A stretch of DNA of 64,000 nucleotides. Source: Methanolacinia petrolearia DSM 11571 (GTDB lineage Archaea > Halobacteriota > Methanomicrobia > Methanomicrobiales > Methanomicrobiaceae). Made by a program: the position numbers and the translations under genes. Numbering within the stretch: position 1 is the stretch's first letter; every line of letters starts with the position of its first letter. The stretch is taken from positions 372,001-436,000 of the forward strand of contig NC_014507.1 in the NCBI RefSeq assembly GCF_000147875.1, in the 5' to 3' direction. Under the pieces are notes generated by a model. It made no database searches. It saw nothing but the letters and a program-made list of their open reading frames with translations, and had not been told where the DNA came from. Shown in pieces: positions 1 to 64,000 of this stretch.

Positions 1-624
1 ATGGTTAAACAGAAATTCGTCATAGAAAGAGCGAGAGTAAATGTAGACCCGGTCATTGACTACGAGGTCGGGGAGGCAGTACCTATCACGGGTACTACAA
101 ATCTTGAATGCGCAATAGATTACCCGTACAACCAGATCGATCTTTCCGGGGACAGCCTGACGCTGGCGGTCTATGAGGCTGATATGTATTACTCCGGAAA
201 GACCCAGAGCACATACAGGGTCTACAGCGACAGTACGCACCCGGGAAGAGATACTGTCGACCTGGACTCAAGGAGTTTTTCTTTTGAAATTCCTGCAGAC
301 ATCTCCGCACAGATGAAACCCGGGGATTATGTAGGTGTAATGAAATGCGAAGAGATCAAGTTCGAAAAGCCCTTCCTGTTTACCCTGCACGAAGAAGGAT
401 ACGGCAAAGAGCAGGCATCCGCAAGCCAGAATGTTGGTGAAGGACTTTCGGATCAGCCGCAGTCTACTAAAAAGACCGCTACTGCCACATCACAATATAC
501 GCGTTCTGCGACGACCCGGGCAACAACAGAACCCACGGCAAAGTCATCGGGACCAGGGCCGTTATTCTACATAATATCACTTTCATCCGTTGCGTGGGCG
601 GTATTGTACCGGAAGAGGAGGTGA
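1..624 (+). CDS. Exported protein with C-terminal membrane anchor, probably 5'-truncated
   Basis: The frame is open from the first base of the window, so the true N-terminus probably lies upstream; no signal peptide is visible. The visible 207 residues hold a beta-rich segment (about 1-130), a Thr/Ser/Ala-rich linker (about 140-185), then a hydrophobic helix closed by RKRR, a layout like archaeal cell-surface C-terminal sorting or anchor tails. The family is not recognised. It ends 5 bp before the next gene, whose ribosome-binding site lies inside its last codons, so it is the visible first gene of the pilus operon and may be a surface-exposed accessory component. Confidence 0.6.
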   Translation: MVKQKFVIERARVNVDPVIDYEVGEAVPITGTTNLECAIDYPYNQIDLSGDSLTLAVYEADMYYSGKTQSTYRVYSDSTHPGRDTVDLDSRSFSFEIPADISAQMKPGDYVGVMKCEEIKFEKPFLFTLHEEGYGKEQASASQNVGEGLSDQPQSTKKTATATSQYTRSATTRATTEPTAKSSGPGPLFYIISLSSVAWAVLYRKRR

Positions 625-628
625 ATAT

Positions 629-2356
629 ATGGATCTCGCGATTAACCAGGACCTTCTCTCCAAAATTACAATTGCAATCGTTATTGGTATAGTCATTGTG
701 GGTGCGATTATCGGCCTTAAGGTCGCAGGATTTCTTGGAGGGGATGAATCCGGAAGTATAACCTCAGGTCCGAATTCATTATCTACAGCTACGGAAAGTT
801 CGTCGACGATCAGAACCCAAACCTCATCACAAAGTACAAATGAAGATTCCGATGAAAAAGTCGTAGATTTTAACTGGACTTATAAGGATAAACCCTTTTC
901 AATAGACTTCACAATTGAAAATTCGACTTACAACTCCTTCAAAACGAATCATCCGTTATATTCTTCCGATGAAGAAACCGGCGATGTCATCACCGAATAT
1001 ATTGTAACAGACGGAGACGGCGGGCTTGTCAGGGGGCTTGCAAATTATATACTGGAGCAGTCGGTGGAGAACGGCTGGGGCGATTACGACACAATCATGA
1101 ACACGATTGCCTGTATAGAGCAGTTCGGACCGGGAGACTTTGAAAATACCGCGAACGACGGCAGCTACAGGTACCCGCTCGAAACGGTGTGGGAAGGCGA
1201 GGGCGACCGGGAGGATATGAGTATCCTTGCTGCGTCAATTCTTGATCAAATGGGATATCCTGTTGCGATCATGGTCTATCCGGACCAGTATGACCGCGGT
1301 CAGGTAATATGGGAATATCCTGCAATCGGTATCAGGTGCGAAGAGGGAACGGACGGTAAGACATATACGGTTCTCGGGAGCCTGCCTGTCGGAGACGTGA
1401 ACTGCTACATCCAGGCGGGTACCTTCAATATACCGTCCATGCAAAGTTTCAAACCCGAAAACGGTTATTTTGAAGGAAACGGGGCTGTCGAATATTCCGG
1501 CGGACAGACCGCTGCCGCCGGAGAAGTTTCATGGGATATTCCTGCCGCTACACTGGAAACACCCGAAAATTTCACTACCCGGCCCGGAATGGTGCCGGTT
1601 GTATGCAGAATTGAAAATGCATCCTGGGTTGCCGGTGATTCATACGTGTATATCGACGTACTCAACTCGTCAGTACTTCCCGGCGAGATCCCCGGGGAGC
1701 TTTCAAAGGCCGAACCCGTAATATTCGATTCTTTGATCGACCCGGAAAATGGCATAGAGATCGTCCGCGACGATGAGATAGACTCTACCATGACACCCCT
1801 GCTTAGGAGACCGTCTCCACTGGAAGAGATATCTGATACGGAGTTTAAGGCCGGTATTTCCGAGTTTCTCGGACTTCCGCCCGGTCCTGTCGGCCTGGTG
1901 GATGAGATCAACGAGGCAAACAACGCCCTGGAGGACGAGTACTGGGAGAACGTATGGTACGATACGAATGTGAACTATTATGACCAGACCTGGTACCTCA
2001 ATGTCATTAATTACGAGATCGCCGAGCCCGTGCTGCTTTACACGAAATCGAACGAGATCTATGTATCGCCACCGTCGGCATGGAGAATAGAATGTGTTGC
2101 CCGGCCGGTAGATCCTCCCGACAGGGATCTTGATGAAATATCCTCATTTTCCGATATAAGAATTGCAGTCTTCAGGGTGGACGAGGATAACGGAACCGCA
2201 GAACTTGCAGGGGAGATGTCTTACGGTTATAAGACCGGGCAGGAGAACGTGAAGTATCTTCCTTTCTATGAAACCGGAAACTTCTACATTGCCGTCTTTG
2301 TAAGAAACTGCGAAGCTGAAATCTCCATCCAGGTGCACGGCAGGGGAGCGGCCTGA
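629..2356 (+). CDS. Membrane-anchored transglutaminase-fold protein of the pilus operon, catalytic Cys absent
   Basis: 575 residues from ATG 629, chosen because GAGGAGGTGA sits just upstream; an earlier in-frame start at 590 would overlap the preceding gene. Residues 10-35 form one membrane helix, then a Ser/Thr linker and a large extracytoplasmic part. Residues 180-215 match the transglutaminase-like pattern YPxETxxxGxGDCED followed by a hydrophobic helix and GYPVA, but the motif here reads GDRED, with Arg194 where the family has its nucleophilic Cys, and no His-Trp motif follows. I infer a non-enzymatic fold used for binding or assembly. Only 2 bp separate it from the ATPase gene. Confidence 0.7.
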   Translation: MDLAINQDLLSKITIAIVIGIVIVGAIIGLKVAGFLGGDESGSITSGPNSLSTATESSSTIRTQTSSQSTNEDSDEKVVDFNWTYKDKPFSIDFTIENSTYNSFKTNHPLYSSDEETGDVITEYIVTDGDGGLVRGLANYILEQSVENGWGDYDTIMNTIACIEQFGPGDFENTANDGSYRYPLETVWEGEGDREDMSILAASILDQMGYPVAIMVYPDQYDRGQVIWEYPAIGIRCEEGTDGKTYTVLGSLPVGDVNCYIQAGTFNIPSMQSFKPENGYFEGNGAVEYSGGQTAAAGEVSWDIPAATLETPENFTTRPGMVPVVCRIENASWVAGDSYVYIDVLNSSVLPGEIPGELSKAEPVIFDSLIDPENGIEIVRDDEIDSTMTPLLRRPSPLEEISDTEFKAGISEFLGLPPGPVGLVDEINEANNALEDEYWENVWYDTNVNYYDQTWYLNVINYEIAEPVLLYTKSNEIYVSPPSAWRIECVARPVDPPDRDLDEISSFSDIRIAVFRVDEDNGTAELAGEMSYGYKTGQENVKYLPFYETGNFYIAVFVRNCEAEISIQVHGRGAA

Positions 2357-2358
2357 TA

Positions 2359-4104
2359 ATGAATGAGACAGAAATTACCGGGGAGAATGCATATTCTTTC
2401 GAGGAAATTCCATCCCCCGGGACTGAAACAAATCCCGTTGAATCATCTTCTCCCCCGCTCAAAGACGGCCTGACAGGGAAACTGGATAATTTTCTTAATT
2501 CTCTTAACAGAAAGAAGGAAAAATCCGGCAAATCGGATTCAAATGATACTTTGTCCATGCTTGTCGGCATGCTGAAGCAGGTGAAGGCAGGGGAGACCGA
2601 TCCCGTCGAAGAACTGCTTCCACATGACCCTTATGCAGAGACCCCGCCGCTTCCTCCTCTCGCTCCTGATGAAGAGGGGTGGGTAATCGACAGGTACTGG
2701 CTGGTTCCCCCTTTTACCTACGTTAAGATCATGAAGAACTGGGAGATGGATCTCGAGTATGTCATCGTCGAACCGAAGGTAAGTGAGAAGGAGTTCGTAC
2801 TTCTTGAAGAGACCTACGAAGAGCTCAGGAACGTTCTCATCTACACCTCCCCCCACCAGAAAGACGAAGTGGCATTCGAGGAAAGGAAGGTTAAAAGAAT
2901 CATTCGATCCTTCGATCCCGAAATTCCGGACGACAGGCTTGAGATCCTGATATATTTCCTGAAACGCAATTTTGCCGGATACGGGAAGATCGATCCTCTC
3001 ATGAAGGACGCAAATATAGAAGATATCACCTGCAACGGCAAGGACATGCCGATCTTCATTTATCACCGGAAATATGCCAACCTTGCAACGAACATCACCT
3101 TCGGTGACGAAGAGCTTAACAAATACGCTCTTAAGATCGCACAGAAAGCCGACAAGCAGATGTCGCTTACGACTCCTCTCGTCGATGCCGCCCTGCCCGG
3201 GGGTTCGAGGGCGCAACTTACATACAGTGACATAATCTCATCCAAGGGCAGTTCGTTCACAATACGCAAGTTCAAGGCAGACCCGATGACTCCGGTAGAC
3301 CTCATTACACTCGGCACCTACAGCTCCGAGCTCATGGCAGTAATCTGGCTGTGTGTCGAGAACAACAAGAGCATGATCATCGTCGGGGGTACGGCGAGCG
3401 GCAAGACATCGACGATGAACGCAGCGTCCTTTTTCATCCCTCCCGTATCGAAGACAGTCTCTATTGAGGATACACGTGAGATACAGCTCCCACATAAGAA
3501 CTGGCTTCCCCTTGTAACCCGTGAGGGCGGGAAAAATTTCGATATGGGCGACGTGGACATGTTTACCCTTCTCAAGGCCTCCCTCAGGCAGAGGCCGGAG
3601 TTCATCATTGTCGGCGAGGTGAGAGGTAAAGAGGCCCAGACGCTTTTCCAGGCGATGAATACGGGCCATACGACATTTTCAACCCTGCATGCAGGCGGCG
3701 TGAGGGAGGCGATAAACAGGCTGACCCATGACCCGATCAACGTTCCGCCCGTTATGTTCGGCGCACTTGATCTGATGCTTATACAGGGATTGCAGTTCAA
3801 TGCGGGCATAGGGTACAGGCGTTGCCTTTCGCTGAACGAGATGTATGCCGACGAGGGTACGATCCGGTGGAACCCGCTATACGAGTGGGATCTAAGGAGC
3901 GATAAGTTCGAGAGGAAATATAACGAATCAAGGGTTCTTGAAAGCATCGCATATACCCATGGGTGGACGGACGATGAGCTCAGCAGGCAGATCGATATAA
4001 GAAAGAGGCTTCTTGAACGGCTTTGCGAGAAGAAGATCTACGATATCAACGAGATATCGCATTTCATCCACGAGCTGAGGAAGAAGACATACAATGCAGA
4101 TTAA
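2359..4104 (+). CDS. Type II/IV secretion (pilus assembly) ATPase
   Basis: 581 residues. An acidic, poorly ordered N-terminus (about 1-110) is followed by a GspE/VirB11/TadA-type ATPase. Walker A is GGTASGKTS (about 342-350), the Asp box follows at IEDTRE, Walker B is EFIIVGEVRG, and the His box is TGHTTFSTLHAGG. This family hydrolyses ATP at the cytoplasmic membrane to drive pilin polymerisation. It overlaps the following TadC/FlaJ-like gene by 11 bp, the normal archaeal pairing. The function of the complex (adhesive pilus or protein secretion) cannot be told from sequence. Long frames on the opposite strand are codon shadows. Confidence 0.95.
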   Translation: MNETEITGENAYSFEEIPSPGTETNPVESSSPPLKDGLTGKLDNFLNSLNRKKEKSGKSDSNDTLSMLVGMLKQVKAGETDPVEELLPHDPYAETPPLPPLAPDEEGWVIDRYWLVPPFTYVKIMKNWEMDLEYVIVEPKVSEKEFVLLEETYEELRNVLIYTSPHQKDEVAFEERKVKRIIRSFDPEIPDDRLEILIYFLKRNFAGYGKIDPLMKDANIEDITCNGKDMPIFIYHRKYANLATNITFGDEELNKYALKIAQKADKQMSLTTPLVDAALPGGSRAQLTYSDIISSKGSSFTIRKFKADPMTPVDLITLGTYSSELMAVIWLCVENNKSMIIVGGTASGKTSTMNAASFFIPPVSKTVSIEDTREIQLPHKNWLPLVTREGGKNFDMGDVDMFTLLKASLRQRPEFIIVGEVRGKEAQTLFQAMNTGHTTFSTLHAGGVREAINRLTHDPINVPPVMFGALDLMLIQGLQFNAGIGYRRCLSLNEMYADEGTIRWNPLYEWDLRSDKFERKYNESRVLESIAYTHGWTDDELSRQIDIRKRLLERLCEKKIYDINEISHFIHELRKKTYNAD

Positions 4105-5896
4105 TACGTTCGTCGAGTCGCTTCTGGATGTAAAAAAACTGGGAAGATCGCTTAAGGGAGCCCGGCTTCCGATCAATCCCAACCTCTATCTCCATTTCTG
4201 TATTATACTTACGCTTCTCAGCGCTTTTGCACTGCTTATCGTTCAGCTGTTTCTTCTCGTATTCGGAGTGGAGTTTAATCTGATTCCCATTCTTCCGTAT
4301 TCGATATCGCAGCTGCTGGTATTCGTTATCGCCGTGTTCGCGATCTTTGCTGCTTTGTTCTACTACCCGTCTCTTGTTGCAGCAGGGAGGAAGACCAGGA
4401 TAGATATCGATCTTCCGTATGCACTTACATACATGGAGGCGCTTTCGACGAACGTCACCCTGTATTCCCTGTTTAAGAGCGTCTTTGAAGCCGAGGACCT
4501 CTACGGGGAGGTTTCGCATGAATGCGGGATGATTGTCAGGGATGTCGAGATCTTCGGGGAGGATCTTCTTACTGCTATGAGAAACCTGCAGAAGATAACG
4601 CCTTCGGAGAATTTTGCAGACCTCTTAAATGATCTGGCTTTGGTTTTCAGGACCGGCGGAAATCTTAAGGAGTTCTTCAATTCGCGTTCCGACAGTTACA
4701 GGGAGCTTGCCCGGCAGGAGCTGGAGGCGACTCTCCAGATTATGGAGATGATTGCCGAGGTGTACGTGACCGCCTTTGTTGCAGGGCCGATTGCGCTTAT
4801 AATCATGCTGGTTGCGCAGAACCTTTCCGGGAGAGGGCAGCTCGGCGGGATCATGCCGCTCATGTATGTCGGTCTTCCCCTGGGTGCGATAGCGCTGATC
4901 ATGATCCTCTACTACCTTCTTCCGAGCGACAACCTCACGATCTCCCACCAGGAGATCAGGGAGACCGAGTTTACAGACGAAATCATCGAAGAGAAAACCG
5001 AGAAAGAGTATGATCCCGGTTTCTTCAAGAATCTGGAGAAGCGGAAGAAGTTCCTGATGGTCGAAAAGATCCTGAGAGATCCGTTCAGGTTTTACATATC
5101 CGACTACCAGGTCGGGCTCTTCTTCGGGCTGGCATTTTCCATGATTGTTGCGTGGCAGTATGTTTCCGGCGGGGTTGCGGCAATCTTTCCGGAGTTCACG
5201 TTTGAGGTTTTCATCTGCCTCTTCGTCATCGCCCTCGTTCTTCCGGTATCGATTGCGTATGAGTCGAGGAAGATGTACACGAGGAGGGTCGAGGCCCAGA
5301 TGCCGGAGTTCCTCAGGGATATTGCAGATATGAAGGATCTCGGAATGACGCTCCAGACCGCGATCGAGATGGTGTCGAGTTCGAAGCTGGGACTGCTTTC
5401 GTCCGAGCTGAAGATCGCGTCGAGGGAGGTTAAGTGGGGCTACAGCGTTTCGAGTGCACTTGTTCGCATGGAGGAGAGGATAGGTCTCGTTTCCGTGAAG
5501 CGTGCGATATCCCTTATTGTGAAGGCGAGCGAGATTACCGATCAGTTGAGAGACATACTCACGATTGCAATAAGCGATCTGGATCACTACCTGAAGATGC
5601 AGTCGAAGAGGTTCAATGTCTCTTTTGTCTATCTTGCTGTGATCTATCTCTCGTTCGGCATCTATCTCTACTGCTCCTACCAGCTGAACGATTCCTTCGT
5701 GGCGAGTTTCGAGGATCTCGACGTTACCTTTGATATTACGGGGAATCTCCGCGACATGTTCAGGGTGGGGATTATCATCGGAGGTTTTTCGGGTATAATG
5801 GCCGGACAGCTGAGCTCGAACAACATCCTTGCAGGGCTTAAGCACACGATTATCTTCCTGATCGCATCGATTGTGCTCTTCGTGTATATTCTATGA
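4094..5896 (+). CDS. Type II secretion system F-domain membrane platform protein (TadC/FlaJ-like)
   Basis: 600 residues with two halves. Each has a cytoplasmic helical T2SSF-type domain bounded by membrane helices (about 30-60, 70-95, 215-245, 250-275, then 340-365, 370-395, 515-535, 550-600), as in archaeal FlaJ/TadC proteins. It is the inner-membrane platform on which the ATPase encoded just upstream works. The start ATG 4094 overlaps the ATPase end by 11 bp, suggesting translational coupling; the pilin-like gene follows 15 bp downstream. Length and topology are normal for the archaeal family. Confidence 0.93.
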   Translation: MQINTFVESLLDVKKLGRSLKGARLPINPNLYLHFCIILTLLSAFALLIVQLFLLVFGVEFNLIPILPYSISQLLVFVIAVFAIFAALFYYPSLVAAGRKTRIDIDLPYALTYMEALSTNVTLYSLFKSVFEAEDLYGEVSHECGMIVRDVEIFGEDLLTAMRNLQKITPSENFADLLNDLALVFRTGGNLKEFFNSRSDSYRELARQELEATLQIMEMIAEVYVTAFVAGPIALIIMLVAQNLSGRGQLGGIMPLMYVGLPLGAIALIMILYYLLPSDNLTISHQEIRETEFTDEIIEEKTEKEYDPGFFKNLEKRKKFLMVEKILRDPFRFYISDYQVGLFFGLAFSMIVAWQYVSGGVAAIFPEFTFEVFICLFVIALVLPVSIAYESRKMYTRRVEAQMPEFLRDIADMKDLGMTLQTAIEMVSSSKLGLLSSELKIASREVKWGYSVSSALVRMEERIGLVSVKRAISLIVKASEITDQLRDILTIAISDLDHYLKMQSKRFNVSFVYLAVIYLSFGIYLYCSYQLNDSFVASFEDLDVTFDITGNLRDMFRVGIIIGGFSGIMAGQLSSNNILAGLKHTIIFLIASIVLFVYIL

Positions 5897-5911
5897 AATG
5901 GAGGTTTTAGG

Positions 5912-6895
5912 ATGAAAGGAGTAAGAGAGTTGAAGATTTCAGGGGAAGTTTCCTGCAAAAGGAATTTGGAGGAAGCGGTTGCTCCCGTGATCGCACTGAT
6001 GCTGATTCTTGCGGTTGTTGCAACATTCATCAGCCTTTATTCGACGGAGTATCTCCCGGGTTTGAAGGAGCAGTCAGAGATTGCTCAGGTTTCGGAGGTA
6101 AAAGAGGCATTCATGGATTTTTCAAACGATATCGGGCATATCGTGAGTGAGAAGAAGGGTGCGTCCTATGGTCATACGATCCCGCTTGGTGCGGGTGATG
6201 TTATCATGAGCCCGGAGAAGTCGAGCGGGACATTGTCGGTCAGTGACGCCGGGACAATCTTTGATGTATACAACGACTCATCCGGCGATCCGGTTGCATC
6301 TGCCGGAATGGTAAAGGCGGAGTTTAAGCCGTCGTATACATTCTGGGAGGGGCAGGGCTACAGCTGGCAGTATGGCTACATAAATGTGACAAAGGATGAT
6401 ATCGAGGTTCCGCTTGAGGACTATACGATGGCGGATGTTACCGGTAGTGAGGAATTTTCTGCTTTTGCTGAGTCTTTGATTGATTTTGAAGATGCGGGAT
6501 TCTATAATTCTACGTCCGGGGAGACCGAATTGTCTTCGCTTGAGATCGATCTTGTCACCTTCGTTCAGGGGGATAAGAATTTCGTGAGCGGAAACAGTGC
6601 TGCTGTGCTGAAGATTCTTGCAAGGGAGAATGCAACTTCGTTTAATACGAGCTATCTTTCATTCAGGTTCGAAAACAGTACCGGAAGCGATGTGATCCCT
6701 GAGTTTTCCGTTTTCCTCTTCGATAAAATTGAGACCGAGATGGAGGCTCTTCACGATAGTTATGGCAATGTTCCTTCGCCTGAGGTAACCCGCGTTTCGG
6801 GCGGTTATGATACCATCGTCCTTGATATGAGCGAATCACCGTCACCTGTCCTGGTCGGGATCGATTCGCTTGAGGTTGTGGTTTCGACTTCGTGA
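5912..6895 (+). CDS. Archaeal type IV pilin-like protein (DUF1628-type N-terminus)
   Basis: 327 residues from ATG 5912, preceded by GGAGG at 5899. Residues about 24-48 carry a charged segment ending KRNLEE and then the hydrophobic stretch AVAPVIALMLILAVVATF, the hallmark of archaeal type IV pilin-like proteins (AVSPVIG-type N-termini) processed by a class III signal peptidase. The rest is a large extracytoplasmic domain of unknown structure, much longer than a simple pilin, so it may be a minor or tip pilin. It is the last gene of the operon; the SMR gene beyond it runs towards it. Confidence 0.85.
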   Translation: MKGVRELKISGEVSCKRNLEEAVAPVIALMLILAVVATFISLYSTEYLPGLKEQSEIAQVSEVKEAFMDFSNDIGHIVSEKKGASYGHTIPLGAGDVIMSPEKSSGTLSVSDAGTIFDVYNDSSGDPVASAGMVKAEFKPSYTFWEGQGYSWQYGYINVTKDDIEVPLEDYTMADVTGSEEFSAFAESLIDFEDAGFYNSTSGETELSSLEIDLVTFVQGDKNFVSGNSAAVLKILARENATSFNTSYLSFRFENSTGSDVIPEFSVFLFDKIETEMEALHDSYGNVPSPEVTRVSGGYDTIVLDMSESPSPVLVGIDSLEVVVSTS

Positions 6896-6903
6896 TCCTG
6901 TGT

Positions 6904-7236
6904 TTAAACTGCCGCCGGATTTTCGCTCAGGTTCAGCATTATGACTCCTGCGACGATTACAATGATCGACAGGACTTTCATCGAACTGGCGGGCTCCTTG
7001 AAATAAAGAATCCCGATCATCGATACCAGCAGGATTCCCATTCCCGCCCAGATCGCGTAGGCGAAGCTGAGATCGAAGTGCTTTAAGGCGAAGATGAAGA
7101 CCGTAAACGAGATCCCCCAGAAGACGAAGGTCAGTATCGAGGCGTAGATATTGGAAAAGCCGTCCGAGAGTTTCATGCAGGTCGAACCGGCAAGTTCCAT
7201 CAGGATTCCTGTGGCAAGGAGAAGCCAGCGCATCAT
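6904..7236 (-). CDS. Small multidrug resistance (SMR/EmrE-like) transporter
   Basis: 110 residues, four hydrophobic helices, the normal SMR length. Helix 1 carries the membrane Glu in GILMELAGSTCMKLS, which in the family couples proton import to export of cationic drugs or guanidinium; helix 3 has the usual AYAIWAGMG motif. SMR proteins work as antiparallel or paired dimers in the cytoplasmic membrane; no partner SMR gene lies beside it, so a homodimer is likely. It converges on the pilus operon with an 8-bp gap. The exact substrate is unknown. Confidence 0.93.
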   Translation of the reverse strand: MMRWLLLATGILMELAGSTCMKLSDGFSNIYASILTFVFWGISFTVFIFALKHFDLSFAYAIWAGMGILLVSMIGILYFKEPASSMKVLSIIVIVAGVIMLNLSENPAAV

Positions 7237-7412
7237 GCCGGACCACCTGATTTTTTATTGAGAACCATGTTTTCTTTTTTCTCGCTGGGGGTTATTATTG
7301 TGTTTGTGGAGGTGTGGATAAGCTGGACTCTCTAATTCAAAATGGAATTGCAGCAGGTGTTATAGAATAAATTATCGAGATCCTTTTGCCATTCCCCGGA
7401 TTTCTATATTTA

Positions 7413-7826
7413 TTATTCGGACTTTTTGTCAATCCTTTTCAATAGCCCAAATATCCCTAAAAAGAAGAAACATCCACATACCACAGAGATAATATTATTT
7501 GCCTCCAATTGGATTTGTTCTAAAAGAACTAGTACAATAAGCCATGTGACAAACGCGACAACAGAAGCTTTAAGCCCGGTACATCTCTCACGGATCTCTG
7601 TCTTATCACTCTCATCTACCGGCTCTTTTCCGGATATCAGGTACATGCTGATGAAAAAACCGATAAAAGGAAAGATTATCCACGGCCCGATAAAGACCCA
7701 GCCTGATACGGCATCTTTAGTCATGGTATTGTGACAGAGAATATTTAGGAAGAAATACGCGAATATCAAACATACGTAGATAAAAAATCCCCATTCTTTT
7801 ATTTTTTTAAAATTCTCTGTAGTCAT
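7413..7826 (-). CDS. Four-helix membrane protein of the shared-promoter cluster (unit 1)
   Basis: 137 residues with four predicted membrane helices (about 12-32, 42-65, 85-105, 110-130) joined by a short charged loop near 68-84. I do not recognise the family. It is the only gene of the first unit: upstream, at 8012-8041, is the TTCGGTCACAA/TATA promoter used by the other units, followed by a leader of about 165 nt that partly resembles theirs. Base composition is more AT-rich than the pilus operon. Two-pairs-of-helices proteins this small can be immunity, holin-like or sensor proteins, but nothing here decides between them. Confidence 0.7.
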   Translation of the reverse strand: MTTENFKKIKEWGFFIYVCLIFAYFFLNILCHNTMTKDAVSGWVFIGPWIIFPFIGFFISMYLISGKEPVDESDKTEIRERCTGLKASVVAFVTWLIVLVLLEQIQLEANNIISVVCGCFFFLGIFGLLKRIDKKSE

Positions 7827-7990
7827 GATATCACACTTAGAATTAATGCCCGGTTTTTAACATCCCAGAACAAAAGAATATCATTTTAATCGGGGAGGAC
7901 ACCACAGTTGAATTGCCGGGAACAGCTTAAAGCTGCATCAGTGGCCGTTTCTGGCCGGTGGGCAAAACCCGTGTACATCTGTTTGATACT
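7827..7990 (-). ncRNA. 5' leader of unit 1, divergent member of the shared leader family
   Basis: The TATA box centred near 8017 predicts a transcript start around 7990, leaving about 164 untranslated nt before ATG 7826. The leader keeps the family order: a hairpin (TATCAAACAGATG), then GGGTTTTGCCC, then CGGCCAGAAACGGCC, and it is recognisably related to the leaders at 12.3, 15.8 and 19.6 kb although much of the rest differs. A function such as stability control or regulated translation is inference. Confidence 0.45.
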
Positions 7991-8011
7991 ACATACATGA
8001 CTTTTTGAGTT

Positions 8012-8041
8012 GATCATAAAAACCTCTTGTGACCGAATCGT
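8012..8041 (-). promoter_or_regulatory. Shared promoter P1 (TTCGGTCACAA box plus TATA)
   Basis: Read on the minus strand: ACGATTCGGTCACAAGAGG (8041-8023) directly followed by TTTTTATGATC (8022-8012). The first block is nearly identical in seven places in this cluster and always touches the TATA-like block. It sits where the BRE and an activator site would be, so I infer a common regulator or an unusually extended BRE. Confidence 0.65.
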
Positions 8042-8131
8042 CTAAATTCAAAGGGCGATGTCACGCCAGCCTCTATAGAACTAAATTTCATGTTGTATGC
8101 GCAGGAGCATAGCATACGTAAAAAGCAAAAT

Positions 8132-8545
8132 TTAATCTTTTTCCATCGTGCGATTTTGAGCCATGGTTGAAATCTCAATGTCTTTTTCTGTAAGTACAGA
8201 AATGGCAAGAGAGTTGGAACGCTCAATAAGTAACGTAAACTCCTGCAGAGCACCTTCATCAATAGATATTTTAAACAGGTATTCTCCTCCGTCGTCGTTC
8301 TTGAAGGAAGATTTCTTTTTACCACCTGCCTTAACCCAAAAAGTTTCTGAGCAGACTTGAGTATTGTTGTGAGTGCCGTTTACACCGAATATTGTTATGT
8401 TCACTTCATGTGGTGCTTTATCGTCGTTATATATGCTAAAAAGTGAAGGGGGGTTGACCCCATCGTCCAAATGCTCAGATCCAATCAAGTAAATAATCGC
8501 TATAATTGCCAGGATCAAACTCCCAAACAACGCCGTCACTTTCAT
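8132..8545 (-). CDS. Small membrane-anchored extracytoplasmic protein, family A copy 1 (unit 2)
   Basis: 137 residues: an N-terminal membrane helix (about 5-22), then a beta-rich extracytoplasmic domain with an N-glycosylation-type NGTHNNT segment and a C-terminal charged tail. Family unknown. It is closely related to the protein at 12558-12965, and the 149-residue protein at 17735-18184 has the same architecture with little sequence identity. ATG 8545 begins MKVTALFG. Its own promoter P2 lies at 8656-8685, giving a leader of about 90 nt. The domain looks like an Ig-like or stalk fold (inference from strand pattern). Confidence 0.7.
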   Translation of the reverse strand: MKVTALFGSLILAIIAIIYLIGSEHLDDGVNPPSLFSIYNDDKAPHEVNITIFGVNGTHNNTQVCSETFWVKAGGKKKSSFKNDDGGEYLFKISIDEGALQEFTLLIERSNSLAISVLTEKDIEISTMAQNRTMEKD

Positions 8546-8655
8546 TTCAGTTCAACCTCTCACTGATATGCAGCAATTTAATCCTTCATTTCGCTGATCT
8601 GTCGGGTAAAATCCACGGTACATCATTTTGGTGCTCCCTGAATGATTTTTAACTT

Positions 8656-8685
8656 GATTATAAAAACCTCTTGTGACCGAATCGT
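8656..8685 (-). promoter_or_regulatory. Shared promoter P2
   Basis: Minus strand: ACGATTCGGTCACAAGAGG (8685-8667) then TTTTTATAATC (8666-8656). The predicted start near 8635 gives a 90-nt leader to ATG 8545 that contains a related motif (GATGTACC followed by GGATTTTACCCGAC). The gene controlled is the 137-residue protein at 8132-8545. Confidence 0.65.
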
Positions 8686-8756
8686 CGAATCATGAAATAG
8701 TAATACCTAATATTTCATCTAACATAATACCTTCAATCATCCGAGAATGCAGGGGA

Positions 8757-8898
8757 TTATAGAGAATTGAATGTATTCAAAAGACTAATGAACAGACTGG
8801 TCGCCAAGCACAATACAGAGAGCGCTATGGAGGTTTTTTTCAATATGCCTCCCAGTCCTGCGATACCGAGACCAAGTAAGGAAAAAAGATAATTTTTC
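8757..8898 (-). pseudogene. C-terminal remnant of a small two-helix membrane protein, broken by the IS element
   Basis: On the minus strand a frame runs from the IS edge to the TAA at 8757-8759 and encodes two hydrophobic helices (LFSLLGLGIAGLGGIL and IALSVLCLATSLFISLL) joined by KKTS. Removing the IS and one copy of the 8-bp duplication continues the same frame into 9886-9930 for about 14 more codons before a stop, with no good start codon. It would have been the third gene after 11132-12265 and 9949-11121, so this unit once ended in a small membrane protein. The frame is too short for the usual ORF cut-offs. Confidence 0.5.
8891..8898. repeat. Left target-site duplication of the IS
   Basis: AATTTTTC, repeated exactly at 9878-9885 on the other side of the element. 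Exact 8-bp duplications mark a complete and fairly recent insertion. Confidence 0.85.
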
Positions 8899-9877
8899 GG
8901 CCTTGTAGAAATCCTCTAAGAAAATAGCGACCGAAAGATCGATCGTACAGGAACTCCAATTTTATTTAACCACAAATAGAAAAGGAGTTCCTTAAATAAT
9001 GTCTGAAAACTGGTACATCAACTTTGTGAAAACATCCCTTGAAGTAATAGATAATTCACATGTACCCCTTCGATCCTCTAAGTTTTCAAAAAAGAAATAT
9101 ACTCAGCACCAACTTCTAACATTAATCATATTAAAAGAAAAGATAGGTAAAGATTATCGAGATTTTATAGAATTACTCCCTAATTTAACAACGATTACCG
9201 ATATTCTTCAATTAGAACAAATACCTCATTATACAACTCTTCAAAAATTTCTTTCAAGAATTCCTTCACTCACATTTCGTATAATCCTAAAAAATGTGAT
9301 TAGAAGATTACACCAGAAGGGTAATCAAATCAGGATTACATCGATAGATTCTACTGGATTTACCAGTTCATATGCAAGTTATTACTATTCAAAAAGAATC
9401 AATAAAACTCGTAAAAGTTTTATTAAGGCTTCAATTGCTGTTGATTCTGATAAATTAATTATTATGGGATGGAAATTTTCGAAGGTACCGGTACATGACT
9501 CTCAACATGCAAAATCTCTCATTAACCAAGTCAGCAGAATAACAAAAACTGATTGCTTCACGATGGATAAAGGATATGATTCTGAAAAGATTCATCAATA
9601 TATCAGAGATGTTATTGGAGCTGAATCAATAATTCCTGTTAGGAAATGGAATGGAAATATCTACTCTGGAAAGTACAGGAAGGAAATGATTGAGAATTTC
9701 AATCAGGAAAAATACGGGCAGAGAAATATGGTGGAGACTGTATTTTCAGTAATTAAAAGGAAATACAAAGAGAATGTCAGATCGAGGAAATATTTCAACC
9801 AGATAAAAGAGATCAAAATCAGAATGCTAATCCACAATATGACTCTCTAAAAAAAGAGAGAGGTTTTCTACAGAGCC
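8899..9877 (+). mobile_element. Complete 979-bp insertion sequence, IS5-like (ISH1-type)
   Basis: Imperfect terminal inverted repeats of about 19 bp bound it: GGCCTTGTAGAAATCCTCT at the left and, read inwards from the right, GGCTCTGTAGAAAACCTCT. Both ends are flanked by AATTTTTC. One transposase gene fills the element. An 8-bp duplication, about 1 kb length and a single DDE transposase fit the ISH1 subgroup of the IS5 family; that assignment is from general knowledge and not from a search. It sits in the small membrane gene remnant at 8757-8898. Confidence 0.88.
8999..9850 (+). CDS. IS5-like DDE transposase
   Basis: 283 residues, intact from ATG 8999 to a stop 27 bp before the right end of the element. 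The catalytic motifs of the IS4/IS5 DDE superfamily are visible: SIDSTGF (first Asp, about 119-125), TMDKGYDSEKIH (second Asp, about 195-206) and RNMVETVFSVIKRKY (the catalytic Glu in the YREK-like C-terminal helix, about 246-260). The gene is much richer in A+T than the flanking housekeeping DNA. It would cut and rejoin the terminal repeats described for the element. No frameshift or stop is seen, so the copy may still be active. Confidence 0.93.
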   Translation: MSENWYINFVKTSLEVIDNSHVPLRSSKFSKKKYTQHQLLTLIILKEKIGKDYRDFIELLPNLTTITDILQLEQIPHYTTLQKFLSRIPSLTFRIILKNVIRRLHQKGNQIRITSIDSTGFTSSYASYYYSKRINKTRKSFIKASIAVDSDKLIIMGWKFSKVPVHDSQHAKSLINQVSRITKTDCFTMDKGYDSEKIHQYIRDVIGAESIIPVRKWNGNIYSGKYRKEMIENFNQEKYGQRNMVETVFSVIKRKYKENVRSRKYFNQIKEIKIRMLIHNMTL

Positions 9878-9885
9878 AATTTTTC
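9878..9885. repeat. Right target-site duplication of the IS
   Basis: AATTTTTC, identical to 8891-8898. Confidence 0.85.
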
Positions 9886-9948
9886 AGAGATTCGTTGTAT
9901 GTTTCTGACCTGATATTATTGTGTTTTTTTCATGATCTCCAGCTTAGA

Positions 9949-11121
9949 TTAATTTTCTGCAGCAGGTACACTGTGCATCAAGATGTAACTGATCCATTCG
10001 GAGGAAGGTGAAGGTTCTTTTATTAGTCCTCCTACACGGGACCAGCCGGAGTCTGCATCGATGCCGATCCTTGCCAGAACGTGCCAGTTATCACCATCTA
10101 CAGCGGACTGTAGTGGCATAACCTCTGAAACAGGGGTAAGGCTAAGTGATTCCGCAGCATTTTCGGTGAAATAACCGCACTCTGTAACCCATGACATTTT
10201 GGTAGAATCTTCAACATTGGAATGAAGAGATACTGAATGGCCGAATAATCCAGACAATAAACCTATTTTATCAAAGTTATTTAGAAATCCTCCTAAAAGA
10301 TCTCCCTGAGGTTTCAGGTAATGTGGTGAAGTTTGAGGGTTGGATATCGGTGACTCTACTTCCAAGGGTTTTGTTGAACAATATCCTGTATTAAAATCAT
10401 AATTCACAAGGAATTTTGAATTTTTCCATCCTGTCCCGTTTCCTGTTTCATCTTCTGGTGTCATTTCAACATATGATCCGATGCAGAAATAATCTCTTTC
10501 GGAATCGCCGTCATTTAAGTATTGGGAGACAACAGTAGTGGCAGTAATCTTTCCTATACCCTGATATTTACGGACAGTTGTGTGTCGGGCTATTTCATGA
10601 TAGCCGCTGTAGAAATAAATTCCATTTTGGAAGCAATCATTCATTGTTCCTATAACTGAAGTTTCCTCACCGCCAATCCACTCATTCGCCCGGGCCAGGA
10701 AAATATCCTGTGAAGGTAGTGTTGCATTTGCATCAAAAAGTTCCATATAAGATGACGATACTCCGTTCGGAAGAACCTGCATATAATAACCCGCAAGTTC
10801 TGCGTCCTCGGGGACATCCGGGAAAAATAATGCATTATAGTTAAAACGGTTATCCTGATCTGAAATATTATAAGAAATTGCAGGCATTTTGTCTCTGTAA
10901 TTCATTACTTCATTTATAGACAAATTTAGATAAGAAAAGTAGTGAGAATCTGTATCTGAACTGTTGATATTATTAGATGACAAGCCGAAAGAGGATGCAC
11001 TTGCCGGGATTGTCATCATAGTGAAGGCGCTTAGCAGTAATATTAATAAAAAACCCTTTTTAGCCGTTCTTTTTCTCTCTTCACTCATGAAAAAAATAAA
11101 AATTGGTTTTGTCAAAGCCAT
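9949..11121 (-). CDS. Exported protein, family B member 2 (unit 3)
   Basis: 390 residues with an N-terminal signal peptide (basic start, hydrophobic core about 23-40, SASA cleavage-type end). Family unknown. It is a divergent homologue of the protein encoded just upstream at 11132-12265. Both have a segment of the type AGY-(4)-LPNG-(2)-SY followed by W-I-G/D-G, a later Y-x-x-IGK motif, an NPQT motif and scattered Cys residues. The gene follows the first family B gene by 10 bp and belongs to the P3 transcript. It was once followed by the small two-helix membrane gene now broken by the IS. Confidence 0.7.
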   Translation of the reverse strand: MALTKPIFIFFMSEERKRTAKKGFLLILLLSAFTMMTIPASASSFGLSSNNINSSDTDSHYFSYLNLSINEVMNYRDKMPAISYNISDQDNRFNYNALFFPDVPEDAELAGYYMQVLPNGVSSSYMELFDANATLPSQDIFLARANEWIGGEETSVIGTMNDCFQNGIYFYSGYHEIARHTTVRKYQGIGKITATTVVSQYLNDGDSERDYFCIGSYVEMTPEDETGNGTGWKNSKFLVNYDFNTGYCSTKPLEVESPISNPQTSPHYLKPQGDLLGGFLNNFDKIGLLSGLFGHSVSLHSNVEDSTKMSWVTECGYFTENAAESLSLTPVSEVMPLQSAVDGDNWHVLARIGIDADSGWSRVGGLIKEPSPSSEWISYILMHSVPAAEN

Positions 11122-11131
11122 TTATCTCCTG

Positions 11132-12265
11132 TTACACATGATTATAATCTCCGTTCCATCTTACTTTACAGTAATGGCCCCATGCATTTGTTCCTGAAGG
11201 AGCAAAACAGAGTATTCCATCATTAATTTTAGCCCACCCATTAGAAACATCAGCCTTCACACGGGAGATAATATATGTACTGCCACCACGTGCAGACGAT
11301 TGTGAGCAAACAGACTCTTGGCCGGGTGTAAATTCAAAGTGACTTCGTGCACAATTTGTATAGTGGGTGAATTCTTCATCCCAATTATATATGTTTCCAC
11401 TTGAGTGATGTAGTATTACACTTGAATCTGGAATAGTCGTTGACCATCCCAGAGAACAACTACTAGTTCCAAGAGATAGACCTAATGTTGTAAAACCAGT
11501 CGTTGTCTGGGGATTATTCTGACTTACAGCTACATTAGGTAAATGTTGATAAGAACCCAAAGAATAATCAGAATTGATTTCTATGTTGAAATGATAATTT
11601 TGGTAAATATCATAACCCGAGATGTCAATTCCTGGATCCGTTGCCAGTGTTGTTTTTGTAAAGAAATAATCCTGATTTGAATTTGTTTCCTGGTTATCCC
11701 AGTACCACGTAGTTATAAGCTGTGCCTTTCCAATATCAGGATAGTTTTTGACTGATGTATAAGCAGTGTGAATAGGGTCCGGTTCTGAGCGAGATTTGGA
11801 TCTACTCGCTTTGTTAAGAGATTCGGTTGTTTTAATTTTTAGCGGTCCGTCAATCCAGGCATCTATCTTGGAGGAGATTTCCTTTGTAGAGATCGAATCA
11901 TCGGCTGAAACAGTCTCTGTATAGGAAAAACTCTCACCACTTGGCAGAATCCTAAAGACATAACCGACAATCTTTTCGTCTTTAGAGACATCAGGTTCGG
12001 CTGCGCCAATATAGCGAGACGAAACATTCTTGAATTCTCCCTGAAAATCATCTAAAATCTTTTGTGTCTGAGTGTCTATTTCATCCAGCGTAATTTCAGA
12101 ATCTACAAGACGAACAGTATATTTTTCTACGTTATATTGTACGTCTTGGTCTTTAGGACTGGACTGTGAAGTATTTCCTGCACTAACTGCCGGAACGAAC
12201 ATCGCTCCGACAAGTGCCAGAACCATCAGCAAGCTCAAAGCTCGCATCGCTTTTTTCATTTTCAT
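11132..12265 (-). CDS. Exported protein, family B member 1 (unit 3)
   Basis: 377 residues from ATG 12265, chosen because GGAGAC lies just upstream and the predicted protein then begins with a clean signal peptide (MKMKKAMRALSLL core, ending AVSAG near residue 29). The same signal peptide, nearly residue for residue, begins the proteins at 15248-15781 and 18208-19551, whose mature parts are unrelated. The mature protein has six Cys residues clustered in its last 140 residues, suggesting disulphides outside the cell, and is homologous to the protein encoded downstream. Function unknown. Frames starting upstream of 12265 run through the non-coding leader. Confidence 0.72.
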   Translation of the reverse strand: MKMKKAMRALSLLMVLALVGAMFVPAVSAGNTSQSSPKDQDVQYNVEKYTVRLVDSEITLDEIDTQTQKILDDFQGEFKNVSSRYIGAAEPDVSKDEKIVGYVFRILPSGESFSYTETVSADDSISTKEISSKIDAWIDGPLKIKTTESLNKASRSKSRSEPDPIHTAYTSVKNYPDIGKAQLITTWYWDNQETNSNQDYFFTKTTLATDPGIDISGYDIYQNYHFNIEINSDYSLGSYQHLPNVAVSQNNPQTTTGFTTLGLSLGTSSCSLGWSTTIPDSSVILHHSSGNIYNWDEEFTHYTNCARSHFEFTPGQESVCSQSSARGGSTYIISRVKADVSNGWAKINDGILCFAPSGTNAWGHYCKVRWNGDYNHV

Positions 12266-12417
12266 TATTTTGTCTCCATTTTTTAGTGCCCCCGGAGACG
12301 GAAGTATGAAAGGTTTAAGTATTGTAAAACCTAATTTACATTTATGCCCCCGGGCACGCATGGGATTTGGCCGTTCCTGATCGTCGGGCAAAATCCCTGC
12401 AACATCTTTTCGATGCT
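12266..12417 (-). ncRNA. Conserved structured 5' leader, copy of unit 3
   Basis: About 152 nt from the predicted transcript start to ATG 12265, the same length as the leaders of units 5 and 6. In RNA sense it has a short hairpin (GCATC...GATG), a hairpin closed by GGGATTT and AAATCCC, and a small TGCCCGGGGGCA hairpin, then a second CCGGGGGCA just before the GGAGAC ribosome-binding site. The frame that runs through it is not the same as in the other two copies, so conservation is at the RNA or DNA level and not protein. Could be a riboswitch-like, stability or protein-binding leader; none is recognised. Confidence 0.6.
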
Positions 12418-12437
12418 ACATGCATGACTTTTGACTT

Positions 12438-12467
12438 GATTATAAAAACCTCTTGTGACCTAATCGT
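12438..12467 (-). promoter_or_regulatory. Shared promoter P3
   Basis: Minus strand: ACGATTAGGTCACAAGAGG (12467-12449; one change from the consensus) followed by TTTTTATAATC (12448-12438). It drives the family B pair. The sequence beyond it up to 12965 is a near copy of 8023-8545, so this promoter travelled with the duplicated family A gene. Confidence 0.65.
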
Positions 12468-12557
12468 CTAAATTCAAAGGGCGATGTCACGCCAGCCTCT
12501 ATAGAACTAAATTTCATGTTGTATGCGCAGGAGCATAGCATACGTAAAAAGCAAAAT

Positions 12558-12965
12558 TTAATCTTTTTCCATCGTCCGATTTCGAACTATGGTTGAAATC
12601 TCAATGTCTTGTTCTGTAATTACAGATATTACAAGAGAGTCGGAACGCTCAATGAGCAACGTGAACTCCTGCAGAGCACCTTTATCAATTGATATTTTAA
12701 ACAGGTATTCTCCTCCGTCGTCGTTCATGATAGAAGATTTCTTTTTACCACCTGACTTAACCCTAAAAGTTTCTGAGCAGACCTGAGTATTGTTGTGAGT
12801 GCCGTTTACACTGAATATTGTTATGTTCACTTCATGTGGGACTTCGTCGTCATTATATACACTAAAAAGTGAAGGAGGGGTGACCAGATCGTCCAAGCGC
12901 TCTGATCCAATCAAGTAAAAAATAGCTGAACAGGCCACGATAAAACTCCCAACCAGCGCCACCAC
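12558..12965 (-). CDS. Small membrane-anchored extracytoplasmic protein, family A copy 2, start codon altered
   Basis: 135 residues from GTG 12965, over three quarters identical by eye to the 137-residue protein at 8132-8545: the same membrane helix, the same NGTHNNTQVCSETF segment and the same EKD tail. Where copy 1 begins ATGAAAGTG, this copy reads ATTAAAGTG, so the original start is lost and translation must use the next GTG, ATT itself, or fail. It lies 62 bp after the 321-residue gene and probably shares its transcript from P4. The high similarity of the downstream DNA shows a segmental duplication. Confidence 0.6.
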   Translation of the reverse strand: MVALVGSFIVACSAIFYLIGSERLDDLVTPPSLFSVYNDDEVPHEVNITIFSVNGTHNNTQVCSETFRVKSGGKKKSSIMNDDGGEYLFKISIDKGALQEFTLLIERSDSLVISVITEQDIEISTIVRNRTMEKD

Positions 12966-13027
12966 TTTAATTTCACTTTGATCTTATTATCATCAGTTGA
13001 AATGTTTCCTGATCTAATAATCAGGGT

Positions 13028-13993
13028 TCACTCCAAAGCATATACATACTCAACGTACGGATCCGTTTTGTCTCCTCTTGTTGCGGTTCCGCTGAATACG
13101 TATACCGGCTTTACTTGATCCTGTTCATAAATCCTTGGTTCCATCCAGTAACCGAGAGAGATCTCGTCGATGGTGATTTTATCGTAATCGGCAAGATTTA
13201 ACGGATTTACAGTATCCCGGTTACACAGGTCATCATATGCATCTTCTGCTGTTTTCAATCGGCCGGTTCCTCCCTGCTCAACCTCTCTCCAGCTTTTTAC
13301 AAGTCCGACAACCTTTCCACCATCACCGATAATAACCGAGAATTCATCTCCGTAAACCGGAATTCCATCAAGATCTCGGGAATAACGGACGGCAGTTGTT
13401 ATATCATATGATTTTTCGGGTTCGGTTGCTCCGCTTTTCCAGACTTGTTGCTTTTGATTAACTTCGACATTTTTAACAAAACCTTCTTCTTCATATGTAT
13501 TCGTTTTTTGAACAAACGATTCGGCAATTTTTATCGCTTCATCCTTTGAGGGAAGTGAAGGTTGAGATTCAACGGTGTTTGGATATTCTTCATCCGGGAT
13601 TGAGTATACTATCGCTCCTGATTTAGGGTAATATGAAATTTGTCTTTGTGGATCATAGGAGTCGTCAACAATTTTTAACTCCCCGGTATTTTTGCTATAT
13701 GTTTCTAAATCTCCTTTCAGGTCGAAAAATTCGGCAATGCTTTGTATCTGCTCGGAATTTAACTTCTTATTATTAACATTGTATAATTGAACCGTATCTT
13801 TCTCATTTGTGAATTGAGTGTTCAATACAAATTCAGGTACTGAGCCGCCTGCAGATTTCATGACTATTCCGGAATCATATCCAGTGCTGTAAGCCTGTTC
13901 AGAGATGTTGCCAATTACCTCAAATGAGATTACAAGACATGCAATTATTGCAACCGCAAATAAGGTCCCGATAATTATCTTTTTGTTTTCCAT
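13028..13993 (-). CDS. Membrane-anchored extracytoplasmic protein with PepSY/YycI-like domain (unit 4)
   Basis: 321 residues, one N-terminal membrane helix (about 5-27), remainder outside. The middle (about 150-235) has a pattern seen in PepSY/YycI-like domains: an EAIKIAESFV helix, paired strands, then DGIPVYGDEFSVIIGDGGKV followed by SW. The C-terminal part repeats a helix-strand unit. Such domains bind or inhibit proteases or sensor kinases in other systems, which would fit a cluster that also encodes a secreted metalloprotease, but that link is inference. It is the first gene after promoter P4; the downstream family A copy is probably cotranscribed. Confidence 0.6.
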   Translation of the reverse strand: MENKKIIIGTLFAVAIIACLVISFEVIGNISEQAYSTGYDSGIVMKSAGGSVPEFVLNTQFTNEKDTVQLYNVNNKKLNSEQIQSIAEFFDLKGDLETYSKNTGELKIVDDSYDPQRQISYYPKSGAIVYSIPDEEYPNTVESQPSLPSKDEAIKIAESFVQKTNTYEEEGFVKNVEVNQKQQVWKSGATEPEKSYDITTAVRYSRDLDGIPVYGDEFSVIIGDGGKVVGLVKSWREVEQGGTGRLKTAEDAYDDLCNRDTVNPLNLADYDKITIDEISLGYWMEPRIYEQDQVKPVYVFSGTATRGDKTDPYVEYVYALE

Positions 13994-14122
13994 GTGTTCA
14001 ACTTATCAATTTCCAGACTACAGGAGCACATCCGGGTAGCACGTTCTGTCATCCATGAGTATATCAGCAATTGGTGCTCATGATGGAGCCGTGCATAAAT
14101 CCCTGTAACATCTTTTGATGCT
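13994..14122 (-). ncRNA. 5' leader of unit 4, divergent member of the leader family
   Basis: The first 35 nt of the predicted transcript keep the family sequence (the GCATCAAAAGATG hairpin, then CAGGGATTTATGC); after that it differs from units 3, 5 and 6. About 129 nt to ATG 13993. The conserved start with a different end suggests that the first hairpin matters most, or that this copy is decaying. Confidence 0.45.
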
Positions 14123-14142
14123 ACATGCATGACTTTTGACTC

Positions 14143-14172
14143 GATTATAAATACCTCTTCTGACCAAATCCT
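14143..14172 (-). promoter_or_regulatory. Shared promoter P4
   Basis: Minus strand: AGGATTTGGTCAGAAGAGG (14172-14154; the most diverged box) followed by TATTTATAATC (14153-14143). It touches the stop codon of the upstream unit-5 gene. It drives the 321-residue protein. Confidence 0.55.
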
Positions 14173-15236
14173 CAAACAGTACTTACATTAAGGCCAATCC
14201 TGATACTGGGCTCGGACCAGGTCCATTGATTGAACTGTGTTGGCACCCCCGGCGATGTTTCAAGACGTTGATAGGGTAGAGGGAGATAAATCGACATCAG
14301 TTCATGAACACCGTCTTCAGAAGGTGAAATAATACTTGCCGGCACTGAAATTTTTTCACCGGCGGAGAGAGAACCAAACCAGCACTTATCCTGCATATTA
14401 GTTCTCAGGGGGACCTGTTTATAATCAAGAAGAGTTATGACTGCAAAAGATACGGGATATTCTTTATCAGCTGCGAGGTTGATCCAGTAGTGCAGGACTT
14501 CTCCTGACCTAACATCTTCAGTAAACCATCCTTTTGAAGAACAGGGCTCCTTTGTAAGAATTATACCATCATTGATTGGATAATCATAACCGCAGTTTGA
14601 TGCAGAAAGTAACGAAAAATTCGTGTATTGAACTTCGGGGAGTTTATCATCAACAACAAACAGATTCATTCTCTTACTACCTAGATAGGAAAAATCGGTC
14701 GACAACCTGAAAGATTTGTTTAATGAGTGCTGATCGGTTTTCAACAGCGTAAATATTTCAAAATCATGAACTCCTTTTTCCAGTGGATCAATTGAAAATT
14801 GAACAAAACGTTCTTCAAACGGATTCAAACTGATTTTATGGAGAATTCCTTTTTCACTCCCATCGCATGAGAAAGACGTCTGATTATAATCGACAAGGCA
14901 AAATATCAGGAAGGAATTGTTCTCAGCAAGTTGGTTGTTTATGTAAAGATAGCCTTTAAATGATTCATTTTCTAAAAGTTCTTTTGAATAATGCAAAGAA
15001 TGATCAGGAATATGGAAAGGGGCATCGTAAAGTCCTATTCCAAAACCTTCTCCCACGGCACTGGGTTGATATGCAACTGATTCAGGATTTAATGCCCCAG
15101 AATTATCATCAATTATCCCGGTCATGCCAATCTGAGGAGGTGATTCAAAGACTACATGATAGAATAGGACGCCTGAGCATAGAATGACTAAACAAAAGAT
15201 AAATAAAAAAAAGGTTTTTTTAATCAAGTTTAACAC
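14172..15236 (-). CDS. Membrane-anchored extracytoplasmic protein, unknown family (unit 5, second gene)
   Basis: 354 residues: one N-terminal membrane helix (about 9-28), then a long beta-rich extracytoplasmic region with seven Cys, several Asn-X-Ser/Thr sites and repeated strand patterns that suggest two or three Ig-like or jelly-roll domains. The family is not recognised. It lies 11 bp behind the 177-residue exported protein and must be cotranscribed from P5. The pairing of an exported first protein with a membrane-anchored second one is seen again in unit 6 (protease plus 149-residue protein). Confidence 0.65.
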   Translation of the reverse strand: MLNLIKKTFFLFIFCLVILCSGVLFYHVVFESPPQIGMTGIIDDNSGALNPESVAYQPSAVGEGFGIGLYDAPFHIPDHSLHYSKELLENESFKGYLYINNQLAENNSFLIFCLVDYNQTSFSCDGSEKGILHKISLNPFEERFVQFSIDPLEKGVHDFEIFTLLKTDQHSLNKSFRLSTDFSYLGSKRMNLFVVDDKLPEVQYTNFSLLSASNCGYDYPINDGIILTKEPCSSKGWFTEDVRSGEVLHYWINLAADKEYPVSFAVITLLDYKQVPLRTNMQDKCWFGSLSAGEKISVPASIISPSEDGVHELMSIYLPLPYQRLETSPGVPTQFNQWTWSEPSIRIGLNVSTV

Positions 15237-15247
15237 CTGAAGTACTT

Positions 15248-15781
15248 CTAGAGATCCATATCATCGGTTGTTGTTGGATAATAATAGTCGTTATTTGCCG
15301 GATATTCAAATGTATGATCACTTTGTGCCAGCCAATGTCCACCTACATAGGTGTCCGAACATTCATAGTTGACTGCGGCATCCGCCGAATAGTAATTTTC
15401 ATCCGTTTTATCAAACTTAAAAATACCTTCTCTCCATGCACGTCCTCTCACTCCAACCTTATAAACATTATATGGTGTAGTAGTTCCACTTAATCTTGAT
15501 TCAGAATAAAATTTCGATTTAACAGGATCTGGAAATTCTCTGTAAATGTTCGTACCAGCAATCCAATCATATGAGCTCTTAAGAACTCCAGATGCTGAAG
15601 TATCAGAGATCTTAGACTGGGATGTGCGTGTTAATTCCATTCCTTCAGGATCTATAACCTGTCCCTGAGAGAATTGTTGATCATCAGACTGCTCTGCACT
15701 AACTGCCGGAACGAACATCACTCCGACAAGTGCAACTATCAAAAGCAGGCTCAACGCCCGCATTCCTTTTTTAATTTTCAT
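15248..15781 (-). CDS. Exported protein with the shared signal peptide, unknown family (unit 5, first gene)
   Basis: 177 residues from ATG 15781, behind a GGAGAC ribosome-binding site. The signal peptide (MKIKKGMRALSLLLIVALVG, ending AVSAE) is almost the same as those of 11132-12265 and 18208-19551. The mature part of about 148 residues is rich in Tyr, Asp and Ser, with a central GVRGRAWREG strand and a Tyr/Thr-rich, acidic C-terminus; no membrane anchor is present, so it should be released or bound to the wall. I do not recognise the family. Frames that begin at 15922 include the untranslated leader. Confidence 0.68.
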   Translation of the reverse strand: MKIKKGMRALSLLLIVALVGVMFVPAVSAEQSDDQQFSQGQVIDPEGMELTRTSQSKISDTSASGVLKSSYDWIAGTNIYREFPDPVKSKFYSESRLSGTTTPYNVYKVGVRGRAWREGIFKFDKTDENYYSADAAVNYECSDTYVGGHWLAQSDHTFEYPANNDYYYPTTTDDMDL

Positions 15782-15933
15782 GTTTTTGTCTCCATTCTTT
15801 TCTGCCCCCGGAGACAGAATCGTCAAAGGTTTCAAGTAGTTTTTAAGCCCATTTACATTTATGCCCCCGGGCACGTATGGGATTTGGCCGTTCCTGATCG
15901 TCGGGCAAAATCCCTGCAACATCTTTTGATGCT
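15782..15933 (-). ncRNA. Conserved structured 5' leader, copy of unit 5
   Basis: About 152 nt, nearly identical to the unit 6 leader (only a few substitutions across roughly 200 bp that include the promoter). The hairpins are as described for unit 3. Such identity between units whose coding parts differ implies recent duplication or gene conversion of the 5' module. Confidence 0.6.
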
Positions 15934-15953
15934 ACATGCATGATTTTTGACTT

Positions 15954-15983
15954 GATTATAAAAACTTCTTGTGACCGAATCAT
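15954..15983 (-). promoter_or_regulatory. Shared promoter P5 (minus arm of a divergent pair)
   Basis: Minus strand: ATGATTCGGTCACAAGAAG (15983-15965) followed by TTTTTATAATC (15964-15954). Its box forms an inverted repeat with the plus-strand box at 16006-16024, with 22 bp between them, so both units could share one bound regulator. Confidence 0.68.
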
Positions 15984-16005
15984 CTAAATTAAAAGAGCTA
16001 TTTCG

Positions 16006-16033
16006 ATGATTCGGTCACAACAGCAATATATCG
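16006..16033 (+). promoter_or_regulatory. Shared promoter P5' (plus arm of the divergent pair)
   Basis: ATGATTCGGTCACAACAGC (16006-16024) directly followed by the TATA-like AATATATCG (16025-16033), the same spacing as in the minus-strand copies. The start expected about 25 bp later falls on ATG 16055, so this transcript is leaderless, unlike those of the minus-strand units. Confidence 0.65.
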
Positions 16034-16054
16034 TCGATTTCAATATTTTTGCTC

Positions 16055-16516
16055 ATGAGAGGAAAAATCTTAATTTTTCTTACTGCCCTTCTGATCACGG
16101 CACTCCTCACCGCACCAGTGATGGCCGGTGAAGTAATTGAAAAGAAAATGGAAAATAATGTCATCGTAGTGCCGTCTGTCGACGGATTCATTCAGGAACT
16201 TTCAGGTACAAAGGCTCAGCACCAGATCTCGCAGGGGGAAATGGTTTGCCATAGCAGATCTGTTTGGCCGCTCACCTCAAAGATCGATGTTACATTAACC
16301 TGGGATGAGCATTATGGTGACCTTGAATTGTATGTTTATACGCCGGATGATAGTTTTGTAGGACATTATACCGATCTGTATGATAGTTCTGTAAGAGACG
16401 GCATGATCGACATTGATATTCGCTCTTCAACGGGTTATCTTCCTGTGGGGAACTGGAAGCTCAATGTATACGGGAGACAGGTTTCGGGATCATCAATCAG
16501 CTATTCACTCCTCTGA
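16055..16516 (+). CDS. Exported PPC-domain-like protein
   Basis: 153 residues from ATG 16055, which fits a leaderless start from promoter P5'. A signal peptide (hydrophobic core about 6-20, ending VMAGE) is followed by a bacterial pre-peptidase C-terminal (PPC)-like beta domain at about 75-150: LTWDEHYGDLELYVYTP, then a GYLPVGNWKLNVYG strand and a final SISYSL. PPC domains commonly accompany secreted proteases and are removed on maturation; here the domain stands alone. The regulator gene follows 39 bp downstream and is probably cotranscribed. Confidence 0.75.
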   Translation: MRGKILIFLTALLITALLTAPVMAGEVIEKKMENNVIVVPSVDGFIQELSGTKAQHQISQGEMVCHSRSVWPLTSKIDVTLTWDEHYGDLELYVYTPDDSFVGHYTDLYDSSVRDGMIDIDIRSSTGYLPVGNWKLNVYGRQVSGSSISYSLL

Positions 16517-16555
16517 TGGAAAAAATTTAATCATTTCTTTTAATGAGATATAAAT

Positions 16556-17287
16556 ATGAAATACCAGGGGGCTGCTATTGCAGTGGTTTTAATTTTAATC
16601 CTGGCCTATGCTCATCAGGCCACTATATATTCAAATATCATTGTAACGCCAAGTGAAGAACCACCTGATCTACTCAGAGAGGATAATGTTCATGTCCTTA
16701 ACTGGTGGGAAGTCTCACCGAGGCACTATTTTGTCTTATTGATTTCATTATACTCCCCTTTTCTAATACCTCTAGCCGCGATTGTCACAGTTCTTGCCGG
16801 CCTTTCTTTCGGAATCCGGCAGATCGAAAAGAAGAATATTCTTGAAAACGAATGGAGGGAGGATATATTCCGGCTAATAACAGAAAACCCTGGTATCACC
16901 CAGATCGAAGTAGAGCACATGGCAGAAATTAACCGCAGTTCTCTAAGATATCATCTTAAGATGCTAATGCGTGAAGAAAAGATCGTCTCAATAAAAGCAT
17001 CTAAAAAAATACATTATTTTGAAAATCATAACGGTTACATTCCTGAAGCTCAGGTTGCAAAAACAATCCTCGATAGTCCGGCAGCAAAAAATATTTTCAG
17101 GTATATCTACACGAATCCTGGATGTACCCAAAAAGATCTGGCAGAGTATATGAATTTATCATGCTCTACGATTTCGTGGCACATTGAGAGACTCAGTTCG
17201 GGCAATCTTGTGAACATCCAGAAAGAGAGCAATTTCAATCATTATTATGCTGAAAATAATTTTGAAATGGATGCTGCCTTTTTGTAG
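16556..17287 (+). CDS. Membrane-anchored transcription regulator with two winged-helix domains
   Basis: 243 residues. Two N-terminal membrane helices (about 5-25 and 58-82) with an external loop between them are followed by two cytoplasmic winged helix-turn-helix domains: about 95-150 (ITENPGITQIEVEHMAEINR, then SSLRYHLKMLMREEKI) and about 175-235 (IYTNPGCTQKDLAEYMNL, then STISWHIERLSSGNLV). One-component membrane regulators of this kind occur in archaea (compare ArnR of Sulfolobus, which has its membrane part at the other end). Its place in the cluster makes it the leading candidate to read an outside signal and bind the TTCGGTCACAA boxes (inference). Confidence 0.82.
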   Translation: MKYQGAAIAVVLILILAYAHQATIYSNIIVTPSEEPPDLLREDNVHVLNWWEVSPRHYFVLLISLYSPFLIPLAAIVTVLAGLSFGIRQIEKKNILENEWREDIFRLITENPGITQIEVEHMAEINRSSLRYHLKMLMREEKIVSIKASKKIHYFENHNGYIPEAQVAKTILDSPAAKNIFRYIYTNPGCTQKDLAEYMNLSCSTISWHIERLSSGNLVNIQKESNFNHYYAENNFEMDAAFL

Positions 17288-17336
17288 GATTATGTTTTTT
17301 AGCAGGGGCTATTGCCAGTGATGACCTGATTGTTGG

Positions 17337-17670
17337 ATCTGTTATAATCCCAGTGTCTTTCTGTCCTGAGCTAGATCATAATGTGGTTAAAAAACGCCCA
17401 ATTTGGCCGTATTTTAGCCTTTTTTGGGATGTTTCGATCACTCCTGGAAAACTCCTGAAAAATAGCCTCATATCTAGCTTTTTATTGCCAAATCCCTCCA
17501 GATTACATATATCTGACGGAACGAGAATGGTCTGTCTTTTTCAGTGATGTTTTGACCGAGGATGAGATCGTCCAGTACAGGCAATATCTGTGGACGATAT
17601 TTTTAGTTATTTTGGCGTGTTTTAGGGTTTATTTAAGGTTTACTATATGTAAATTGGATTTTTTGATTAT
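17337..17670. repeat. Non-coding repeat R, copy 1 (in the 447-bp gap after the regulator)
   Basis: About 330 bp that reappears at 19762-20084 in the same orientation. Shared blocks in the same order include CTGTTATAATCCCAGTGT, GATCATAAT, a TCTCATATCT-type block followed by TTTTTAT, GAGGATGAGATCGTC, TGTGGACGATATTTT and GTTTATTTAAGGTTTACT. Identity is patchy (roughly 60-70 percent by eye). No frame is conserved. It may be an old mobile or regulatory element; no terminal repeat is evident. The rest of the gap, to 17734, shows nothing clear. Confidence 0.6.
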
Positions 17671-17734
17671 GGTACTTGTTTGTCTTACCTGAAGATTCAG
17701 GAATTAACGAAGGTCTGCAATTAGATTGTATTCA

Positions 17735-18184
17735 CTATTCTACTTTGCATCCATAGTCCCCATTAAGCAGATATATATAAAGACTCACTTCGCCATTGAC
17801 TGGATCAATATGAAATTCTGGGATGCTATGATACGATACATTAACAGCTATCTCCGAACTGATGTTGTCGTCAACATTAAAGATTAGATAATATGGATTT
17901 GTAGTTGTTGAAGTTTCAGAAGTTATCACGAATGTGGATTTTGTACTGCCATATGGTGCGAGGTTATAAGACTCTTTGGCTAGTGTATTGTTTGAAGGGT
18001 CATTGATAATCACAGAAACCGAATGAGATTGATTAATATCTTTGTTGACAAGTCTGAAAATAGAAGTGGGGGGTGGGAGGCAGGAATCCGGAGAATCCTC
18101 TACATTGGAAATCGATAAAAAAAATAAAACTGAAAGTATCAGAATCATAAGAAACAAGCCTGCCAATAACGCTTTTTTTTGCAT
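17735..18184 (-). CDS. Small membrane-anchored extracytoplasmic protein (unit 6, second gene)
   Basis: 149 residues: an N-terminal membrane helix (about 5-25), a PPPTSIFRLVN motif, then a beta domain with a Ser/Thr-rich strand and a C-terminal strand with Cys. The architecture, and the motif PPxSxFxxxN just after the helix, match the two family A proteins (PPSLFSIYN and PPSLFSVYN), so it is probably a distant third member. It lies 23 bp after the metalloprotease gene on the P6 transcript. A partner, inhibitor or immunity role for its neighbour is possible but unproven. Confidence 0.65.
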   Translation of the reverse strand: MQKKALLAGLFLMILILSVLFFLSISNVEDSPDSCLPPPTSIFRLVNKDINQSHSVSVIINDPSNNTLAKESYNLAPYGSTKSTFVITSETSTTTNPYYLIFNVDDNISSEIAVNVSYHSIPEFHIDPVNGEVSLYIYLLNGDYGCKVE

Positions 18185-18207
18185 TATATCCCCTCTTCTG
18201 ACTTCAG

Positions 18208-19551
18208 TTACTGATATCCTGCAACTGTTGCTTTTACCTGACTTATTCTAAGAGCATTGTTATGGTTTGAGTCGCCATGACCCGAATCGAGAGAAGAAAA
18301 TTCATTCTTCATCGAAGTACCTGTCTGGAATGGTGCCCACATAGCTGAATAATAATCTGTCCACCATGATGTCCATGTCGATGCCCTTGCATAGCTTGGA
18401 ATATAAAAAGGAGCTCCACTATAACTGGAAGGAGCAGTCTGATGCATCGCGCCAAAGTTATGTCCTAATTCATGAGTTATCAGTATCGGCCTCTGATAGC
18501 TTGAAGCAGTATAAGAGGTGCCTGAATCAGTCATCTGCGTAAGTGAGTAAGCAGATTCTTCGTAAACCCCGTTGGTAAATTGTCCTCCATTTCCGATATC
18601 GTTTCCATCAAGATCTCTTCCAGTGAATAAAGAAACCAGATCACTATTCGTGGAGTCTCGGTATGAACTTTGGCTATCAACCAACTCCTCTGCAAGATCA
18701 TCTTTATCTGTGCTTGTTAGCGTAGCATCCCATGAAAATGCATTGATCTGGAAATTTACTCCAATATAGCTGGGAGAAAATGCCTCAGCAACTGTTGACA
18801 TCATTGATGTAATTTCAGAAGTAGATGAAGGATATGCGTTATGGAATTGCGAATCGTATACTGCAAGTAAACTCACAGTAGTCACTGACTTGGACGAAAT
18901 GGTATTTTCAATTTCGTTATTGTCAGATAATTCTAACTGCTCTTGGGAAATCGTAATAGGAATTATATCGTCCTCATTTGGCAATATTTCCCGTTCTATT
19001 TCATTCTTTGAATTATAAACAATATGGACAATTTTCCCATCAGCTTGTCTTTCTGACTGGCTTATGAAATATGACTCATCGTCCATTGTTATCCTTCCTA
19101 GAATCACATTGTCATCAACAGTGAAAAAAGCATCACCTGACTTAGTACCAACGATTCTACCCTGGTATTGTTTTATCGTAGGAATGTCGGATACTGTCGT
19201 CCCATCATTTGTTTTAATATACAATTTAGCATCTGGGGCGATAATACTGGGGACTTCAGAGAGTTCAATGGAGTAATTTTCTCCGTTCAATGAGTATTCC
19301 AGTAATTTCCCATTGTCAGCATCTCTCATAAATGCAATGGGATCTACTGTGACAAGTGAGTATTCTGATATTGGAACTGATTCAGTCGATCGAGACTTCA
19401 ATTGATCAGATATATCAGTAAAATATTTCATGTTGATAGTTGCGTCAACTGGCACTACGTTTTCCGCACTAACAACCGGAACGAAAATCGCCCCGGCGAG
19501 TGCCACTATCAAGAGCAGGCTCAAAGCCGGCATTTTTAGTTTTAATTTCAT
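18208..19551 (-). CDS. Secreted zinc metalloprotease, reprolysin (M12B)-like (unit 6, first gene)
   Basis: 447 residues from ATG 19551 (GGAGAC upstream). The shared signal peptide (MKLKLKMPALSLLLIVALAG, ending VVSAE) is followed by a propeptide-like region (about 30-215) and a protease domain. The zinc site is HELGHNFGAMH (about 358-368), the HExxHxxGxxH signature of metzincins; a Met about 38 residues later (YSAMWAPF) may be the Met-turn. By family knowledge it cuts proteins outside the cell; substrate unknown. It is the only cargo of the three identical 5' modules whose enzyme class is recognisable. The gene ends 23 bp before the 149-residue membrane protein gene. Confidence 0.87.
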   Translation of the reverse strand: MKLKLKMPALSLLLIVALAGAIFVPVVSAENVVPVDATINMKYFTDISDQLKSRSTESVPISEYSLVTVDPIAFMRDADNGKLLEYSLNGENYSIELSEVPSIIAPDAKLYIKTNDGTTVSDIPTIKQYQGRIVGTKSGDAFFTVDDNVILGRITMDDESYFISQSERQADGKIVHIVYNSKNEIEREILPNEDDIIPITISQEQLELSDNNEIENTISSKSVTTVSLLAVYDSQFHNAYPSSTSEITSMMSTVAEAFSPSYIGVNFQINAFSWDATLTSTDKDDLAEELVDSQSSYRDSTNSDLVSLFTGRDLDGNDIGNGGQFTNGVYEESAYSLTQMTDSGTSYTASSYQRPILITHELGHNFGAMHQTAPSSYSGAPFYIPSYARASTWTSWWTDYYSAMWAPFQTGTSMKNEFSSLDSGHGDSNHNNALRISQVKATVAGYQ

Positions 19552-19703
19552 CTTTTGGTCTCCATTCTTTTCTGCCCCCGGAGACAGAATCGTCAAAGGT
19601 TTCAAGTAGTTTTTAAGCCCATTTACATTTATGCCCCCGGGCACGCATGGGATTTGGCCGTTCCTGATCGTCGGGCAAAATCCCTGCAACATCTTTTGAT
19701 GCT
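19552..19703 (-). ncRNA. Conserved structured 5' leader, copy of unit 6
   Basis: About 152 nt, nearly identical to 15782-15933. It contains the GCATC/GATG hairpin, the GGGATTT/AAATCCC stem and the GC-rich TGCCCGGGGGCA hairpin before the ribosome-binding site. Confidence 0.6.
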
Positions 19704-19723
19704 ACATGCATGACTTTTGACTT

Positions 19724-19753
19724 GATTATAAAAACCTCTTGTGACCGAATCAT
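19724..19753 (-). promoter_or_regulatory. Shared promoter P6
   Basis: Minus strand: ATGATTCGGTCACAAGAGG (19753-19735) followed by TTTTTATAATC (19734-19724). It drives the metalloprotease unit. Repeat R copy 2 begins 8 bp beyond the box. Confidence 0.68.
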
Positions 19754-19761
19754 CGAAATTC

Positions 19762-20084
19762 AATCTGTTATAATCCCAGTGTTTTTCTGTCTTGTATCAG
19801 ATCATAATATGACTAAAAAACGCTCATTTTAGGCTGATTTCATCATATTTTTGGATAGATCGGCCACCTCTGAAAAATAGTCTCATATCTCGTTTTTTAT
19901 CGCAAAATGCCCCGGGATTCCATCGAAATAGCGGCACGTCATTGCCCTGTTTTTTCAGACGATATTTACATCGATCGAGGATGAGATCGTCTGATACAGG
20001 CAATCTATGTGGACGATATTTTCGGTGGTTTTTGCGTAATTTGGGGTTTATTTAAGGTTTACTGTATGAAAATCGGATTTCTTA
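19762..20084. repeat. Non-coding repeat R, copy 2
   Basis: Homologue of 17337-17670, described there. The two copies bracket unit 6 (the metalloprotease and its partner) with P6 in between, as if the unit had been duplicated or inserted with its flanks. Nothing else is seen in the gap up to 20180. Confidence 0.6.
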
Positions 20085-20180
20085 TTGTGGAGTTTTGATT
20101 GGCTTATTTTTACAATTCAACTGCTTTATGAAAACTTGTTTAGAGGATTTCTTCAGAGCCGAATTAGTATTATACTATAT

Positions 20181-21161
20181 TTAACAGCATCTTATATCCT
20201 CATCCAGGTCCAGGAAGAGATTTACAGTTTTTGCTAGTCCATCAGGATTCTGGTACATCAAACCGTGTCCTGCACCTTTAAACTCTGCTGTCCATGCACC
20301 ATCAATCTCCCCTGCCATTGTTCTTAAAAACTCAGGAGGCGTTAGAACATCCTCTGTTCCGCCGGTTAAAAGCACAGGGATCTCGATTTGATTAAGCCTT
20401 TCCAGTGAGCCGTTCCAGTTAAGACTTGCATAATAAGCGGCCATAATTCCGCTTTCATTCAGTGTTTCAGAAGAAGCAGGCAGATATTCATCGGGGTTAT
20501 GGCAGATAAGCCAGTCCCCGGGAAACATATTTTCAATAACAATCGATTTATTGGCCTCTCCGTAAGCTACCTGTCGCAGATATTCCCTCAGGTACTCCTC
20601 ATCTGAAGATGATACGTTATAATAAGGTGCATACAATACAGCTTTTTCAACCTTTTCCGGGTACTTCAGAATAATCTCCTCGGAAACAGCTGTCCCCATC
20701 GACCATCCCATAAGATATGATCTCTTGATGCCAAGAGCATCCATAAGTGCAACTGTATCATTGGCATAAGTCTCATATGTCACATTTTCAGCCGTGATTT
20801 CACCTAAATCTGTATAGCCTGTTCCCCTGTTGTCAAAAATCGTGACGTTGTAATTTTCTGCAAGAGAATTCAGAAGAGAAGGGTCCCACGCATCCATTGT
20901 TGTCGCATACCCCATTACCATTACAAGAGGATAGCCTTCTCCTGCCTGTTTGTAGCCGATGTTAATTCCGTTTACGTTTGCATAATGCAGTTCTGCATCA
21001 TCAAAGACAGAATAGCTCTTTTCGGACAGGGTTAAATTATCTGAATTTTCAGACAGGGAGTTGTCAAAACCAGTTTCACCTGTACATCCGGCAGAAAATA
21101 TTACAAGAACTAAAGCAAAAATTATGGCTGCCAGATATATTTTTTCTATCTTTTTACGCAT
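20181..21161 (-). CDS. Alpha/beta hydrolase lipoprotein
   Basis: 326 residues. A basic start and hydrophobic helix end in the lipobox-like FSAGCTGE (Cys about 26), so the protein is probably lipid-anchored outside the membrane. The rest is a complete alpha/beta hydrolase: oxyanion region MVMGYATTMDAW, FDNRGTGYTDLG, the nucleophile elbow GWSMGT (Ser), acid near TGGTEDVLTPPE and the His in GAGHGLMYQ. Substrate unknown; an esterase or peptidase is likely. It stands alone on the minus strand without the shared promoter of the cluster before it. Confidence 0.88.
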   Translation of the reverse strand: MRKKIEKIYLAAIIFALVLVIFSAGCTGETGFDNSLSENSDNLTLSEKSYSVFDDAELHYANVNGINIGYKQAGEGYPLVMVMGYATTMDAWDPSLLNSLAENYNVTIFDNRGTGYTDLGEITAENVTYETYANDTVALMDALGIKRSYLMGWSMGTAVSEEIILKYPEKVEKAVLYAPYYNVSSSDEEYLREYLRQVAYGEANKSIVIENMFPGDWLICHNPDEYLPASSETLNESGIMAAYYASLNWNGSLERLNQIEIPVLLTGGTEDVLTPPEFLRTMAGEIDGAWTAEFKGAGHGLMYQNPDGLAKTVNLFLDLDEDIRCC

Positions 21162-21233
21162 AGCAGAACTTCCTAAAGTCAGGTATGTGTAATTCTCTAT
21201 ATCACACTTGTCAATATAAGCATCAATTTATAG

Positions 21234-21548
21234 AAACGCTGAGGAGGAACTCAATGACAAGTTATAGCGAGATTGAAAGAGGATACCTCCTCAAATGATG
21301 GGCGAACATCCCCTTTTGCTCCGGGAAGAAAATTTTTCTGGTTGCTTCAGTTTCTTATCTGTTTTCCCCCGGTCGAGGCAACCGAAGGGCTATCGCCCTT
21401 TCGATACCGAGGGTGACCTTCGGTCACCGGTTCATTTCATGAAATTAGCTTTTAGAGCTGCCCGGACGGGTAGCGTCCAGACCGGGCTATCGCGAGAGCG
21501 CAAAGCCCTGAGGTCAGGGCGTGTTCGCGAAGCGAACTTGCGCAAGTC
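21234..21548 (+). repeat. Dispersed GC-rich hairpin repeat, copy a (fills the 432-bp gap)
   Basis: Shares with 44098-44475 and, reversed, 60613-60870 the blocks CATCCCCTTTTGCTCC, CCGGACGGGTAGCGTCCAG, CCGGGYTATCGC, CCTGAGGTCAGGGCGTG and CGCGAAGCG. Several inner hairpins are visible (AAGGGCTATCGCCCTT, GGTGACCTTCGGTCACC, TTCGCGAAGCGAA). It begins with AAACGCTGAGGAGGA, which resembles the end of the tRNA-Ser gene at 23805. No gene is visible in it. Confidence 0.75.
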
Positions 21549-21593
21549 TGAGTTATGAGTTAAAATTATGTTATATTACTATAATTTAGAATT

Positions 21594-23795
21594 ATGGGGC
21601 TAGAGAAACTTGATATTAATTTTAAAAATTGTTATGGCATTAATAATTTAGAATTTGAATTTGATTTTAGCCAAAAAGGAACAAGGAGATCTAATGTTCA
21701 TGCAATTTATGCATCAAATGGTGTAATGAAATCATCCTTTGCAGAAACATTTCGAGATTTGAGCAGAGGGGAAAAACCAAGCGACAGAATATTTCCTGAG
21801 AGAAAAACTATATGCAGAGTTAAGGATCAAAATGGAACTTCATTAAAAGAAGAACAAATTTATGTAATTGCTCCTTATGATGATTTATTTGAATCCGATA
21901 AAGTTTCATTATTGGTTGCAAAGAGAGAATTAAAGGATAGATATGATATTATCCATCAGGAGATTTATGAGAAAAGAGAAAAATTATTGGAAGCTCTAAA
22001 AATATTCTCTAAAATTAGAAACCCTGAAGATATTGAGCAAATAATTTCATCAACATTTGGGGGAACTGATTTCTTATTGAGCCTCTATAATTTGGAGGAA
22101 TGTATTTCTTCTTTTAATAGTGACGATTTATCAAAATACAGTTATAGTGATATATTTAATAACAAAATTATAGACTTTTTAAAAATTGAAGAGAATAGAC
22201 GATTACTCGCAGAATATATTGATAAATATAATGAGTTGATTGAAAAATCTGATTTTTTGAGGAAAGGATTATTTACACATAATAATGCTTCAAATGTGTC
22301 AAATAGTTTAAAAAGTAATGGTTTCTTTTTAGCTGAACATTCTGTGGTGTTGAAATCTCGAACAGGTGAAAACCAAATTAATTCTGATAAGGATTTTAAT
22401 AAGATTATTGACACTGAAAAAGAGAAAATCTTTTCAAATAAAGAGTTAATGACTAAATTTAACAGTCTAGATAAAGCTATAACAAAAAATGAAGATCTTA
22501 GAAAATTTCGTAAACTTCTTGAGAATAATAAGGAATTAATTCCCGAATTAATGGATTTAGGGAAGCTAAATAAAAAAATGTGGTTAAGTTATCTTAAGAA
22601 AGAAGAAGGGATCTATCTTGAGTTAATTAATAAATATAAATCTGGTAAAAGAGAAATTGAAGTAATTGTTTCTGAAGCTAAAAAGGAAATAAGTGATTGG
22701 GATCATGTAATAGACAAATTTAATGACAGATTTTTTGTTCCATTTAAAATTGAAATCGTTAATAAGGATGATGTAATTTTAAAAGGCGACGTTGAAACTT
22801 TAGAATTTATATTTGAAGATTCTAAGGGAAGTAAAAATACAACCAAATCTGAAATAAAATCTATACTTAGCACCGGAGAAAAAAAGGCACTCTACATTCT
22901 GGATATTATTTATGAAATAGAGGCTCGGAAGAAAACTAACCAAGAAACAGTATTTATTATTGATGATATTGCTGATTCCTTTGATTATAAGAATAAATAT
23001 GCTATTCTTGAGTATTTAATGGATATTTCAAAAGAAGATTTCTTTTATGAAATTATTTTAACCCATAATTTTGACTTTTTTAGAACTATTAACTCAAGAT
23101 TAATACCTCATTATAATTGTCATATAGCTGAAAGGACGGAATCTGCAGTTCAATTAAAAACAGTGAAAAGTAAATCTGAAATCCAGAGACCATTTAAAGA
23201 TTGGATAAAAAATCTGTCTGAAGTAGAACATTACAGTGTCGCAATAATTCCTTTTTTAAGAAATATAATTGAATATACTCGAGATACAAACGATCCTAAT
23301 TATTTGAATTTAACATCTATGCTCCATCATAAAGATAATACAAGGAATCTCAAAATAAGTGATCTTGAACTCATTTTAATAAAAGAGTTTAATGAACCAA
23401 ATTTAAAATTGGAAAATGGAGATGAAAAAATTCTTGATAGTATATTGGAATTTTCTGATGAATTTTCTTGTTTGAATCAACTAAGTTTAGACCAAAAAAT
23501 TGTGTTGTCAATGGGAATTAGGTTATCAGCAGAGCATTTAATGATTCAACTGATAAATGATCCTGATTTTGTGAAAGGAATAAAAGGCCCTCAAACTGGG
23601 AAATTATTTGAAAAATATAAAAAATTACCAAATTCTGATAATTATACTATTAAATTACTTGAGAAAGTCAATTTAATGACACCAGAAAATATTCATTTAA
23701 ATTCATTTATGTATGAACCTATCATTGATTTATCCAGCGATCATTTATGTAAATTATACAAGGATTTGAAGATTCTGAATCAATCTATTTTATAA
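21594..23795 (+). CDS. Solitary SMC/ABC-type AAA ATPase, candidate defence gene
   Basis: 733 residues. The N-terminus is an ABC/SMC-like ATPase half with Walker A YASNGVMKSSF (about 39-49; Met replaces the usual Gly before Lys), then a long helical middle (about 90-360) with coiled-coil character. The signature LSTGEKKAL (about 425-433), Walker B VFIIDDIADSFD (about 455-466) and the H-loop THNFDFF (about 489) complete the ATPase. The C-terminal 200 residues are helical with no motif I can name. The layout resembles RloC/PrrC-type anticodon nucleases and other single-gene anti-phage ATPases, but no nuclease motif is recognised. The gene is extremely AT-rich and lies between a repeat and tRNA-Ser, which suggests transfer. 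Confidence 0.75.
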   Translation: MGLEKLDINFKNCYGINNLEFEFDFSQKGTRRSNVHAIYASNGVMKSSFAETFRDLSRGEKPSDRIFPERKTICRVKDQNGTSLKEEQIYVIAPYDDLFESDKVSLLVAKRELKDRYDIIHQEIYEKREKLLEALKIFSKIRNPEDIEQIISSTFGGTDFLLSLYNLEECISSFNSDDLSKYSYSDIFNNKIIDFLKIEENRRLLAEYIDKYNELIEKSDFLRKGLFTHNNASNVSNSLKSNGFFLAEHSVVLKSRTGENQINSDKDFNKIIDTEKEKIFSNKELMTKFNSLDKAITKNEDLRKFRKLLENNKELIPELMDLGKLNKKMWLSYLKKEEGIYLELINKYKSGKREIEVIVSEAKKEISDWDHVIDKFNDRFFVPFKIEIVNKDDVILKGDVETLEFIFEDSKGSKNTTKSEIKSILSTGEKKALYILDIIYEIEARKKTNQETVFIIDDIADSFDYKNKYAILEYLMDISKEDFFYEIILTHNFDFFRTINSRLIPHYNCHIAERTESAVQLKTVKSKSEIQRPFKDWIKNLSEVEHYSVAIIPFLRNIIEYTRDTNDPNYLNLTSMLHHKDNTRNLKISDLELILIKEFNEPNLKLENGDEKILDSILEFSDEFSCLNQLSLDQKIVLSMGIRLSAEHLMIQLINDPDFVKGIKGPQTGKLFEKYKKLPNSDNYTIKLLEKVNLMTPENIHLNSFMYEPIIDLSSDHLCKLYKDLKILNQSIL

Positions 23796-23808
23796 AAAAA
23801 ACAAAAAC

Positions 23809-23893
23809 GCTGAGGGGGAGATTTGAACTCCCGAGGGGAAGATTCCCCACAGGCTTTCCAGGCCTGCGCCCTACCGGACTAGACTACCTCAGC
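23809..23893 (-). tRNA. tRNA-Ser (GGA anticodon)
   Basis: 85 nt. The acceptor stem is GCTGAGG with CCTCAGC, there is a long variable arm (GGGGAATCTTCCCC region) as in all serine tRNAs, and the anticodon loop CTGGAAA sits in a CAGGC/GCCTG stem, giving anticodon GGA. CCA is not encoded. The 3' end lies 13 bp from the stop codon of the AAA ATPase gene. Confidence 0.95.
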
Positions 23894-24006
23894 AAGGTAA
23901 GAATAGTGCTTCACATTATTGGAGTGGTATTCTAATAACTCTATTGTTTTTTGTGTTGTTTTTCAGCGGAGTTTTGTCCCCTGAATCGTCGTGTAAAAAA
24001 AGGATT

Positions 24007-24411
24007 TTAGAGAAGTTTCTTTCCTGCTTCGGGTCCAGGCATGCACTGGTAGACGCCGGTCACCTTCAGGACTAAGAGGCTCTTTCCCGGAAGGCCGGGC
24101 TTCATCTTCTCGATAAGTGCCTTCATCTCGGCGAGTTCGGGTCCTGACTTCATGACGGTCACATCCGCTTTTATCTGGAAGCAGCCCTTCGCACCAGCAC
24201 CGTAGACGGAAAGTGCCGCTTTCGGGTTCTCCTCGACGTTTGCGAGCGTCTTCATCATGAAGTTGTCCTGGATCCAGATCGTCTCCGGGTCCTTGACGAA
24301 GACCGCACCCATCGGCGCTACGTTCGGGACACCGTCCTTTGAAGCTGTCGCAAGGTAGAATGTTTTGAGATTTCCCATTGCTTCGAGTATATTGTCTGTA
24401 AGTTTTACCAT
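24007..24411 (-). CDS. Pyridoxamine 5'-phosphate oxidase-like flavin-binding protein
   Basis: 134 residues from ATG 24411, preceded by GGAGTGA; an upstream in-frame start at 24429 would put that site inside the gene. The split-barrel fold pattern is clear: FYLATASKDGVPNVAPM (phosphate and FMN contact strand), IWIQDNFMMKTLANVEENPKAAL, then GCFQIKADVTVM. Family members bind FMN or F420 and reduce small molecules or act as flavoproteins of unknown role. Length is normal for the short archaeal members. It is a single gene; the substrate cannot be told. Confidence 0.85.
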   Translation of the reverse strand: MVKLTDNILEAMGNLKTFYLATASKDGVPNVAPMGAVFVKDPETIWIQDNFMMKTLANVEENPKAALSVYGAGAKGCFQIKADVTVMKSGPELAEMKALIEKMKPGLPGKSLLVLKVTGVYQCMPGPEAGKKLL

Positions 24412-24498
24412 ATTCGTCACTCCTTTCATTGAGAGATAAACGGTCAGGATAGTTATACTTTTGCAAAAAGAATGTTTTTCGGTAATATCCGGGATTAT

Positions 24499-25437
24499 TC
24501 AGTCTCTTTTCTTCGTCTTCCAGCCCTTCTCGTATGTGCCCGGCTCCATTATGACGATCTCCGGCCTGATGACAAGCCCCGTATCGCTCTTTGCGTAGTC
24601 CTCGGAGGAGACGATCGCTTTTCCGACGCAGACAAGCTCGTCCTTCTGTGTCATGACCGCGACACGGGCGTTCTTTTTGTAGTTGTCCTTTTCGAGGATT
24701 CCCACCGCAGCAAGAACCGCACCGTGGCAGACTGCATCGACCGCCTTGTCCCTGATGACGACCTTCGGGAGACTGCCGGCGAGCCTCTCGACCGGAAGGA
24801 TCATCTTCTCCAACGGCCCGGAGTTCCCCTCTTTTGCGTATTCAACTGCATCCTTTAGATCGTGCAGGGTTACACATTCATTCTCGGTAAAAGGCCCGGA
24901 CTTCGTCCTCCGGAGCTCGACCATCTGTCCCCCGGCTCCCATCGCAAGTGCGATGTGGCGGCAGAGCAGGCGGATGTATGTTCCCGCCTCGCATTCCACC
25001 CGCATCAGGACAAGCCTTCCTTCGATATCCAGGATCTCCAGGTCGTATATTTCACGTATACGAAGCTGTCTCTTGACTGCACTCATCTTCGGGGGTCTCT
25101 GGTACTGGCGGCCGATAAACTCCTTCGCAACAGTCCTGATCCTCTCCTCAGGGACATCCTTATGAAGCCTCATAAGGGCCACATACTCCTTCCTGTGGTT
25201 CAGGAGAACGGGAGCGAGCCGGACCGCCCGCCCGAGCATCAGTACCAGAACTCCGGATACCATTGGGTCAAGAGTCCCCCCCTGCCCCGTATTGACACCG
25301 AGAATCTCAGCCGCCCATGCAGCCGCCTGGTGGCTCGACGGCCCCTGGGGCTTGTCGAGAACAACAACACCGCAGTTCAATGCGGAATTCAGTCCGGGAT
25401 CGCTGAAATCAGTCACTTTGCATATCCCCGCTTTCAA
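24499..25437 (-). CDS. cbf5: tRNA/rRNA pseudouridine synthase Cbf5 (TruB family)
   Basis: Catalytic subunit of archaeal H/ACA ribonucleoproteins, which isomerise target uridines. The TruB core is evident: VLDKPQGPSSHQ, then GTLDPMVSGVL with the catalytic Asp, RKEYVALMRLH, RPPKMSAVKR and AGTYIRLLCRH. A PUA domain fills the last 80 residues. The start is uncertain: TTG 25437 gives 312 residues, while GTG 25416, only a few bases upstream of the hemD stop on a GTGACTGA overlap, gives 305. Both overlap hemD, so the two are translated from one message. Confidence 0.93.
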   Translation of the reverse strand: MKAGICKVTDFSDPGLNSALNCGVVVLDKPQGPSSHQAAAWAAEILGVNTGQGGTLDPMVSGVLVLMLGRAVRLAPVLLNHRKEYVALMRLHKDVPEERIRTVAKEFIGRQYQRPPKMSAVKRQLRIREIYDLEILDIEGRLVLMRVECEAGTYIRLLCRHIALAMGAGGQMVELRRTKSGPFTENECVTLHDLKDAVEYAKEGNSGPLEKMILPVERLAGSLPKVVIRDKAVDAVCHGAVLAAVGILEKDNYKKNARVAVMTQKDELVCVGKAIVSSEDYAKSDTGLVIRPEIVIMEPGTYEKGWKTKKRD

Positions 25438-26104
25438 GATATTTGTTCAGGGCTTCAAGAGTCCCGGTGAGCGACCCGTCGCCTGTCACATCCGGCGGAC
25501 ACCCCGAAAGCTCCATCGCCTTCCCTGTCACATCCCCGATCGCGACCCGCAGGATCTTTTGATCCTTGTCCCATACTGCATTCCTGAACGAACCGGCACT
25601 CGTGAAGAGCACAGCATCTGCACCGTCGAGATCAAGTTTCTCTCCCGTCGGCTCGAGTCCGTAGATCCGCGTCTCCGCCGCGATCCCGCCTTTATCTTCT
25701 ATTGAATCGATAAGCTGTGGATTGGGGACGTCGGCCCTCGGGATTCCGATCCTCTTTCCCCTGATCCAGTCGCCAAGATACGGTGCAAAATCCCTCGAGT
25801 AAAAGTCCGGAAGAGTCTCGCAGTCGAATCCCATTTCGGTCAGTGTCTTTGCAGTCTGGGGGCCGATCGCCACCATCCTCGGGCGGACCTGGAGGAGCGG
25901 GCCTATGACCTGTGCCGGAAGAGCGCTTGTAAAAAAGATGCAGTCGAACTCGTCCCTGTTTGCCGCCGATACGAACTCCATGACTGCATCCTCGTAGATC
26001 CTCGCGTTAAGCGGCGATACGATATAACACTCGTGCCCGTATCTTTTGCAGGTTTCGGCATCTTTCCCGGCTTTTTCCCGAAGCCTCGTGACTGCAATCC
26101 TCAT
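25409..26104 (-). CDS. hemD: Uroporphyrinogen-III synthase
   Basis: 231 residues from ATG 26104; the frame is open further upstream but the family begins at MRIAVTRL. HemD proteins cyclise hydroxymethylbilane with inversion of ring D, giving uroporphyrinogen III for F430, cobamides and haem-type tetrapyrroles. Family features are FFTSALPAQVI, VAIGPQTAKTL near the middle, and DAVLFTSAGSFRNAV and AIGDVTGKAM in the second half. It lies first in a two-gene operon with cbf5. Only moderately conserved as a family, but the pattern and length fit. Confidence 0.85.
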   Translation of the reverse strand: MRIAVTRLREKAGKDAETCKRYGHECYIVSPLNARIYEDAVMEFVSAANRDEFDCIFFTSALPAQVIGPLLQVRPRMVAIGPQTAKTLTEMGFDCETLPDFYSRDFAPYLGDWIRGKRIGIPRADVPNPQLIDSIEDKGGIAAETRIYGLEPTGEKLDLDGADAVLFTSAGSFRNAVWDKDQKILRVAIGDVTGKAMELSGCPPDVTGDGSLTGTLEALNKYLESGDMQSD

Positions 26105-26207
26105 TATCCAGAGATTAAGAGATATAAGATTAAATAATCTGTCAATCCGGCCGGGCAAAACCGCTGCGTTTTTCAATATCCGGGTTTGAATAATCATTGG
26201 GGGACTG

Positions 26208-27413
26208 ATGTACGATATAATCGCCGGAGTTGCGATCGGGGTGGTTCTGGGGACCATAAGCGGCCTGATTCCCGGCATACACGCCAATACAATGGCCGGA
26301 ATTCTTTTATCCGTGCAGGGAGCGCTGCTCGTCGTCGCGGGTCCGGCCGCACTTGCGGTATCGATGTTCTCTGCACTTGTTACACATACGTTTCTGGATG
26401 CTGTCCCTGCGGCATTCCTCGGGGTGCCGGACGCAGATACGGCCATATCAGTCCTTCCTTCGCACAGGATGTGCCTAGAAGGGAGGGCAGGAGAAGCGGT
26501 CCGCCTCTCTGCAATCGGCGGAGCGTTCGGCACTGCAATATCCCTGCCGCTCTTCGCAGCATTTTATTTTCTTCTCCCGTCTCTCCAGGGCTATATCGAC
26601 TGGTGGATAGGAATCATACTCATCACTTTCGCAGGCATCCTGATCCTGCAGTCCGAATCTCCCGAGTGGTCCTTTGCCGTCTTTATGGTATCCGGCATAC
26701 TCGGCCTGCTCACATTCAGGTACAGCTGGCTCTCGTGGAATACTCTCGGCGATTCATCCTTCCTGATGCCCCTGCTCACTGGTCTTTTCGGGATATCGGT
26801 GCTTCTTCATACAAAACACGGAAAGATGCCCCCGCAGGAGAATAAAGGAGTAAGCCTTTCCCTGCGTGATATCGCGAAGAGCGGGACTGCCGGGACTGTT
26901 GCAGGCGCTGTCGTCGGCTGGCTGCCCGGGTTGTCGAATGCATCGGCAAATGCCGTTCTGGCATCCATATTCAGGATAGAAAAGGAGGGTGAAGGATTCA
27001 TAACGGCTACAGGGGCGGCGAACACCGCGAACGCCTTCCTCGCCCTTGCCGCATTTTATGCCATTTCGAGAACCAGAAACGGGGTAATGGTAGCACTTTC
27101 CCAGGGAGATATCCCGCCTGTAACAACTCTCCTTTTTGCCGGAGCACTGGCCGCTTTCGCAGCATATATCCTCACGATAGTTTTATCCGGAAGCGCCTCG
27201 CTCTTCTCCGGCATCGATGCAAGAAAGCTTGGCTTTGCAGTAATCGGATTCGTAACGATCCTATGTCTTGTATTTACAGGGCCTTTCGGCCTGGTTATCC
27301 TCGTCCTTGCTACAATGACCGGACTTGTTCCATATTACGTGAACATAAGACGGATTCCGTGTATCGGTGCCGTGATGCTTCCGGTGATCTGCTGGTCGTT
27401 CGGCCTGCTGTAA
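26208..27413 (+). CDS. TctA-like membrane permease (archaeal COG1784 type)
   Basis: 401 residues, about ten to twelve membrane helices. Two related halves each open with a GxxPGxxAN-type motif: SGLIPGIHANTMAG (about 19-32) and VGWLPGLSNASANA (about 236-249), the pattern of the TctA component of tripartite tricarboxylate transporters. Archaeal members stand alone without TctB or the binding protein, and their substrate is unknown. It diverges from hemD with about 100 bp between them and converges on the exchanger gene. Confidence 0.85.
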   Translation: MYDIIAGVAIGVVLGTISGLIPGIHANTMAGILLSVQGALLVVAGPAALAVSMFSALVTHTFLDAVPAAFLGVPDADTAISVLPSHRMCLEGRAGEAVRLSAIGGAFGTAISLPLFAAFYFLLPSLQGYIDWWIGIILITFAGILILQSESPEWSFAVFMVSGILGLLTFRYSWLSWNTLGDSSFLMPLLTGLFGISVLLHTKHGKMPPQENKGVSLSLRDIAKSGTAGTVAGAVVGWLPGLSNASANAVLASIFRIEKEGEGFITATGAANTANAFLALAAFYAISRTRNGVMVALSQGDIPPVTTLLFAGALAAFAAYILTIVLSGSASLFSGIDARKLGFAVIGFVTILCLVFTGPFGLVILVLATMTGLVPYYVNIRRIPCIGAVMLPVICWSFGLL

Positions 27414-27432
27414 CTAAAAAAAGGGAGGTTCC

Positions 27433-28359
27433 TCAGATCGCGGTAAATGCAAGGTAGATATATACTGCATATAATGCAAGCAGAACAAACCCGAAGGCCC
27501 TCGTTGCGGTTTTGGATTTCGTAAAGAGAAGGATTGCGGCTGCGGAGAATCCGGCCATTATCAGGACCCCGGAATAGTCCGGAACCGGTACCTGTGTGAC
27601 AAGCGATCCGACACCCAGAACGAAGAGGAGATTGAAGATATTGCTCCCGAGGATGTTTCCGATCGATATCCCGTGCTGCCCCCTGACCACTGCAACAAGC
27701 GATGTCGCCAGTTCGGGGAGAGACGTTCCGACGGCAACCATCGAAATTCCGATCACATAGTCCGAGATGCCGAATGTCTGGGCTATCGAGGTCGCACTTA
27801 TAAGAAGTATCCTTGATCCTATTACAACGCCCGCAATTCCACCGGCGATATATATGTAGTCAAGGTTTCCGTGAGCCTCGATCTTCTCGCTGTCGGTTTT
27901 GCCCTTCTTCCACTGGTGGTATATTATCACAGCGAATGCAGCAAGGAAAACGACTCCTGCAGGGATGCCGAGCGGGCTGAAGAACGCAAATACGAGGAAT
28001 ATCACTGTTGCAGCAATCATCATCAGGTAATCGCTTACTATCGGATCTTTTCTCAGGCATCCTTTGCAGGAAAGAACTGCCGGGGCGATTATAGCACATA
28101 CCGCAAGAACAAGTGCTATATTGGCGATATTGCTCCCTATTATGTTCCCAAGTGCGATGCCGGAACTCCCTTCTGCAAGGGCATTGAGACTTACGACAAA
28201 CTCGGGGAGAGAAGTTCCGAATGCAATTACCGTAAGCCCGATCGTTCCCGGCGATACCCCGAATCTTGCCGCAAGCCCGGCACCTCCCGAAACGAAATAG
28301 TCTGCACCCTTAATCAGGAATGCAAGCCCTGCAATGAAGAGCAATATGTCGATAATCAT
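27433..28359 (-). CDS. Calcium/sodium antiporter of the CaCA family (YrbG-like)
   Basis: 308 residues, ten membrane helices in two inverted halves. Each half carries the ion-binding alpha repeat: FGTSLPEFVVSL with GNIIGSNIANIALVL (about 47-80), and VGTSLPELATSL with GNILGSNIFNLLFVLG (about 205-245). The family exchanges Na+ (or H+) for Ca2+ across the cytoplasmic membrane. No frameshift or missing repeat residue is seen. It converges with the TctA-like gene, 19 bp apart, and has its own promoter before 28359. Confidence 0.95.
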   Translation of the reverse strand: MIIDILLFIAGLAFLIKGADYFVSGGAGLAARFGVSPGTIGLTVIAFGTSLPEFVVSLNALAEGSSGIALGNIIGSNIANIALVLAVCAIIAPAVLSCKGCLRKDPIVSDYLMMIAATVIFLVFAFFSPLGIPAGVVFLAAFAVIIYHQWKKGKTDSEKIEAHGNLDYIYIAGGIAGVVIGSRILLISATSIAQTFGISDYVIGISMVAVGTSLPELATSLVAVVRGQHGISIGNILGSNIFNLLFVLGVGSLVTQVPVPDYSGVLIMAGFSAAAILLFTKSKTATRAFGFVLLALYAVYIYLAFTAI

Positions 28360-28471
28360 GGCTGAACACTTAAATTTCTATTTAATGCTTAATTTTTACG
28401 TTTTTACGCGATATTCTTTCTGATTTCAGATGCTATAATTAAATAGGATACTTATCGATTAATGTATTGTC

Positions 28472-29347
28472 ATGCAGAGATACTGGTTCGGGGATATAAC
28501 AGATGGCGGGGAATGCATACCATTCTCACGGGAAACCAATGAGCTTATAGAAAGGTGCAGATCGCTTGAGCCGGAGATGGATAATTTCGTTCCGGTTGAA
28601 CCGGAGACAGCGGTTGAGTGCGGTGTTTTTTCATCACGTCAGGATTACATCGCTGAGCTTCGTAAGATCACCGCTGCTCTTGCCCGCGAAAAGATAAGTG
28701 AATATTACAGCTCCGGGGATATCGAACTCATCCAGATGGTCCGGATGCTCAACGAGCTTGACCACGTGATAAACCTCCTTGTCGAGAGAGGGATGGAGTG
28801 GTATATAGTAAAGAACCCGGACTTTTCGAGAAAATACAAGAATATGAACCAGAAGAAGGTAATCGGCATGATGAGGCGGCAGAAGAGATCCGGCCTTTCA
28901 TCGATTGCTGCAGAGATCGACGCCCTCTCTGATAAAAGAACCCGCCTGATGAAGGAGATCTCCGGAAAAGCTGTAGAGGTGGCCCCCAACTGCAGTGAGA
29001 TCGTCGGCGGCCTTGTTGCTGCACGCCTGATCTCCTCTGTCGGAGGGCTTAAGGAGCTTGCGTTTCTTCCTGCCTCCGCGATACAGGTTACGGGGGCTGA
29101 GAGTGCACTTTTTACGCACCTTAAGGGCGGAACCCCCTCTCCTAAGCACGGTATAATCTTCCAGCACAGGCGTGTCCACAATGCCGATAGGGCGGTAAGG
29201 GGAAAGGTTGCGAGGGTGGTTGCCGGCAAACTCGGTATTGCCGCCAGGATAGATTATTTCAGGGGCGAAGCGGACGTGGAGTTTCTCAAAAAGGCACAGG
29301 AGAGGATCGATGCCGTCTTTGGCGGAGTCGGAGGCGATTCCGAATGA
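28472..29347 (+). CDS. nop5: C/D box ribonucleoprotein core protein Nop5
   Basis: 291 residues. Scaffold of archaeal C/D box RNPs, which guide 2'-O-methylation of rRNA and tRNA: it binds fibrillarin at its N-terminal half, forms dimers by a coiled coil (about 90-150) and binds the L7Ae-RNA complex through the C-terminal Nop domain (about 160-275), where ALFTHLKGGTPSPKHGIIFQH is the family signature. A TATA-like AATTAAATA about 25 bp before ATG 28472 suggests a leaderless transcript. The stop overlaps the start of flpA. Confidence 0.95.
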   Translation: MQRYWFGDITDGGECIPFSRETNELIERCRSLEPEMDNFVPVEPETAVECGVFSSRQDYIAELRKITAALAREKISEYYSSGDIELIQMVRMLNELDHVINLLVERGMEWYIVKNPDFSRKYKNMNQKKVIGMMRRQKRSGLSSIAAEIDALSDKRTRLMKEISGKAVEVAPNCSEIVGGLVAARLISSVGGLKELAFLPASAIQVTGAESALFTHLKGGTPSPKHGIIFQHRRVHNADRAVRGKVARVVAGKLGIAARIDYFRGEADVEFLKKAQERIDAVFGGVGGDSE

Positions 29348-29946
29348 TAAGGATCGGCAGTGTTCTGGTCTCCGAAGGAAAAGGCGGAGTCTATGGCGAG
29401 AAGATGCTGAAAGGATACCGTGTATGGGACCCTTACAGGAGTAAGTTTGCCGCACTTGCGAAGATATATGATGGCATCGATCTCGAAAGCGAACGGGATG
29501 TCCTTTATCTCGGTGCTGCCAACGGCACGACCGTATCTCATTTTGCAGATTATGTGAGGACGGTGTACGCAGTGGAGTTTGCACCGAGACCGATGCAGGA
29601 TCTGATCGAAGTTTCCGACAGGAGAAAGAATATCGTCCCCATAATGGCAGATGCGACCCGGCCTGTTGAATATGCCGCTTTTGTGAGTTCGGTCGATATG
29701 ATCTACCAGGATGTCGCCCAGCCGAACCAGGCGGAGATTGCAATTTCAAATCTCCCGTTCCTGAAGAAAGGCGGAACTCTTGTCCTCATGCTCAAGACGA
29801 GAAGTGTGGATGTATGCGAATCTCCGGAGAGCGTCTTTGAGAATTCCAAAACTATTCTCGAGTCATCCGGCCTTGAAATCGAATTCTCGTGCTGGCTGAA
29901 GCCCTATCACAAAGACCATGTGTGTATTGTCTGCAGGCGGGTATAA
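29344..29946 (+). CDS. flpA: Fibrillarin-like rRNA/tRNA 2'-O-methyltransferase
   Basis: 200 residues, a Rossmann-like SAM methyltransferase. The SAM-binding motif is VLYLGAANGTTVSHFADYV (about 59-77), followed by VYAVEFAPRP and the catalytic region DMIYQDVAQPNQAEIA; the family Lys-Asp-Lys-His set is represented by the MLKTRSVD and KDHVCIV segments. Fibrillarin transfers methyl groups to riboses chosen by the C/D guide RNA. It overlaps nop5 by 4 bp, the usual archaeal pair, so the two are made together. Confidence 0.96.
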   Translation: MIRIGSVLVSEGKGGVYGEKMLKGYRVWDPYRSKFAALAKIYDGIDLESERDVLYLGAANGTTVSHFADYVRTVYAVEFAPRPMQDLIEVSDRRKNIVPIMADATRPVEYAAFVSSVDMIYQDVAQPNQAEIAISNLPFLKKGGTLVLMLKTRSVDVCESPESVFENSKTILESSGLEIEFSCWLKPYHKDHVCIVCRRV

Positions 29947-29961
29947 ACTGCGGAGAAGTTT

Positions 29962-30669
29962 ATGAAGCGCCTGATCTACCTGAGCCCGTTTTCACTCCTT
30001 TTGATAGCTGCACTTGTTGTAATTCTTATTCTGATGATTCCCCTTCTCTTTCTCGGACTCATAGGGAGTGCATTTTCAAAACTGGGCTTCGGGCTGGCAG
30101 GAATAATACTGATACTCGTTGCAACGATCGCTGGAAGTTTCTTCAATATTCCAGTCATGAGAATCAAATCAGCCCCTGAAGTGGTCCGGGTTCCCCACGG
30201 CCGGCTGATGGACTACAGGTACCGCCCGCAATTTTCCGGTGGAATCACGATAGTTGCCGTAAATATAGGTGGGGCCGTTGTGCCTGTTCTGGTTTCTGCA
30301 TATCTTCTTACAAGGGTTTTCATCTTCCAGGAAGGGTCCGGTATCCTGCTTTCATCGCTGGCCGGAATTCTGATTGTGGCCGCTGTTTCATATCTTGTGG
30401 CAAAACCGGTTCAGGGAGTTGGGGTGGGAATTCCGATTTTAATCCCGCCGTTGTCTGCTCTTATCTGCGGTCTGGTGCTTTCATTCGGGATTTCCGGGGC
30501 TGCCCCGGTGATTGCCTATGTTAGCGGAACTCTCGGGACGCTTATCGGTGCGGATCTCCTTAATCTGCGGAAAATGTGTTCCGTCGGTGCGGATATGGTG
30601 TCGATAGGCGGTGCCGGAACGTTTGATGGTATTTTCTTAACCGGAATAATAGCAGCTCTTCTTGCCTAA
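29962..30669 (+). CDS. DUF1614 membrane protein
   Basis: 235 residues with six to eight predicted membrane helices. The middle holds a DYRYRPQFSGGITIVAVNIGGAVVP stretch and the C-terminus a GADLLNLR segment with a GGAGTFDGIFLTGI ending, both typical of DUF1614 proteins, found in methanogens and some bacteria. Function unknown; a transport or sensor role has not been shown. It follows flpA by 15 bp and is probably read through from the nop5-flpA promoter. Confidence 0.8.
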   Translation: MKRLIYLSPFSLLLIAALVVILILMIPLLFLGLIGSAFSKLGFGLAGIILILVATIAGSFFNIPVMRIKSAPEVVRVPHGRLMDYRYRPQFSGGITIVAVNIGGAVVPVLVSAYLLTRVFIFQEGSGILLSSLAGILIVAAVSYLVAKPVQGVGVGIPILIPPLSALICGLVLSFGISGAAPVIAYVSGTLGTLIGADLLNLRKMCSVGADMVSIGGAGTFDGIFLTGIIAALLA

Positions 30670-30734
30670 ACTGAAAATCAGCTGATAAATCCTGATCTTA
30701 TTTTTTAATTTGAGATCTAAAACAAAAGAATGAA

Positions 30735-30807
30735 TAGTCCGGAGCAGATTCGAACTGCTGTCGCAAGATCCAGAGTCTCACATGATTGACCGCTACACTA
30801 CCGGACT
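30735..30807 (-). tRNA. tRNA-Gln (CTG anticodon)
   Basis: 73 nt. The acceptor stem AGTCCGG pairs with CCGGACT plus discriminator A; the T arm is GCAGTTCGAATCTGC. The anticodon loop CTCTGGA gives CTG. CCA is not encoded. Confidence 0.9.
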
Positions 30808-31379
30808 AATTAATTGTGTCATTACTTTTTTGTTGTAAGTATTAATTAACCTGACGAATCGGGTCCGGGGGTGATTCCGGTTCATCAGCATTGGTCTGTG
30901 TTCTTCGTAGTTTTTCCATCCGGGGGCAGGTGTCCCAAGTGTATTACAAATAATTGCAGAATTATTTTTTTTATAAGAAATTTCTATTTTAATAGCTTAT
31001 TTTTTAATTTTATACTCTAGATCTCAGCGCATTTAATATCTATTGGGAATATATGGATATATAATGAAAATAAGGCTGTAAATTTCGGATTGCTGTGATT
31101 ACAGCTTGTCGAAATGCAGTTGCCGTATGATGGTCGTTTCGGCCTGGTTTTCGATCACCTCTAAAAAATGTGAAAATAAGGGCGCTCTGACTCTCAATTT
31201 TAGTGTCTTTATATTACACCTTTCGAGTTTTCAACCACAAAGGATATATTATGTGTTCCACAAATACTGCTGTATATTCCGTCGTTCGGAGTATGGGGCA
31301 AGGTGAATCAGTATTCGGCATCTGTCGAAATACGATTGATTGCCTGATCCTTGAAAAGGAATTATTTAAGGAGGTTTAA
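30808..31379 (+). promoter_or_regulatory. Long gap before the S-layer gene, with promoter and leader
   Basis: 572 bp without a convincing gene. A TATA-like CTTTATATTAC at about 31207-31217 would give a leader of roughly 135 nt, and AAGGAGG at about 31367 is a strong ribosome-binding site before ATG 31380. A second AT-rich candidate is at 31050-31065. A small GCTGTGATTACAGC hairpin is at about 31093. Long leaders and strong sites are usual for very abundant surface proteins. Confidence 0.55.
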
Positions 31380-34019
31380 ATGACGAAAAAATTTGCATTA
31401 GCACTGGTCTCTCTAATGGTGCTCGCATTTATCGTGGTGGGTTCCGCATCTGCAGCTCCTGCATATGCTACGAACATCACTCCCGGTCAAACGATATTTA
31501 TTGGAGAATCCGGTCTTAATATTGCACTTGCTCTGGGAGCAGATGCAGATGGCACTACTCCCATCTCAAAGATTGCATGGTTCTCATCAGGTACAGCTGT
31601 AGCGTCAGAGCAGCCTGCGATTGTATATTCAGTAGGTGACAACTCTTCATTCTATGTTCAGAATGCAATGTTTAGCGCGTATGAAGGTTCATGGTACGGC
31701 TACAATGGCTCAATCGGTAGCGCTACCCTTGCATTCTATGTATACAAGCCAAGCCTTGCTGTTTCAATCTGGGACATAGGTACTGACGGCAGCGCGACTG
31801 ATGTTACCGGTAAGAAGGTAACAACAGGAGACAACGTAACACTCCGTGTTGACAGCAACCTGTTCTCGCTGTTTGAGCGTCCCAGCAACGTTAGTTCCCA
31901 AGCCTTGAACGGTATTGACATCAACGTTGTTACGCCCAGCGGAGCGACACTCGTTAAACTGACGAACTCTTCCGCTACCAACTTCACTACCAACATTACA
32001 GGTATTCGCCCGACCAGTTCGCAGTATTATCTGCTTACTTCGTCAGCAAAACCGTTAAACGGTACAGCGACACCCTGGCAGCTTAACATCAGCCAGTACT
32101 CGGCAGGAACATATGAAGTAACTGCGAAGTGTAATATCAACGGAATGAAAGACAACCTTGGTTCAATCACCGGTGTGACAGTCTCCGAGACTGCAACCCT
32201 CGAGCTGGACAAGGATACCGTTTCAATCACAGCTGACAAAGAGACTGTTGTCCGCAACAATGACTTCTCAGTAACAATTGACGGAAAGCCCAGCACATAT
32301 TACTATGTCTGGATGTCAGGTACTAATTCATATACCTACGGCAACGGTTCAGGTGACGCTGATACTGCAGATATTCCACCGCAGTTCCAGATAAACCAGG
32401 ACGATGTAGACTTCCTGAGCAACAACATCTCCTCAGGGGATAACACAGGTCTTAACTACACCTACAAGAGTGGCACAAGGATCTACCAGGATGTAGCAAA
32501 CAATGCGTCATATACTGCAGCTACATCAAACCTTAACCCGTATGCTGTAGAAGTAAAGACAGGCAAAGACGGTATGATTACAGTCGGTATTACAACAGGC
32601 TCCAACACAAAGGCAGCAACATACACTGTCCGTGTAGAGAGTGAGTCCGATACCCAGCTTTATGATACCGTTAAGGTTACAGTCGAGAAGGGATCGGTAA
32701 CTATCACAGCATCCGGCGACGGTTCATACTACCTTGGTGAACAGATTACATTCTCCGGAACAGACACCGACTCGGATTACGTCTATCTGTTTATTACAGG
32801 ACCTAACCTTGCAGAGAATGGTGCAAACCTTGAGACACCTTCAATTGCACTCGAAAACGGTAACGCGAGTACATTTGTAACTAAGGCAGTAAACGTTGAC
32901 AATACATGGGAGTACAAGCTTGAGACCTCCACAATCGGTCTTGACGCAGGTACATACACCGTATATGCAGTCAATGAACCTGCAGACAAGGCGCACCTCT
33001 CAGGAACAAAATACGACACAGTATCGATTGTTGTCAAGAAGCCGTTCGTTACAGCAACAGTTTCAGCATCAACAGTCGCAAAGGGTGACAAGCTTTACAT
33101 CCGCGGAACAGCAGAAGGCAACCCCACACAGGGTGTAGCAATCTGGATTCTTGGAAAGAACTACTGGAATGGAGAGGCTACCAACAGCGATGCAATGGTA
33201 ACCGAGACCGTCAATGACGACGGATCATTCGAGTATGAATTCGGAAGCGGAGACACGAAGAACCTCGCAAGCGGACAGTACTTCGTAGTCGTTCAGCACC
33301 CGATGTACAACGACGAGTTCAATGTATTCACAGGTGGCGTCAGCCCGACATTTGTCATAGAGTCACCTGACAGGAGTGCTTACGCAACAAACAACAATGA
33401 ATACAACGCAAGATTTGTTATCTGGGGCGGAGACAACAAGCTTCAGGGATCAGATGCAGCAGAGGCACTTATCGAAATGATCGACTCAGCCGACATTGAC
33501 GATACATACACAAAGCTCACATTCCTTGTAGAAGAGCCCTGGATCAGGATCAACACAGTCGGAGACCACTACGTTGGTGACCAGTTCACAATTTCAGGTA
33601 CAACCAACCTCGCAGTCGACGACGACCTTATTGTTGAAGTAACATCCTCGTCATTCACAGCAACCCAGAAGTCACAGAGCGGAGAATTCTCCGGACAGTC
33701 TGAGACCGTAAAGGTAGTTGCAGGTACAACCTACAACGAATGGTCGATGGATGTCGACGCTTCGACATTCAAGGCAGATGAGTACATTGTCAACGTTGAG
33801 TCTATCGAGACTTCAGCAACGGCAACAACAACATTCAACATCCTGACACCCGGTCCGTCAACACCTACAGTTACTTCAACTGCGACGTCCGGACCTGTTA
33901 CAACAACTGCAACTACAACCCAGGCAACACCAACAGAGACAGCAGCACCCGGATTCGGAGCTCTTGTCGCACTGATTGGACTTGGCGCAGTAGCTGCACT
34001 TGTTCTCAGGAAAGAATAA
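31380..34019 (+). CDS. S-layer glycoprotein with PGF-CTERM tail
   Basis: 879 residues, start fixed by AAGGAGG. A signal peptide (core about 7-22, ending ASAAP) is followed by a large beta-rich, Thr/Ser/Asn/Asp-rich region with many N-glycosylation sequons and repeated Ig-like units, each with a strand such as VTVEKGSVTI or TLELDKDTVSI. A Thr/Pro linker (about 825-855) leads to APGFGALVALIGLGAVAALV then RKE, the PGF-CTERM sorting signal that archaeosortase ArtA exchanges for a lipid. Codon use is strongly biased, as expected for the main cell-envelope protein of Methanomicrobiales. Confidence 0.92.
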   Translation: MTKKFALALVSLMVLAFIVVGSASAAPAYATNITPGQTIFIGESGLNIALALGADADGTTPISKIAWFSSGTAVASEQPAIVYSVGDNSSFYVQNAMFSAYEGSWYGYNGSIGSATLAFYVYKPSLAVSIWDIGTDGSATDVTGKKVTTGDNVTLRVDSNLFSLFERPSNVSSQALNGIDINVVTPSGATLVKLTNSSATNFTTNITGIRPTSSQYYLLTSSAKPLNGTATPWQLNISQYSAGTYEVTAKCNINGMKDNLGSITGVTVSETATLELDKDTVSITADKETVVRNNDFSVTIDGKPSTYYYVWMSGTNSYTYGNGSGDADTADIPPQFQINQDDVDFLSNNISSGDNTGLNYTYKSGTRIYQDVANNASYTAATSNLNPYAVEVKTGKDGMITVGITTGSNTKAATYTVRVESESDTQLYDTVKVTVEKGSVTITASGDGSYYLGEQITFSGTDTDSDYVYLFITGPNLAENGANLETPSIALENGNASTFVTKAVNVDNTWEYKLETSTIGLDAGTYTVYAVNEPADKAHLSGTKYDTVSIVVKKPFVTATVSASTVAKGDKLYIRGTAEGNPTQGVAIWILGKNYWNGEATNSDAMVTETVNDDGSFEYEFGSGDTKNLASGQYFVVVQHPMYNDEFNVFTGGVSPTFVIESPDRSAYATNNNEYNARFVIWGGDNKLQGSDAAEALIEMIDSADIDDTYTKLTFLVEEPWIRINTVGDHYVGDQFTISGTTNLAVDDDLIVEVTSSSFTATQKSQSGEFSGQSETVKVVAGTTYNEWSMDVDASTFKADEYIVNVESIETSATATTTFNILTPGPSTPTVTSTATSGPVTTTATTTQATPTETAAPGFGALVALIGLGAVAALVLRKE

Positions 34020-34138
34020 ACTCATCAAATTTTTTTTCTTTAAATTATATTCAGGATTTATTAATAACATAAAATTCTGAGATATGAATTTTATAATTTG
34101 AAGAAACATTTTTTTTATATTAAGTCTAAATTAGAAAT

Positions 34139-35557
34139 ATGGATAATAAACGAATATTTGCAGCCTGCTTTATCTTCTTTATCCTGCTTTTTCTGATACC
34201 CCCGGTTTCAGCCAGCACAACAACTCTTACAATAACTGTAACTGATGATTATGACGGCTCAGTAATAGAAGATGCTTCTATCTATATTGCAGGGACTTAT
34301 GTTGGAGAAACGGATTCTGATGGTGAATATGAATATACCCATTCCAAGAGTGAAAAATTCAGGGTGACTATTAAAAAAGATGGATATGACTACTGGACGG
34401 ATATGGTGTCATACACCAGAACTTCACTGGACGTTGAACTTGAAAGAGCGAGCGGATCTTTAACAATAAATATTCTTGATTCGGATACTCTCAAACCGAT
34501 AGAGGATGCAATTGTTAAAGTATCCGGAGATGACATCGATGACAGTGAATCAACGGATGACGATGGTTCTGCTGAATTTTCGGTTTACACGGGTTCAACG
34601 TATATCGTAGTCGTCAAAAAAGACAATTACAATTCCATTGAAAGGGAAGTCGAGATGGATGAGAGTTCTATGGATGTGGACTATCTACTCCAGAGAAACG
34701 ATCGTGTAATATTCCAGGTCACCGAATCCGAGAGCGGACTTCCGCTTGATGGAGTCTCAGTATATATAGACGGTGATCTTGAAGGTGTAACAGACAGTGA
34801 AGGTCGCCTGAACGTATATCTGGATCATGAGGAATCTTATTATATCGAGATTAAGGTTGATGAATATCAGTCTTACACGGATACTCACTATTTCGGCATA
34901 GATGATATCATATATTCTGTTTCGATATCAAAGACGCTGTACCCGGTTTCAATAGCCGTATATGACTCCAGCAAAGTTCCTATTGAAGAGGCAGAGATCT
35001 ATATCGATGACAGTTATTTCGGCAAATCCGACGATTACGGCCAGAGCGATGTCACAAATCTGAATGCCGGCGAACATACCTTCGAAATAAGGAAGACCGG
35101 CTATTCTGACTGGGAGGAGACAGTTCTAATCGATGGAGTGGGTGATAATATCGTTGCCACTATGGAGAGCATCCGGGCTGATGTCACCGTAGTCGTAGAA
35201 GACAGTAATCATAATGCCATTTCCGGTGCATCCGTTATTCTTGACGGAAAAAGCATTGGATCGACAAACTCACAGGGTACTATTACTACAGAGCTCCTGA
35301 CAGATTCGGATTATACATTTTCGGTTACTAAGGACGGTTATAAAGACTTAACACAGACTGAAGATGTGCCTTTAGGCAGCACTGAGATGACAATAACACT
35401 GACAATGGAGAGCTCATTCAATACCGCACTTTTAGGCGGAGTCGTTGTGCTAATAGTCATTGTCGTAATTGTGGTATATGCCCTGAAATTTGTAGGAAAG
35501 AGGGATAGAAGAGGAAGAGGGAGATATCCTGGCGGCAGAGACGGAGGAAGTCTCTGA
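34139..35557 (+). CDS. Surface protein with five PEGA/carboxypeptidase-regulatory-like repeats and C-terminal anchor
   Basis: 472 residues: signal peptide (about 5-24), five beta-sandwich repeats of about 75 residues, each holding an A-x-V/I-Y-I-(1)-G/D-(3)-G-x-T-D-x-x-G motif and a later E-I/V-x-K-x-G/N-Y motif, and a C-terminal membrane helix (about 432-455) with an Arg/Gly-rich cytoplasmic tail. Such repeats occur in archaeal surface adhesins and stalks. A TATA-like TTTTTATATT about 25 bp before ATG 34139 predicts a leaderless mRNA. It lies between the S-layer gene and the von Willebrand A gene, so all three are likely envelope parts. Confidence 0.8.
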   Translation: MDNKRIFAACFIFFILLFLIPPVSASTTTLTITVTDDYDGSVIEDASIYIAGTYVGETDSDGEYEYTHSKSEKFRVTIKKDGYDYWTDMVSYTRTSLDVELERASGSLTINILDSDTLKPIEDAIVKVSGDDIDDSESTDDDGSAEFSVYTGSTYIVVVKKDNYNSIEREVEMDESSMDVDYLLQRNDRVIFQVTESESGLPLDGVSVYIDGDLEGVTDSEGRLNVYLDHEESYYIEIKVDEYQSYTDTHYFGIDDIIYSVSISKTLYPVSIAVYDSSKVPIEEAEIYIDDSYFGKSDDYGQSDVTNLNAGEHTFEIRKTGYSDWEETVLIDGVGDNIVATMESIRADVTVVVEDSNHNAISGASVILDGKSIGSTNSQGTITTELLTDSDYTFSVTKDGYKDLTQTEDVPLGSTEMTITLTMESSFNTALLGGVVVLIVIVVIVVYALKFVGKRDRRGRGRYPGGRDGGSL

Positions 35558-35712
35558 TAATTGAATTTATTTATTTTTTTAGAATAACCTGAAAATATAT
35601 TTCGTTTGGGCTACCACTTTTTCGGTTTATTTTCTTCTGTTGAAAGCAATATTCAGGTATATATACCTCTGCAGAAGACTAACAATGATATATATAACCG
35701 GGGATATTTGAG

Positions 35713-38700
35713 ATGGGGTTCAGGTGGGGAAGATGGCTGTCAGCCGTAATTATAATATTGTTTTTTTTTGTTTCCACGGTCTATGCTCTGGATTCTGATG
35801 AAATAACGATAGTATCCGATAAAGGCTGGATGACTGCGGGGGGCGATCCTGCTGTAATCGAAGTTAGTGTGAGCAATACGTCCGTTTCAGTTCAGAGCGT
35901 TGAGTTTGAGGCTTATATGGTCGTTGATGAGGAAGAATCGGGTGGAAACATTAGTCTTCCGTCTACAACTGTTTCATATCCTGTCTCTGTGGGTAGTCTG
36001 ACACCTTCAGTTGATACGACTTCACCATGGAAAACCGAGTTTTATTGCGAAAAAAGCGGAATTGCCGACATTCAGGTGACTGTGAATTATATTGCCGACG
36101 GTTACGCCGACTCGCTTACAAAGGAATTCCCACAGAAGGTAGATCACGCTTCAATGTACTCTTTTGCATCCGTTGATTATGATTACGAGGCTACTGTAAA
36201 CAGTGTCATTCCGATCACAATAAGTGCTTTAGACAAATACGGGAACCGTATTGACAGCAAAAAAGAGGAGGATACGGGGGGAACACCCGAATCATTCGAA
36301 CTGATATCCAGTCCCGACACTTCGGAATTCTGGGATGGTTCCTATTTCACCGGGAATATCGTTGATGTTTATGTCAATTCGACAGGATATGCAGAAGCAC
36401 TCTTCCGCATTTCAGAGATCGCAGGGACGAATCTCGTAAATATAGTCCCTTCATCGGGCATTGACTCCAAAATTCTGACTATCACCAGTCTGGCAGACGC
36501 CGAACCTGTAGATATAGTAGTTACAGTCAGTCCGGCCTCCGGAGATCCCCCATATCTGCCTGCAGACGGGGTAAGTAAATTCTATATTACCTACCAGTTG
36601 ATTGACCAGTGGGGCAATCCTTCGGGCAACAGGCAGCTGTACATAGAGCCGACAGATCCTGATGAATCTGGATTCTTCAGGGCTTCAAACTCCTCAGGAA
36701 AGATTGAGATCTCTTATGGTCCGCAGGAGATCAAGGGAATTTATTCTCTTATCGCAACTTCTGTAGATAACTCGAGTATTTTCAGGGAGACCGATATAGA
36801 ATTTGTAAGTACAGATCCTACGGATATGCTCCTTACCGCCAATCCGCAGGTAATGCCGAGTCATGATGTGGATACTGCCTTCATGTCGGAACTTCGTGCC
36901 AAGGTAATCGATGAGAAGGGAAATCCGGTAATGGGAGAGACTGTGACGTTCTCGATAATTGATGGGGAATACCCGGATTCACAACTGGCCGAACCCTATC
37001 TTGAAAGCACCTCTGCATTGTCTGATCAGGACGGATTGGCAGTAGTTAATTTTGTTCCAGGAACTTTTGAGACGGACTGGGATGCGACTGACTATTCAAA
37101 ACTGGCCAATGCATCCTGCCAGGTGCGTGCACAGTGGAATACGACTGTCCGGCAGATCGATCTCGAATGGAAGAATTATCCGTACCTGAGTGTAAAGACC
37201 AATGTCACTCCTGAAACAGTAGCTGTTAACGATACAGTTACCGTGACTATTCAGCTGATTGGCGACGGGTGGGCGCTTCAGCCTGATCCTATTGATGTGA
37301 TGCTTACTGCCGATCGATCGGGTAGTATGTTGAGAGATTACCCTGACAGGATGGTCTCTCTTATGGACGCACTGGAAGATTTCGGTATTGAGATGAAGGA
37401 AGGATGGGATCGCCTGGGACTTGCATCCTTCGGTACTTATGGTAATGCGGATATCATAGATTATGGCAACAGGTACTGGGCCGGGTACGATAATTCATAT
37501 TATGACGATTGGGAGTATATCTCTGAGCATTATGCAGGAAATGACAAAAACTACAATGATTATGCAACAATTGATCTCAACCTGACCGAAGATTTTTCTG
37601 ATTATAATACTGAAGTGAAAGCTCTTGTCCCTGACGGAGGTACTCCCATGAGAAAAGGTTTGTATTATTCTATAAAGCATCTTCGCGACAACGGAAGGGA
37701 TGATGCCGTAAAGGCTGTCGTAGTCCTGTCTGACGGCGACTATAACTACTACGGTGACCCCCTTGCAAGAGGATCCGGGGGTACAAAATGGGACTGGAGC
37801 GATATGCAGGAAAAATACTACACCTTCAGCGATCTCAACTCTTCCGAGCAGGATATGAGGATATTTGCAAAGGACAATGACATAAAGATATTCTCCATAG
37901 CATATGCCGATGGTATCTCGTCAGAAGGGAAAGCAGTTCTCCAGGCTCTTGCCGAGGGTACCGGAGGAAAGTATTATTATGCACCTTCAGGAGAGGATCT
38001 TGAGGAGATCTATGAAGACATTGCAGGGGAACTGAAAGAGGCTGCGGGTGTGGATACTGCCATGGAGTTGATGTTCCAGGATGTAGAAATCAACAATCAA
38101 ACCGTCCCCAATACGGGAAGCGATACAATTCTTGAGTATGTCTATGATCCTGAGATCTCAACTCTCATAGAGAACCGATATGGCAACGGAACATACATCT
38201 CTGAGGTCGTGGACCAGAGTGCATGGTGGACGGAGAACAAATCACTTCATTTCGATGTGGGTACTGTCTACCTGAACCAGACCTGGCAGGCTACTTATGT
38301 CCTGAAGGTAGAAAAAGCAGGAAACATCAACCTGTTTAATGATTCCTCATATATAACGTTCAATAATGGTACTGATACCCTGAAGCTTCCGGATACGTAT
38401 TTCACAGCCGTTGCGGATTTAAATTCGACAGGAGTTAACTTCACATCCATGGATGTATCGAATTTTGAGATTCTAAGTTCCGATACCGATCTTATCTATC
38501 TCAGGTGGATCCTTGATTATACCGGTACATACTCTGTTTCCCAGGAACTCAGTTATCACAGGCAGGGTGACGAAAGCGGCTGGATTCATTTCAATACTAT
38601 GGATGATGTCTCCGGGCCGGTCTCATCTCTTTCCCAGGAATCATCATTTGCAATTCGCGATCTGCCGCCGGGGAATTATAATATCAGGCTCACCGCTTCC

Positions 38701-38781
38701 TCACCCGATACGGCAGATGATGTTGAAGAGCTGAGTACTATAGTTGGATCCTCCGTGGATGCTTATATAAAGCTGGAATAG
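35713..38781 (+). CDS. Large secreted von Willebrand factor A protein with Ig-like domains
   Basis: 1022 residues. A signal peptide (about 8-25) is followed by invasin/Ig-like domains (about 30-510; for example the VTVSPASGDPPYLPADGVSK segment is a typical Big-1 start) and a vWA domain (about 525-770) with the metal site DRSGSM (about 534-539), a Thr in GGTPMRKGL and an Asp in VVLSDGDYN. C-terminal beta domains follow; there is no membrane anchor, so it should be released or bound to the S-layer. The TATA at about 35687-35697 sits 20-25 bp before ATG 35713, predicting a leaderless transcript. It probably binds proteins or surfaces. Confidence 0.85.
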   Translation: MGFRWGRWLSAVIIILFFFVSTVYALDSDEITIVSDKGWMTAGGDPAVIEVSVSNTSVSVQSVEFEAYMVVDEEESGGNISLPSTTVSYPVSVGSLTPSVDTTSPWKTEFYCEKSGIADIQVTVNYIADGYADSLTKEFPQKVDHASMYSFASVDYDYEATVNSVIPITISALDKYGNRIDSKKEEDTGGTPESFELISSPDTSEFWDGSYFTGNIVDVYVNSTGYAEALFRISEIAGTNLVNIVPSSGIDSKILTITSLADAEPVDIVVTVSPASGDPPYLPADGVSKFYITYQLIDQWGNPSGNRQLYIEPTDPDESGFFRASNSSGKIEISYGPQEIKGIYSLIATSVDNSSIFRETDIEFVSTDPTDMLLTANPQVMPSHDVDTAFMSELRAKVIDEKGNPVMGETVTFSIIDGEYPDSQLAEPYLESTSALSDQDGLAVVNFVPGTFETDWDATDYSKLANASCQVRAQWNTTVRQIDLEWKNYPYLSVKTNVTPETVAVNDTVTVTIQLIGDGWALQPDPIDVMLTADRSGSMLRDYPDRMVSLMDALEDFGIEMKEGWDRLGLASFGTYGNADIIDYGNRYWAGYDNSYYDDWEYISEHYAGNDKNYNDYATIDLNLTEDFSDYNTEVKALVPDGGTPMRKGLYYSIKHLRDNGRDDAVKAVVVLSDGDYNYYGDPLARGSGGTKWDWSDMQEKYYTFSDLNSSEQDMRIFAKDNDIKIFSIAYADGISSEGKAVLQALAEGTGGKYYYAPSGEDLEEIYEDIAGELKEAAGVDTAMELMFQDVEINNQTVPNTGSDTILEYVYDPEISTLIENRYGNGTYISEVVDQSAWWTENKSLHFDVGTVYLNQTWQATYVLKVEKAGNINLFNDSSYITFNNGTDTLKLPDTYFTAVADLNSTGVNFTSMDVSNFEILSSDTDLIYLRWILDYTGTYSVSQELSYHRQGDESGWIHFNTMDDVSGPVSSLSQESSFAIRDLPPGNYNIRLTASSPDTADDVEELSTIVGSSVDAYIKLE

Positions 38782-39040
38782 CGGAAAAGAGATCAATATA
38801 ATTAACCAGAATCGCTTTTTACCGGACCAACACGATCTGCAGATTATTCGTTTCATCTTTCATTTCATTATACAATGATTTAATCCGTGATGTTCCCGGT
38901 CTCGCCGGATAAAGTCCTTCATTGTTTTAATCTACTGTCTTTATAATAGAAAATGATCAACACTTTTAATAACAATGGGGGTAATGGGGACTTTCCCGAT
39001 AGATCTCTGCCTTCTTTAGGCAGTAGCAGATGATAAAAAC

Positions 39041-40834
39041 ATGGCGCCGCTCTCCATAATATATATTGACGATGATCCGCATCTTCTTGAAATTGGTAAA
39101 TCCTTCCTTGAGCAAAGTTGGGAGTTTTCCGTTAAAACATTCACTTGCGCTTCTGAGGCGGCAGGTGATATGCTCTCCGGGGAACATGCCGATGTCATTA
39201 TCTCGGGATCTTTGGATGGAATCAGTATATTCCATACCCTTCGGCAGCACGGGATTACAACACCTTTCATTCTTTTCACAGGTGACGGGCGCGAAAATAC
39301 CACAATCAATGCATTGACCGGCGAAAACGTCTTTAATGTCCGTAAAGTGGGGAGCCCCGAACAGCAGTTCGCTGATCTCTGCAAGGTGATCCTGTGCGCC
39401 GTCGGTAAAGGTACTAAAGATGCACAAGAAAAAAACGTGGAATTGTACAGATGGTTATCAGAAAATGCGCCTCCCGAGATCTTGGAGAACCTCAATGAAG
39501 TATTCTACGTCTTGAATGTAGACGCTACTGTTATCTATGTGTCACGTAATATCAAACCGATATCCGGTTATTCTGCTTCCGATGTGATCGGGCGATCCTA
39601 TGTTGAACTTGTTCACCCCGAAGATATAGACGGAAGGCTTTCCCAGTTCCTTTCAAATCTTTCCGGAAGCAACGAAGCAACAGAATATCGCTTCCTTAAA
39701 GCAGACGGCAGTGCTGCCTGGGTGAAGACGGCTGCCCGTCCTATATTCATTGAAGGCCGCGTGATCGGGATTCAGGGCATTCTTACAGATATAACCAGCC
39801 TGAAAACGATGGAAGAGGCATTGCGGGAGAGCGAAGAGCAGTACCGTGACCTTGCGACGAATGCACCGATCGGTATACTAACCTGCGATACCGAAGGAAA
39901 CCTTACTTACATAAACCAGCGCGGTCTGGATCTTATCGGATCTCCGGGGGAAGAGGAAACACGAACTGTTAACCTCCTGGAATATCCATCTTTGATCAAT
40001 ATCGGATTTTCAGAGATGCTTCAGAAATCCATAGATTCAGGTTTTTCCATTCCTCCGTTTGAAGGAGAATATTGCAGCAGATGGGGGAAAAAAGCCTACT
40101 ATCGTGTACATATATCTCCTATTATCAACCAGGAAATTGTCACAGGAGCCAGGATTATCCTGGATGATATCTCCGAACAAAAATTATCCGAGATCGCTCT
40201 AGATAAAGCAAACAGAAAACTTAAACTTCTCTCTGAGATTACACGCCATGATATTCTTAACCAGATCATGGTGGTTCAGGGATACACCGAATTCGCAGAG
40301 GAGTTGAGTGTCGATACCGTTCAGACGGATTATCTCAGGAAGGTAAAGGATGCGGCGGCAGCCATCCGTCGCCATACCGATTTCGCAAGGGAATACGAAC
40401 GTCTGGATGTGGAAAAACCGGTCTGGCTCTCACTGGATGATATCATTGGAAAGATGGATGATTCGCCAATTCCCATTATTTACGACTGTTCTGATATCTC
40501 GATTCATGCCGATCCGATGGTGGAGCGCGTCTTTTTGAACCTGATGGACAATACCATCCGCCATGCCGACGGGGCTACCTGCGTGCGGATCGGGTGTTCA
40601 ATGGCCGGATCCGGCCTTCTGATCCTCTGGGAAGACGACGGCTACGGTGTCCCTGAAGACCTGAAGGAGCGGATTTTTGATCGTGGTTATGGGAATAACA
40701 CCGGTTTCGGTCTTTTCCTCGCACGGGAGATCCTCGGGATAACCGGTATTGAAATCACAGAGAAAGGCGTAGCGGGTGAGGGAGCGAGATTTGAGATTCT
40801 TGTGCCTGAAGGAGGGTACAGGTTGACTGGTTAA
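39041..40834 (+). CDS. Cytoplasmic PAS sensor histidine kinase with degenerate receiver domain
   Basis: 597 residues without membrane helices. A receiver-like domain (about 1-125) has the acidic pocket IIYIDDD, but the phosphoacceptor position in DVIISGSLDG is Gly56 instead of Asp. Two PAS domains follow (about 140-255 and 265-380), then the dimerisation helix with His402 in ITRHDILNQ, and an HATPase_c domain with N box NLMDNTIRHADG and G boxes DDGYGVP and GFGLFLAREIL. Related methanogen kinases have this order. With the lost Asp the receiver probably acts as a fixed docking domain. No response-regulator gene is nearby. Confidence 0.88.
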   Translation: MAPLSIIYIDDDPHLLEIGKSFLEQSWEFSVKTFTCASEAAGDMLSGEHADVIISGSLDGISIFHTLRQHGITTPFILFTGDGRENTTINALTGENVFNVRKVGSPEQQFADLCKVILCAVGKGTKDAQEKNVELYRWLSENAPPEILENLNEVFYVLNVDATVIYVSRNIKPISGYSASDVIGRSYVELVHPEDIDGRLSQFLSNLSGSNEATEYRFLKADGSAAWVKTAARPIFIEGRVIGIQGILTDITSLKTMEEALRESEEQYRDLATNAPIGILTCDTEGNLTYINQRGLDLIGSPGEEETRTVNLLEYPSLINIGFSEMLQKSIDSGFSIPPFEGEYCSRWGKKAYYRVHISPIINQEIVTGARIILDDISEQKLSEIALDKANRKLKLLSEITRHDILNQIMVVQGYTEFAEELSVDTVQTDYLRKVKDAAAAIRRHTDFAREYERLDVEKPVWLSLDDIIGKMDDSPIPIIYDCSDISIHADPMVERVFLNLMDNTIRHADGATCVRIGCSMAGSGLLILWEDDGYGVPEDLKERIFDRGYGNNTGFGLFLAREILGITGIEITEKGVAGEGARFEILVPEGGYRLTG

Positions 40835-40873
40835 TAAAAAGTTTCCAAAAAAGGCTTTTTTTAATTATTAAAG

Positions 40874-40945
40874 CGGATCCAGCGGGAATTGAACCCGCGT
40901 CTTTGGGTTCGAAGCCCAAAAGGATATCCTCTACCCTATGGATCC
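40874..40945 (-). tRNA. tRNA-Arg (TCG anticodon)
   Basis: 72 nt. Acceptor GGATCCA with TGGATCC, T arm GCGGGTTCAATTCCCGC, anticodon stem TTGGG/CCCAA around loop CTTCGAA, giving TCG. CCA is not encoded. Confidence 0.94.
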
Positions 40946-40997
40946 ATTAACACTACTGGTTGGTTCTTTTTTGGGAAAAAGGTTTGTTGAATCTGAT

Positions 40998-41432
40998 TTA
41001 ACGGAACATTTCAGCTTTGAGCAGGTCCGCTCCGCATTTTATCAGCTTTTCGATGGCCTCATCTATGCGATCCACCCTGAGTATAAGAACCGCGGCTTCC
41101 TTTCCGGAGTAGGCATATGAATATTCTATATTGATCTCCGATTCCCCGAGTATCCTTGCGATATCGAAGAGACCGCCGGGTTCGTCCTTCATCCTGACTG
41201 CGATTACATCGGTGAACGAGACCATAAAACCTATTTCGGCCAGTTTTTTAAGAGCCGCTTCCGGTTTATCTACAAGCAGGCGTACGACCCCGAAGCCTTT
41301 CGCCTCTGCAATGGAAAATGCGAAGATGTTAATTTTTTCATCCTGCAACGCTCTTGCTATTGCGGCAAGTCTTCCCGGCTTGTTCTCGGAGAATACCGAG
41401 ATCTGCTTTATGATATGATCATTCTTTTTCAT
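40998..41432 (-). CDS. Tandem ACT-domain protein
   Basis: 144 residues, two ACT domains: about 8-70 (ISVFSENKPGRLAAIARAL with INIFAFSIAEAKGFGVVRLLV) and about 75-140 (VIAVRMKDEPGGLFDIARIL with INIEYSYAYSG). ACT domains bind amino acids and regulate enzymes; this one lacks any catalytic part. Its start overlaps the stop of the first ligase gene by one base, so the three genes form one transcript. Such proteins are regularly found next to PaaK-type ligases in methanogens and probably sense an aromatic amino acid. Confidence 0.88.
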   Translation of the reverse strand: MKKNDHIIKQISVFSENKPGRLAAIARALQDEKINIFAFSIAEAKGFGVVRLLVDKPEAALKKLAEIGFMVSFTDVIAVRMKDEPGGLFDIARILGESEINIEYSYAYSGKEAAVLILRVDRIDEAIEKLIKCGADLLKAEMFR

Positions 41433-42730
41433 CAGTTCATCCTCCTGTCGATTACACGTTTTGCCTTTCCCTCGAATCTCGGAAGTGATCCCGGTGCGGC
41501 AAGTTCCACCCCGACGCTTACGTTGAGCGAGTTCCTCAGGACATGTGATACATTTCGGCGGATCTCGTTTATATCCTCTACCTTGTCAGAGAACGCCTCG
41601 GGATTCATCTCAACCTGGACGAGCATCTCATCGAGTGCTCCCTTCCTGTCAACTATGATCATGAAATGGCCGGAAACTTCCGGAATTCCGAGAAGTGCAT
41701 GTTCAACCTGCGACGGGAATACGTTTATTCCCCTGATGATCAGCATGTCGTCAACACGGCCCTGAAGCCTGTCGATTCTCGGGTGGGTTCTTCCACAGGC
41801 ACAGACCTCGGTGTTCATCGAGGTAATGTCTCCTACCCTGTAACGGATCATCGGGAGTGCCTCTTTCTGGAGGATGGTCATGACAAGTTCCCCCTTCTCG
41901 CCTTCAGGGAGGTTTTCGCCGGTTTCGGGGTCTATAACTTCGGTGTAGGCAATATCTCCCCAGATATGGATTCCGTTCTGCTCGGCGCAGTCGCAGAACA
42001 TCGGGCCTGACATCTCGGATGTTCCGAAGATGTTGTGGGCTGTGATGCCCATTTTGTCCTGAATATACTTCTTCATCTGCACCGACCAGGGTTCTGCACC
42101 GAGTACGGCCGTCCTGAGATCGGTGTCCTTGTCGATCGAGACACCCATCTTGTCGGCAACCTCGCCTATGTGTACCAGGTAGGATGGCGTGCTTGCGATT
42201 GCCGTGACCCTCAGGTCCTGCATAAGCTCGATCTGGCGCTCGGTGTTGCCTACGCTCGTCGGGACGACGGTGGCACCGACTCTCTCCGCACCGTAATGAA
42301 GTCCCAGTCCTCCTGTGAACAGGCCGTAGCCGTAGGAGACCTGCATGACATCCCCGCGTCCTATTCCGCATCCGGTAAGCGCTCTTGCAAGCGATGTGGT
42401 CCAGATCTCGAGATCATTCTGGGTATATCCGACGACAGTCGGTTTACCTGTTGTTCCGGAGGAGACATGGTACCTGACCAGTTCGTCCTGCGATGCAGTG
42501 AAGATCTTGTCGGGGTAGTTGTCTCTCAGGTCGCTCTTGTACATGAAGGGCAGTTTTTTGACATCATCCAGTGACCTGATATCATCGGGATGAACGTTGT
42601 GCTCCTTCATCCTTTTGTGGTAGAAATCCGAGAAGCTATAGAGCCTGTATACAAGCGTCTTCATCCGTTTGTACTGAAGTTCTGCAAGCTGTTCTACCGG
42701 CATCTCCTCAATTCGCGGGTCCCATTTCAA
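41432..42730 (-). CDS. paaK: Phenylacetate--CoA ligase family enzyme, copy 2
   Basis: 432 residues of the AMP-forming adenylate family. The ATP-binding P-loop is YHVSSGTTGKPTVVGYT (about 88-104); the A5 region YGLFTGGLG, NIFGTSEMSGP, YRVGDITSM and the C-terminal GINVFPSQVEHAL hinge are all present. It makes arylacetyl-CoA from arylacetate, ATP and CoA. In methanogens this links to indolepyruvate:ferredoxin oxidoreductase for making aromatic amino acids from imported arylacetates. It is the second gene of the operon and shows about half identity with the first. Confidence 0.92.
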   Translation of the reverse strand: MKWDPRIEEMPVEQLAELQYKRMKTLVYRLYSFSDFYHKRMKEHNVHPDDIRSLDDVKKLPFMYKSDLRDNYPDKIFTASQDELVRYHVSSGTTGKPTVVGYTQNDLEIWTTSLARALTGCGIGRGDVMQVSYGYGLFTGGLGLHYGAERVGATVVPTSVGNTERQIELMQDLRVTAIASTPSYLVHIGEVADKMGVSIDKDTDLRTAVLGAEPWSVQMKKYIQDKMGITAHNIFGTSEMSGPMFCDCAEQNGIHIWGDIAYTEVIDPETGENLPEGEKGELVMTILQKEALPMIRYRVGDITSMNTEVCACGRTHPRIDRLQGRVDDMLIIRGINVFPSQVEHALLGIPEVSGHFMIIVDRKGALDEMLVQVEMNPEAFSDKVEDINEIRRNVSHVLRNSLNVSVGVELAAPGSLPRFEGKAKRVIDRRMN

Positions 42731-44019
42731 ATTGAATCACCTCTCCTGTCAATTACGCGTTTTGCTTTTCCCTCAAATCTCGGGAGTGAATCATGTTCAA
42801 CAAGGTTTACCTTTGTTCTGAGATTAAGTGTCTCTTTTAATGCATGTATAATTTTTTTCTGAATTGTTTCAAGATCTTTTAATTCCCCGGAGAAGTATTC
42901 CTTCTTGATCTCGACATCTATTGTCATCTCGTCAAGGTGGTTTATCCTGTCGACATAGACCATGAACTGATCGCCGACCTCCGGGAGGGATCTTAGGACG
43001 TGCTCTATCTGTGAGGGGAATACGTTGATACCCCTTATTACGAGCATATCATCGCTTCTTCCGGTAAGGCGGGCGATTCTTGCTCCACGGCCGCATGGGC
43101 ATTCGTCGTCGAGAATGCAGGTGATATCTCCTGTCCTGTACCTGAGAAGAGGCATTGCCTCCTTAACAAGCGGGGTCACGACCAGTTCGCCGCGTTCGCC
43201 TGGTCCGAGCACCTCCTCAGTTTCAGGATCTATGATCTCGATAAGATAGCAGTCGTGCCAGAAGTGAAGGCCGTTTCTCTCCGGGCATTCGAATGCTGCA
43301 CCGGGCCCGTACATCTCGCTCATCCCGTAGGAGTCGTAGGCCGTGACTCCTAACTTCTGCTCCAGGGTTTTTCTCGTATTTTCCGACCACGGTTCTGCGC
43401 CGAAGAGCCCGGTCTTAAATGTCTCAAGCGTATTTCCCATGGCTTCCGCAACTTCGGCAAGGTGCATCGCATAACTCGGTGTACAGTGAACTGCCGTGAC
43501 ACCGAAATCGTCGATCATTTCGATCTGTCTTTTTGTATTTCCGGTCCCGCTTGGGATGACTGTCATTCCTATCTTCTCGGCGCCGTAGTGAAAGCCGAGT
43601 CCGCCTGTAAAAAGTCCGTAGTTAACGGCATTCTGGAATGTGTCTTCGTCGGTCAGGCCTACCATCGTCATGTTTCTTGCAATAAGCCCTGACCAGTTGT
43701 CGAGATCCTTTCTTGTATATCCGACGACAGTGGGTTTGCCGGTTGTTCCGGATGTCGTATGAATTCTTACGATCTCTTTTTTCGGGACGGCCATGAACCC
43801 GAACGGGTATCCTCCCTGCAGATCTTTTTTTGTTGTGAAGGGGAGTTTTGATACGTCGGTTATTTTATTGATATCATCCGCGGAGACATTCTTTTCCTTC
43901 AGTATGGTTTTAAAGAAGGGGACCTTTTCGGCCTGCCTGATGGTCCAGCGGAGCCTTTTGACCTGAAGATCTTCAAGGGCCTTCCCGCGAAGCGTCTCCA
44001 TCTCCTTGTTCCAGAACAT
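42727..44019 (-). CDS. paaK: Phenylacetate--CoA ligase family enzyme, copy 1
   Basis: 430 residues, same family as the downstream gene, with P-loop HTTSGTTGKPTVVGYT (about 90-105), YGLFTGGLGFHYGAEK, SYGMSEMYGPGAAFECPE and GINVFPSQIEHVL. Differences between the two copies in the substrate pocket region (about 130-240) suggest different arylacetate preference (phenyl-, 4-hydroxyphenyl- or indoleacetate). Its stop overlaps the start of the next gene by 4 bp. Neither ior gene is in the window. Confidence 0.92.
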   Translation of the reverse strand: MFWNKEMETLRGKALEDLQVKRLRWTIRQAEKVPFFKTILKEKNVSADDINKITDVSKLPFTTKKDLQGGYPFGFMAVPKKEIVRIHTTSGTTGKPTVVGYTRKDLDNWSGLIARNMTMVGLTDEDTFQNAVNYGLFTGGLGFHYGAEKIGMTVIPSGTGNTKRQIEMIDDFGVTAVHCTPSYAMHLAEVAEAMGNTLETFKTGLFGAEPWSENTRKTLEQKLGVTAYDSYGMSEMYGPGAAFECPERNGLHFWHDCYLIEIIDPETEEVLGPGERGELVVTPLVKEAMPLLRYRTGDITCILDDECPCGRGARIARLTGRSDDMLVIRGINVFPSQIEHVLRSLPEVGDQFMVYVDRINHLDEMTIDVEIKKEYFSGELKDLETIQKKIIHALKETLNLRTKVNLVEHDSLPRFEGKAKRVIDRRGDSI

Positions 44020-44097
44020 TTTCTTCCAAGTATGGTACGCTATGGCATGGCATGAAGGTTTGGAATTGTGCCGTTAGATAAAACCGGTTCCTGTAAA

Positions 44098-44475
44098 GGG
44101 AGGGGGAACAAGTCCCTCTCCCTCTCACCCTCCCCCTGATCGCGATAAGTCGCAAAGGGGATGGACAAGCATCCCCTTTTGCTCCAAAAGTTTTTTTGAA
44201 TCAACTTTAAAAACGCGGATCATGGATCGATTTCTATTTTATTTTTCCGGCCGAGGCTACCCGGACGGGTAGCGTCCAGGCCGGGTTATCGCAATAGCGT
44301 AGAACCCTGAGGTCAGGGCGTGTCCGCGAAGCGGACCTGCGCAAGGGTTGCCGACCGAAGAGATGCTGCCCTTTGGAAACCTGGGGCGACCTTCGTTCAC
44401 CTTTGAAAAATAATTATATTGTAGAGGAATTGTCGTCCTTTCAAAGCACAGGGTGATCCGCCGGTCACCTGTGAA
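44098..44475 (+). repeat. Dispersed GC-rich hairpin repeat, copy b (fills the 509-bp gap)
   Basis: The longest copy of the family. It begins with short G-rich and C-rich inverted blocks (AGGGAGGGGG and CCCTCCCCCT), then GGGGATGGACAAGCATCCCC, CCGGCCGAGGCTACCCGG, GGGTAGCGTCCAGGCCGGG, CTGAGGTCAGGGCG and GTCCGCGAAGCGGAC. Each is a near-perfect hairpin or half of one. It lies between the convergent ends or starts of operons and contains no gene. Homology with copy c is nearly base for base over about 150 bp. Confidence 0.8.
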
Positions 44476-44528
44476 AAAAATGGAATAAAGGAAGGGCTTG
44501 CACTCTTTTTGATCCCTTCCAAAAAAAA

Positions 44529-45197
44529 TCAGTGTCCCTGGGTTCCCGGAACAGCGAACTTCTTCTCCAGCATTCCCGCCCCTACTGTAGTTATGGTTAC
44601 AAGTATGAGGTATATTGCGCCGACGAAGATGAAAGTCTCGGTATATGTAAAATATTTGGTTGCGATCAGTTTTCCTGCTCCTGTCAGTTCAACCAGTGTC
44701 AGCATGAACGCAAGAGAGGAGTACTTGATCAGGTAGATAAACTCGTTTGAAAGCCCCGGGATAGCTCTTCTAAGTGCCTGGGGAAGCACAATATAGAATA
44801 TCGACTGGTACTTCGTCATCCCGAGTGAGCGTGCCGCGATTATCTGTCCTTCCTTGACTGATTTGATTGCCCCCCTGATATATTCAGAATTATAGGCAGC
44901 ATTGCACATGATGAAGCCTATAACCGAGGCTTCGAATGCGGTGAAAGTAATTCCTATAGAGGGAAGGGTGAAATAGAGGATGAATAGGAGAAGAAGAAGC
45001 GGACAACCCTTGACAAACATCGCAAATGCTTTGCACAGAAATGATGTGCATCTCCCGCCGTATGTCCTGCCGATTGCGACACCAATCCCTGCAAGGAGGC
45101 CGAAAGGAGCAGAGACTACTATTAGCTGGACAGTGACAACAAGCCCTGTCAGAAGTGCCGGAAGCAGTATCTCTGTGATAAATGTCAGGTTCTCCAT
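44529..45197 (-). CDS. Polar amino acid ABC transporter permease, subunit 2
   Basis: 222 residues, five membrane helices. The EAA loop that meets the ATPase reads [28 protein letters not shown] (about 140-170), typical of HisM/GlnP-type permeases. It forms a heterodimer with the permease at 45951-46661. It is last in the four-gene operon (binding protein, permease, ATPase, permease), 7 bp after the ATPase gene. The first helix and the TVQLIVVSAPFGLLAGIG motif fit the family. Confidence 0.92.
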   Translation of the reverse strand: MENLTFITEILLPALLTGLVVTVQLIVVSAPFGLLAGIGVAIGRTYGGRCTSFLCKAFAMFVKGCPLLLLLFILYFTLPSIGITFTAFEASVIGFIMCNAAYNSEYIRGAIKSVKEGQIIAARSLGMTKYQSIFYIVLPQALRRAIPGLSNEFIYLIKYSSLAFMLTLVELTGAGKLIATKYFTYTETFIFVGAIYLILVTITTVGAGMLEKKFAVPGTQGH

Positions 45198-45204
45198 GAT
45201 TATT

Positions 45205-45954
45205 TCAGTCCGCTTTCATTCCTAAACCGCCGATGAACTGTTTTGTCCTTGAGGTATCTTCACCTTCAAGGAGTTCTCCCGGACTTCCTTCTTCGACGAT
45301 ATTACCATTCTCCATGAATATTATTCTGTTTGCGACGTTGCAGGCAAAGCCCATCTCATGGGTGACAACAAGCATTGTCATTCCTTCCTGCGCAAGTTTC
45401 TTCATGACTTCAAGAACTTCACGTGTGAGTTCGGGGTCAAGGGCGGAGGTCGGCTCATCAAACAGAATGACGTCAGGATCCATTGCAAGCGCACGTGCGA
45501 TCGAGACTCTCTGTGCCTGTCCGCCAGAAAGTTCGGCCGGGTAATGATCCGCCCAGTCCTCCATCCCTACCTGCCGGAGTTCATAAAGAGCCTTCTCTCT
45601 GGCCACTTCAGGTTTCATTCCCTTAACTTTTATCAGTGCGATCTCAACATTCCTGACTGCTGTCAGGTGGTCGAAGAGACAGAAGTTTTGGAAGACCATT
45701 CCGATCTTCTGCCTGAAGTAGTTGATCTTAGATCCTGAGTTTGTGACTTCCTCGTCTCTCAGAAAAACCTGCCCTTTTTCAGGAACTGTAAGCTGGTTAA
45801 TACAGCGTAAAAGCGTACTTTTTCCCGTACCTGAAGGTCCGATAAATACAAGTGTTTCTCCTTTTTTGACATTGAATGAAACACCCTTCAGGACCTCAGA
45901 GTTCCCGTATTTCTTGTGGATATCTTCTACTCTCAGAATATATTCTTCACTCAT
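45205..45954 (-). CDS. glnQ: Polar amino acid ABC transporter ATPase (GlnQ-like)
   Basis: 249 residues, complete ABC ATPase: Walker [10 protein letters not shown] (about 39-47), Q-loop [11 protein letters not shown], signature [15 protein letters not shown], Walker [17 protein letters not shown] and H-loop VVTHEMGFA. It powers import of a polar amino acid (Gln, His, Arg or Cys group); the substrate cannot be told from this subunit. The start overlaps the permease gene upstream by 4 bp. Confidence 0.95.
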
Positions 45955-46661
45955 AGGAACACCTGCTTTTCATCTCCGCTTCCGGAAAATCCTGGTATTG
46001 CAATCCTGTTCTCAAGAATAAGAAGTCCCTTTGTCCCTGCATAATTAAGGATGATGAAGAGAACTGCACATACCAGATAAATTGTGTATTCATATGTCTG
46101 TGATGCGATCTGCGAACTTCTTGTCAGCAGTTCTGCAACTCCTATCGCATAACATACCGCGGAATCGGTAAGTATGTTGGGGTATTCGTTCGACCACCCT
46201 GGAAGAGCGATCCTGAAAGACTGCGGCAGGATCACATTTTTTATTGCGGAGAGTTTTGTCATCCCCAGTGATCTTGCGGCTGTCATCTGCCCTTCGCTTA
46301 TTGACTGGATGGCGCCCCTGAATATCTGTGACTGGTAGGCTGCACCTCTCAGGCCTAAAACGATAGCGCCAACGAAGAACGGGGCGAGATCCCCCATTCC
46401 CATAAGAGGAAAGATTCCAAAGTAGAACAGGAATAACAGAACAAGGATCGGAAGTCCCCTGAAGAACCAGACAAAGACGGCGATAAAAGCCTTCATAATT
46501 TTATCAACCCATCTGATCCCTGTGCTGTAGACCTGACCAATTGCCATAGGAAGGCCGATGATCACGCCTAAACCCAAACCTGCTGCAGTAAGCCCTAAGG
46601 TCACAAAAATGCCGGTAAGTAGGTAAGGGGCCCAGTCGATAAGAATTGATATTAGATCCAT
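45951..46661 (-). CDS. Polar amino acid ABC transporter permease, subunit 1
   Basis: 236 residues from ATG 46661 (AAGGGA before it; an in-frame TTG further upstream, at 46682, is less likely). Five membrane helices and the EAA loop [28 protein letters not shown]. It pairs with the permease at 44529-45197. Position in the operon: second, after the binding protein, overlapping the ATPase gene by 4 bp. Confidence 0.92.
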
Positions 46662-46810
46662 GCAGTATTCCCTTGACAGCAAACCGGCTATGCAGTCTGG
46701 CAGTATTACTCTGCCTGCATTTTTAGACTTAATCTATATTTATTCTGCCGATTTTTAAAAGATAGCCGAATAATTATCAGATGTTGAAAATAGGTTGAAT
46801 TTTTGGTAAA

Positions 46811-47620
46811 TTATTCTACCATGCCATACTCTGTCTTGAGTTCTTCCCAGTATGGATCTGCCATGAGCTGGGTGAGGCCGTCGTTGATAGTCTCAAGAAG
46901 TTCTACATCGGACTTCCTGATTGCAACACCGTATTCCTCGTTTGTATCAATCTCCCCTATGATTGAGAGGGGCTTTCCTTCGATTGCCTCAAGCATCGGC
47001 GGCTTGTCGTATATTGCAAAGTCTATCCTCTGGTTCTTTAGATCCTCTGATACCAGTGGGAAGGTAGAATAGGTGTTCTTGAAATTTTCAGCGGGCATGA
47101 TACCTGTATCAATAAGGTTCTCTTCGACCCACTGTGCTCCGGAAGTTCCGCTCTGTGCACCGATGATGTACTTTCCGCTCATAAAGTCGTCCATAGTGTA
47201 GTTGTTTACATCATTGATTGCAACGGACTGGTTGACCTTCCAGTAGGGGATCGAGAAGTTGACCTGTTCAAGCCTCTTGTCTGTAATAGTCATTCCCGAG
47301 TAGACCATATCGATCTTTCCTGCCATAAGGGCAGGAATAATTCCATCCCATGCGACGGGTATAATCTCGACTTCGAATCCTTCCTTTTCAGCGATCCATT
47401 TTATTGAATCTACATCAAAGCCTACAGGATTCCCATCCGTGTCGACATAGCTGTAAGGCTTGTATTCACCGTCTATCCCGACGATATATGTCGTCGTCTC
47501 CTCCACGTTCACCCCGTCCGTGGATGTCTGGTTCTCACCGGATGTATCGGTACATCCTGAAAAAACCATAGCCAGTGCAAGAATCAGCACCAGAATTGCA
47601 CCATAAACCTTCACGGTCAT
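46811..47620 (-). CDS. Amino acid ABC transporter substrate-binding lipoprotein
   Basis: 269 residues from ATG 47620; a TATA-like ATTATATTTC about 25 bp before it suggests a leaderless mRNA. The lipobox AMVFSGCTDT (Cys about 23) anchors it outside the membrane. The type II periplasmic-binding fold is clear: VGIDGEYKPYSYVDTDGNPVG, then GFDVD, WDGIIPALMAGKIDMVYSGM, and YGVAIRKSD near the end. A conserved Arg and Asp pair of such proteins binds the amino group and carboxylate of the ligand. First gene of the operon. Confidence 0.93.
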   Translation of the reverse strand: MTVKVYGAILVLILALAMVFSGCTDTSGENQTSTDGVNVEETTTYIVGIDGEYKPYSYVDTDGNPVGFDVDSIKWIAEKEGFEVEIIPVAWDGIIPALMAGKIDMVYSGMTITDKRLEQVNFSIPYWKVNQSVAINDVNNYTMDDFMSGKYIIGAQSGTSGAQWVEENLIDTGIMPAENFKNTYSTFPLVSEDLKNQRIDFAIYDKPPMLEAIEGKPLSIIGEIDTNEEYGVAIRKSDVELLETINDGLTQLMADPYWEELKTEYGMVE

Positions 47621-47862
47621 GAAGGAAACTATCGCCAAAAAGAAATATAATCATTTTGACTTGATTTTTTGCAAAAAAATCCGTTAAATCAGTCGATGTA
47701 GGTTAAAATATTCCATTTAACCTTATTATTCCTGATATTCTGTCGGAGATGATCGACGCATGCATAGTGTTACAAATGGAAAGAGAAGTTTGCGATGTTC
47801 AAACGATGGCTTAATGTATTTTTTTACCGATTTATTTATTAAGTTTTCAGGAGTTTTTTGCG

Positions 47863-48798
47863 ATGTTCAGTCCAGATATTCCATGGCATGTAGTGTGGGG
47901 TTTCGGGGGCCATATCAAGTCCACGGCAACAACACTCATTATCCTGAATAAATCTGATGTCGAAGAGATTCCTATAAAATCCGTCGATCACCTGCTTGTT
48001 GTGGGAGGCCATAATATCCATACTTCCGCAATAATTCATCTTTTAAGGCAGAATTCATCGGTTTCGTTCTTCGATGCCGACGGTACACCCGTAGGAGTTC
48101 TAAGGCCCTTCGGGAGAAAACCCGATGAGGAGATGGCAGAACTCCAGTCAGAAGTTTCTTCCTATAACAGCGCCGCTGAAATTGTACGGTCGTCAATAAA
48201 GGCGAGGATTATGATGATCGAAAAAGCTGGTGGTGAAATAGACCGGGAACTCTATTACAAGGGAGAGGACGAGATCCTTTTCACGAGCCTGGAGGAGATC
48301 GACTATCTCATAAAGATGGAAGAGCTTAGAAGAATCCAGAAATTTACTTCTGACATGTATTATGAGATTATGGGGAGATGTCTTACTCCGTCTCACGGGT
48401 TTAAAAGAAGAACATCCCGCCCGCACGTGGACCCTGTAAACTCTCTGCTTTCGCTTGGCTATTCGATCCTTTTCGGGAACTGTTGTGTGCCGCTTGTAGG
48501 TGCGTACCTTGATGTCGACAAGGGAATTCTTCGCGAGGGGACAAATTCTCTTATTCTTGATCTTATAGATCCTTTGAAGCCTTTCATGGTGGATTCTGTT
48601 GTATTTTCAATTGCACGCGAATACCTTACGGATGATATGTACGAAACAAATACGAAGAGGTGCCATCTTGATCAGGGAACTCTGCGTTTGTTATCCAATG
48701 CTCTTAAAAGTTCAATTGATCAGAGGAAGATCGAGGAGAACGTAATGTCCTACCGCGATTCGCTTATAAACAGAAGACCGCTGAGGTTTTCTTACTGA
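47863..48798 (+). CDS. Solo Cas1-like protein with substituted catalytic residues
   Basis: 311 residues; CAGGAG lies about 13 bp before ATG 47863. Cas1 landmarks are clear: an N-terminal beta domain with VDHLLVVGGHNIHTSAIIHL, and the helical domain with FKRRTSRPHVDPVNSLLSLGYSILFG (about 180-205) and LILDLIDPLKPFMVD. Cas1 integrases use Glu, His and Asp. By eye the Glu site (usually IEG) is Gln159 in RIQKF, and the His site (usually FLH) is Arg224 in GILREG; Asp233 and Asp236 remain. No cas2, other cas gene or CRISPR array is near. It probably does not integrate DNA; role unknown. Confidence 0.85.
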   Translation: MFSPDIPWHVVWGFGGHIKSTATTLIILNKSDVEEIPIKSVDHLLVVGGHNIHTSAIIHLLRQNSSVSFFDADGTPVGVLRPFGRKPDEEMAELQSEVSSYNSAAEIVRSSIKARIMMIEKAGGEIDRELYYKGEDEILFTSLEEIDYLIKMEELRRIQKFTSDMYYEIMGRCLTPSHGFKRRTSRPHVDPVNSLLSLGYSILFGNCCVPLVGAYLDVDKGILREGTNSLILDLIDPLKPFMVDSVVFSIAREYLTDDMYETNTKRCHLDQGTLRLLSNALKSSIDQRKIEENVMSYRDSLINRRPLRFSY

Positions 48799-48867
48799 GT
48801 CAAATTTCTGAAATAAATGAGGGAAAATCGTTCCGCTAAAAGATTTTAAGAAGCCCGTGTGTTGGAT

Positions 48868-48925
48868 AAAGGCTGGCGATCGAAAGTCCCCTTAGGTTTC
48901 GAAAGGGCGACAGCCCTTAGGCTCA
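48868..48925 (+). repeat. Short GC-rich hairpin, possible relic of the dispersed repeat
   Basis: Contains CGAAAGGGCGACAGCCCTTAGG, whose core GGGCGACAGCCC folds on itself and resembles AAGGGCTATCGCCCTT in copy a. Only this small part is shared. Confidence 0.35.
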
Positions 48926-48997
48926 ACCATTTTCATCTGTGAGCGATCTTTCCTGCAAAATTTTAACAAAAAAGTCTTTGAAAAAGAGAAAAAATTT

Positions 48998-49327
48998 TCA
49001 GTAAACCCTGACGATCTCGAAATCTTCGTAATCCATTGGCTCTTTTTCATAGATGTCAATGTCTCTTATATGTGCTCTCGGGCATTCCTGAAGGGACGAG
49101 AGGAATTTGTCAATAATTATATCGTCTCCGCTCGCCCTGATACAGACCCTGCCGTCTTCAAGATTCATGACTTCACCGGTTATCGAAAGCTGCGAAGCTA
49201 TCCTCCTGACGCATGCCCGGAATCCTACGCCCTGAACTTTGCCGGTAACATATGCCTCTATTGTTTTTAATCTTGGGGTCTGCTCTTCAGTTATCCCGGA
49301 AGCATCTGTATCCTGAGCCATAGCCAT
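48998..49327 (-). CDS. Acylphosphatase
   Basis: 109 residues. Acylphosphatases hydrolyse carboxyl-phosphate bonds such as acetyl phosphate. The signature VTGKVQGVGFRACV carries the phosphate-binding Arg, and VMNLEDGRVCI carries the catalytic Asn; both are intact. The first 20 residues are an extra tail before the fold, and a later start (about residue 20) would give the usual length of 90. It is isolated, facing the Cas1-like gene. Confidence 0.9.
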   Translation of the reverse strand: MAMAQDTDASGITEEQTPRLKTIEAYVTGKVQGVGFRACVRRIASQLSITGEVMNLEDGRVCIRASGDDIIIDKFLSSLQECPRAHIRDIDIYEKEPMDYEDFEIVRVY

Positions 49328-49422
49328 ATGGTTTTTAATCCCGGTTCATATTAAAACTGTCATTTAGAATAAATGTGTCAGTCCGGTCTCCTGATGGAGT
49401 GCCTGAAAAAATGTATTTGTGC

Positions 49423-49617
49423 TTATTCGAATGCCACAAGTGTGGCGCAAAACTCTGTTTCCAGTTTATGAATCTTTTCTAGTTCGCATTTTGAAAGTGA
49501 TGAATACCTGCCTGAAGATTCGAATTCACTATATGCAACGAGTATCAGGCCCAGGTATTCCTCGCACTGCCTGAGATCTCTCATCTGCTCCTTTGAAAGT
49601 GTTGCATACCTGTTCAT
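49423..49617 (-). CDS. Small helical protein, unknown
   Basis: 64 residues from ATG 49617, before which GGGGAC is a possible ribosome-binding site; an in-frame start at 49662 would give 79. The sequence is two amphipathic helices (about 8-30 and 38-62) with two Cys, no signal peptide and no membrane helix. The family is not recognised. It lies 10 bp upstream of nothing conserved and 68 bp after ilvC on the same strand; it could be cotranscribed with ilvC. Confidence 0.5.
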   Translation of the reverse strand: MNRYATLSKEQMRDLRQCEEYLGLILVAYSEFESSGRYSSLSKCELEKIHKLETEFCATLVAFE

Positions 49618-49685
49618 GATTATTCTGTCCCCTGGAGCATTATTAAACGTACCGGGAAGCAAAAAAATGTTTTAGTTTAAGTCAC

Positions 49686-51012
<1,327 letters not shown>

Positions 51013-52503
51013 ATGTTTCGTTTTCTGGATACCACACTCAGGGACGGCGAACAGACGCCCGGAGTTTCACTGACCCCCGAGCAGAAGCTTGAAATTGCGA
51101 CTGCCCTTTCTGACATTGGAATTGATGTTATAGAAGCCGGCACTGCCGTTGCATCGGAGGGTGAAAAGGAAGCCATAAGGCTGATCTCTGATGCAGGGCT
51201 TGCGGCGGAATGCTGTACCTATGTGCGTGCAAGGCGTGACGATATCGACTCGGCAGCGGACTGCGGTGTCGATTCGGTTCATCTTGTCGTTCCGGTCTCC
51301 GACCTTCATATCACAAAGAAGCTCGGGAAAGACCGGGAAGCCGTATACGATATGGCGATGGATGCCGTTTCCTATGCGAAAGAGAGAGGCTTAATCGTGG
51401 AACTTTCCGGCGAGGATGCCTCTCGTGCGGACATCGATTATCTTTCAAACCTGTTTCGGGACGGCGTTTCGGCCGGGGCCGACAGGCTGTGCTTCTGTGA
51501 TACGGTCGGCCTGCTGACCCCGGAAAGGACAGCGGAGATAATCCCGAGGGTCTGCCACGCACCCCTGAGCATACATTGCCATAACGATCTCGGCCTTGCG
51601 CTTGCGAACACGCTTACAGCACTCAACAGCGGGGCGACATGCGCCCACGTGACGGTAAACGGGTTAGGCGAGAGGGCCGGGAACACCCCGTTCGAAGAGG
51701 TGGTGATGGCTCTCGAAAGGCTCTACAACTATGATACCGGTATTAAGAAGGAGAAGATCTATCCGCTCTCCACGCTCGTATCCAGGTATACAAGGGTCCC
51801 GCTTGCAACGAACAAGCCGATCGTGGGCGCGATGGCCTTCACCCATGAAAGCGGCATCCATGCGCACGGCCTGATGAAGGATTCCAGCACTTACGAGCCC
51901 CTCTCCCCCGAACTCGTGGGACGAAAGAGGCGTATAGTACTCGGAAAGCATTCGGGTTCTGCTTCGGTCAAATCGGCGCTGAACGAACTCGGCTACAAGC
52001 CTAACGACAAACAGTTGAACGAGATCGTCCGGAGGATCAAGGAGATCGGCGATCGCGGCGTACGGGTTACCGACGCCGACGTGATGGCAGTTGCGGACGC
52101 CGTGATGCTGCTCGAGTGCAGGCCGGTTATCGAGATGAAACAGTTTACCATCGTCTCGGGAAACAAAATAATTCCCACGGCCTCGGTGACCATGAAGGTA
52201 AACGGTCAGGAGATAACGGGAGCTGCAACAGGTGCAGGGCCGGTCGATGCCGCACTGAGGATTCTTCAGGAGTCGGTATCCGTCGTCGGCGACATCCGCC
52301 TTGAGGAGTATCATGTGGATGCGATTACCGGCGGAACGGATGCCGTCGTGGACGTCACTGTAAAACTGAACAGGGACGGCAGGGTAATAACATCGAGAGG
52401 AGCAAGATCAGATATCATCGAGGCAAGTGTTGAGGCAGTTGTTTCGGGAATGAACAGACTATTGAGGAGTGAGAATGAAAACAGGAGCACGGATTCTGAT
52501 TGA
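51013..52503 (+). CDS. leuA: 2-isopropylmalate synthase (LeuA/CimA-type)
   Basis: 496 residues from ATG 51013 (GTG 50989 is the alternative). The HMGL-like domain begins LDTTLRDGEQTPGVSLT with the metal-binding Asp, continues with IHCHNDLGLALANTLTALN (His-x-His metal site) and NGLGERAGNTP, and ends with the C-terminal regulatory LeuA dimer domain (about 385-490; ITGAATGAGPVDAALRIL), where leucine or isoleucine feedback acts. Isopropylmalate synthase is likeliest; citramalate synthase has the same layout. It overlaps ilvB by 29 bp. Confidence 0.9.
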   Translation: MFRFLDTTLRDGEQTPGVSLTPEQKLEIATALSDIGIDVIEAGTAVASEGEKEAIRLISDAGLAAECCTYVRARRDDIDSAADCGVDSVHLVVPVSDLHITKKLGKDREAVYDMAMDAVSYAKERGLIVELSGEDASRADIDYLSNLFRDGVSAGADRLCFCDTVGLLTPERTAEIIPRVCHAPLSIHCHNDLGLALANTLTALNSGATCAHVTVNGLGERAGNTPFEEVVMALERLYNYDTGIKKEKIYPLSTLVSRYTRVPLATNKPIVGAMAFTHESGIHAHGLMKDSSTYEPLSPELVGRKRRIVLGKHSGSASVKSALNELGYKPNDKQLNEIVRRIKEIGDRGVRVTDADVMAVADAVMLLECRPVIEMKQFTIVSGNKIIPTASVTMKVNGQEITGAATGAGPVDAALRILQESVSVVGDIRLEEYHVDAITGGTDAVVDVTVKLNRDGRVITSRGARSDIIEASVEAVVSGMNRLLRSENENRSTDSD

Positions 52504-54169
52504 CAGCCTGAAGGAGCAGGGTGTCGATATAATATTCGGATACCCGGGAGGTTCGGTCCTCCCGATATACGACGAGCTTTATGATGCCGATATCAGGCAC
52601 ATACTGGTAAGGCACGAACAGGCAGCTGTGCATGCGGCCGACGGTTATGCACGTGCGAGCGGCCGTGTGGGTGTGTGCCTCTCCACCTCCGGTCCGGGCG
52701 CCTGCAATCTTGTATCCGGGATTGCCACAGCAAACATGGACTCCGTTCCCATCGTCGCCCTCACCGGTCAGGTTCCTACAGCCATGCTCGGAAACGATGC
52801 GTTCCAGGAGTCCGACATCACCGGGATCACGATGCCCGTGACAAAGCACAACTTCCTCGTCAATGATACGGTCAGGATCCCGCAGGTGATAGCCGAGGCG
52901 TTCTACATCGCAGGTACGGGGAGACAGGGGCCGGTACTCGTCGATCTTCCGAAGGATGTCCTGATGAAGAGTGTGTCCCCTGAAGAGATCCTTCCTGGAA
53001 TTCCGGACCTGAAGGGGTACAAACCTACATATCACGGTCACCCGCGTCAGATAAAAAAAGCGCTTGACCTGCTGAGAGAATCGAAGAAGCCGGTTATATA
53101 TGCCGGCGGGGGTATCGTTGCATCGGGAGCCTCCGAAGCGCTCTGCAGGTTTGCGGAGGAGATGGAGATCCCGGTTACGACAACTATGATGGGGCTTGGC
53201 GCAATCCCCTCCGATCATCCCTTAAACCTGGGTATGCTCGGTATGCACGGGACAAAGTATGCGAACTATGCCGTTACAGGATGCGATCTCCTCTTCACGA
53301 TCGGCGCCCGCTTTGATGACAGGGTAACCGGGAAGATCGATGAGTTCGCCCCTGGAGCAAAGATCATCCACATCGACATCGACCCTGCCGAGATCGGGAA
53401 GAACAAGGCGGTCGATGTCCCCATCGTAGGGGACGCAAAGGTCGTCCTTGACGATATTATAGAGAGGCTCACCCCTGAGGATCGTGTCATCCGGACCGCG
53501 TGGCTGGAAGAGACAGGCAAATGGAAGAAGGATCATCCTCTCACCTGCGGGAACGGCGGAGGGCTCCATCCGCAGCAGATAATCCGCGAGATCTCCACGC
53601 TCCTCGACGGCGGCGGGATCATCGTCAGCGAGGTCGGGCAGAACCAGATGTGGGCGGCCCAGCATTACGGCTTCAAAAAACCCAGGCATTGGATCAGCTC
53701 GGGAGGTCTCGGGACGATGGGATATGGGTTCCCTGCGGCTATCGGCGCATGGTTCGCACGCCCGGAGGAGAAAATAGTCCTGATCGCAGGCGACGGAAGC
53801 TTCCAGATGAATATCCAGGAGCTCGGAACGGTCGCCCAGTACAAGGTTCCGGTCAAGATGATGATCTTAAACAACATGTATCTCGGGATGGTGCGACAGT
53901 GGCAGGAGCTCTTCTACGATAAGAGATACTCGTATACCGAGCTTCCTTCTGTCGACTTCGTAGGTATTGCGAAGGCATACGGGGTTCCCGGGAGAATTGT
54001 GGAATCCGAAACGGATATCGTTCCCGCCCTGAAGGAATCGTTTGAGAGCGATGGTCCCTTCCTCATCGACTTCAGGATCGAGCGTGAGGAGAATGTATTC
54101 CCTATGGTCCCTGCAGGAGCGGCGATAAAGGATATGATCGGCGAACACGTTGAGCAGGAGGACGACTGA
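52475..54169 (+). CDS. ilvB: Acetolactate synthase large subunit
   Basis: 564 residues from ATG 52475 (GAGGAGTGAGA upstream; GTG 52469 is an alternative). ThDP-dependent: the catalytic Glu is in VRHEQAAVHAADGYARASG (about 46-64), FAD-linked middle domain (about 190-330) with GARFDDRVTGK, and the ThDP/Mg site GDGSFQMNIQELGTVAQY with NNMYLGMVRQWQ. It condenses pyruvate with pyruvate or 2-ketobutyrate, first step of valine/isoleucine synthesis. Its start overlaps leuA and its stop abuts ilvH. Confidence 0.97.
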   Translation: MKTGARILIDSLKEQGVDIIFGYPGGSVLPIYDELYDADIRHILVRHEQAAVHAADGYARASGRVGVCLSTSGPGACNLVSGIATANMDSVPIVALTGQVPTAMLGNDAFQESDITGITMPVTKHNFLVNDTVRIPQVIAEAFYIAGTGRQGPVLVDLPKDVLMKSVSPEEILPGIPDLKGYKPTYHGHPRQIKKALDLLRESKKPVIYAGGGIVASGASEALCRFAEEMEIPVTTTMMGLGAIPSDHPLNLGMLGMHGTKYANYAVTGCDLLFTIGARFDDRVTGKIDEFAPGAKIIHIDIDPAEIGKNKAVDVPIVGDAKVVLDDIIERLTPEDRVIRTAWLEETGKWKKDHPLTCGNGGGLHPQQIIREISTLLDGGGIIVSEVGQNQMWAAQHYGFKKPRHWISSGGLGTMGYGFPAAIGAWFARPEEKIVLIAGDGSFQMNIQELGTVAQYKVPVKMMILNNMYLGMVRQWQELFYDKRYSYTELPSVDFVGIAKAYGVPGRIVESETDIVPALKESFESDGPFLIDFRIEREENVFPMVPAGAAIKDMIGEHVEQEDD

Positions 54170-54673
54170 ATGAAGCAGCACATCATCAGCGTACTCGTCG
54201 AGGACAGGTCCGGTGTACTGACAAGGGTCTCCGGCCTCTTCTCGAGGCGGGGTTTCAACATCGAGAGCCTCGCGGTCGGGACATGCGAAGCCCCGGGAAT
54301 GAGCAGGATCACTATCGTTGCATGCGGCGACGACGCCCATATCGAGCAGGTGAAAAAGCAGCTCAATAAACTGATCGAGGTCATAAAGGTCATCGATATA
54401 ACCGAAAGGAGTCATGTCGAGCGCGAGCTTGTCCTGATTAAGGTTAATGCAGAGCCGGGAAAGACAAGGTCAGAGGTCATGCAGATCGCGGATATTTTCA
54501 GGGCGAAGATAATCGACGTCGGGCAGGAGACGGTGGTGCTCGAGATTACGGGTGATTCGGAAAAGATCCGTGCACTCGAAGAGCTTCTTGTTCCATACGG
54601 AATTCTCGAACTTGTCCGCACGGGCAAAGTCGCACTCCAGAGAGGAGCCGCGACGATCTCCCCCGGGAAATAA
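54170..54673 (+). CDS. ilvH: Acetolactate synthase regulatory small subunit
   Basis: 167 residues, starting one base after the ilvB stop. The N-terminal ACT domain (about 1-75) reads ISVLVEDRSGVLTRVSGLFSRRGFNIESLAVG, the valine-binding pattern, followed by the family's C-terminal domain (about 80-160; RELVLIKVNAEPGKTRSEVM and GDSEKIRALEELL). It activates the large subunit and confers feedback inhibition. Length is usual. Confidence 0.97.
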   Translation: MKQHIISVLVEDRSGVLTRVSGLFSRRGFNIESLAVGTCEAPGMSRITIVACGDDAHIEQVKKQLNKLIEVIKVIDITERSHVERELVLIKVNAEPGKTRSEVMQIADIFRAKIIDVGQETVVLEITGDSEKIRALEELLVPYGILELVRTGKVALQRGAATISPGK

Positions 54674-54812
54674 TCTTTTTTTATTTATTTTTACCTGGCG
54701 GTTTCTGAAATCCTTTTTTGGAAAAATATAATCTTTTTAAGTGCGTACTCAGAAATAAGCACATTTTTGTCTGTCAGAAACTCAGAATAGGATGGGCCGG
54801 GGATGGAGGAGA

Positions 54813-55484
54813 ATGAAGGAGACATTGAACCGGAAATACCTGTTGGTTGTAGTAATTGTAGTATCGTTAATAATTGTAGCCGCAGCTGTGTCAGTATCGA
54901 TTGAAGAGCAGCAGTCCCCTGCAGATTCCGGCTCCGTTCTCCATGCAGTAGACGTCCTCCCTGAAAGCGGCGATTTCGGTGAAGGTGTCGAATTGTCTTA
55001 CGGCCATATCGAAGATTGGGAAAGCGTTATCAATTCAATGAACAGTCCTCTCCTGCAGGGCACGATGATAGGATATAATCCTGAAGATCGACAGATGATT
55101 GAAGAATCAAACCGGAAATGGATCAGCGATACCTCGGAGCTCCTCGATCATGGAGTTATCGATTTGGCAAAGGTTTCATACGTTCTCTACGACAATTCGG
55201 GAGAGGTCTCGGATCTCACAAGTGCTGATATTTATGCCTTCAATGAAACGGAGGGTGCGGAATGGTACCTCGATAAAATAGTCTCCGGGAAATCTGAAGA
55301 GGGATCATACATGGAAAGCGTAGAAGGCCCCTGGGCTGAAGCATTTTCACCGAATTCTCCGTGGGGTGGGAGCGATATCTATTATGTCCGGTGTTCGAAC
55401 ATAGTTTTCAGTACATTTTCGACCGACGGAGATCTCTCCCGTGATATGGCCGAAAAGATTGCCGGGAGAGTTGCTTTGGCTTAA
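54813..55484 (+). CDS. Membrane-anchored extracytoplasmic protein, unknown
   Basis: 223 residues from ATG 54813, or 230 from ATG 54792; the GGAGGAGA between them is too close to 54813, so the upstream start is also possible. One membrane helix (about 10-30), then a mixed alpha/beta extracytoplasmic domain with Trp-rich motifs (HIEDWESVINSMNS, EGAEWYLDKIV, GPWAEAFSPNSPWGGSD). The family is not recognised. It has its own promoter region (TATA-like AAAAATATAATC near 54722). No link to the BCAA operon is implied. Confidence 0.65.
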   Translation: MKETLNRKYLLVVVIVVSLIIVAAAVSVSIEEQQSPADSGSVLHAVDVLPESGDFGEGVELSYGHIEDWESVINSMNSPLLQGTMIGYNPEDRQMIEESNRKWISDTSELLDHGVIDLAKVSYVLYDNSGEVSDLTSADIYAFNETEGAEWYLDKIVSGKSEEGSYMESVEGPWAEAFSPNSPWGGSDIYYVRCSNIVFSTFSTDGDLSRDMAEKIAGRVALA

Positions 55485-55735
55485 GAATGATTGGATTATG
55501 CATAAAATAGACTGAATCTTATCACTTTGTATTTTTTCAAGGTTGCAACTGCTAAAAATATTGTTTTCTTGTGAGTACAAAAAAGCAATTATCGGAAACC
55601 CATATAGTAACACTTTTAACAATTTATGTATTATCTCTCGATAGGTGGATGCGAATTATTGTCTGCCGCATACGATTCAGTCATATGAATTCGATTTAAT
55701 ATGCCTGAATCTGTCCTGGAATGGAGATGATAAAA

Positions 55736-56818
55736 ATGAATTATAATCGTTTAAGATGGTTATTCTGTATTTGTCTGGCACTCGTCCTGTGTGCACCTGC
55801 GGTTTCAGCATCGACAAATGCATATCATATGGAAGCGCTTGGGGAATTTGCTGCAACTATTGCAATGGACGAGATTGATTTTGATTATGGCGATTCCGAT
55901 GTCGTAGTACTTACAGATGCGGGTCGTGTAGTTGTAGACGGTCAGACTACAGAGAAGGTGATTTCAGGGATTACCAAAGTCTCAGGCCTTCAGAACGGTG
56001 ACAGCACATTATTCCAGATAAACCGTGCTGACTGGAAGGATCTCTGGTTCTATTTCTATAATAGGGATACAGGAAAAGGACTGTACCTTGTGCCTAAAGA
56101 GGGTTATTTCAGGCTCACCGATGCAGCAGTGGAGTCATTGCCTCCTGAAAATGCCTTCTCAACTATAGAAGTGGTTTCCGGAGATATCTACCAGATGCTT
56201 GAAGATACAAATGCCGGGAACAAAACACAGGAAGTACTTGGTGCTGATGCATTCTCTCTCCTCTCTCTGGCGAATGCATGGGCATACGGAGCCCCGTACG
56301 ATCTGATGAATGCGGCCTCGCTCCATAATCATTTCTGCCCCGGGGTATCAAGCGGGTACATTCTTGCAAAGTATGTAGAGGAGAACATGCCGCTGACTGA
56401 TGAGACGTCATACGTTGTTGTATCGTGCCCGACATGGTGCAAAGAGGATATATATAATGTTCTCTGGGATATGACTCCCGGAAAGGGAGGAGTGGATACT
56501 TCGGCTGTATTTACGAATGAAGACCAGACATACCTGACGGAAAAATATGGTATCCGTCCTGCAGGAATATTTGTTCTCTGGAACAGTCAGGAGAACAGCG
56601 GGAAAGGTATCGCTCTGGGATTCCGGTTTGACGATTCAGAGTGGACCGGTCCTTCCTGGGGGAGTAAAATATACCAGACCGTGGATATGGTGCAGAATCT
56701 TAATAATCCTGGTGATTATGTCGAAGTGATGGAAGAGTTTACGGTAGATGCTGATCTGCTGGCCGAACTTGAGAATCCGCTGAACAATCCGTATGAAGTT
56801 GTAGGAATGATGGATTAA
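55736..56818 (+). CDS. Exported FmdE-domain protein
   Basis: 360 residues from ATG 55736, chosen because GGAGATGA precedes it at the right spacing. A signal peptide (core about 8-25, ending VSAST) leads to an FmdE-like domain with LHNHFCPGVSSGYILAKYV (about 192-210), and later CPTWCKEDIYN. FmdE-type proteins are metal-binding relatives of the formylmethanofuran dehydrogenase E subunit; exported ones are seen in methanogens and may bind or process metals or a tetrapyrrole outside the cell. Exact role unknown; it stands alone between two unrelated genes. Confidence 0.8.
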   Translation: MNYNRLRWLFCICLALVLCAPAVSASTNAYHMEALGEFAATIAMDEIDFDYGDSDVVVLTDAGRVVVDGQTTEKVISGITKVSGLQNGDSTLFQINRADWKDLWFYFYNRDTGKGLYLVPKEGYFRLTDAAVESLPPENAFSTIEVVSGDIYQMLEDTNAGNKTQEVLGADAFSLLSLANAWAYGAPYDLMNAASLHNHFCPGVSSGYILAKYVEENMPLTDETSYVVVSCPTWCKEDIYNVLWDMTPGKGGVDTSAVFTNEDQTYLTEKYGIRPAGIFVLWNSQENSGKGIALGFRFDDSEWTGPSWGSKIYQTVDMVQNLNNPGDYVEVMEEFTVDADLLAELENPLNNPYEVVGMMD

Positions 56819-56917
56819 GACCAATTATCTTTTTTCCGGATATGGCAGAGGAATTTCTGTTTAAAATTATAATGTCTCTTTTTTGGTTGGATTTTCTGGT
56901 TTAGATTAAAAAAGGGA

Positions 56918-58417
56918 TTAAATCATCCCGCCTATGATCTCCGTCTCCGGCCCTTCCTCAAGATAATCCGGGTGTATCTCCTGTTTTACAATGAGCGAGA
57001 GGATCAGTACCGCAATTGATAGTATAAATGCTCCGAGGAATGCAAGATCGAATCCTGATGAAAGAACTTCGAGTTTCATATTTACTGGTGCTTCGGTGGT
57101 GACACCCCTGTGTTCGGCAATAAGCGAGACACCCTGCAGGAAGATGAGGTTGAATATTGCAATGCCTATCGTCAGCGGGGCGAATCTCTCAAGGCTCGTC
57201 AGACTCGAAACCATTCCCTGATACTGCTTTCCTACCGAATTCATGATCATATTCGAGATCGGTGTGACCATCAGCCCCAGGCCGAAACCGATCAGCATGA
57301 GGCAGCCAACCACAAATGCAGTGGTCGTATCTGCGTGAAGGTGAGTGATAAAGTAGTAACCGAGGAGGATCACGAATCCCGCTGCGATGCAGAGCGGTCT
57401 TCCTCCTGTTCTGTTGAATAATGCACCTGCAAGCAGTCCGGAGATCATCATTGCAAACGACAGCGATGTAAGTATCAGGCCGGCGGTGGATGAATCGAAT
57501 CCCTGAACGTATTCGAGATAGAACGGCAGCAGATAGTTGATTCCCGAGAAGCTCAGGAATAAGAGGACGAACAGAAGGTTCGAGAGGAAGAAGTTTTTCT
57601 TCCTGAAGAGCCTGAGTTCAAGAAGCGGCTCGGTGACCTTCAGTTCGTTCCAGACGAAACCTGCGAGAGAAACAACTGCAATTATCATAGTAGCGATTAT
57701 CGCAGGAGATGTCCACCCCAGCTCCTGTCCCTCCGATATTGCAAATAGAAGCGATGCAAGGCCGAAGAAGATGAGCAGGCCGCCTTTTTTGTCGAATCCG
57801 GAGAGATCGCGATCTTTGCCTGTTACTGTTGACGGGATTACCTTCGCACCAAGCAGAACCGCTATGATTCCTATAGGGACGTTGATGAAGAATATCCAGT
57901 GCCACGAGAGATACTGTGTCAGAATACCTCCGACAGTCGGGCCGATCGCCATTCCGAGCGCCGCAACGGTCATTATTATTCCCATTGCCTTTCCCTTCAT
58001 GCTCATCGGGATGAAGGCGGTAACCATTGCGGGAGCGATGGCTGTTATCATCGCGCCGCCTACCGCCTGGAAGATTCTTGATCCGACAAGGGATCCGAAC
58101 GAATCAAGGAGATCCGGGAGAAAACCGCACGCAAAGGAACCAACTGTAAAGACAATGAATCCTGTCAGGAATATTTTCTTAAATCCTATTATGTCCGAGA
58201 TCTTCCCGAATATGAGGACGCAGCCGGCCATTACGAGAAGGTATGCTGTCGCAACCCAGCTGACTGTGCTCGAGGAGATGTCGAAGGATTCGGAGATCGT
58301 CGGAAGGGCGATATTGACGATTGTCCCGTCTATTGAGGACATGAATATTGCAAGCGATATTGCAATTATCAGGAGGCTGTAACTTTTGCCTGATGATCTT
58401 TCCGGGGAATCTTTCAT
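56918..58417 (-). CDS. MFS drug exporter, DHA2 (EmrB/QacA) family
   Basis: 499 residues, fourteen predicted membrane helices, the DHA2 length. Family motifs: SSIDGTIVNIALPTI in helix 1, SDIIGFKKIFLTG after helix 2 (motif A-like), and IAPAMVTAFIPMSMKGKAMGI with GPTVGGILTQYLSWHWIFFINVPIG (motif C, the antiporter signature). It exports hydrophobic cations or drugs in exchange for protons. Substrate unknown. It stands alone; no regulator gene is beside it. Confidence 0.92.
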   Translation of the reverse strand: MKDSPERSSGKSYSLLIIAISLAIFMSSIDGTIVNIALPTISESFDISSSTVSWVATAYLLVMAGCVLIFGKISDIIGFKKIFLTGFIVFTVGSFACGFLPDLLDSFGSLVGSRIFQAVGGAMITAIAPAMVTAFIPMSMKGKAMGIIMTVAALGMAIGPTVGGILTQYLSWHWIFFINVPIGIIAVLLGAKVIPSTVTGKDRDLSGFDKKGGLLIFFGLASLLFAISEGQELGWTSPAIIATMIIAVVSLAGFVWNELKVTEPLLELRLFRKKNFFLSNLLFVLLFLSFSGINYLLPFYLEYVQGFDSSTAGLILTSLSFAMMISGLLAGALFNRTGGRPLCIAAGFVILLGYYFITHLHADTTTAFVVGCLMLIGFGLGLMVTPISNMIMNSVGKQYQGMVSSLTSLERFAPLTIGIAIFNLIFLQGVSLIAEHRGVTTEAPVNMKLEVLSSGFDLAFLGAFILSIAVLILSLIVKQEIHPDYLEEGPETEIIGGMI

Positions 58418-58652
58418 AATTGAGTTATCAGGGCAGGCTTAAAATAAATTTCTTATTAATTTTGTGATGCGTACAACCCTGAAAAACGGAAGAAATTTAT
58501 TATCCTGAATCTTTTTTTCGGGTGCCTTTTTTGGATAATCAACTGTTGAAGGCATGAATTTTAGTTTCCAGGTATTTCATAATATTTTCAGGGCTTTCCT
58601 TATACCGGCCGAATATCAGAAAGAAGATCAGAACATGACAGGAGGTGACTAT

Positions 58653-58742
58653 GTGATTTCCGGAATAAATGCAGAAAAACTCTCGGAAGATGAGTACAGA
58701 AGAATATCCCAGATGTTCCAGTACCGCAGAAGAGACAGGTAA
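58653..58742 (+). CDS. Possible 29-residue basic peptide
   Basis: A strong GGAGGTGA is followed by CTAT and GTG 58653, giving an ORF rich in Arg and Glu that ends YRRRDR. The frame is open back to 58554 but the strong ribosome-binding site lies inside it, which favours the short form. No homologue is known to me. It could be a small regulatory protein or chance. Confidence 0.3.
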   Translation: MISGINAEKLSEDEYRRISQMFQYRRRDR

Positions 58743-58903
58743 TTTTCAATCCAGAGCCACAGGAAATTTTCTCCATCAATCGCCGTAAGCGGACAGGCGT
58801 TTATCTTTTTTTCCATGTTTCACTTTCGGGTTCTATAATACCCATTTATCATGTTCATAAAGAATCATTATGTAACGGGTATGATAACCTTGGAGACCTG
58901 AAT

Positions 58904-59425
58904 ATGAAAAATAATGCTAAAACATGCCAGAGCTGCGGGATGCCTATGACCAAACCGGAAGACTTCGGTACAGAAGCCGACGGGTCGCCCTCTGTCGAGT
59001 ACTGCATGTACTGTTATCAGAACGGATCTTTTACAGAACCGGATATTACAATGGAAGAGATGGCTGAAAAGGGCGGGGCGATTATGTCGCAGATGTTCGA
59101 GATCCCTGCCGAGAAGGCTGTCGGCTTTGCAAAAGAGCAGCTTTCATGCCTGAAAAGATGGGCGGGACGGGAGATTAAGACCTGCGAGAGCTGTGGAATG
59201 CCACTCGCCAGGGACGAAGATTACGGAACCGAAGAAAACGGATCTAAGAGCAGTAAATATTGTATTTATTGTTATAAGGATGGAAAATTTATCGAACCTG
59301 ATCTCACAAAGGAGGAGGCTGTTGAAAAGTACGCCCCGATGATGGCGGAACATCTCGGTATGCCCCTGGAAAAGGCAAAGATGATGGTGAACAGCTATCT
59401 TTCGAGCCTTCCGAGATGGCAGTGA
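58904..59425 (+). CDS. Duplicated zinc-ribbon protein (Zn_ribbon_2 type)
   Basis: 173 residues, two copies of one unit (about 5-85 and 92-170). Each has CxSCGMPxxxxxDFGTExxGS followed by YCxYCYxxGxF and a helix: CQSCGMPMTKPEDFGTEADG then YCMYCYQNGSF, and CESCGMPLARDEDYGTEENG then YCIYCYKDGKF. Four Cys per unit bind zinc. The short C-terminal helices probably dimerise. Function of this family is unknown; such proteins are often encoded near efflux or stress genes. The gene has its own AT-rich promoter and is followed 49 bp later by a single-unit relative. Confidence 0.85.
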   Translation: MKNNAKTCQSCGMPMTKPEDFGTEADGSPSVEYCMYCYQNGSFTEPDITMEEMAEKGGAIMSQMFEIPAEKAVGFAKEQLSCLKRWAGREIKTCESCGMPLARDEDYGTEENGSKSSKYCIYCYKDGKFIEPDLTKEEAVEKYAPMMAEHLGMPLEKAKMMVNSYLSSLPRWQ

Positions 59426-59474
59426 TAGTATCACCTTACAATCTTTTTTATAGACAGAGGGTTTTCTATCTCAT

Positions 59475-59798
59475 ATGGAGATCCCTGAGGATTATATAGG
59501 GTACACCTGCTCGGTCATAAAGAAGCATTTCGAAGGCCCATTCTGCCAGAGTTGCGGTCTGCCGATGAAGTGCGAGGGGGATTTCGGGACGGAAGAAGAC
59601 GGTTCTCCCTCGGCCGATTACTGCCGCTCATGCTACTGGAAAGGGGAGTTCGTTATGCCGACCCTTACATTCGAGGAGATGAAGGTCAGGTGTGCGGAGA
59701 GGATGGCGGAGAGCGGGTTCGTGACATACGAAGACGCCCTTGACATGATGTCAAGACTGCTTCCGACACTCAAGCGCTGGAGAGTGAATGAAATCTGA
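59475..59798 (+). CDS. Single-unit zinc-ribbon protein (Zn_ribbon_2 type)
   Basis: 107 residues with an extra N-terminus (about 1-22), then CQSCGLPMKCEGDFGTEEDG and YCRSCYWKGEFVMP, the same unit as in the upstream gene, and a C-terminal helix ending PTLKRW, a motif also ending both upstream units. It is probably descended from the tandem gene by duplication. Four Cys should bind one zinc. Role unknown; it converges on 59801-60070 with a gap of 2 bp. Confidence 0.82.
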   Translation: MEIPEDYIGYTCSVIKKHFEGPFCQSCGLPMKCEGDFGTEEDGSPSADYCRSCYWKGEFVMPTLTFEEMKVRCAERMAESGFVTYEDALDMMSRLLPTLKRWRVNEI

Positions 59799-59800
59799 AT

Positions 59801-60070
59801 TCACCAGCGGAATTTTCTGTGTTTTTCTTCCATCTCTTCTGTCGTGAGCAGTTCGTATGAGTGTATTCCGTTGTCTTTGTCAAACTCCACGTCAAGGAGA
59901 AGTCCTGCTCCTGTATGATGAAATTCTGCGGAGACAGGATCGGATCCTCTCTGGACATAGCCGAGATTTATCAGCCTTTTCTGCAGTTCCTGAAAATCTT
60001 CCGTGGAACATTTTTCGAAAAGATTTTCAGTCTTTTTCCTTACCGTATCCCTGCCTAAATATTCTTTCAT
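59801..60070 (-). CDS. Small unknown cytoplasmic protein
   Basis: 89 residues, no signal peptide or membrane helix. An N-terminal helical half (about 1-50) is followed by two strands and an acidic-basic C-terminal helix. It resembles small archaeal hypothetical proteins but I cannot name a family. ATG 60070 has AT-rich DNA before it and no clear ribosome-binding site. Convergent with the zinc-ribbon gene. Confidence 0.5.
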   Translation of the reverse strand: MKEYLGRDTVRKKTENLFEKCSTEDFQELQKRLINLGYVQRGSDPVSAEFHHTGAGLLLDVEFDKDNGIHSYELLTTEEMEEKHRKFRW

Positions 60071-60166
60071 GGACCGTCCTTTTCAGGTAATAAGATAAAA
60101 TTCTTTTGCCCGCCCTTATGTTTCCCGAAAAAAGGTATTCTATATCATTACGTTGAATAATATCCC

Positions 60167-60598
60167 ATGAATCGAGCCGATATTGCAGAGGAAAATTTCA
60201 AGAGCGGGCTGAACTGTGCACAGTCGGTTCTTATGGCTTTTGCCGGTGATTTCGGTGCCGAACCCGGAACCGCAAGAAGGATTGCAAGAGGATTCGGAAG
60301 CGGAATGGGTACGGGCGATACCTGCGGTGCAGTGTCCGGCGGTGTAATGGCTATCAGCCTTTCTGTCAGCGACGAGGGCGACGCAGCTCTGGCGAAAAAG
60401 AGAACATATGAACTGGTAAGGGAGTTCAAAAAACGTTTTTCAAAAGAGACAGGCTCCCTCATGTGCCGCAATCTTTTGGGATACGACATAAACAATCACG
60501 AAATAATGAAGAGCATCCCTGCCGAAAAGCTGCCGAAATCTGTTTGCATAGAATACGTTCGCTTGGCGGCGGGCATTCTGGATGATATGCTGAAGTGA
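60167..60598 (+). CDS. C_GCAxxG_C_C family redox-type protein
   Basis: 143 residues. The family signature of spaced Cys residues is complete: LNCAQSVLMAF (first Cys), then GMGTGDTCGAVSGGVMAI (GTCGAVSG core) and SLMCRNLLG, plus a late Cys in KSVCIEYV. Proteins of this family occur in anaerobes and are thought to bind metal clusters or act in redox chemistry; no function is proven. TATA-like DNA upstream and no neighbour on the same strand suggest a single gene. Confidence 0.88.
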   Translation: MNRADIAEENFKSGLNCAQSVLMAFAGDFGAEPGTARRIARGFGSGMGTGDTCGAVSGGVMAISLSVSDEGDAALAKKRTYELVREFKKRFSKETGSLMCRNLLGYDINNHEIMKSIPAEKLPKSVCIEYVRLAAGILDDMLK

Positions 60599-60612
60599 CG
60601 AATATGAATGAC

Positions 60613-60870
60613 TGGTCCTTTTAAAAAGGGCGTAAGCCCCTGACGGGGCAACCCTGTGCGTAAGTTGCTGTGCAACTTACGCGAATGGTGATAACCCGGC
60701 CTGGACGCTACCCATCCGGGTAGCCTCGGCCGGGAAAACATTTTGAAAGGTACCCGAAAAAACTTTTTGGAGCAAAAGGGGATGCTTGTCCATCCCCTTT
60801 GCGACTTATCACGATAGAGGGGGAGGGTTCAAGGGAGGGGGAAACCTCCCCCTCCCTGTATTCTGATAAA
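60613..60870 (-). repeat. Dispersed GC-rich hairpin repeat, copy c (fills the 334-bp gap)
   Basis: Reverse orientation relative to copy b. Read on the minus strand it gives GGGGATGGACAAGCATCCCC, TTTTGCTCCAAAAAGTTTTTTC, CCGGCCGAGGCTACCCGG, ATGGGTAGCGTCCAGGCCGGG and a perfect CGTAAGTTGC/GCAACTTACG hairpin. It lies between convergent ends of the redox-type gene and ilvD. No gene is present. Confidence 0.8.
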
Positions 60871-60932
60871 ATAGTTTATGTTTTGTTTTAGTATGCAAAA
60901 AGACTCTAAAATTTAAAAAGATCCAAAAAAAA

Positions 60933-62576
60933 TTATTTTAAAACGGCTCCCCTGTTCGCCTGTCCGACCATCTTCGCATAACGTTCGAGAACTCCCCTGA
61001 GCTCCCTCTTTGGTGGAACGTAAGCCTGTCGTCTCTTTTCGATCTCTTCAGGGCTTACCGCAAGATCGAGTCGTCTTTCGTGGAGGTTGATCTCAATTAT
61101 GTCTCCTTCCTTAACGAGACCGATCGGACCACCGGCCATCGCTTCGGGTGCGACGTGGCCGATGCACGGTCCTCTTGTACCGCCGGAGAACCTGCCGTCG
61201 GTGACCAGTGCGACCTTCGTATATCCCATGCCCATTAGTGCAGATGTCGGCGAAAGCATCTCCGGCATTCCCGGTCCCCCGATTGGGCCCTCGTTGCGGA
61301 TGACGAGAACGTCGCCCTCGTTGATCTTTCGTCCCAGGATCGCGTCCATAGACTCTTTTTCATTCCCGAAGACTCTTGCGGGTCCGCTGTGCACCCACAT
61401 GTCGTCGTTTACAGCCGAACATTTGATGACGGCGCCGTCCGGGGCGAGGGTGCCTTTCAGTATCCTGAGCCCTCCTGCTTCATGCACCGGAGTTTCGATC
61501 GTTTTGATAACATTCTCGTCGATATACCTGACCGAACCGGCGATCTCCCCGACCGTCTTTCCCGAGACCGTTCTTACATTCGAAAGAAGAGGGAGAAGCC
61601 GATTGAAAACTGCAGGAATTCCTCCTGCACGGTGGAGTGTCTGCATCGAATGCGGCCCGCCGGGCTGCATGGAGCAGATATGCGGAACCTGCTCGCCGAT
61701 TGCGGTGAACTCGTCGAGTCCGAACGGGATGTCGGCCTCTTCGGCGACGGCCATCAGGTGAAGGACGGTGTTCGTCGATCCGCCGAGAGCCATATCGACT
61801 CTTATTGCATTTCTCATGCTCTCTGCGGTGACAATATTGCGGGGAAGGATGTTCTCCCTGACAAGATCGACAACTCTCTCGCCCGTTTCGTAGGCCAGCC
61901 TCATCTTTTCCGCGTCGACCGCCGGAACAGCTGCACATCCCGGAAGCGACATCCCCATCGCCTCGGTCATGCAGGCCATCGTATTTGCCGTGTATAGTCC
62001 CTGGCAGCTCCCGCATCCGGGCATCGCGGCCTTTTCAAGCTCTGTGAGCTCTTCGTCGCTCATCTTTCCTGCTGCAACCTTTCCCACACCCTCGAATATA
62101 TCGGTAAGCGAGAGTTCGCATCCATGATGGTAGCCGGGGAGCATATTGCCTCCTGTAATGACAATTGCAGGAATATTGCATCTCACTGCAGCCATGAGCA
62201 TTCCCGGAACTATCTTGTCGCAGGTGCATATGCACACGAGCCCGTCGAACCTGTGGGCCTGGATCATCAGTTCCACCGCGTCGGCAACGTTCTCTCTTGA
62301 AGGAAGCGAGTAGGTCATTCCTTCGTGGCCCATCGCGATTCCGTCGCAGATGCCTATTGTATTGAACTCGAATGGGGTTCCGCCTCCTGCGGCAACTCCC
62401 TCGCGGACACGCTCGCCGATCATTCGAAGATGCGTGTGCCCGGGAACTATCGAGTTCCACGAGTTCGCTATGCCTATGAAGGGTTTTTCCATCTCCCGAT
62501 CAGATATCCCGAGGGCCCGGATCAGGGACCTGTTGGCAGCCCTTTCATAACCCGATTTCGCTTCGTCGCTCCGCAT
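60933..62576 (-). CDS. ilvD: Dihydroxy-acid dehydratase
   Basis: 547 residues; dehydrates dihydroxyisovalerate and dihydroxymethylvalerate, third step of valine/isoleucine synthesis. Iron-sulfur ligands: [13 protein letters not shown] and [16 protein letters not shown]; substrate and Mg region: [26 protein letters not shown] near the C-terminus. It begins [23 protein letters not shown], as in the family. It stands apart from the other ilv genes here, next to a repeat. Confidence 0.97.
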
Positions 62577-62711
62577 TGTAACCGATCATGATTGGATTGT
62601 AAAATACAAATAAATTCTTGCAGGGGACGGAAAAAGGCCGATCTGGTGCACCCTTCAGGCACTTGCAATAATCTGATAATTATATGAGTTATCGGGTTCC
62701 ACCTGATTTGT

Positions 62712-63224
62712 ATGTGTGGTGAAGAGGAGATCCGTGGATATATAGATCAGATAAAAAACGGAAATCTCCAGGAAAAAAGAGGTGCGGTCGACTCCCTTGC
62801 CGGATGCGGTGAACCTGCCGCAGTCCTGTTATGCGAGTTCATCGAAGAATCCGGTGACAACGATTCGATGTGGTACGCCGCATCGGCACTTGCAAAGATC
62901 GGGGTTGCCGCCATCGGACCGCTCTCGGATCTGCTTAAGAGAACCCCTTCAAGAGATGCAAAAAAGTATGCCGCTGCAGCTCTCGGTGCGATCGGCGAAC
63001 CTTCGATAGACATTCTTCTGGAGATGCTCTCCGGCGACGACAAGGTAGTCAGGGGCTATGCATCGCAGGCTCTTATCCGCGTAGGCGAACCTGCGGTTCA
63101 GCCGTTAAAGGATCTCATAGACAATTCCGACGGAGTTGTCGAAAGATGTGCGGTCCTGACCCTTCACAGGATGGGAACTGTCGAGCCGGAAGCGGTTGAA
63201 AATGTCCTTAGAAAAGATTTCTGA
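62712..63224 (+). CDS. HEAT-repeat protein
   Basis: 170 residues of about four HEAT or PBS-lyase-like helical pairs: EIRGYIDQIKNGNLQEKRGAV, then units carrying AAVLLCEFIEE, AIGPLSDLLKR, SIDILLEMLS and AVQPLKDLID. The repeats often end with ALxxIG. Such proteins are scaffolds; no partner is evident. TATA-like AATTATATGAG lies about 20 bp before ATG 62712, suggesting a short or absent leader. Confidence 0.85.
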   Translation: MCGEEEIRGYIDQIKNGNLQEKRGAVDSLAGCGEPAAVLLCEFIEESGDNDSMWYAASALAKIGVAAIGPLSDLLKRTPSRDAKKYAAAALGAIGEPSIDILLEMLSGDDKVVRGYASQALIRVGEPAVQPLKDLIDNSDGVVERCAVLTLHRMGTVEPEAVENVLRKDF

Positions 63225-63267
63225 AATTTTTTTGGTTTTTTGTTTGAAATATTGTTTTAGTTCCTGT

Positions 63268-63990
63268 TTAATCTTTGATGAGTTTTGAGGATTCGTAATG
63301 CTTCAGGTCTGCTTCCAGCCCGAGCCCTTTTACATATTTCATAAGCTCATCGTGATCCCGTTCGTGATACATATGAGCCGAGACCGAGGTATGCGAGTAC
63401 CATCCGACATCTGCTTTGAGACGGTCCGCGATCATCTTCTGGAGATGGACGAGGGCGTACATGTTCGCCCCGAGTGCGGAGAGCATGTCGTTCGACCTGA
63501 AATCCACGTGCATATTGAGTCTCCCGTCGCGGACGAAGCACTGGATTCTCTGGAGGCACGGCGGATTGTCCGATTGATCGTCTTTCGGGGGAAACCAGGT
63601 GATTGCTTCGGCACGGCGTGAATTGGGCTCGGCTTTGAGTTTCTCTATCAGGTATTCCACCTGGTCGATCCCTTTCCCGTCGCCGTCTCCCCTGAACTCC
63701 GAATCCCCCACCGGATAATCGAAGAGCCGGTCGTGATACGTATATACGAACTCGTTCTCGGTCCCGTTCAGGAGATCGTTTACGTACTGCCTCATCGCCC
63801 CTTCGCCGAACATATTGAAAGGGCTAATCATGTAGTCCTCGAACGGATTTTTAACGTGAATATTCAGCGGCTCGGGAAGTTCTATAGTCTTTTCTCCGTC
63901 TTCTGTGACCAGATATTTCCCGTGCTTCAGGATGGTCTTGATAACCTCTTCATGTGCCTTGCCCAGTGAAAATGCACGTACGTTGAACAC
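63268..63990 (-). CDS. thyA: Thymidylate synthase, archaeal type (N-terminus near window edge)
   Basis: 240 residues from GTG 63990; the true start may lie beyond 64000 because the frame stays open. The catalytic Cys is in NPPCLQRIQCFVRDGRLNMHVDFRSNDMLSA, followed by LVHLQKMIADRL, the pattern of methanogen thymidylate synthases (Cys-Leu instead of bacterial Cys-His). It methylates dUMP to dTMP with a tetrahydromethanopterin or folate donor. The gene is convergent with the HEAT protein. Confidence 0.9.
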   Translation of the reverse strand: MFNVRAFSLGKAHEEVIKTILKHGKYLVTEDGEKTIELPEPLNIHVKNPFEDYMISPFNMFGEGAMRQYVNDLLNGTENEFVYTYHDRLFDYPVGDSEFRGDGDGKGIDQVEYLIEKLKAEPNSRRAEAITWFPPKDDQSDNPPCLQRIQCFVRDGRLNMHVDFRSNDMLSALGANMYALVHLQKMIADRLKADVGWYSHTSVSAHMYHERDHDELMKYVKGLGLEADLKHYESSKLIKD

Positions 63991-64000
63991 CTTAAAACCA

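Follow-up and report, generated by a model that had tools for sequence, protein, structure and literature searches.

A solo Cas1 of Methanolacinia petrolearia lacking the catalytic Glu and His: a constrained core gene of the Methanomicrobiales with a possible CRISPR-independent role

If a Cas1 has lost the glutamate and the histidine of the metal site that cuts and joins DNA, and no CRISPR array stands beside it, what is it for? The question is raised by a single gene of Methanolacinia petrolearia, whose genome is one contig of 2,843,290 bp; it lies in the 64-kb stretch (bases 372001–436000) that was analysed here and is called the window. An initial annotation of the window had proposed a domesticated solo Cas1 without the catalytic Glu and His. 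That proposal is supported: the protein has Q159 and R224 at the two positions, no CRISPR–Cas locus was found in its genome and it belongs with a known solo family. The features discussed are collected in table 1.

Table 1. Features of the solo cas1 locus, in window coordinates.
Feature	Coordinates	Strand	Basis or remark
Solo Cas1-family gene	47863..48798	+	ATG to stop, 311 aa; ORF, Pfam/NCBIfam, orthologues, structure
Codon 157, Arg replacing Gly two residues before the catalytic Glu	48331..48333	+	alignment
Codon 159, Gln in place of the catalytic Glu	48337..48339	+	E in 33/33 CRISPR Cas1
Codon 224, Arg in place of the catalytic His; a shorter loop follows	48532..48534	+	H in 33/33 CRISPR Cas1
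Codons 233–236, Asp233 and Asp236, the two remaining acidic positions	48559..48570	+	alignment
Acylphosphatase gene, convergent neighbour	48998..49327	-	PF00708, E 1.5e-21
Solute-binding protein of an amino-acid-type ABC transporter, divergent upstream neighbour	46811..47638	-	Pfam
Amino-acid-type ABC transporter genes, upstream	44529-47638		Pfam
Two phenylacetate-CoA-ligase-like AMP-binding genes	41432..44019	-	Pfam, synteny

A Cas1 fold and its genomic setting

The window protein is a real Cas1 homologue, well beyond chance, and its whole fold is intact at high confidence. It scores 172 bits against Pfam PF01867 (E = 1.6e-50) and 112 bits against NCBIfam TIGR00287, and in sequence searches solved Cas1 proteins match it from 1.7e-9. 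An AlphaFold model built from 61 orthologues is confident (pLDDT 92.6, pTM 0.91); it matches A. fulgidus Cas1 (4n06) with a Foldseek value of 2.7e-18, and solved Cas1 chains over about 300 residues with a top Z of 32.9 (7mi4_A). The observation made in the initial annotation is confirmed. Opposite the Glu and His of 4n06 the alignment has Q159 and R224, and neither alignment nor fold restores either residue at the site; their return there had been named as grounds for withdrawing the proposal. The two remaining aspartates are D233 and D236, as had been read. With CRISPR-associated Cas1 the protein shares, besides the fold, conserved R183, N193, D190, D233, D244 and Q95; it differs in that the Glu-His-Asp-Asp/Glu site, cas2 and an array are all missing.

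Does the genome hold a CRISPR–Cas system that this Cas1 could serve? A genome-wide family search returned the solo gene as the sole Cas1. Family searches for Cas2, Cas3 HD, Cas10 palm2 and DevR/Cas7 found none in the whole genome, and each of these searches gave matches in control genomes. The window scan found no CRISPR-like array within the 64 kb; genome-wide, where cas genes were searched by family, the absence of arrays is taken from the genome paper of Methanoplanus petrolearius SEBR 4847T (now Methanolacinia petrolearia), which gives 0 CRISPR repeats (PMC3035365). Pfam was run on the ORFs of 120 aa or more between about 34 and 64 kb (every one within 42.7–54.2 kb and all but four outside it) and identified neither cas genes nor PolB among them. 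The earlier statement that no array, cas2 or casposon polymerase lies nearby therefore holds for the array scan of the window and for these ORFs, and a CRISPR-cas locus lacking its own cas1, which would have told against domestication, was not found in the genome.

In many relatives a CRISPR Cas1 is also present, and the solo protein might act in trans with it as an adaptation or modulator subunit. We regard this as very improbable: the window genome has no Cas2, Cas3, Cas10, DevR or CRISPR repeats to work with, and in 8 of the 28 genomes of its taxonomic family the solo gene is the only Cas1 match. Weak second Cas1 matches in relatives (E about 1e-9) were considered as a partner family; the one tested (L139) is an ordinary type I-E Cas1.

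Could the gene instead be what is left of a casposon integrase? Casposases (Cas1-solo group 2) likewise combine a Cas1 fold with no CRISPR link, and casposase 6opm matches the model with a Z of 30.8. In casposases, however, the catalytic tetrad is complete and the genes are found in mobile islands that also carry PolB and inverted repeats, whereas the window protein has Q159 and R224 in place of Glu and His. No PolB occurs among the scanned neighbouring proteins, no long flanking inverted repeat was found in 1.45 kb around the gene, the sole stretch scanned, and the chromosomal place of the gene is conserved across the order. A casposon remnant is the least credible of the readings considered here.

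That place can be described in some detail. With a divergent gene upstream and a convergent gene downstream, solo cas1 is its own transcription unit. The acylphosphatase is its most conserved neighbour in the order, convergent and in the same relative place in 46 of 61 compared loci, where no cas genes were found, and the divergent solute-binding gene recurs beside solo cas1 in related Methanomicrobiaceae. The CoA-ligase-like genes are part of a conserved block and in many other genera stand directly upstream; in the conserved locus the upstream side carries CoA ligases and an ACT protein, and in many genera the downstream side carries a large repeat protein, GlmM, MobB and DUF5806. Metabolic genes surround it in the window: those for CoA ligases, the ABC transporter, acylphosphatase, a LeuA-type synthase and acetolactate synthase, together with ilvC and ilvD. 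The conserved neighbours (acylphosphatase, CoA ligases, GlmM) are mostly on the opposite strand and give no clear hint of function.

A palindrome-rich interspersed repeat of 47 bp occurs in the window at 48875-48921, 21382-21428 and 44355-44401, the first copy lying between solo cas1 and the acylphosphatase gene; the genome has about 24 copies at roughly 80–96% identity. As an element belonging to solo cas1 it was rejected, being a genome-wide repeat that is not kept beside the gene elsewhere. The intergenic stretch folds no better than its shuffles (z -0.58).

Distribution and selection in the order

Is the gene kept, or is it decaying? The initial annotation had left open whether this is one of the known solo families. 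The family that it fits is Cas1-solo group 1 (Makarova 2013; Krupovic 2014, PMC4046053), which was described as confined to Methanomicrobiales, with no sign of horizontal transfer, not linked to CRISPR and with no member that has the full catalytic tetrad (PMC4046053). The window protein has the family and fold of Cas1, a separate clade, restriction to the order, an incomplete tetrad and no linked CRISPR, and nothing was seen that would exclude membership. As a type, then, the gene is not new, its family being already known. Later work calls the group probably vestigial (PMC9755687), and we found no published work on its function. The analysis adds that nearly every member of the order carries the gene as a core gene under purifying selection, that its active site has been remodelled, and that one lineage has the full tetrad.

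Of 232 genomes of the order, 218 carry a solo Cas1 orthologue, as do 133 of the 135 near-complete ones; 38 of 40 genera are represented. The genomes of the order lacking one, and one genome with only a fragment, were searched again and yielded none; only two negative genomes reach 90% completeness, and both assemblies are broken into tens to hundreds of contigs. Across 392 genomes sampled from the phylum, matches inside Methanomicrobiales score 254–554 bits, with the best outside at 101 bits. A scan of named genomes gave 136 solo Cas1 loci, and the 80 listed are all from Methanomicrobiales or unresolved Euryarchaeota. There were none among 2.9 million viral contigs.

Three side observations may be recorded. 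Outside the order, two adjoining Cas1-family ORFs occur in genome G397 (L124, 1444-2382 and 2375-3193), the second short and with a weak match resembling the DnaA N-domain. Genome G129 has a divergent solo Cas1 (L093, 7617-8279) whose called ORF is only 220 aa; its frame lacks a common start codon near the expected N-terminus, by reason of either an odd start codon or a damaged gene. Matches in the order to PF01870, the model of the Holliday junction resolvase Hjc, are weak and scattered (16 of 41 genomes, about 25 bits); they were sought to see whether solo Cas1 stands in for an absent resolvase, and the pattern speaks neither for nor against it.

In a quick maximum-likelihood tree of 94 solo proteins and 33 CRISPR-type Cas1 of the phylum, the solo proteins form one side of a branch (SH-aLRT 100) with a stem of 1.04, the position of which is provisional, the tree covering solo and CRISPR-type proteins only and carrying a long-branch warning. 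Within the solo side the tree largely follows taxonomy, by families of the order. Among close pairs (dS below 0.8) dN/dS is 0.02–0.30, and it is 0.05 between the window gene and its congener (L036). The listed open frames have no internal stop codons.

From the distribution, the tree, the dN/dS values and the conserved locus we conclude that solo cas1 is a constrained, vertically inherited, chromosomal core gene of Methanomicrobiales. Loss of catalytic residues and the lack of a reported function are what speak for a vestigial, decaying gene, as the literature suggests (PMC9755687). But near-universal carriage, dN/dS well under 1, invariant residues peculiar to the family and intact frames already contradict decay, and decay seems to us hardly believable. 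The core distribution, the single clade largely following taxonomy, the often conserved locus and the dN/dS range argue that the gene is not vestigial; near-universal carriage under such strong selection argues that it has a real job. In its restriction to the order, vertical descent, lack of CRISPR linkage and incomplete tetrad the family agrees with the published account of group 1, and it is the vestigial label that the present data contradict.

The catalytic positions and the remodelled pocket

If the gene is under constraint, which residues does the constraint hold? Hardly the catalytic pair. Among the 94 solo proteins, position 159 is His in 60, Ser in 8, Phe in 8, Gln in 7, Glu in 6, Tyr in 3, and Asn and Ala in one each. 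Position 224 is His in 43, Arg in 20, Asn in 8, Tyr in 8, Ser in 7, Lys in 3 and something else in the others. Asp233 is invariant (94/94), and position 236 is Asp in 45, Glu in 43, Ala in 3, Asn in 2 and Gly in one. The 33 CRISPR Cas1 of the phylum read E-H-D-E in 30 cases and E-H-D-D in 3; the early reading of Gln159 and Arg224 as standing at catalytic positions is confirmed by the Glu and His present there in all 33. On the tree at least 16 changes are needed at position 159, 22 at 224 and 13 at 236, against a median of 20 per column; none is needed at W8, H50, E135, R157, E168, R172, D233, D244 and R266. As the sequences read, selective constraint has departed from the catalytic Glu/His pair and shifted to other residues.

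Might the protein still be an enzyme, with an altered metal site? His is the commonest residue at both 159 and 224, as would suit an enzyme with His for Glu (H-H-D-D/E), for instance a structure-specific nuclease that needs another metal or substrate, and 30 of the 94 proteins have D, E or H at all four catalytic positions. One of these is E-H-D-E: the syntenic orthologue L091 (7969-8895 of its locus, in genome G125 of genus g24), whose genus-mates read E-N-D-E or E-K-D-E while another genus reads E-N-D-N. Despite its full tetrad it carries the family Arg at 157 and 160. It is an exception to the published statement that no group 1 member has the full tetrad. These 30 proteins and the tetrad of L091 count against a wholly non-catalytic reading and leave room for residual metal chemistry in some lineages. 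On the other hand, at least 16 and at least 22 changes at 159 and 224 are not what a metal site could tolerate; in many lineages position 159 is Phe, Tyr, Ala or Ser and position 224 is Arg, Lys, Asn, Ser or Tyr while the remainder of the protein is no less conserved, and the window protein itself is Q/R/D/D. We consider an altered metal enzyme improbable for the family. For the window protein, to which only two Asp are left, metal-dependent integration would be very unlikely.

What, then, surrounds the vacated site? Position 157 is Arg in 94/94 solo proteins, against Gly in 31/33 CRISPR Cas1. The residue after the Glu position (160) is Arg or Lys in 76/94, against Gly or Ala in 33/33. The His position and the first Asp are 12 residues apart in 33/33 CRISPR Cas1 and 9 apart in 88/94 solo proteins (16 in the other 6), which shortens the active-site loop of those 88, the window protein included, by three residues. 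R172, R181, R182 and R266 are further basic positions new in the solo family. Together these residues (R157, K/R160, R172, R181–R183, R266) make an Arg cluster on or near the helix of the catalytic Glu. As a whole the solo protein is acidic, with a median net charge of about -5, close to the -6 of the neighbouring proteins, whereas CRISPR Cas1 of the same order lie between +1 and +14. It thus departs from CRISPR-associated Cas1 in its replaced Glu/His, its Gly-to-Arg flanks, its shorter loop and its acidity.

Possible roles of the solo Cas1

How might a Cas1 work with such a pocket? We lean, somewhat beyond even, towards a domesticated, non-integrating Cas1 whose remodelled basic pocket serves a CRISPR-independent, DNA-holding role in chromosome maintenance. 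As the distribution, tree and selection show, the ancestor of Methanomicrobiales took on a Cas1 a single time for a cellular job independent of CRISPR, and the gene was then passed on vertically as a core gene. The sequences show that the Glu/His/Asp/Asp metal site has been freed from constraint and that the pocket was rebuilt along the family stem: Arg and Arg/Lys took the place of the glycines on either side of the Glu, three residues dropped out of the His–Asp loop, and Arg172, Arg182 and Arg266, with Glu135 and Glu168, became fixed. The protein would probably work without catalysis, its fold holding, as active Cas1 does, branched or end-containing DNA, here through the basic pocket, and so act as an architectural or recruiting factor.

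The main rival is an adaptor or regulator that works by protein–protein contacts, with the Cas1 fold and dimer surface as a scaffold and DNA binding lost. In its favour, the solo proteins no longer have the net positive charge seen in CRISPR Cas1, many invariant residues (W8, H50, E135, E168) are not known catalytic or DNA-contact positions, and the catalytic positions vary, D233 excepted. The charge of about -5, where the CRISPR Cas1 of the order are always positive, counts against DNA holding. But the Arg cluster beside the catalytic-Glu helix is what would be expected of a phosphate- or DNA-binding pocket, and a scaffold of this kind strikes us as unlikely, if more credible than an altered enzyme. 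A local basic pocket in a protein that has lost its overall positive charge fits better with specific phosphate or DNA contact than with a wide coating of DNA. DNA binding by solo Cas1, which the initial annotation had put forward as a possibility, is plausible and compatible with the new conserved basic residues around the former active site, and we prefer the non-catalytic, DNA-holding role to the scaffold.

A chromosome-maintenance role for a Cas1 has been proposed before. For E. coli Cas1 (YgbT) a role in DNA repair or chromosome maintenance was put forward (Babu 2011, as cited in PMC4046053). The window Cas1 resembles it in the role proposed, and differs in that YgbT is catalytically active and lies within a CRISPR locus.

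Going further, on the family stem a metal-dependent integrase may have been converted to a metal-free basic pocket, through Gly-to-Arg changes at both sides of the catalytic Glu and a shortened active-site loop, giving the whole order a core chromosome-maintenance protein that works without cutting; we offer this more specific account tentatively, and would not yet bet on it. The lineage with the full tetrad (L091) offers a natural comparison. The family has been on record since 2013–14 and was set aside as inactive. Its near-universal presence, CRISPR-less strains included, together with purifying selection and invariant residues of its own, suggests that it is likely a Cas1 captured by its host for a job outside immunity.
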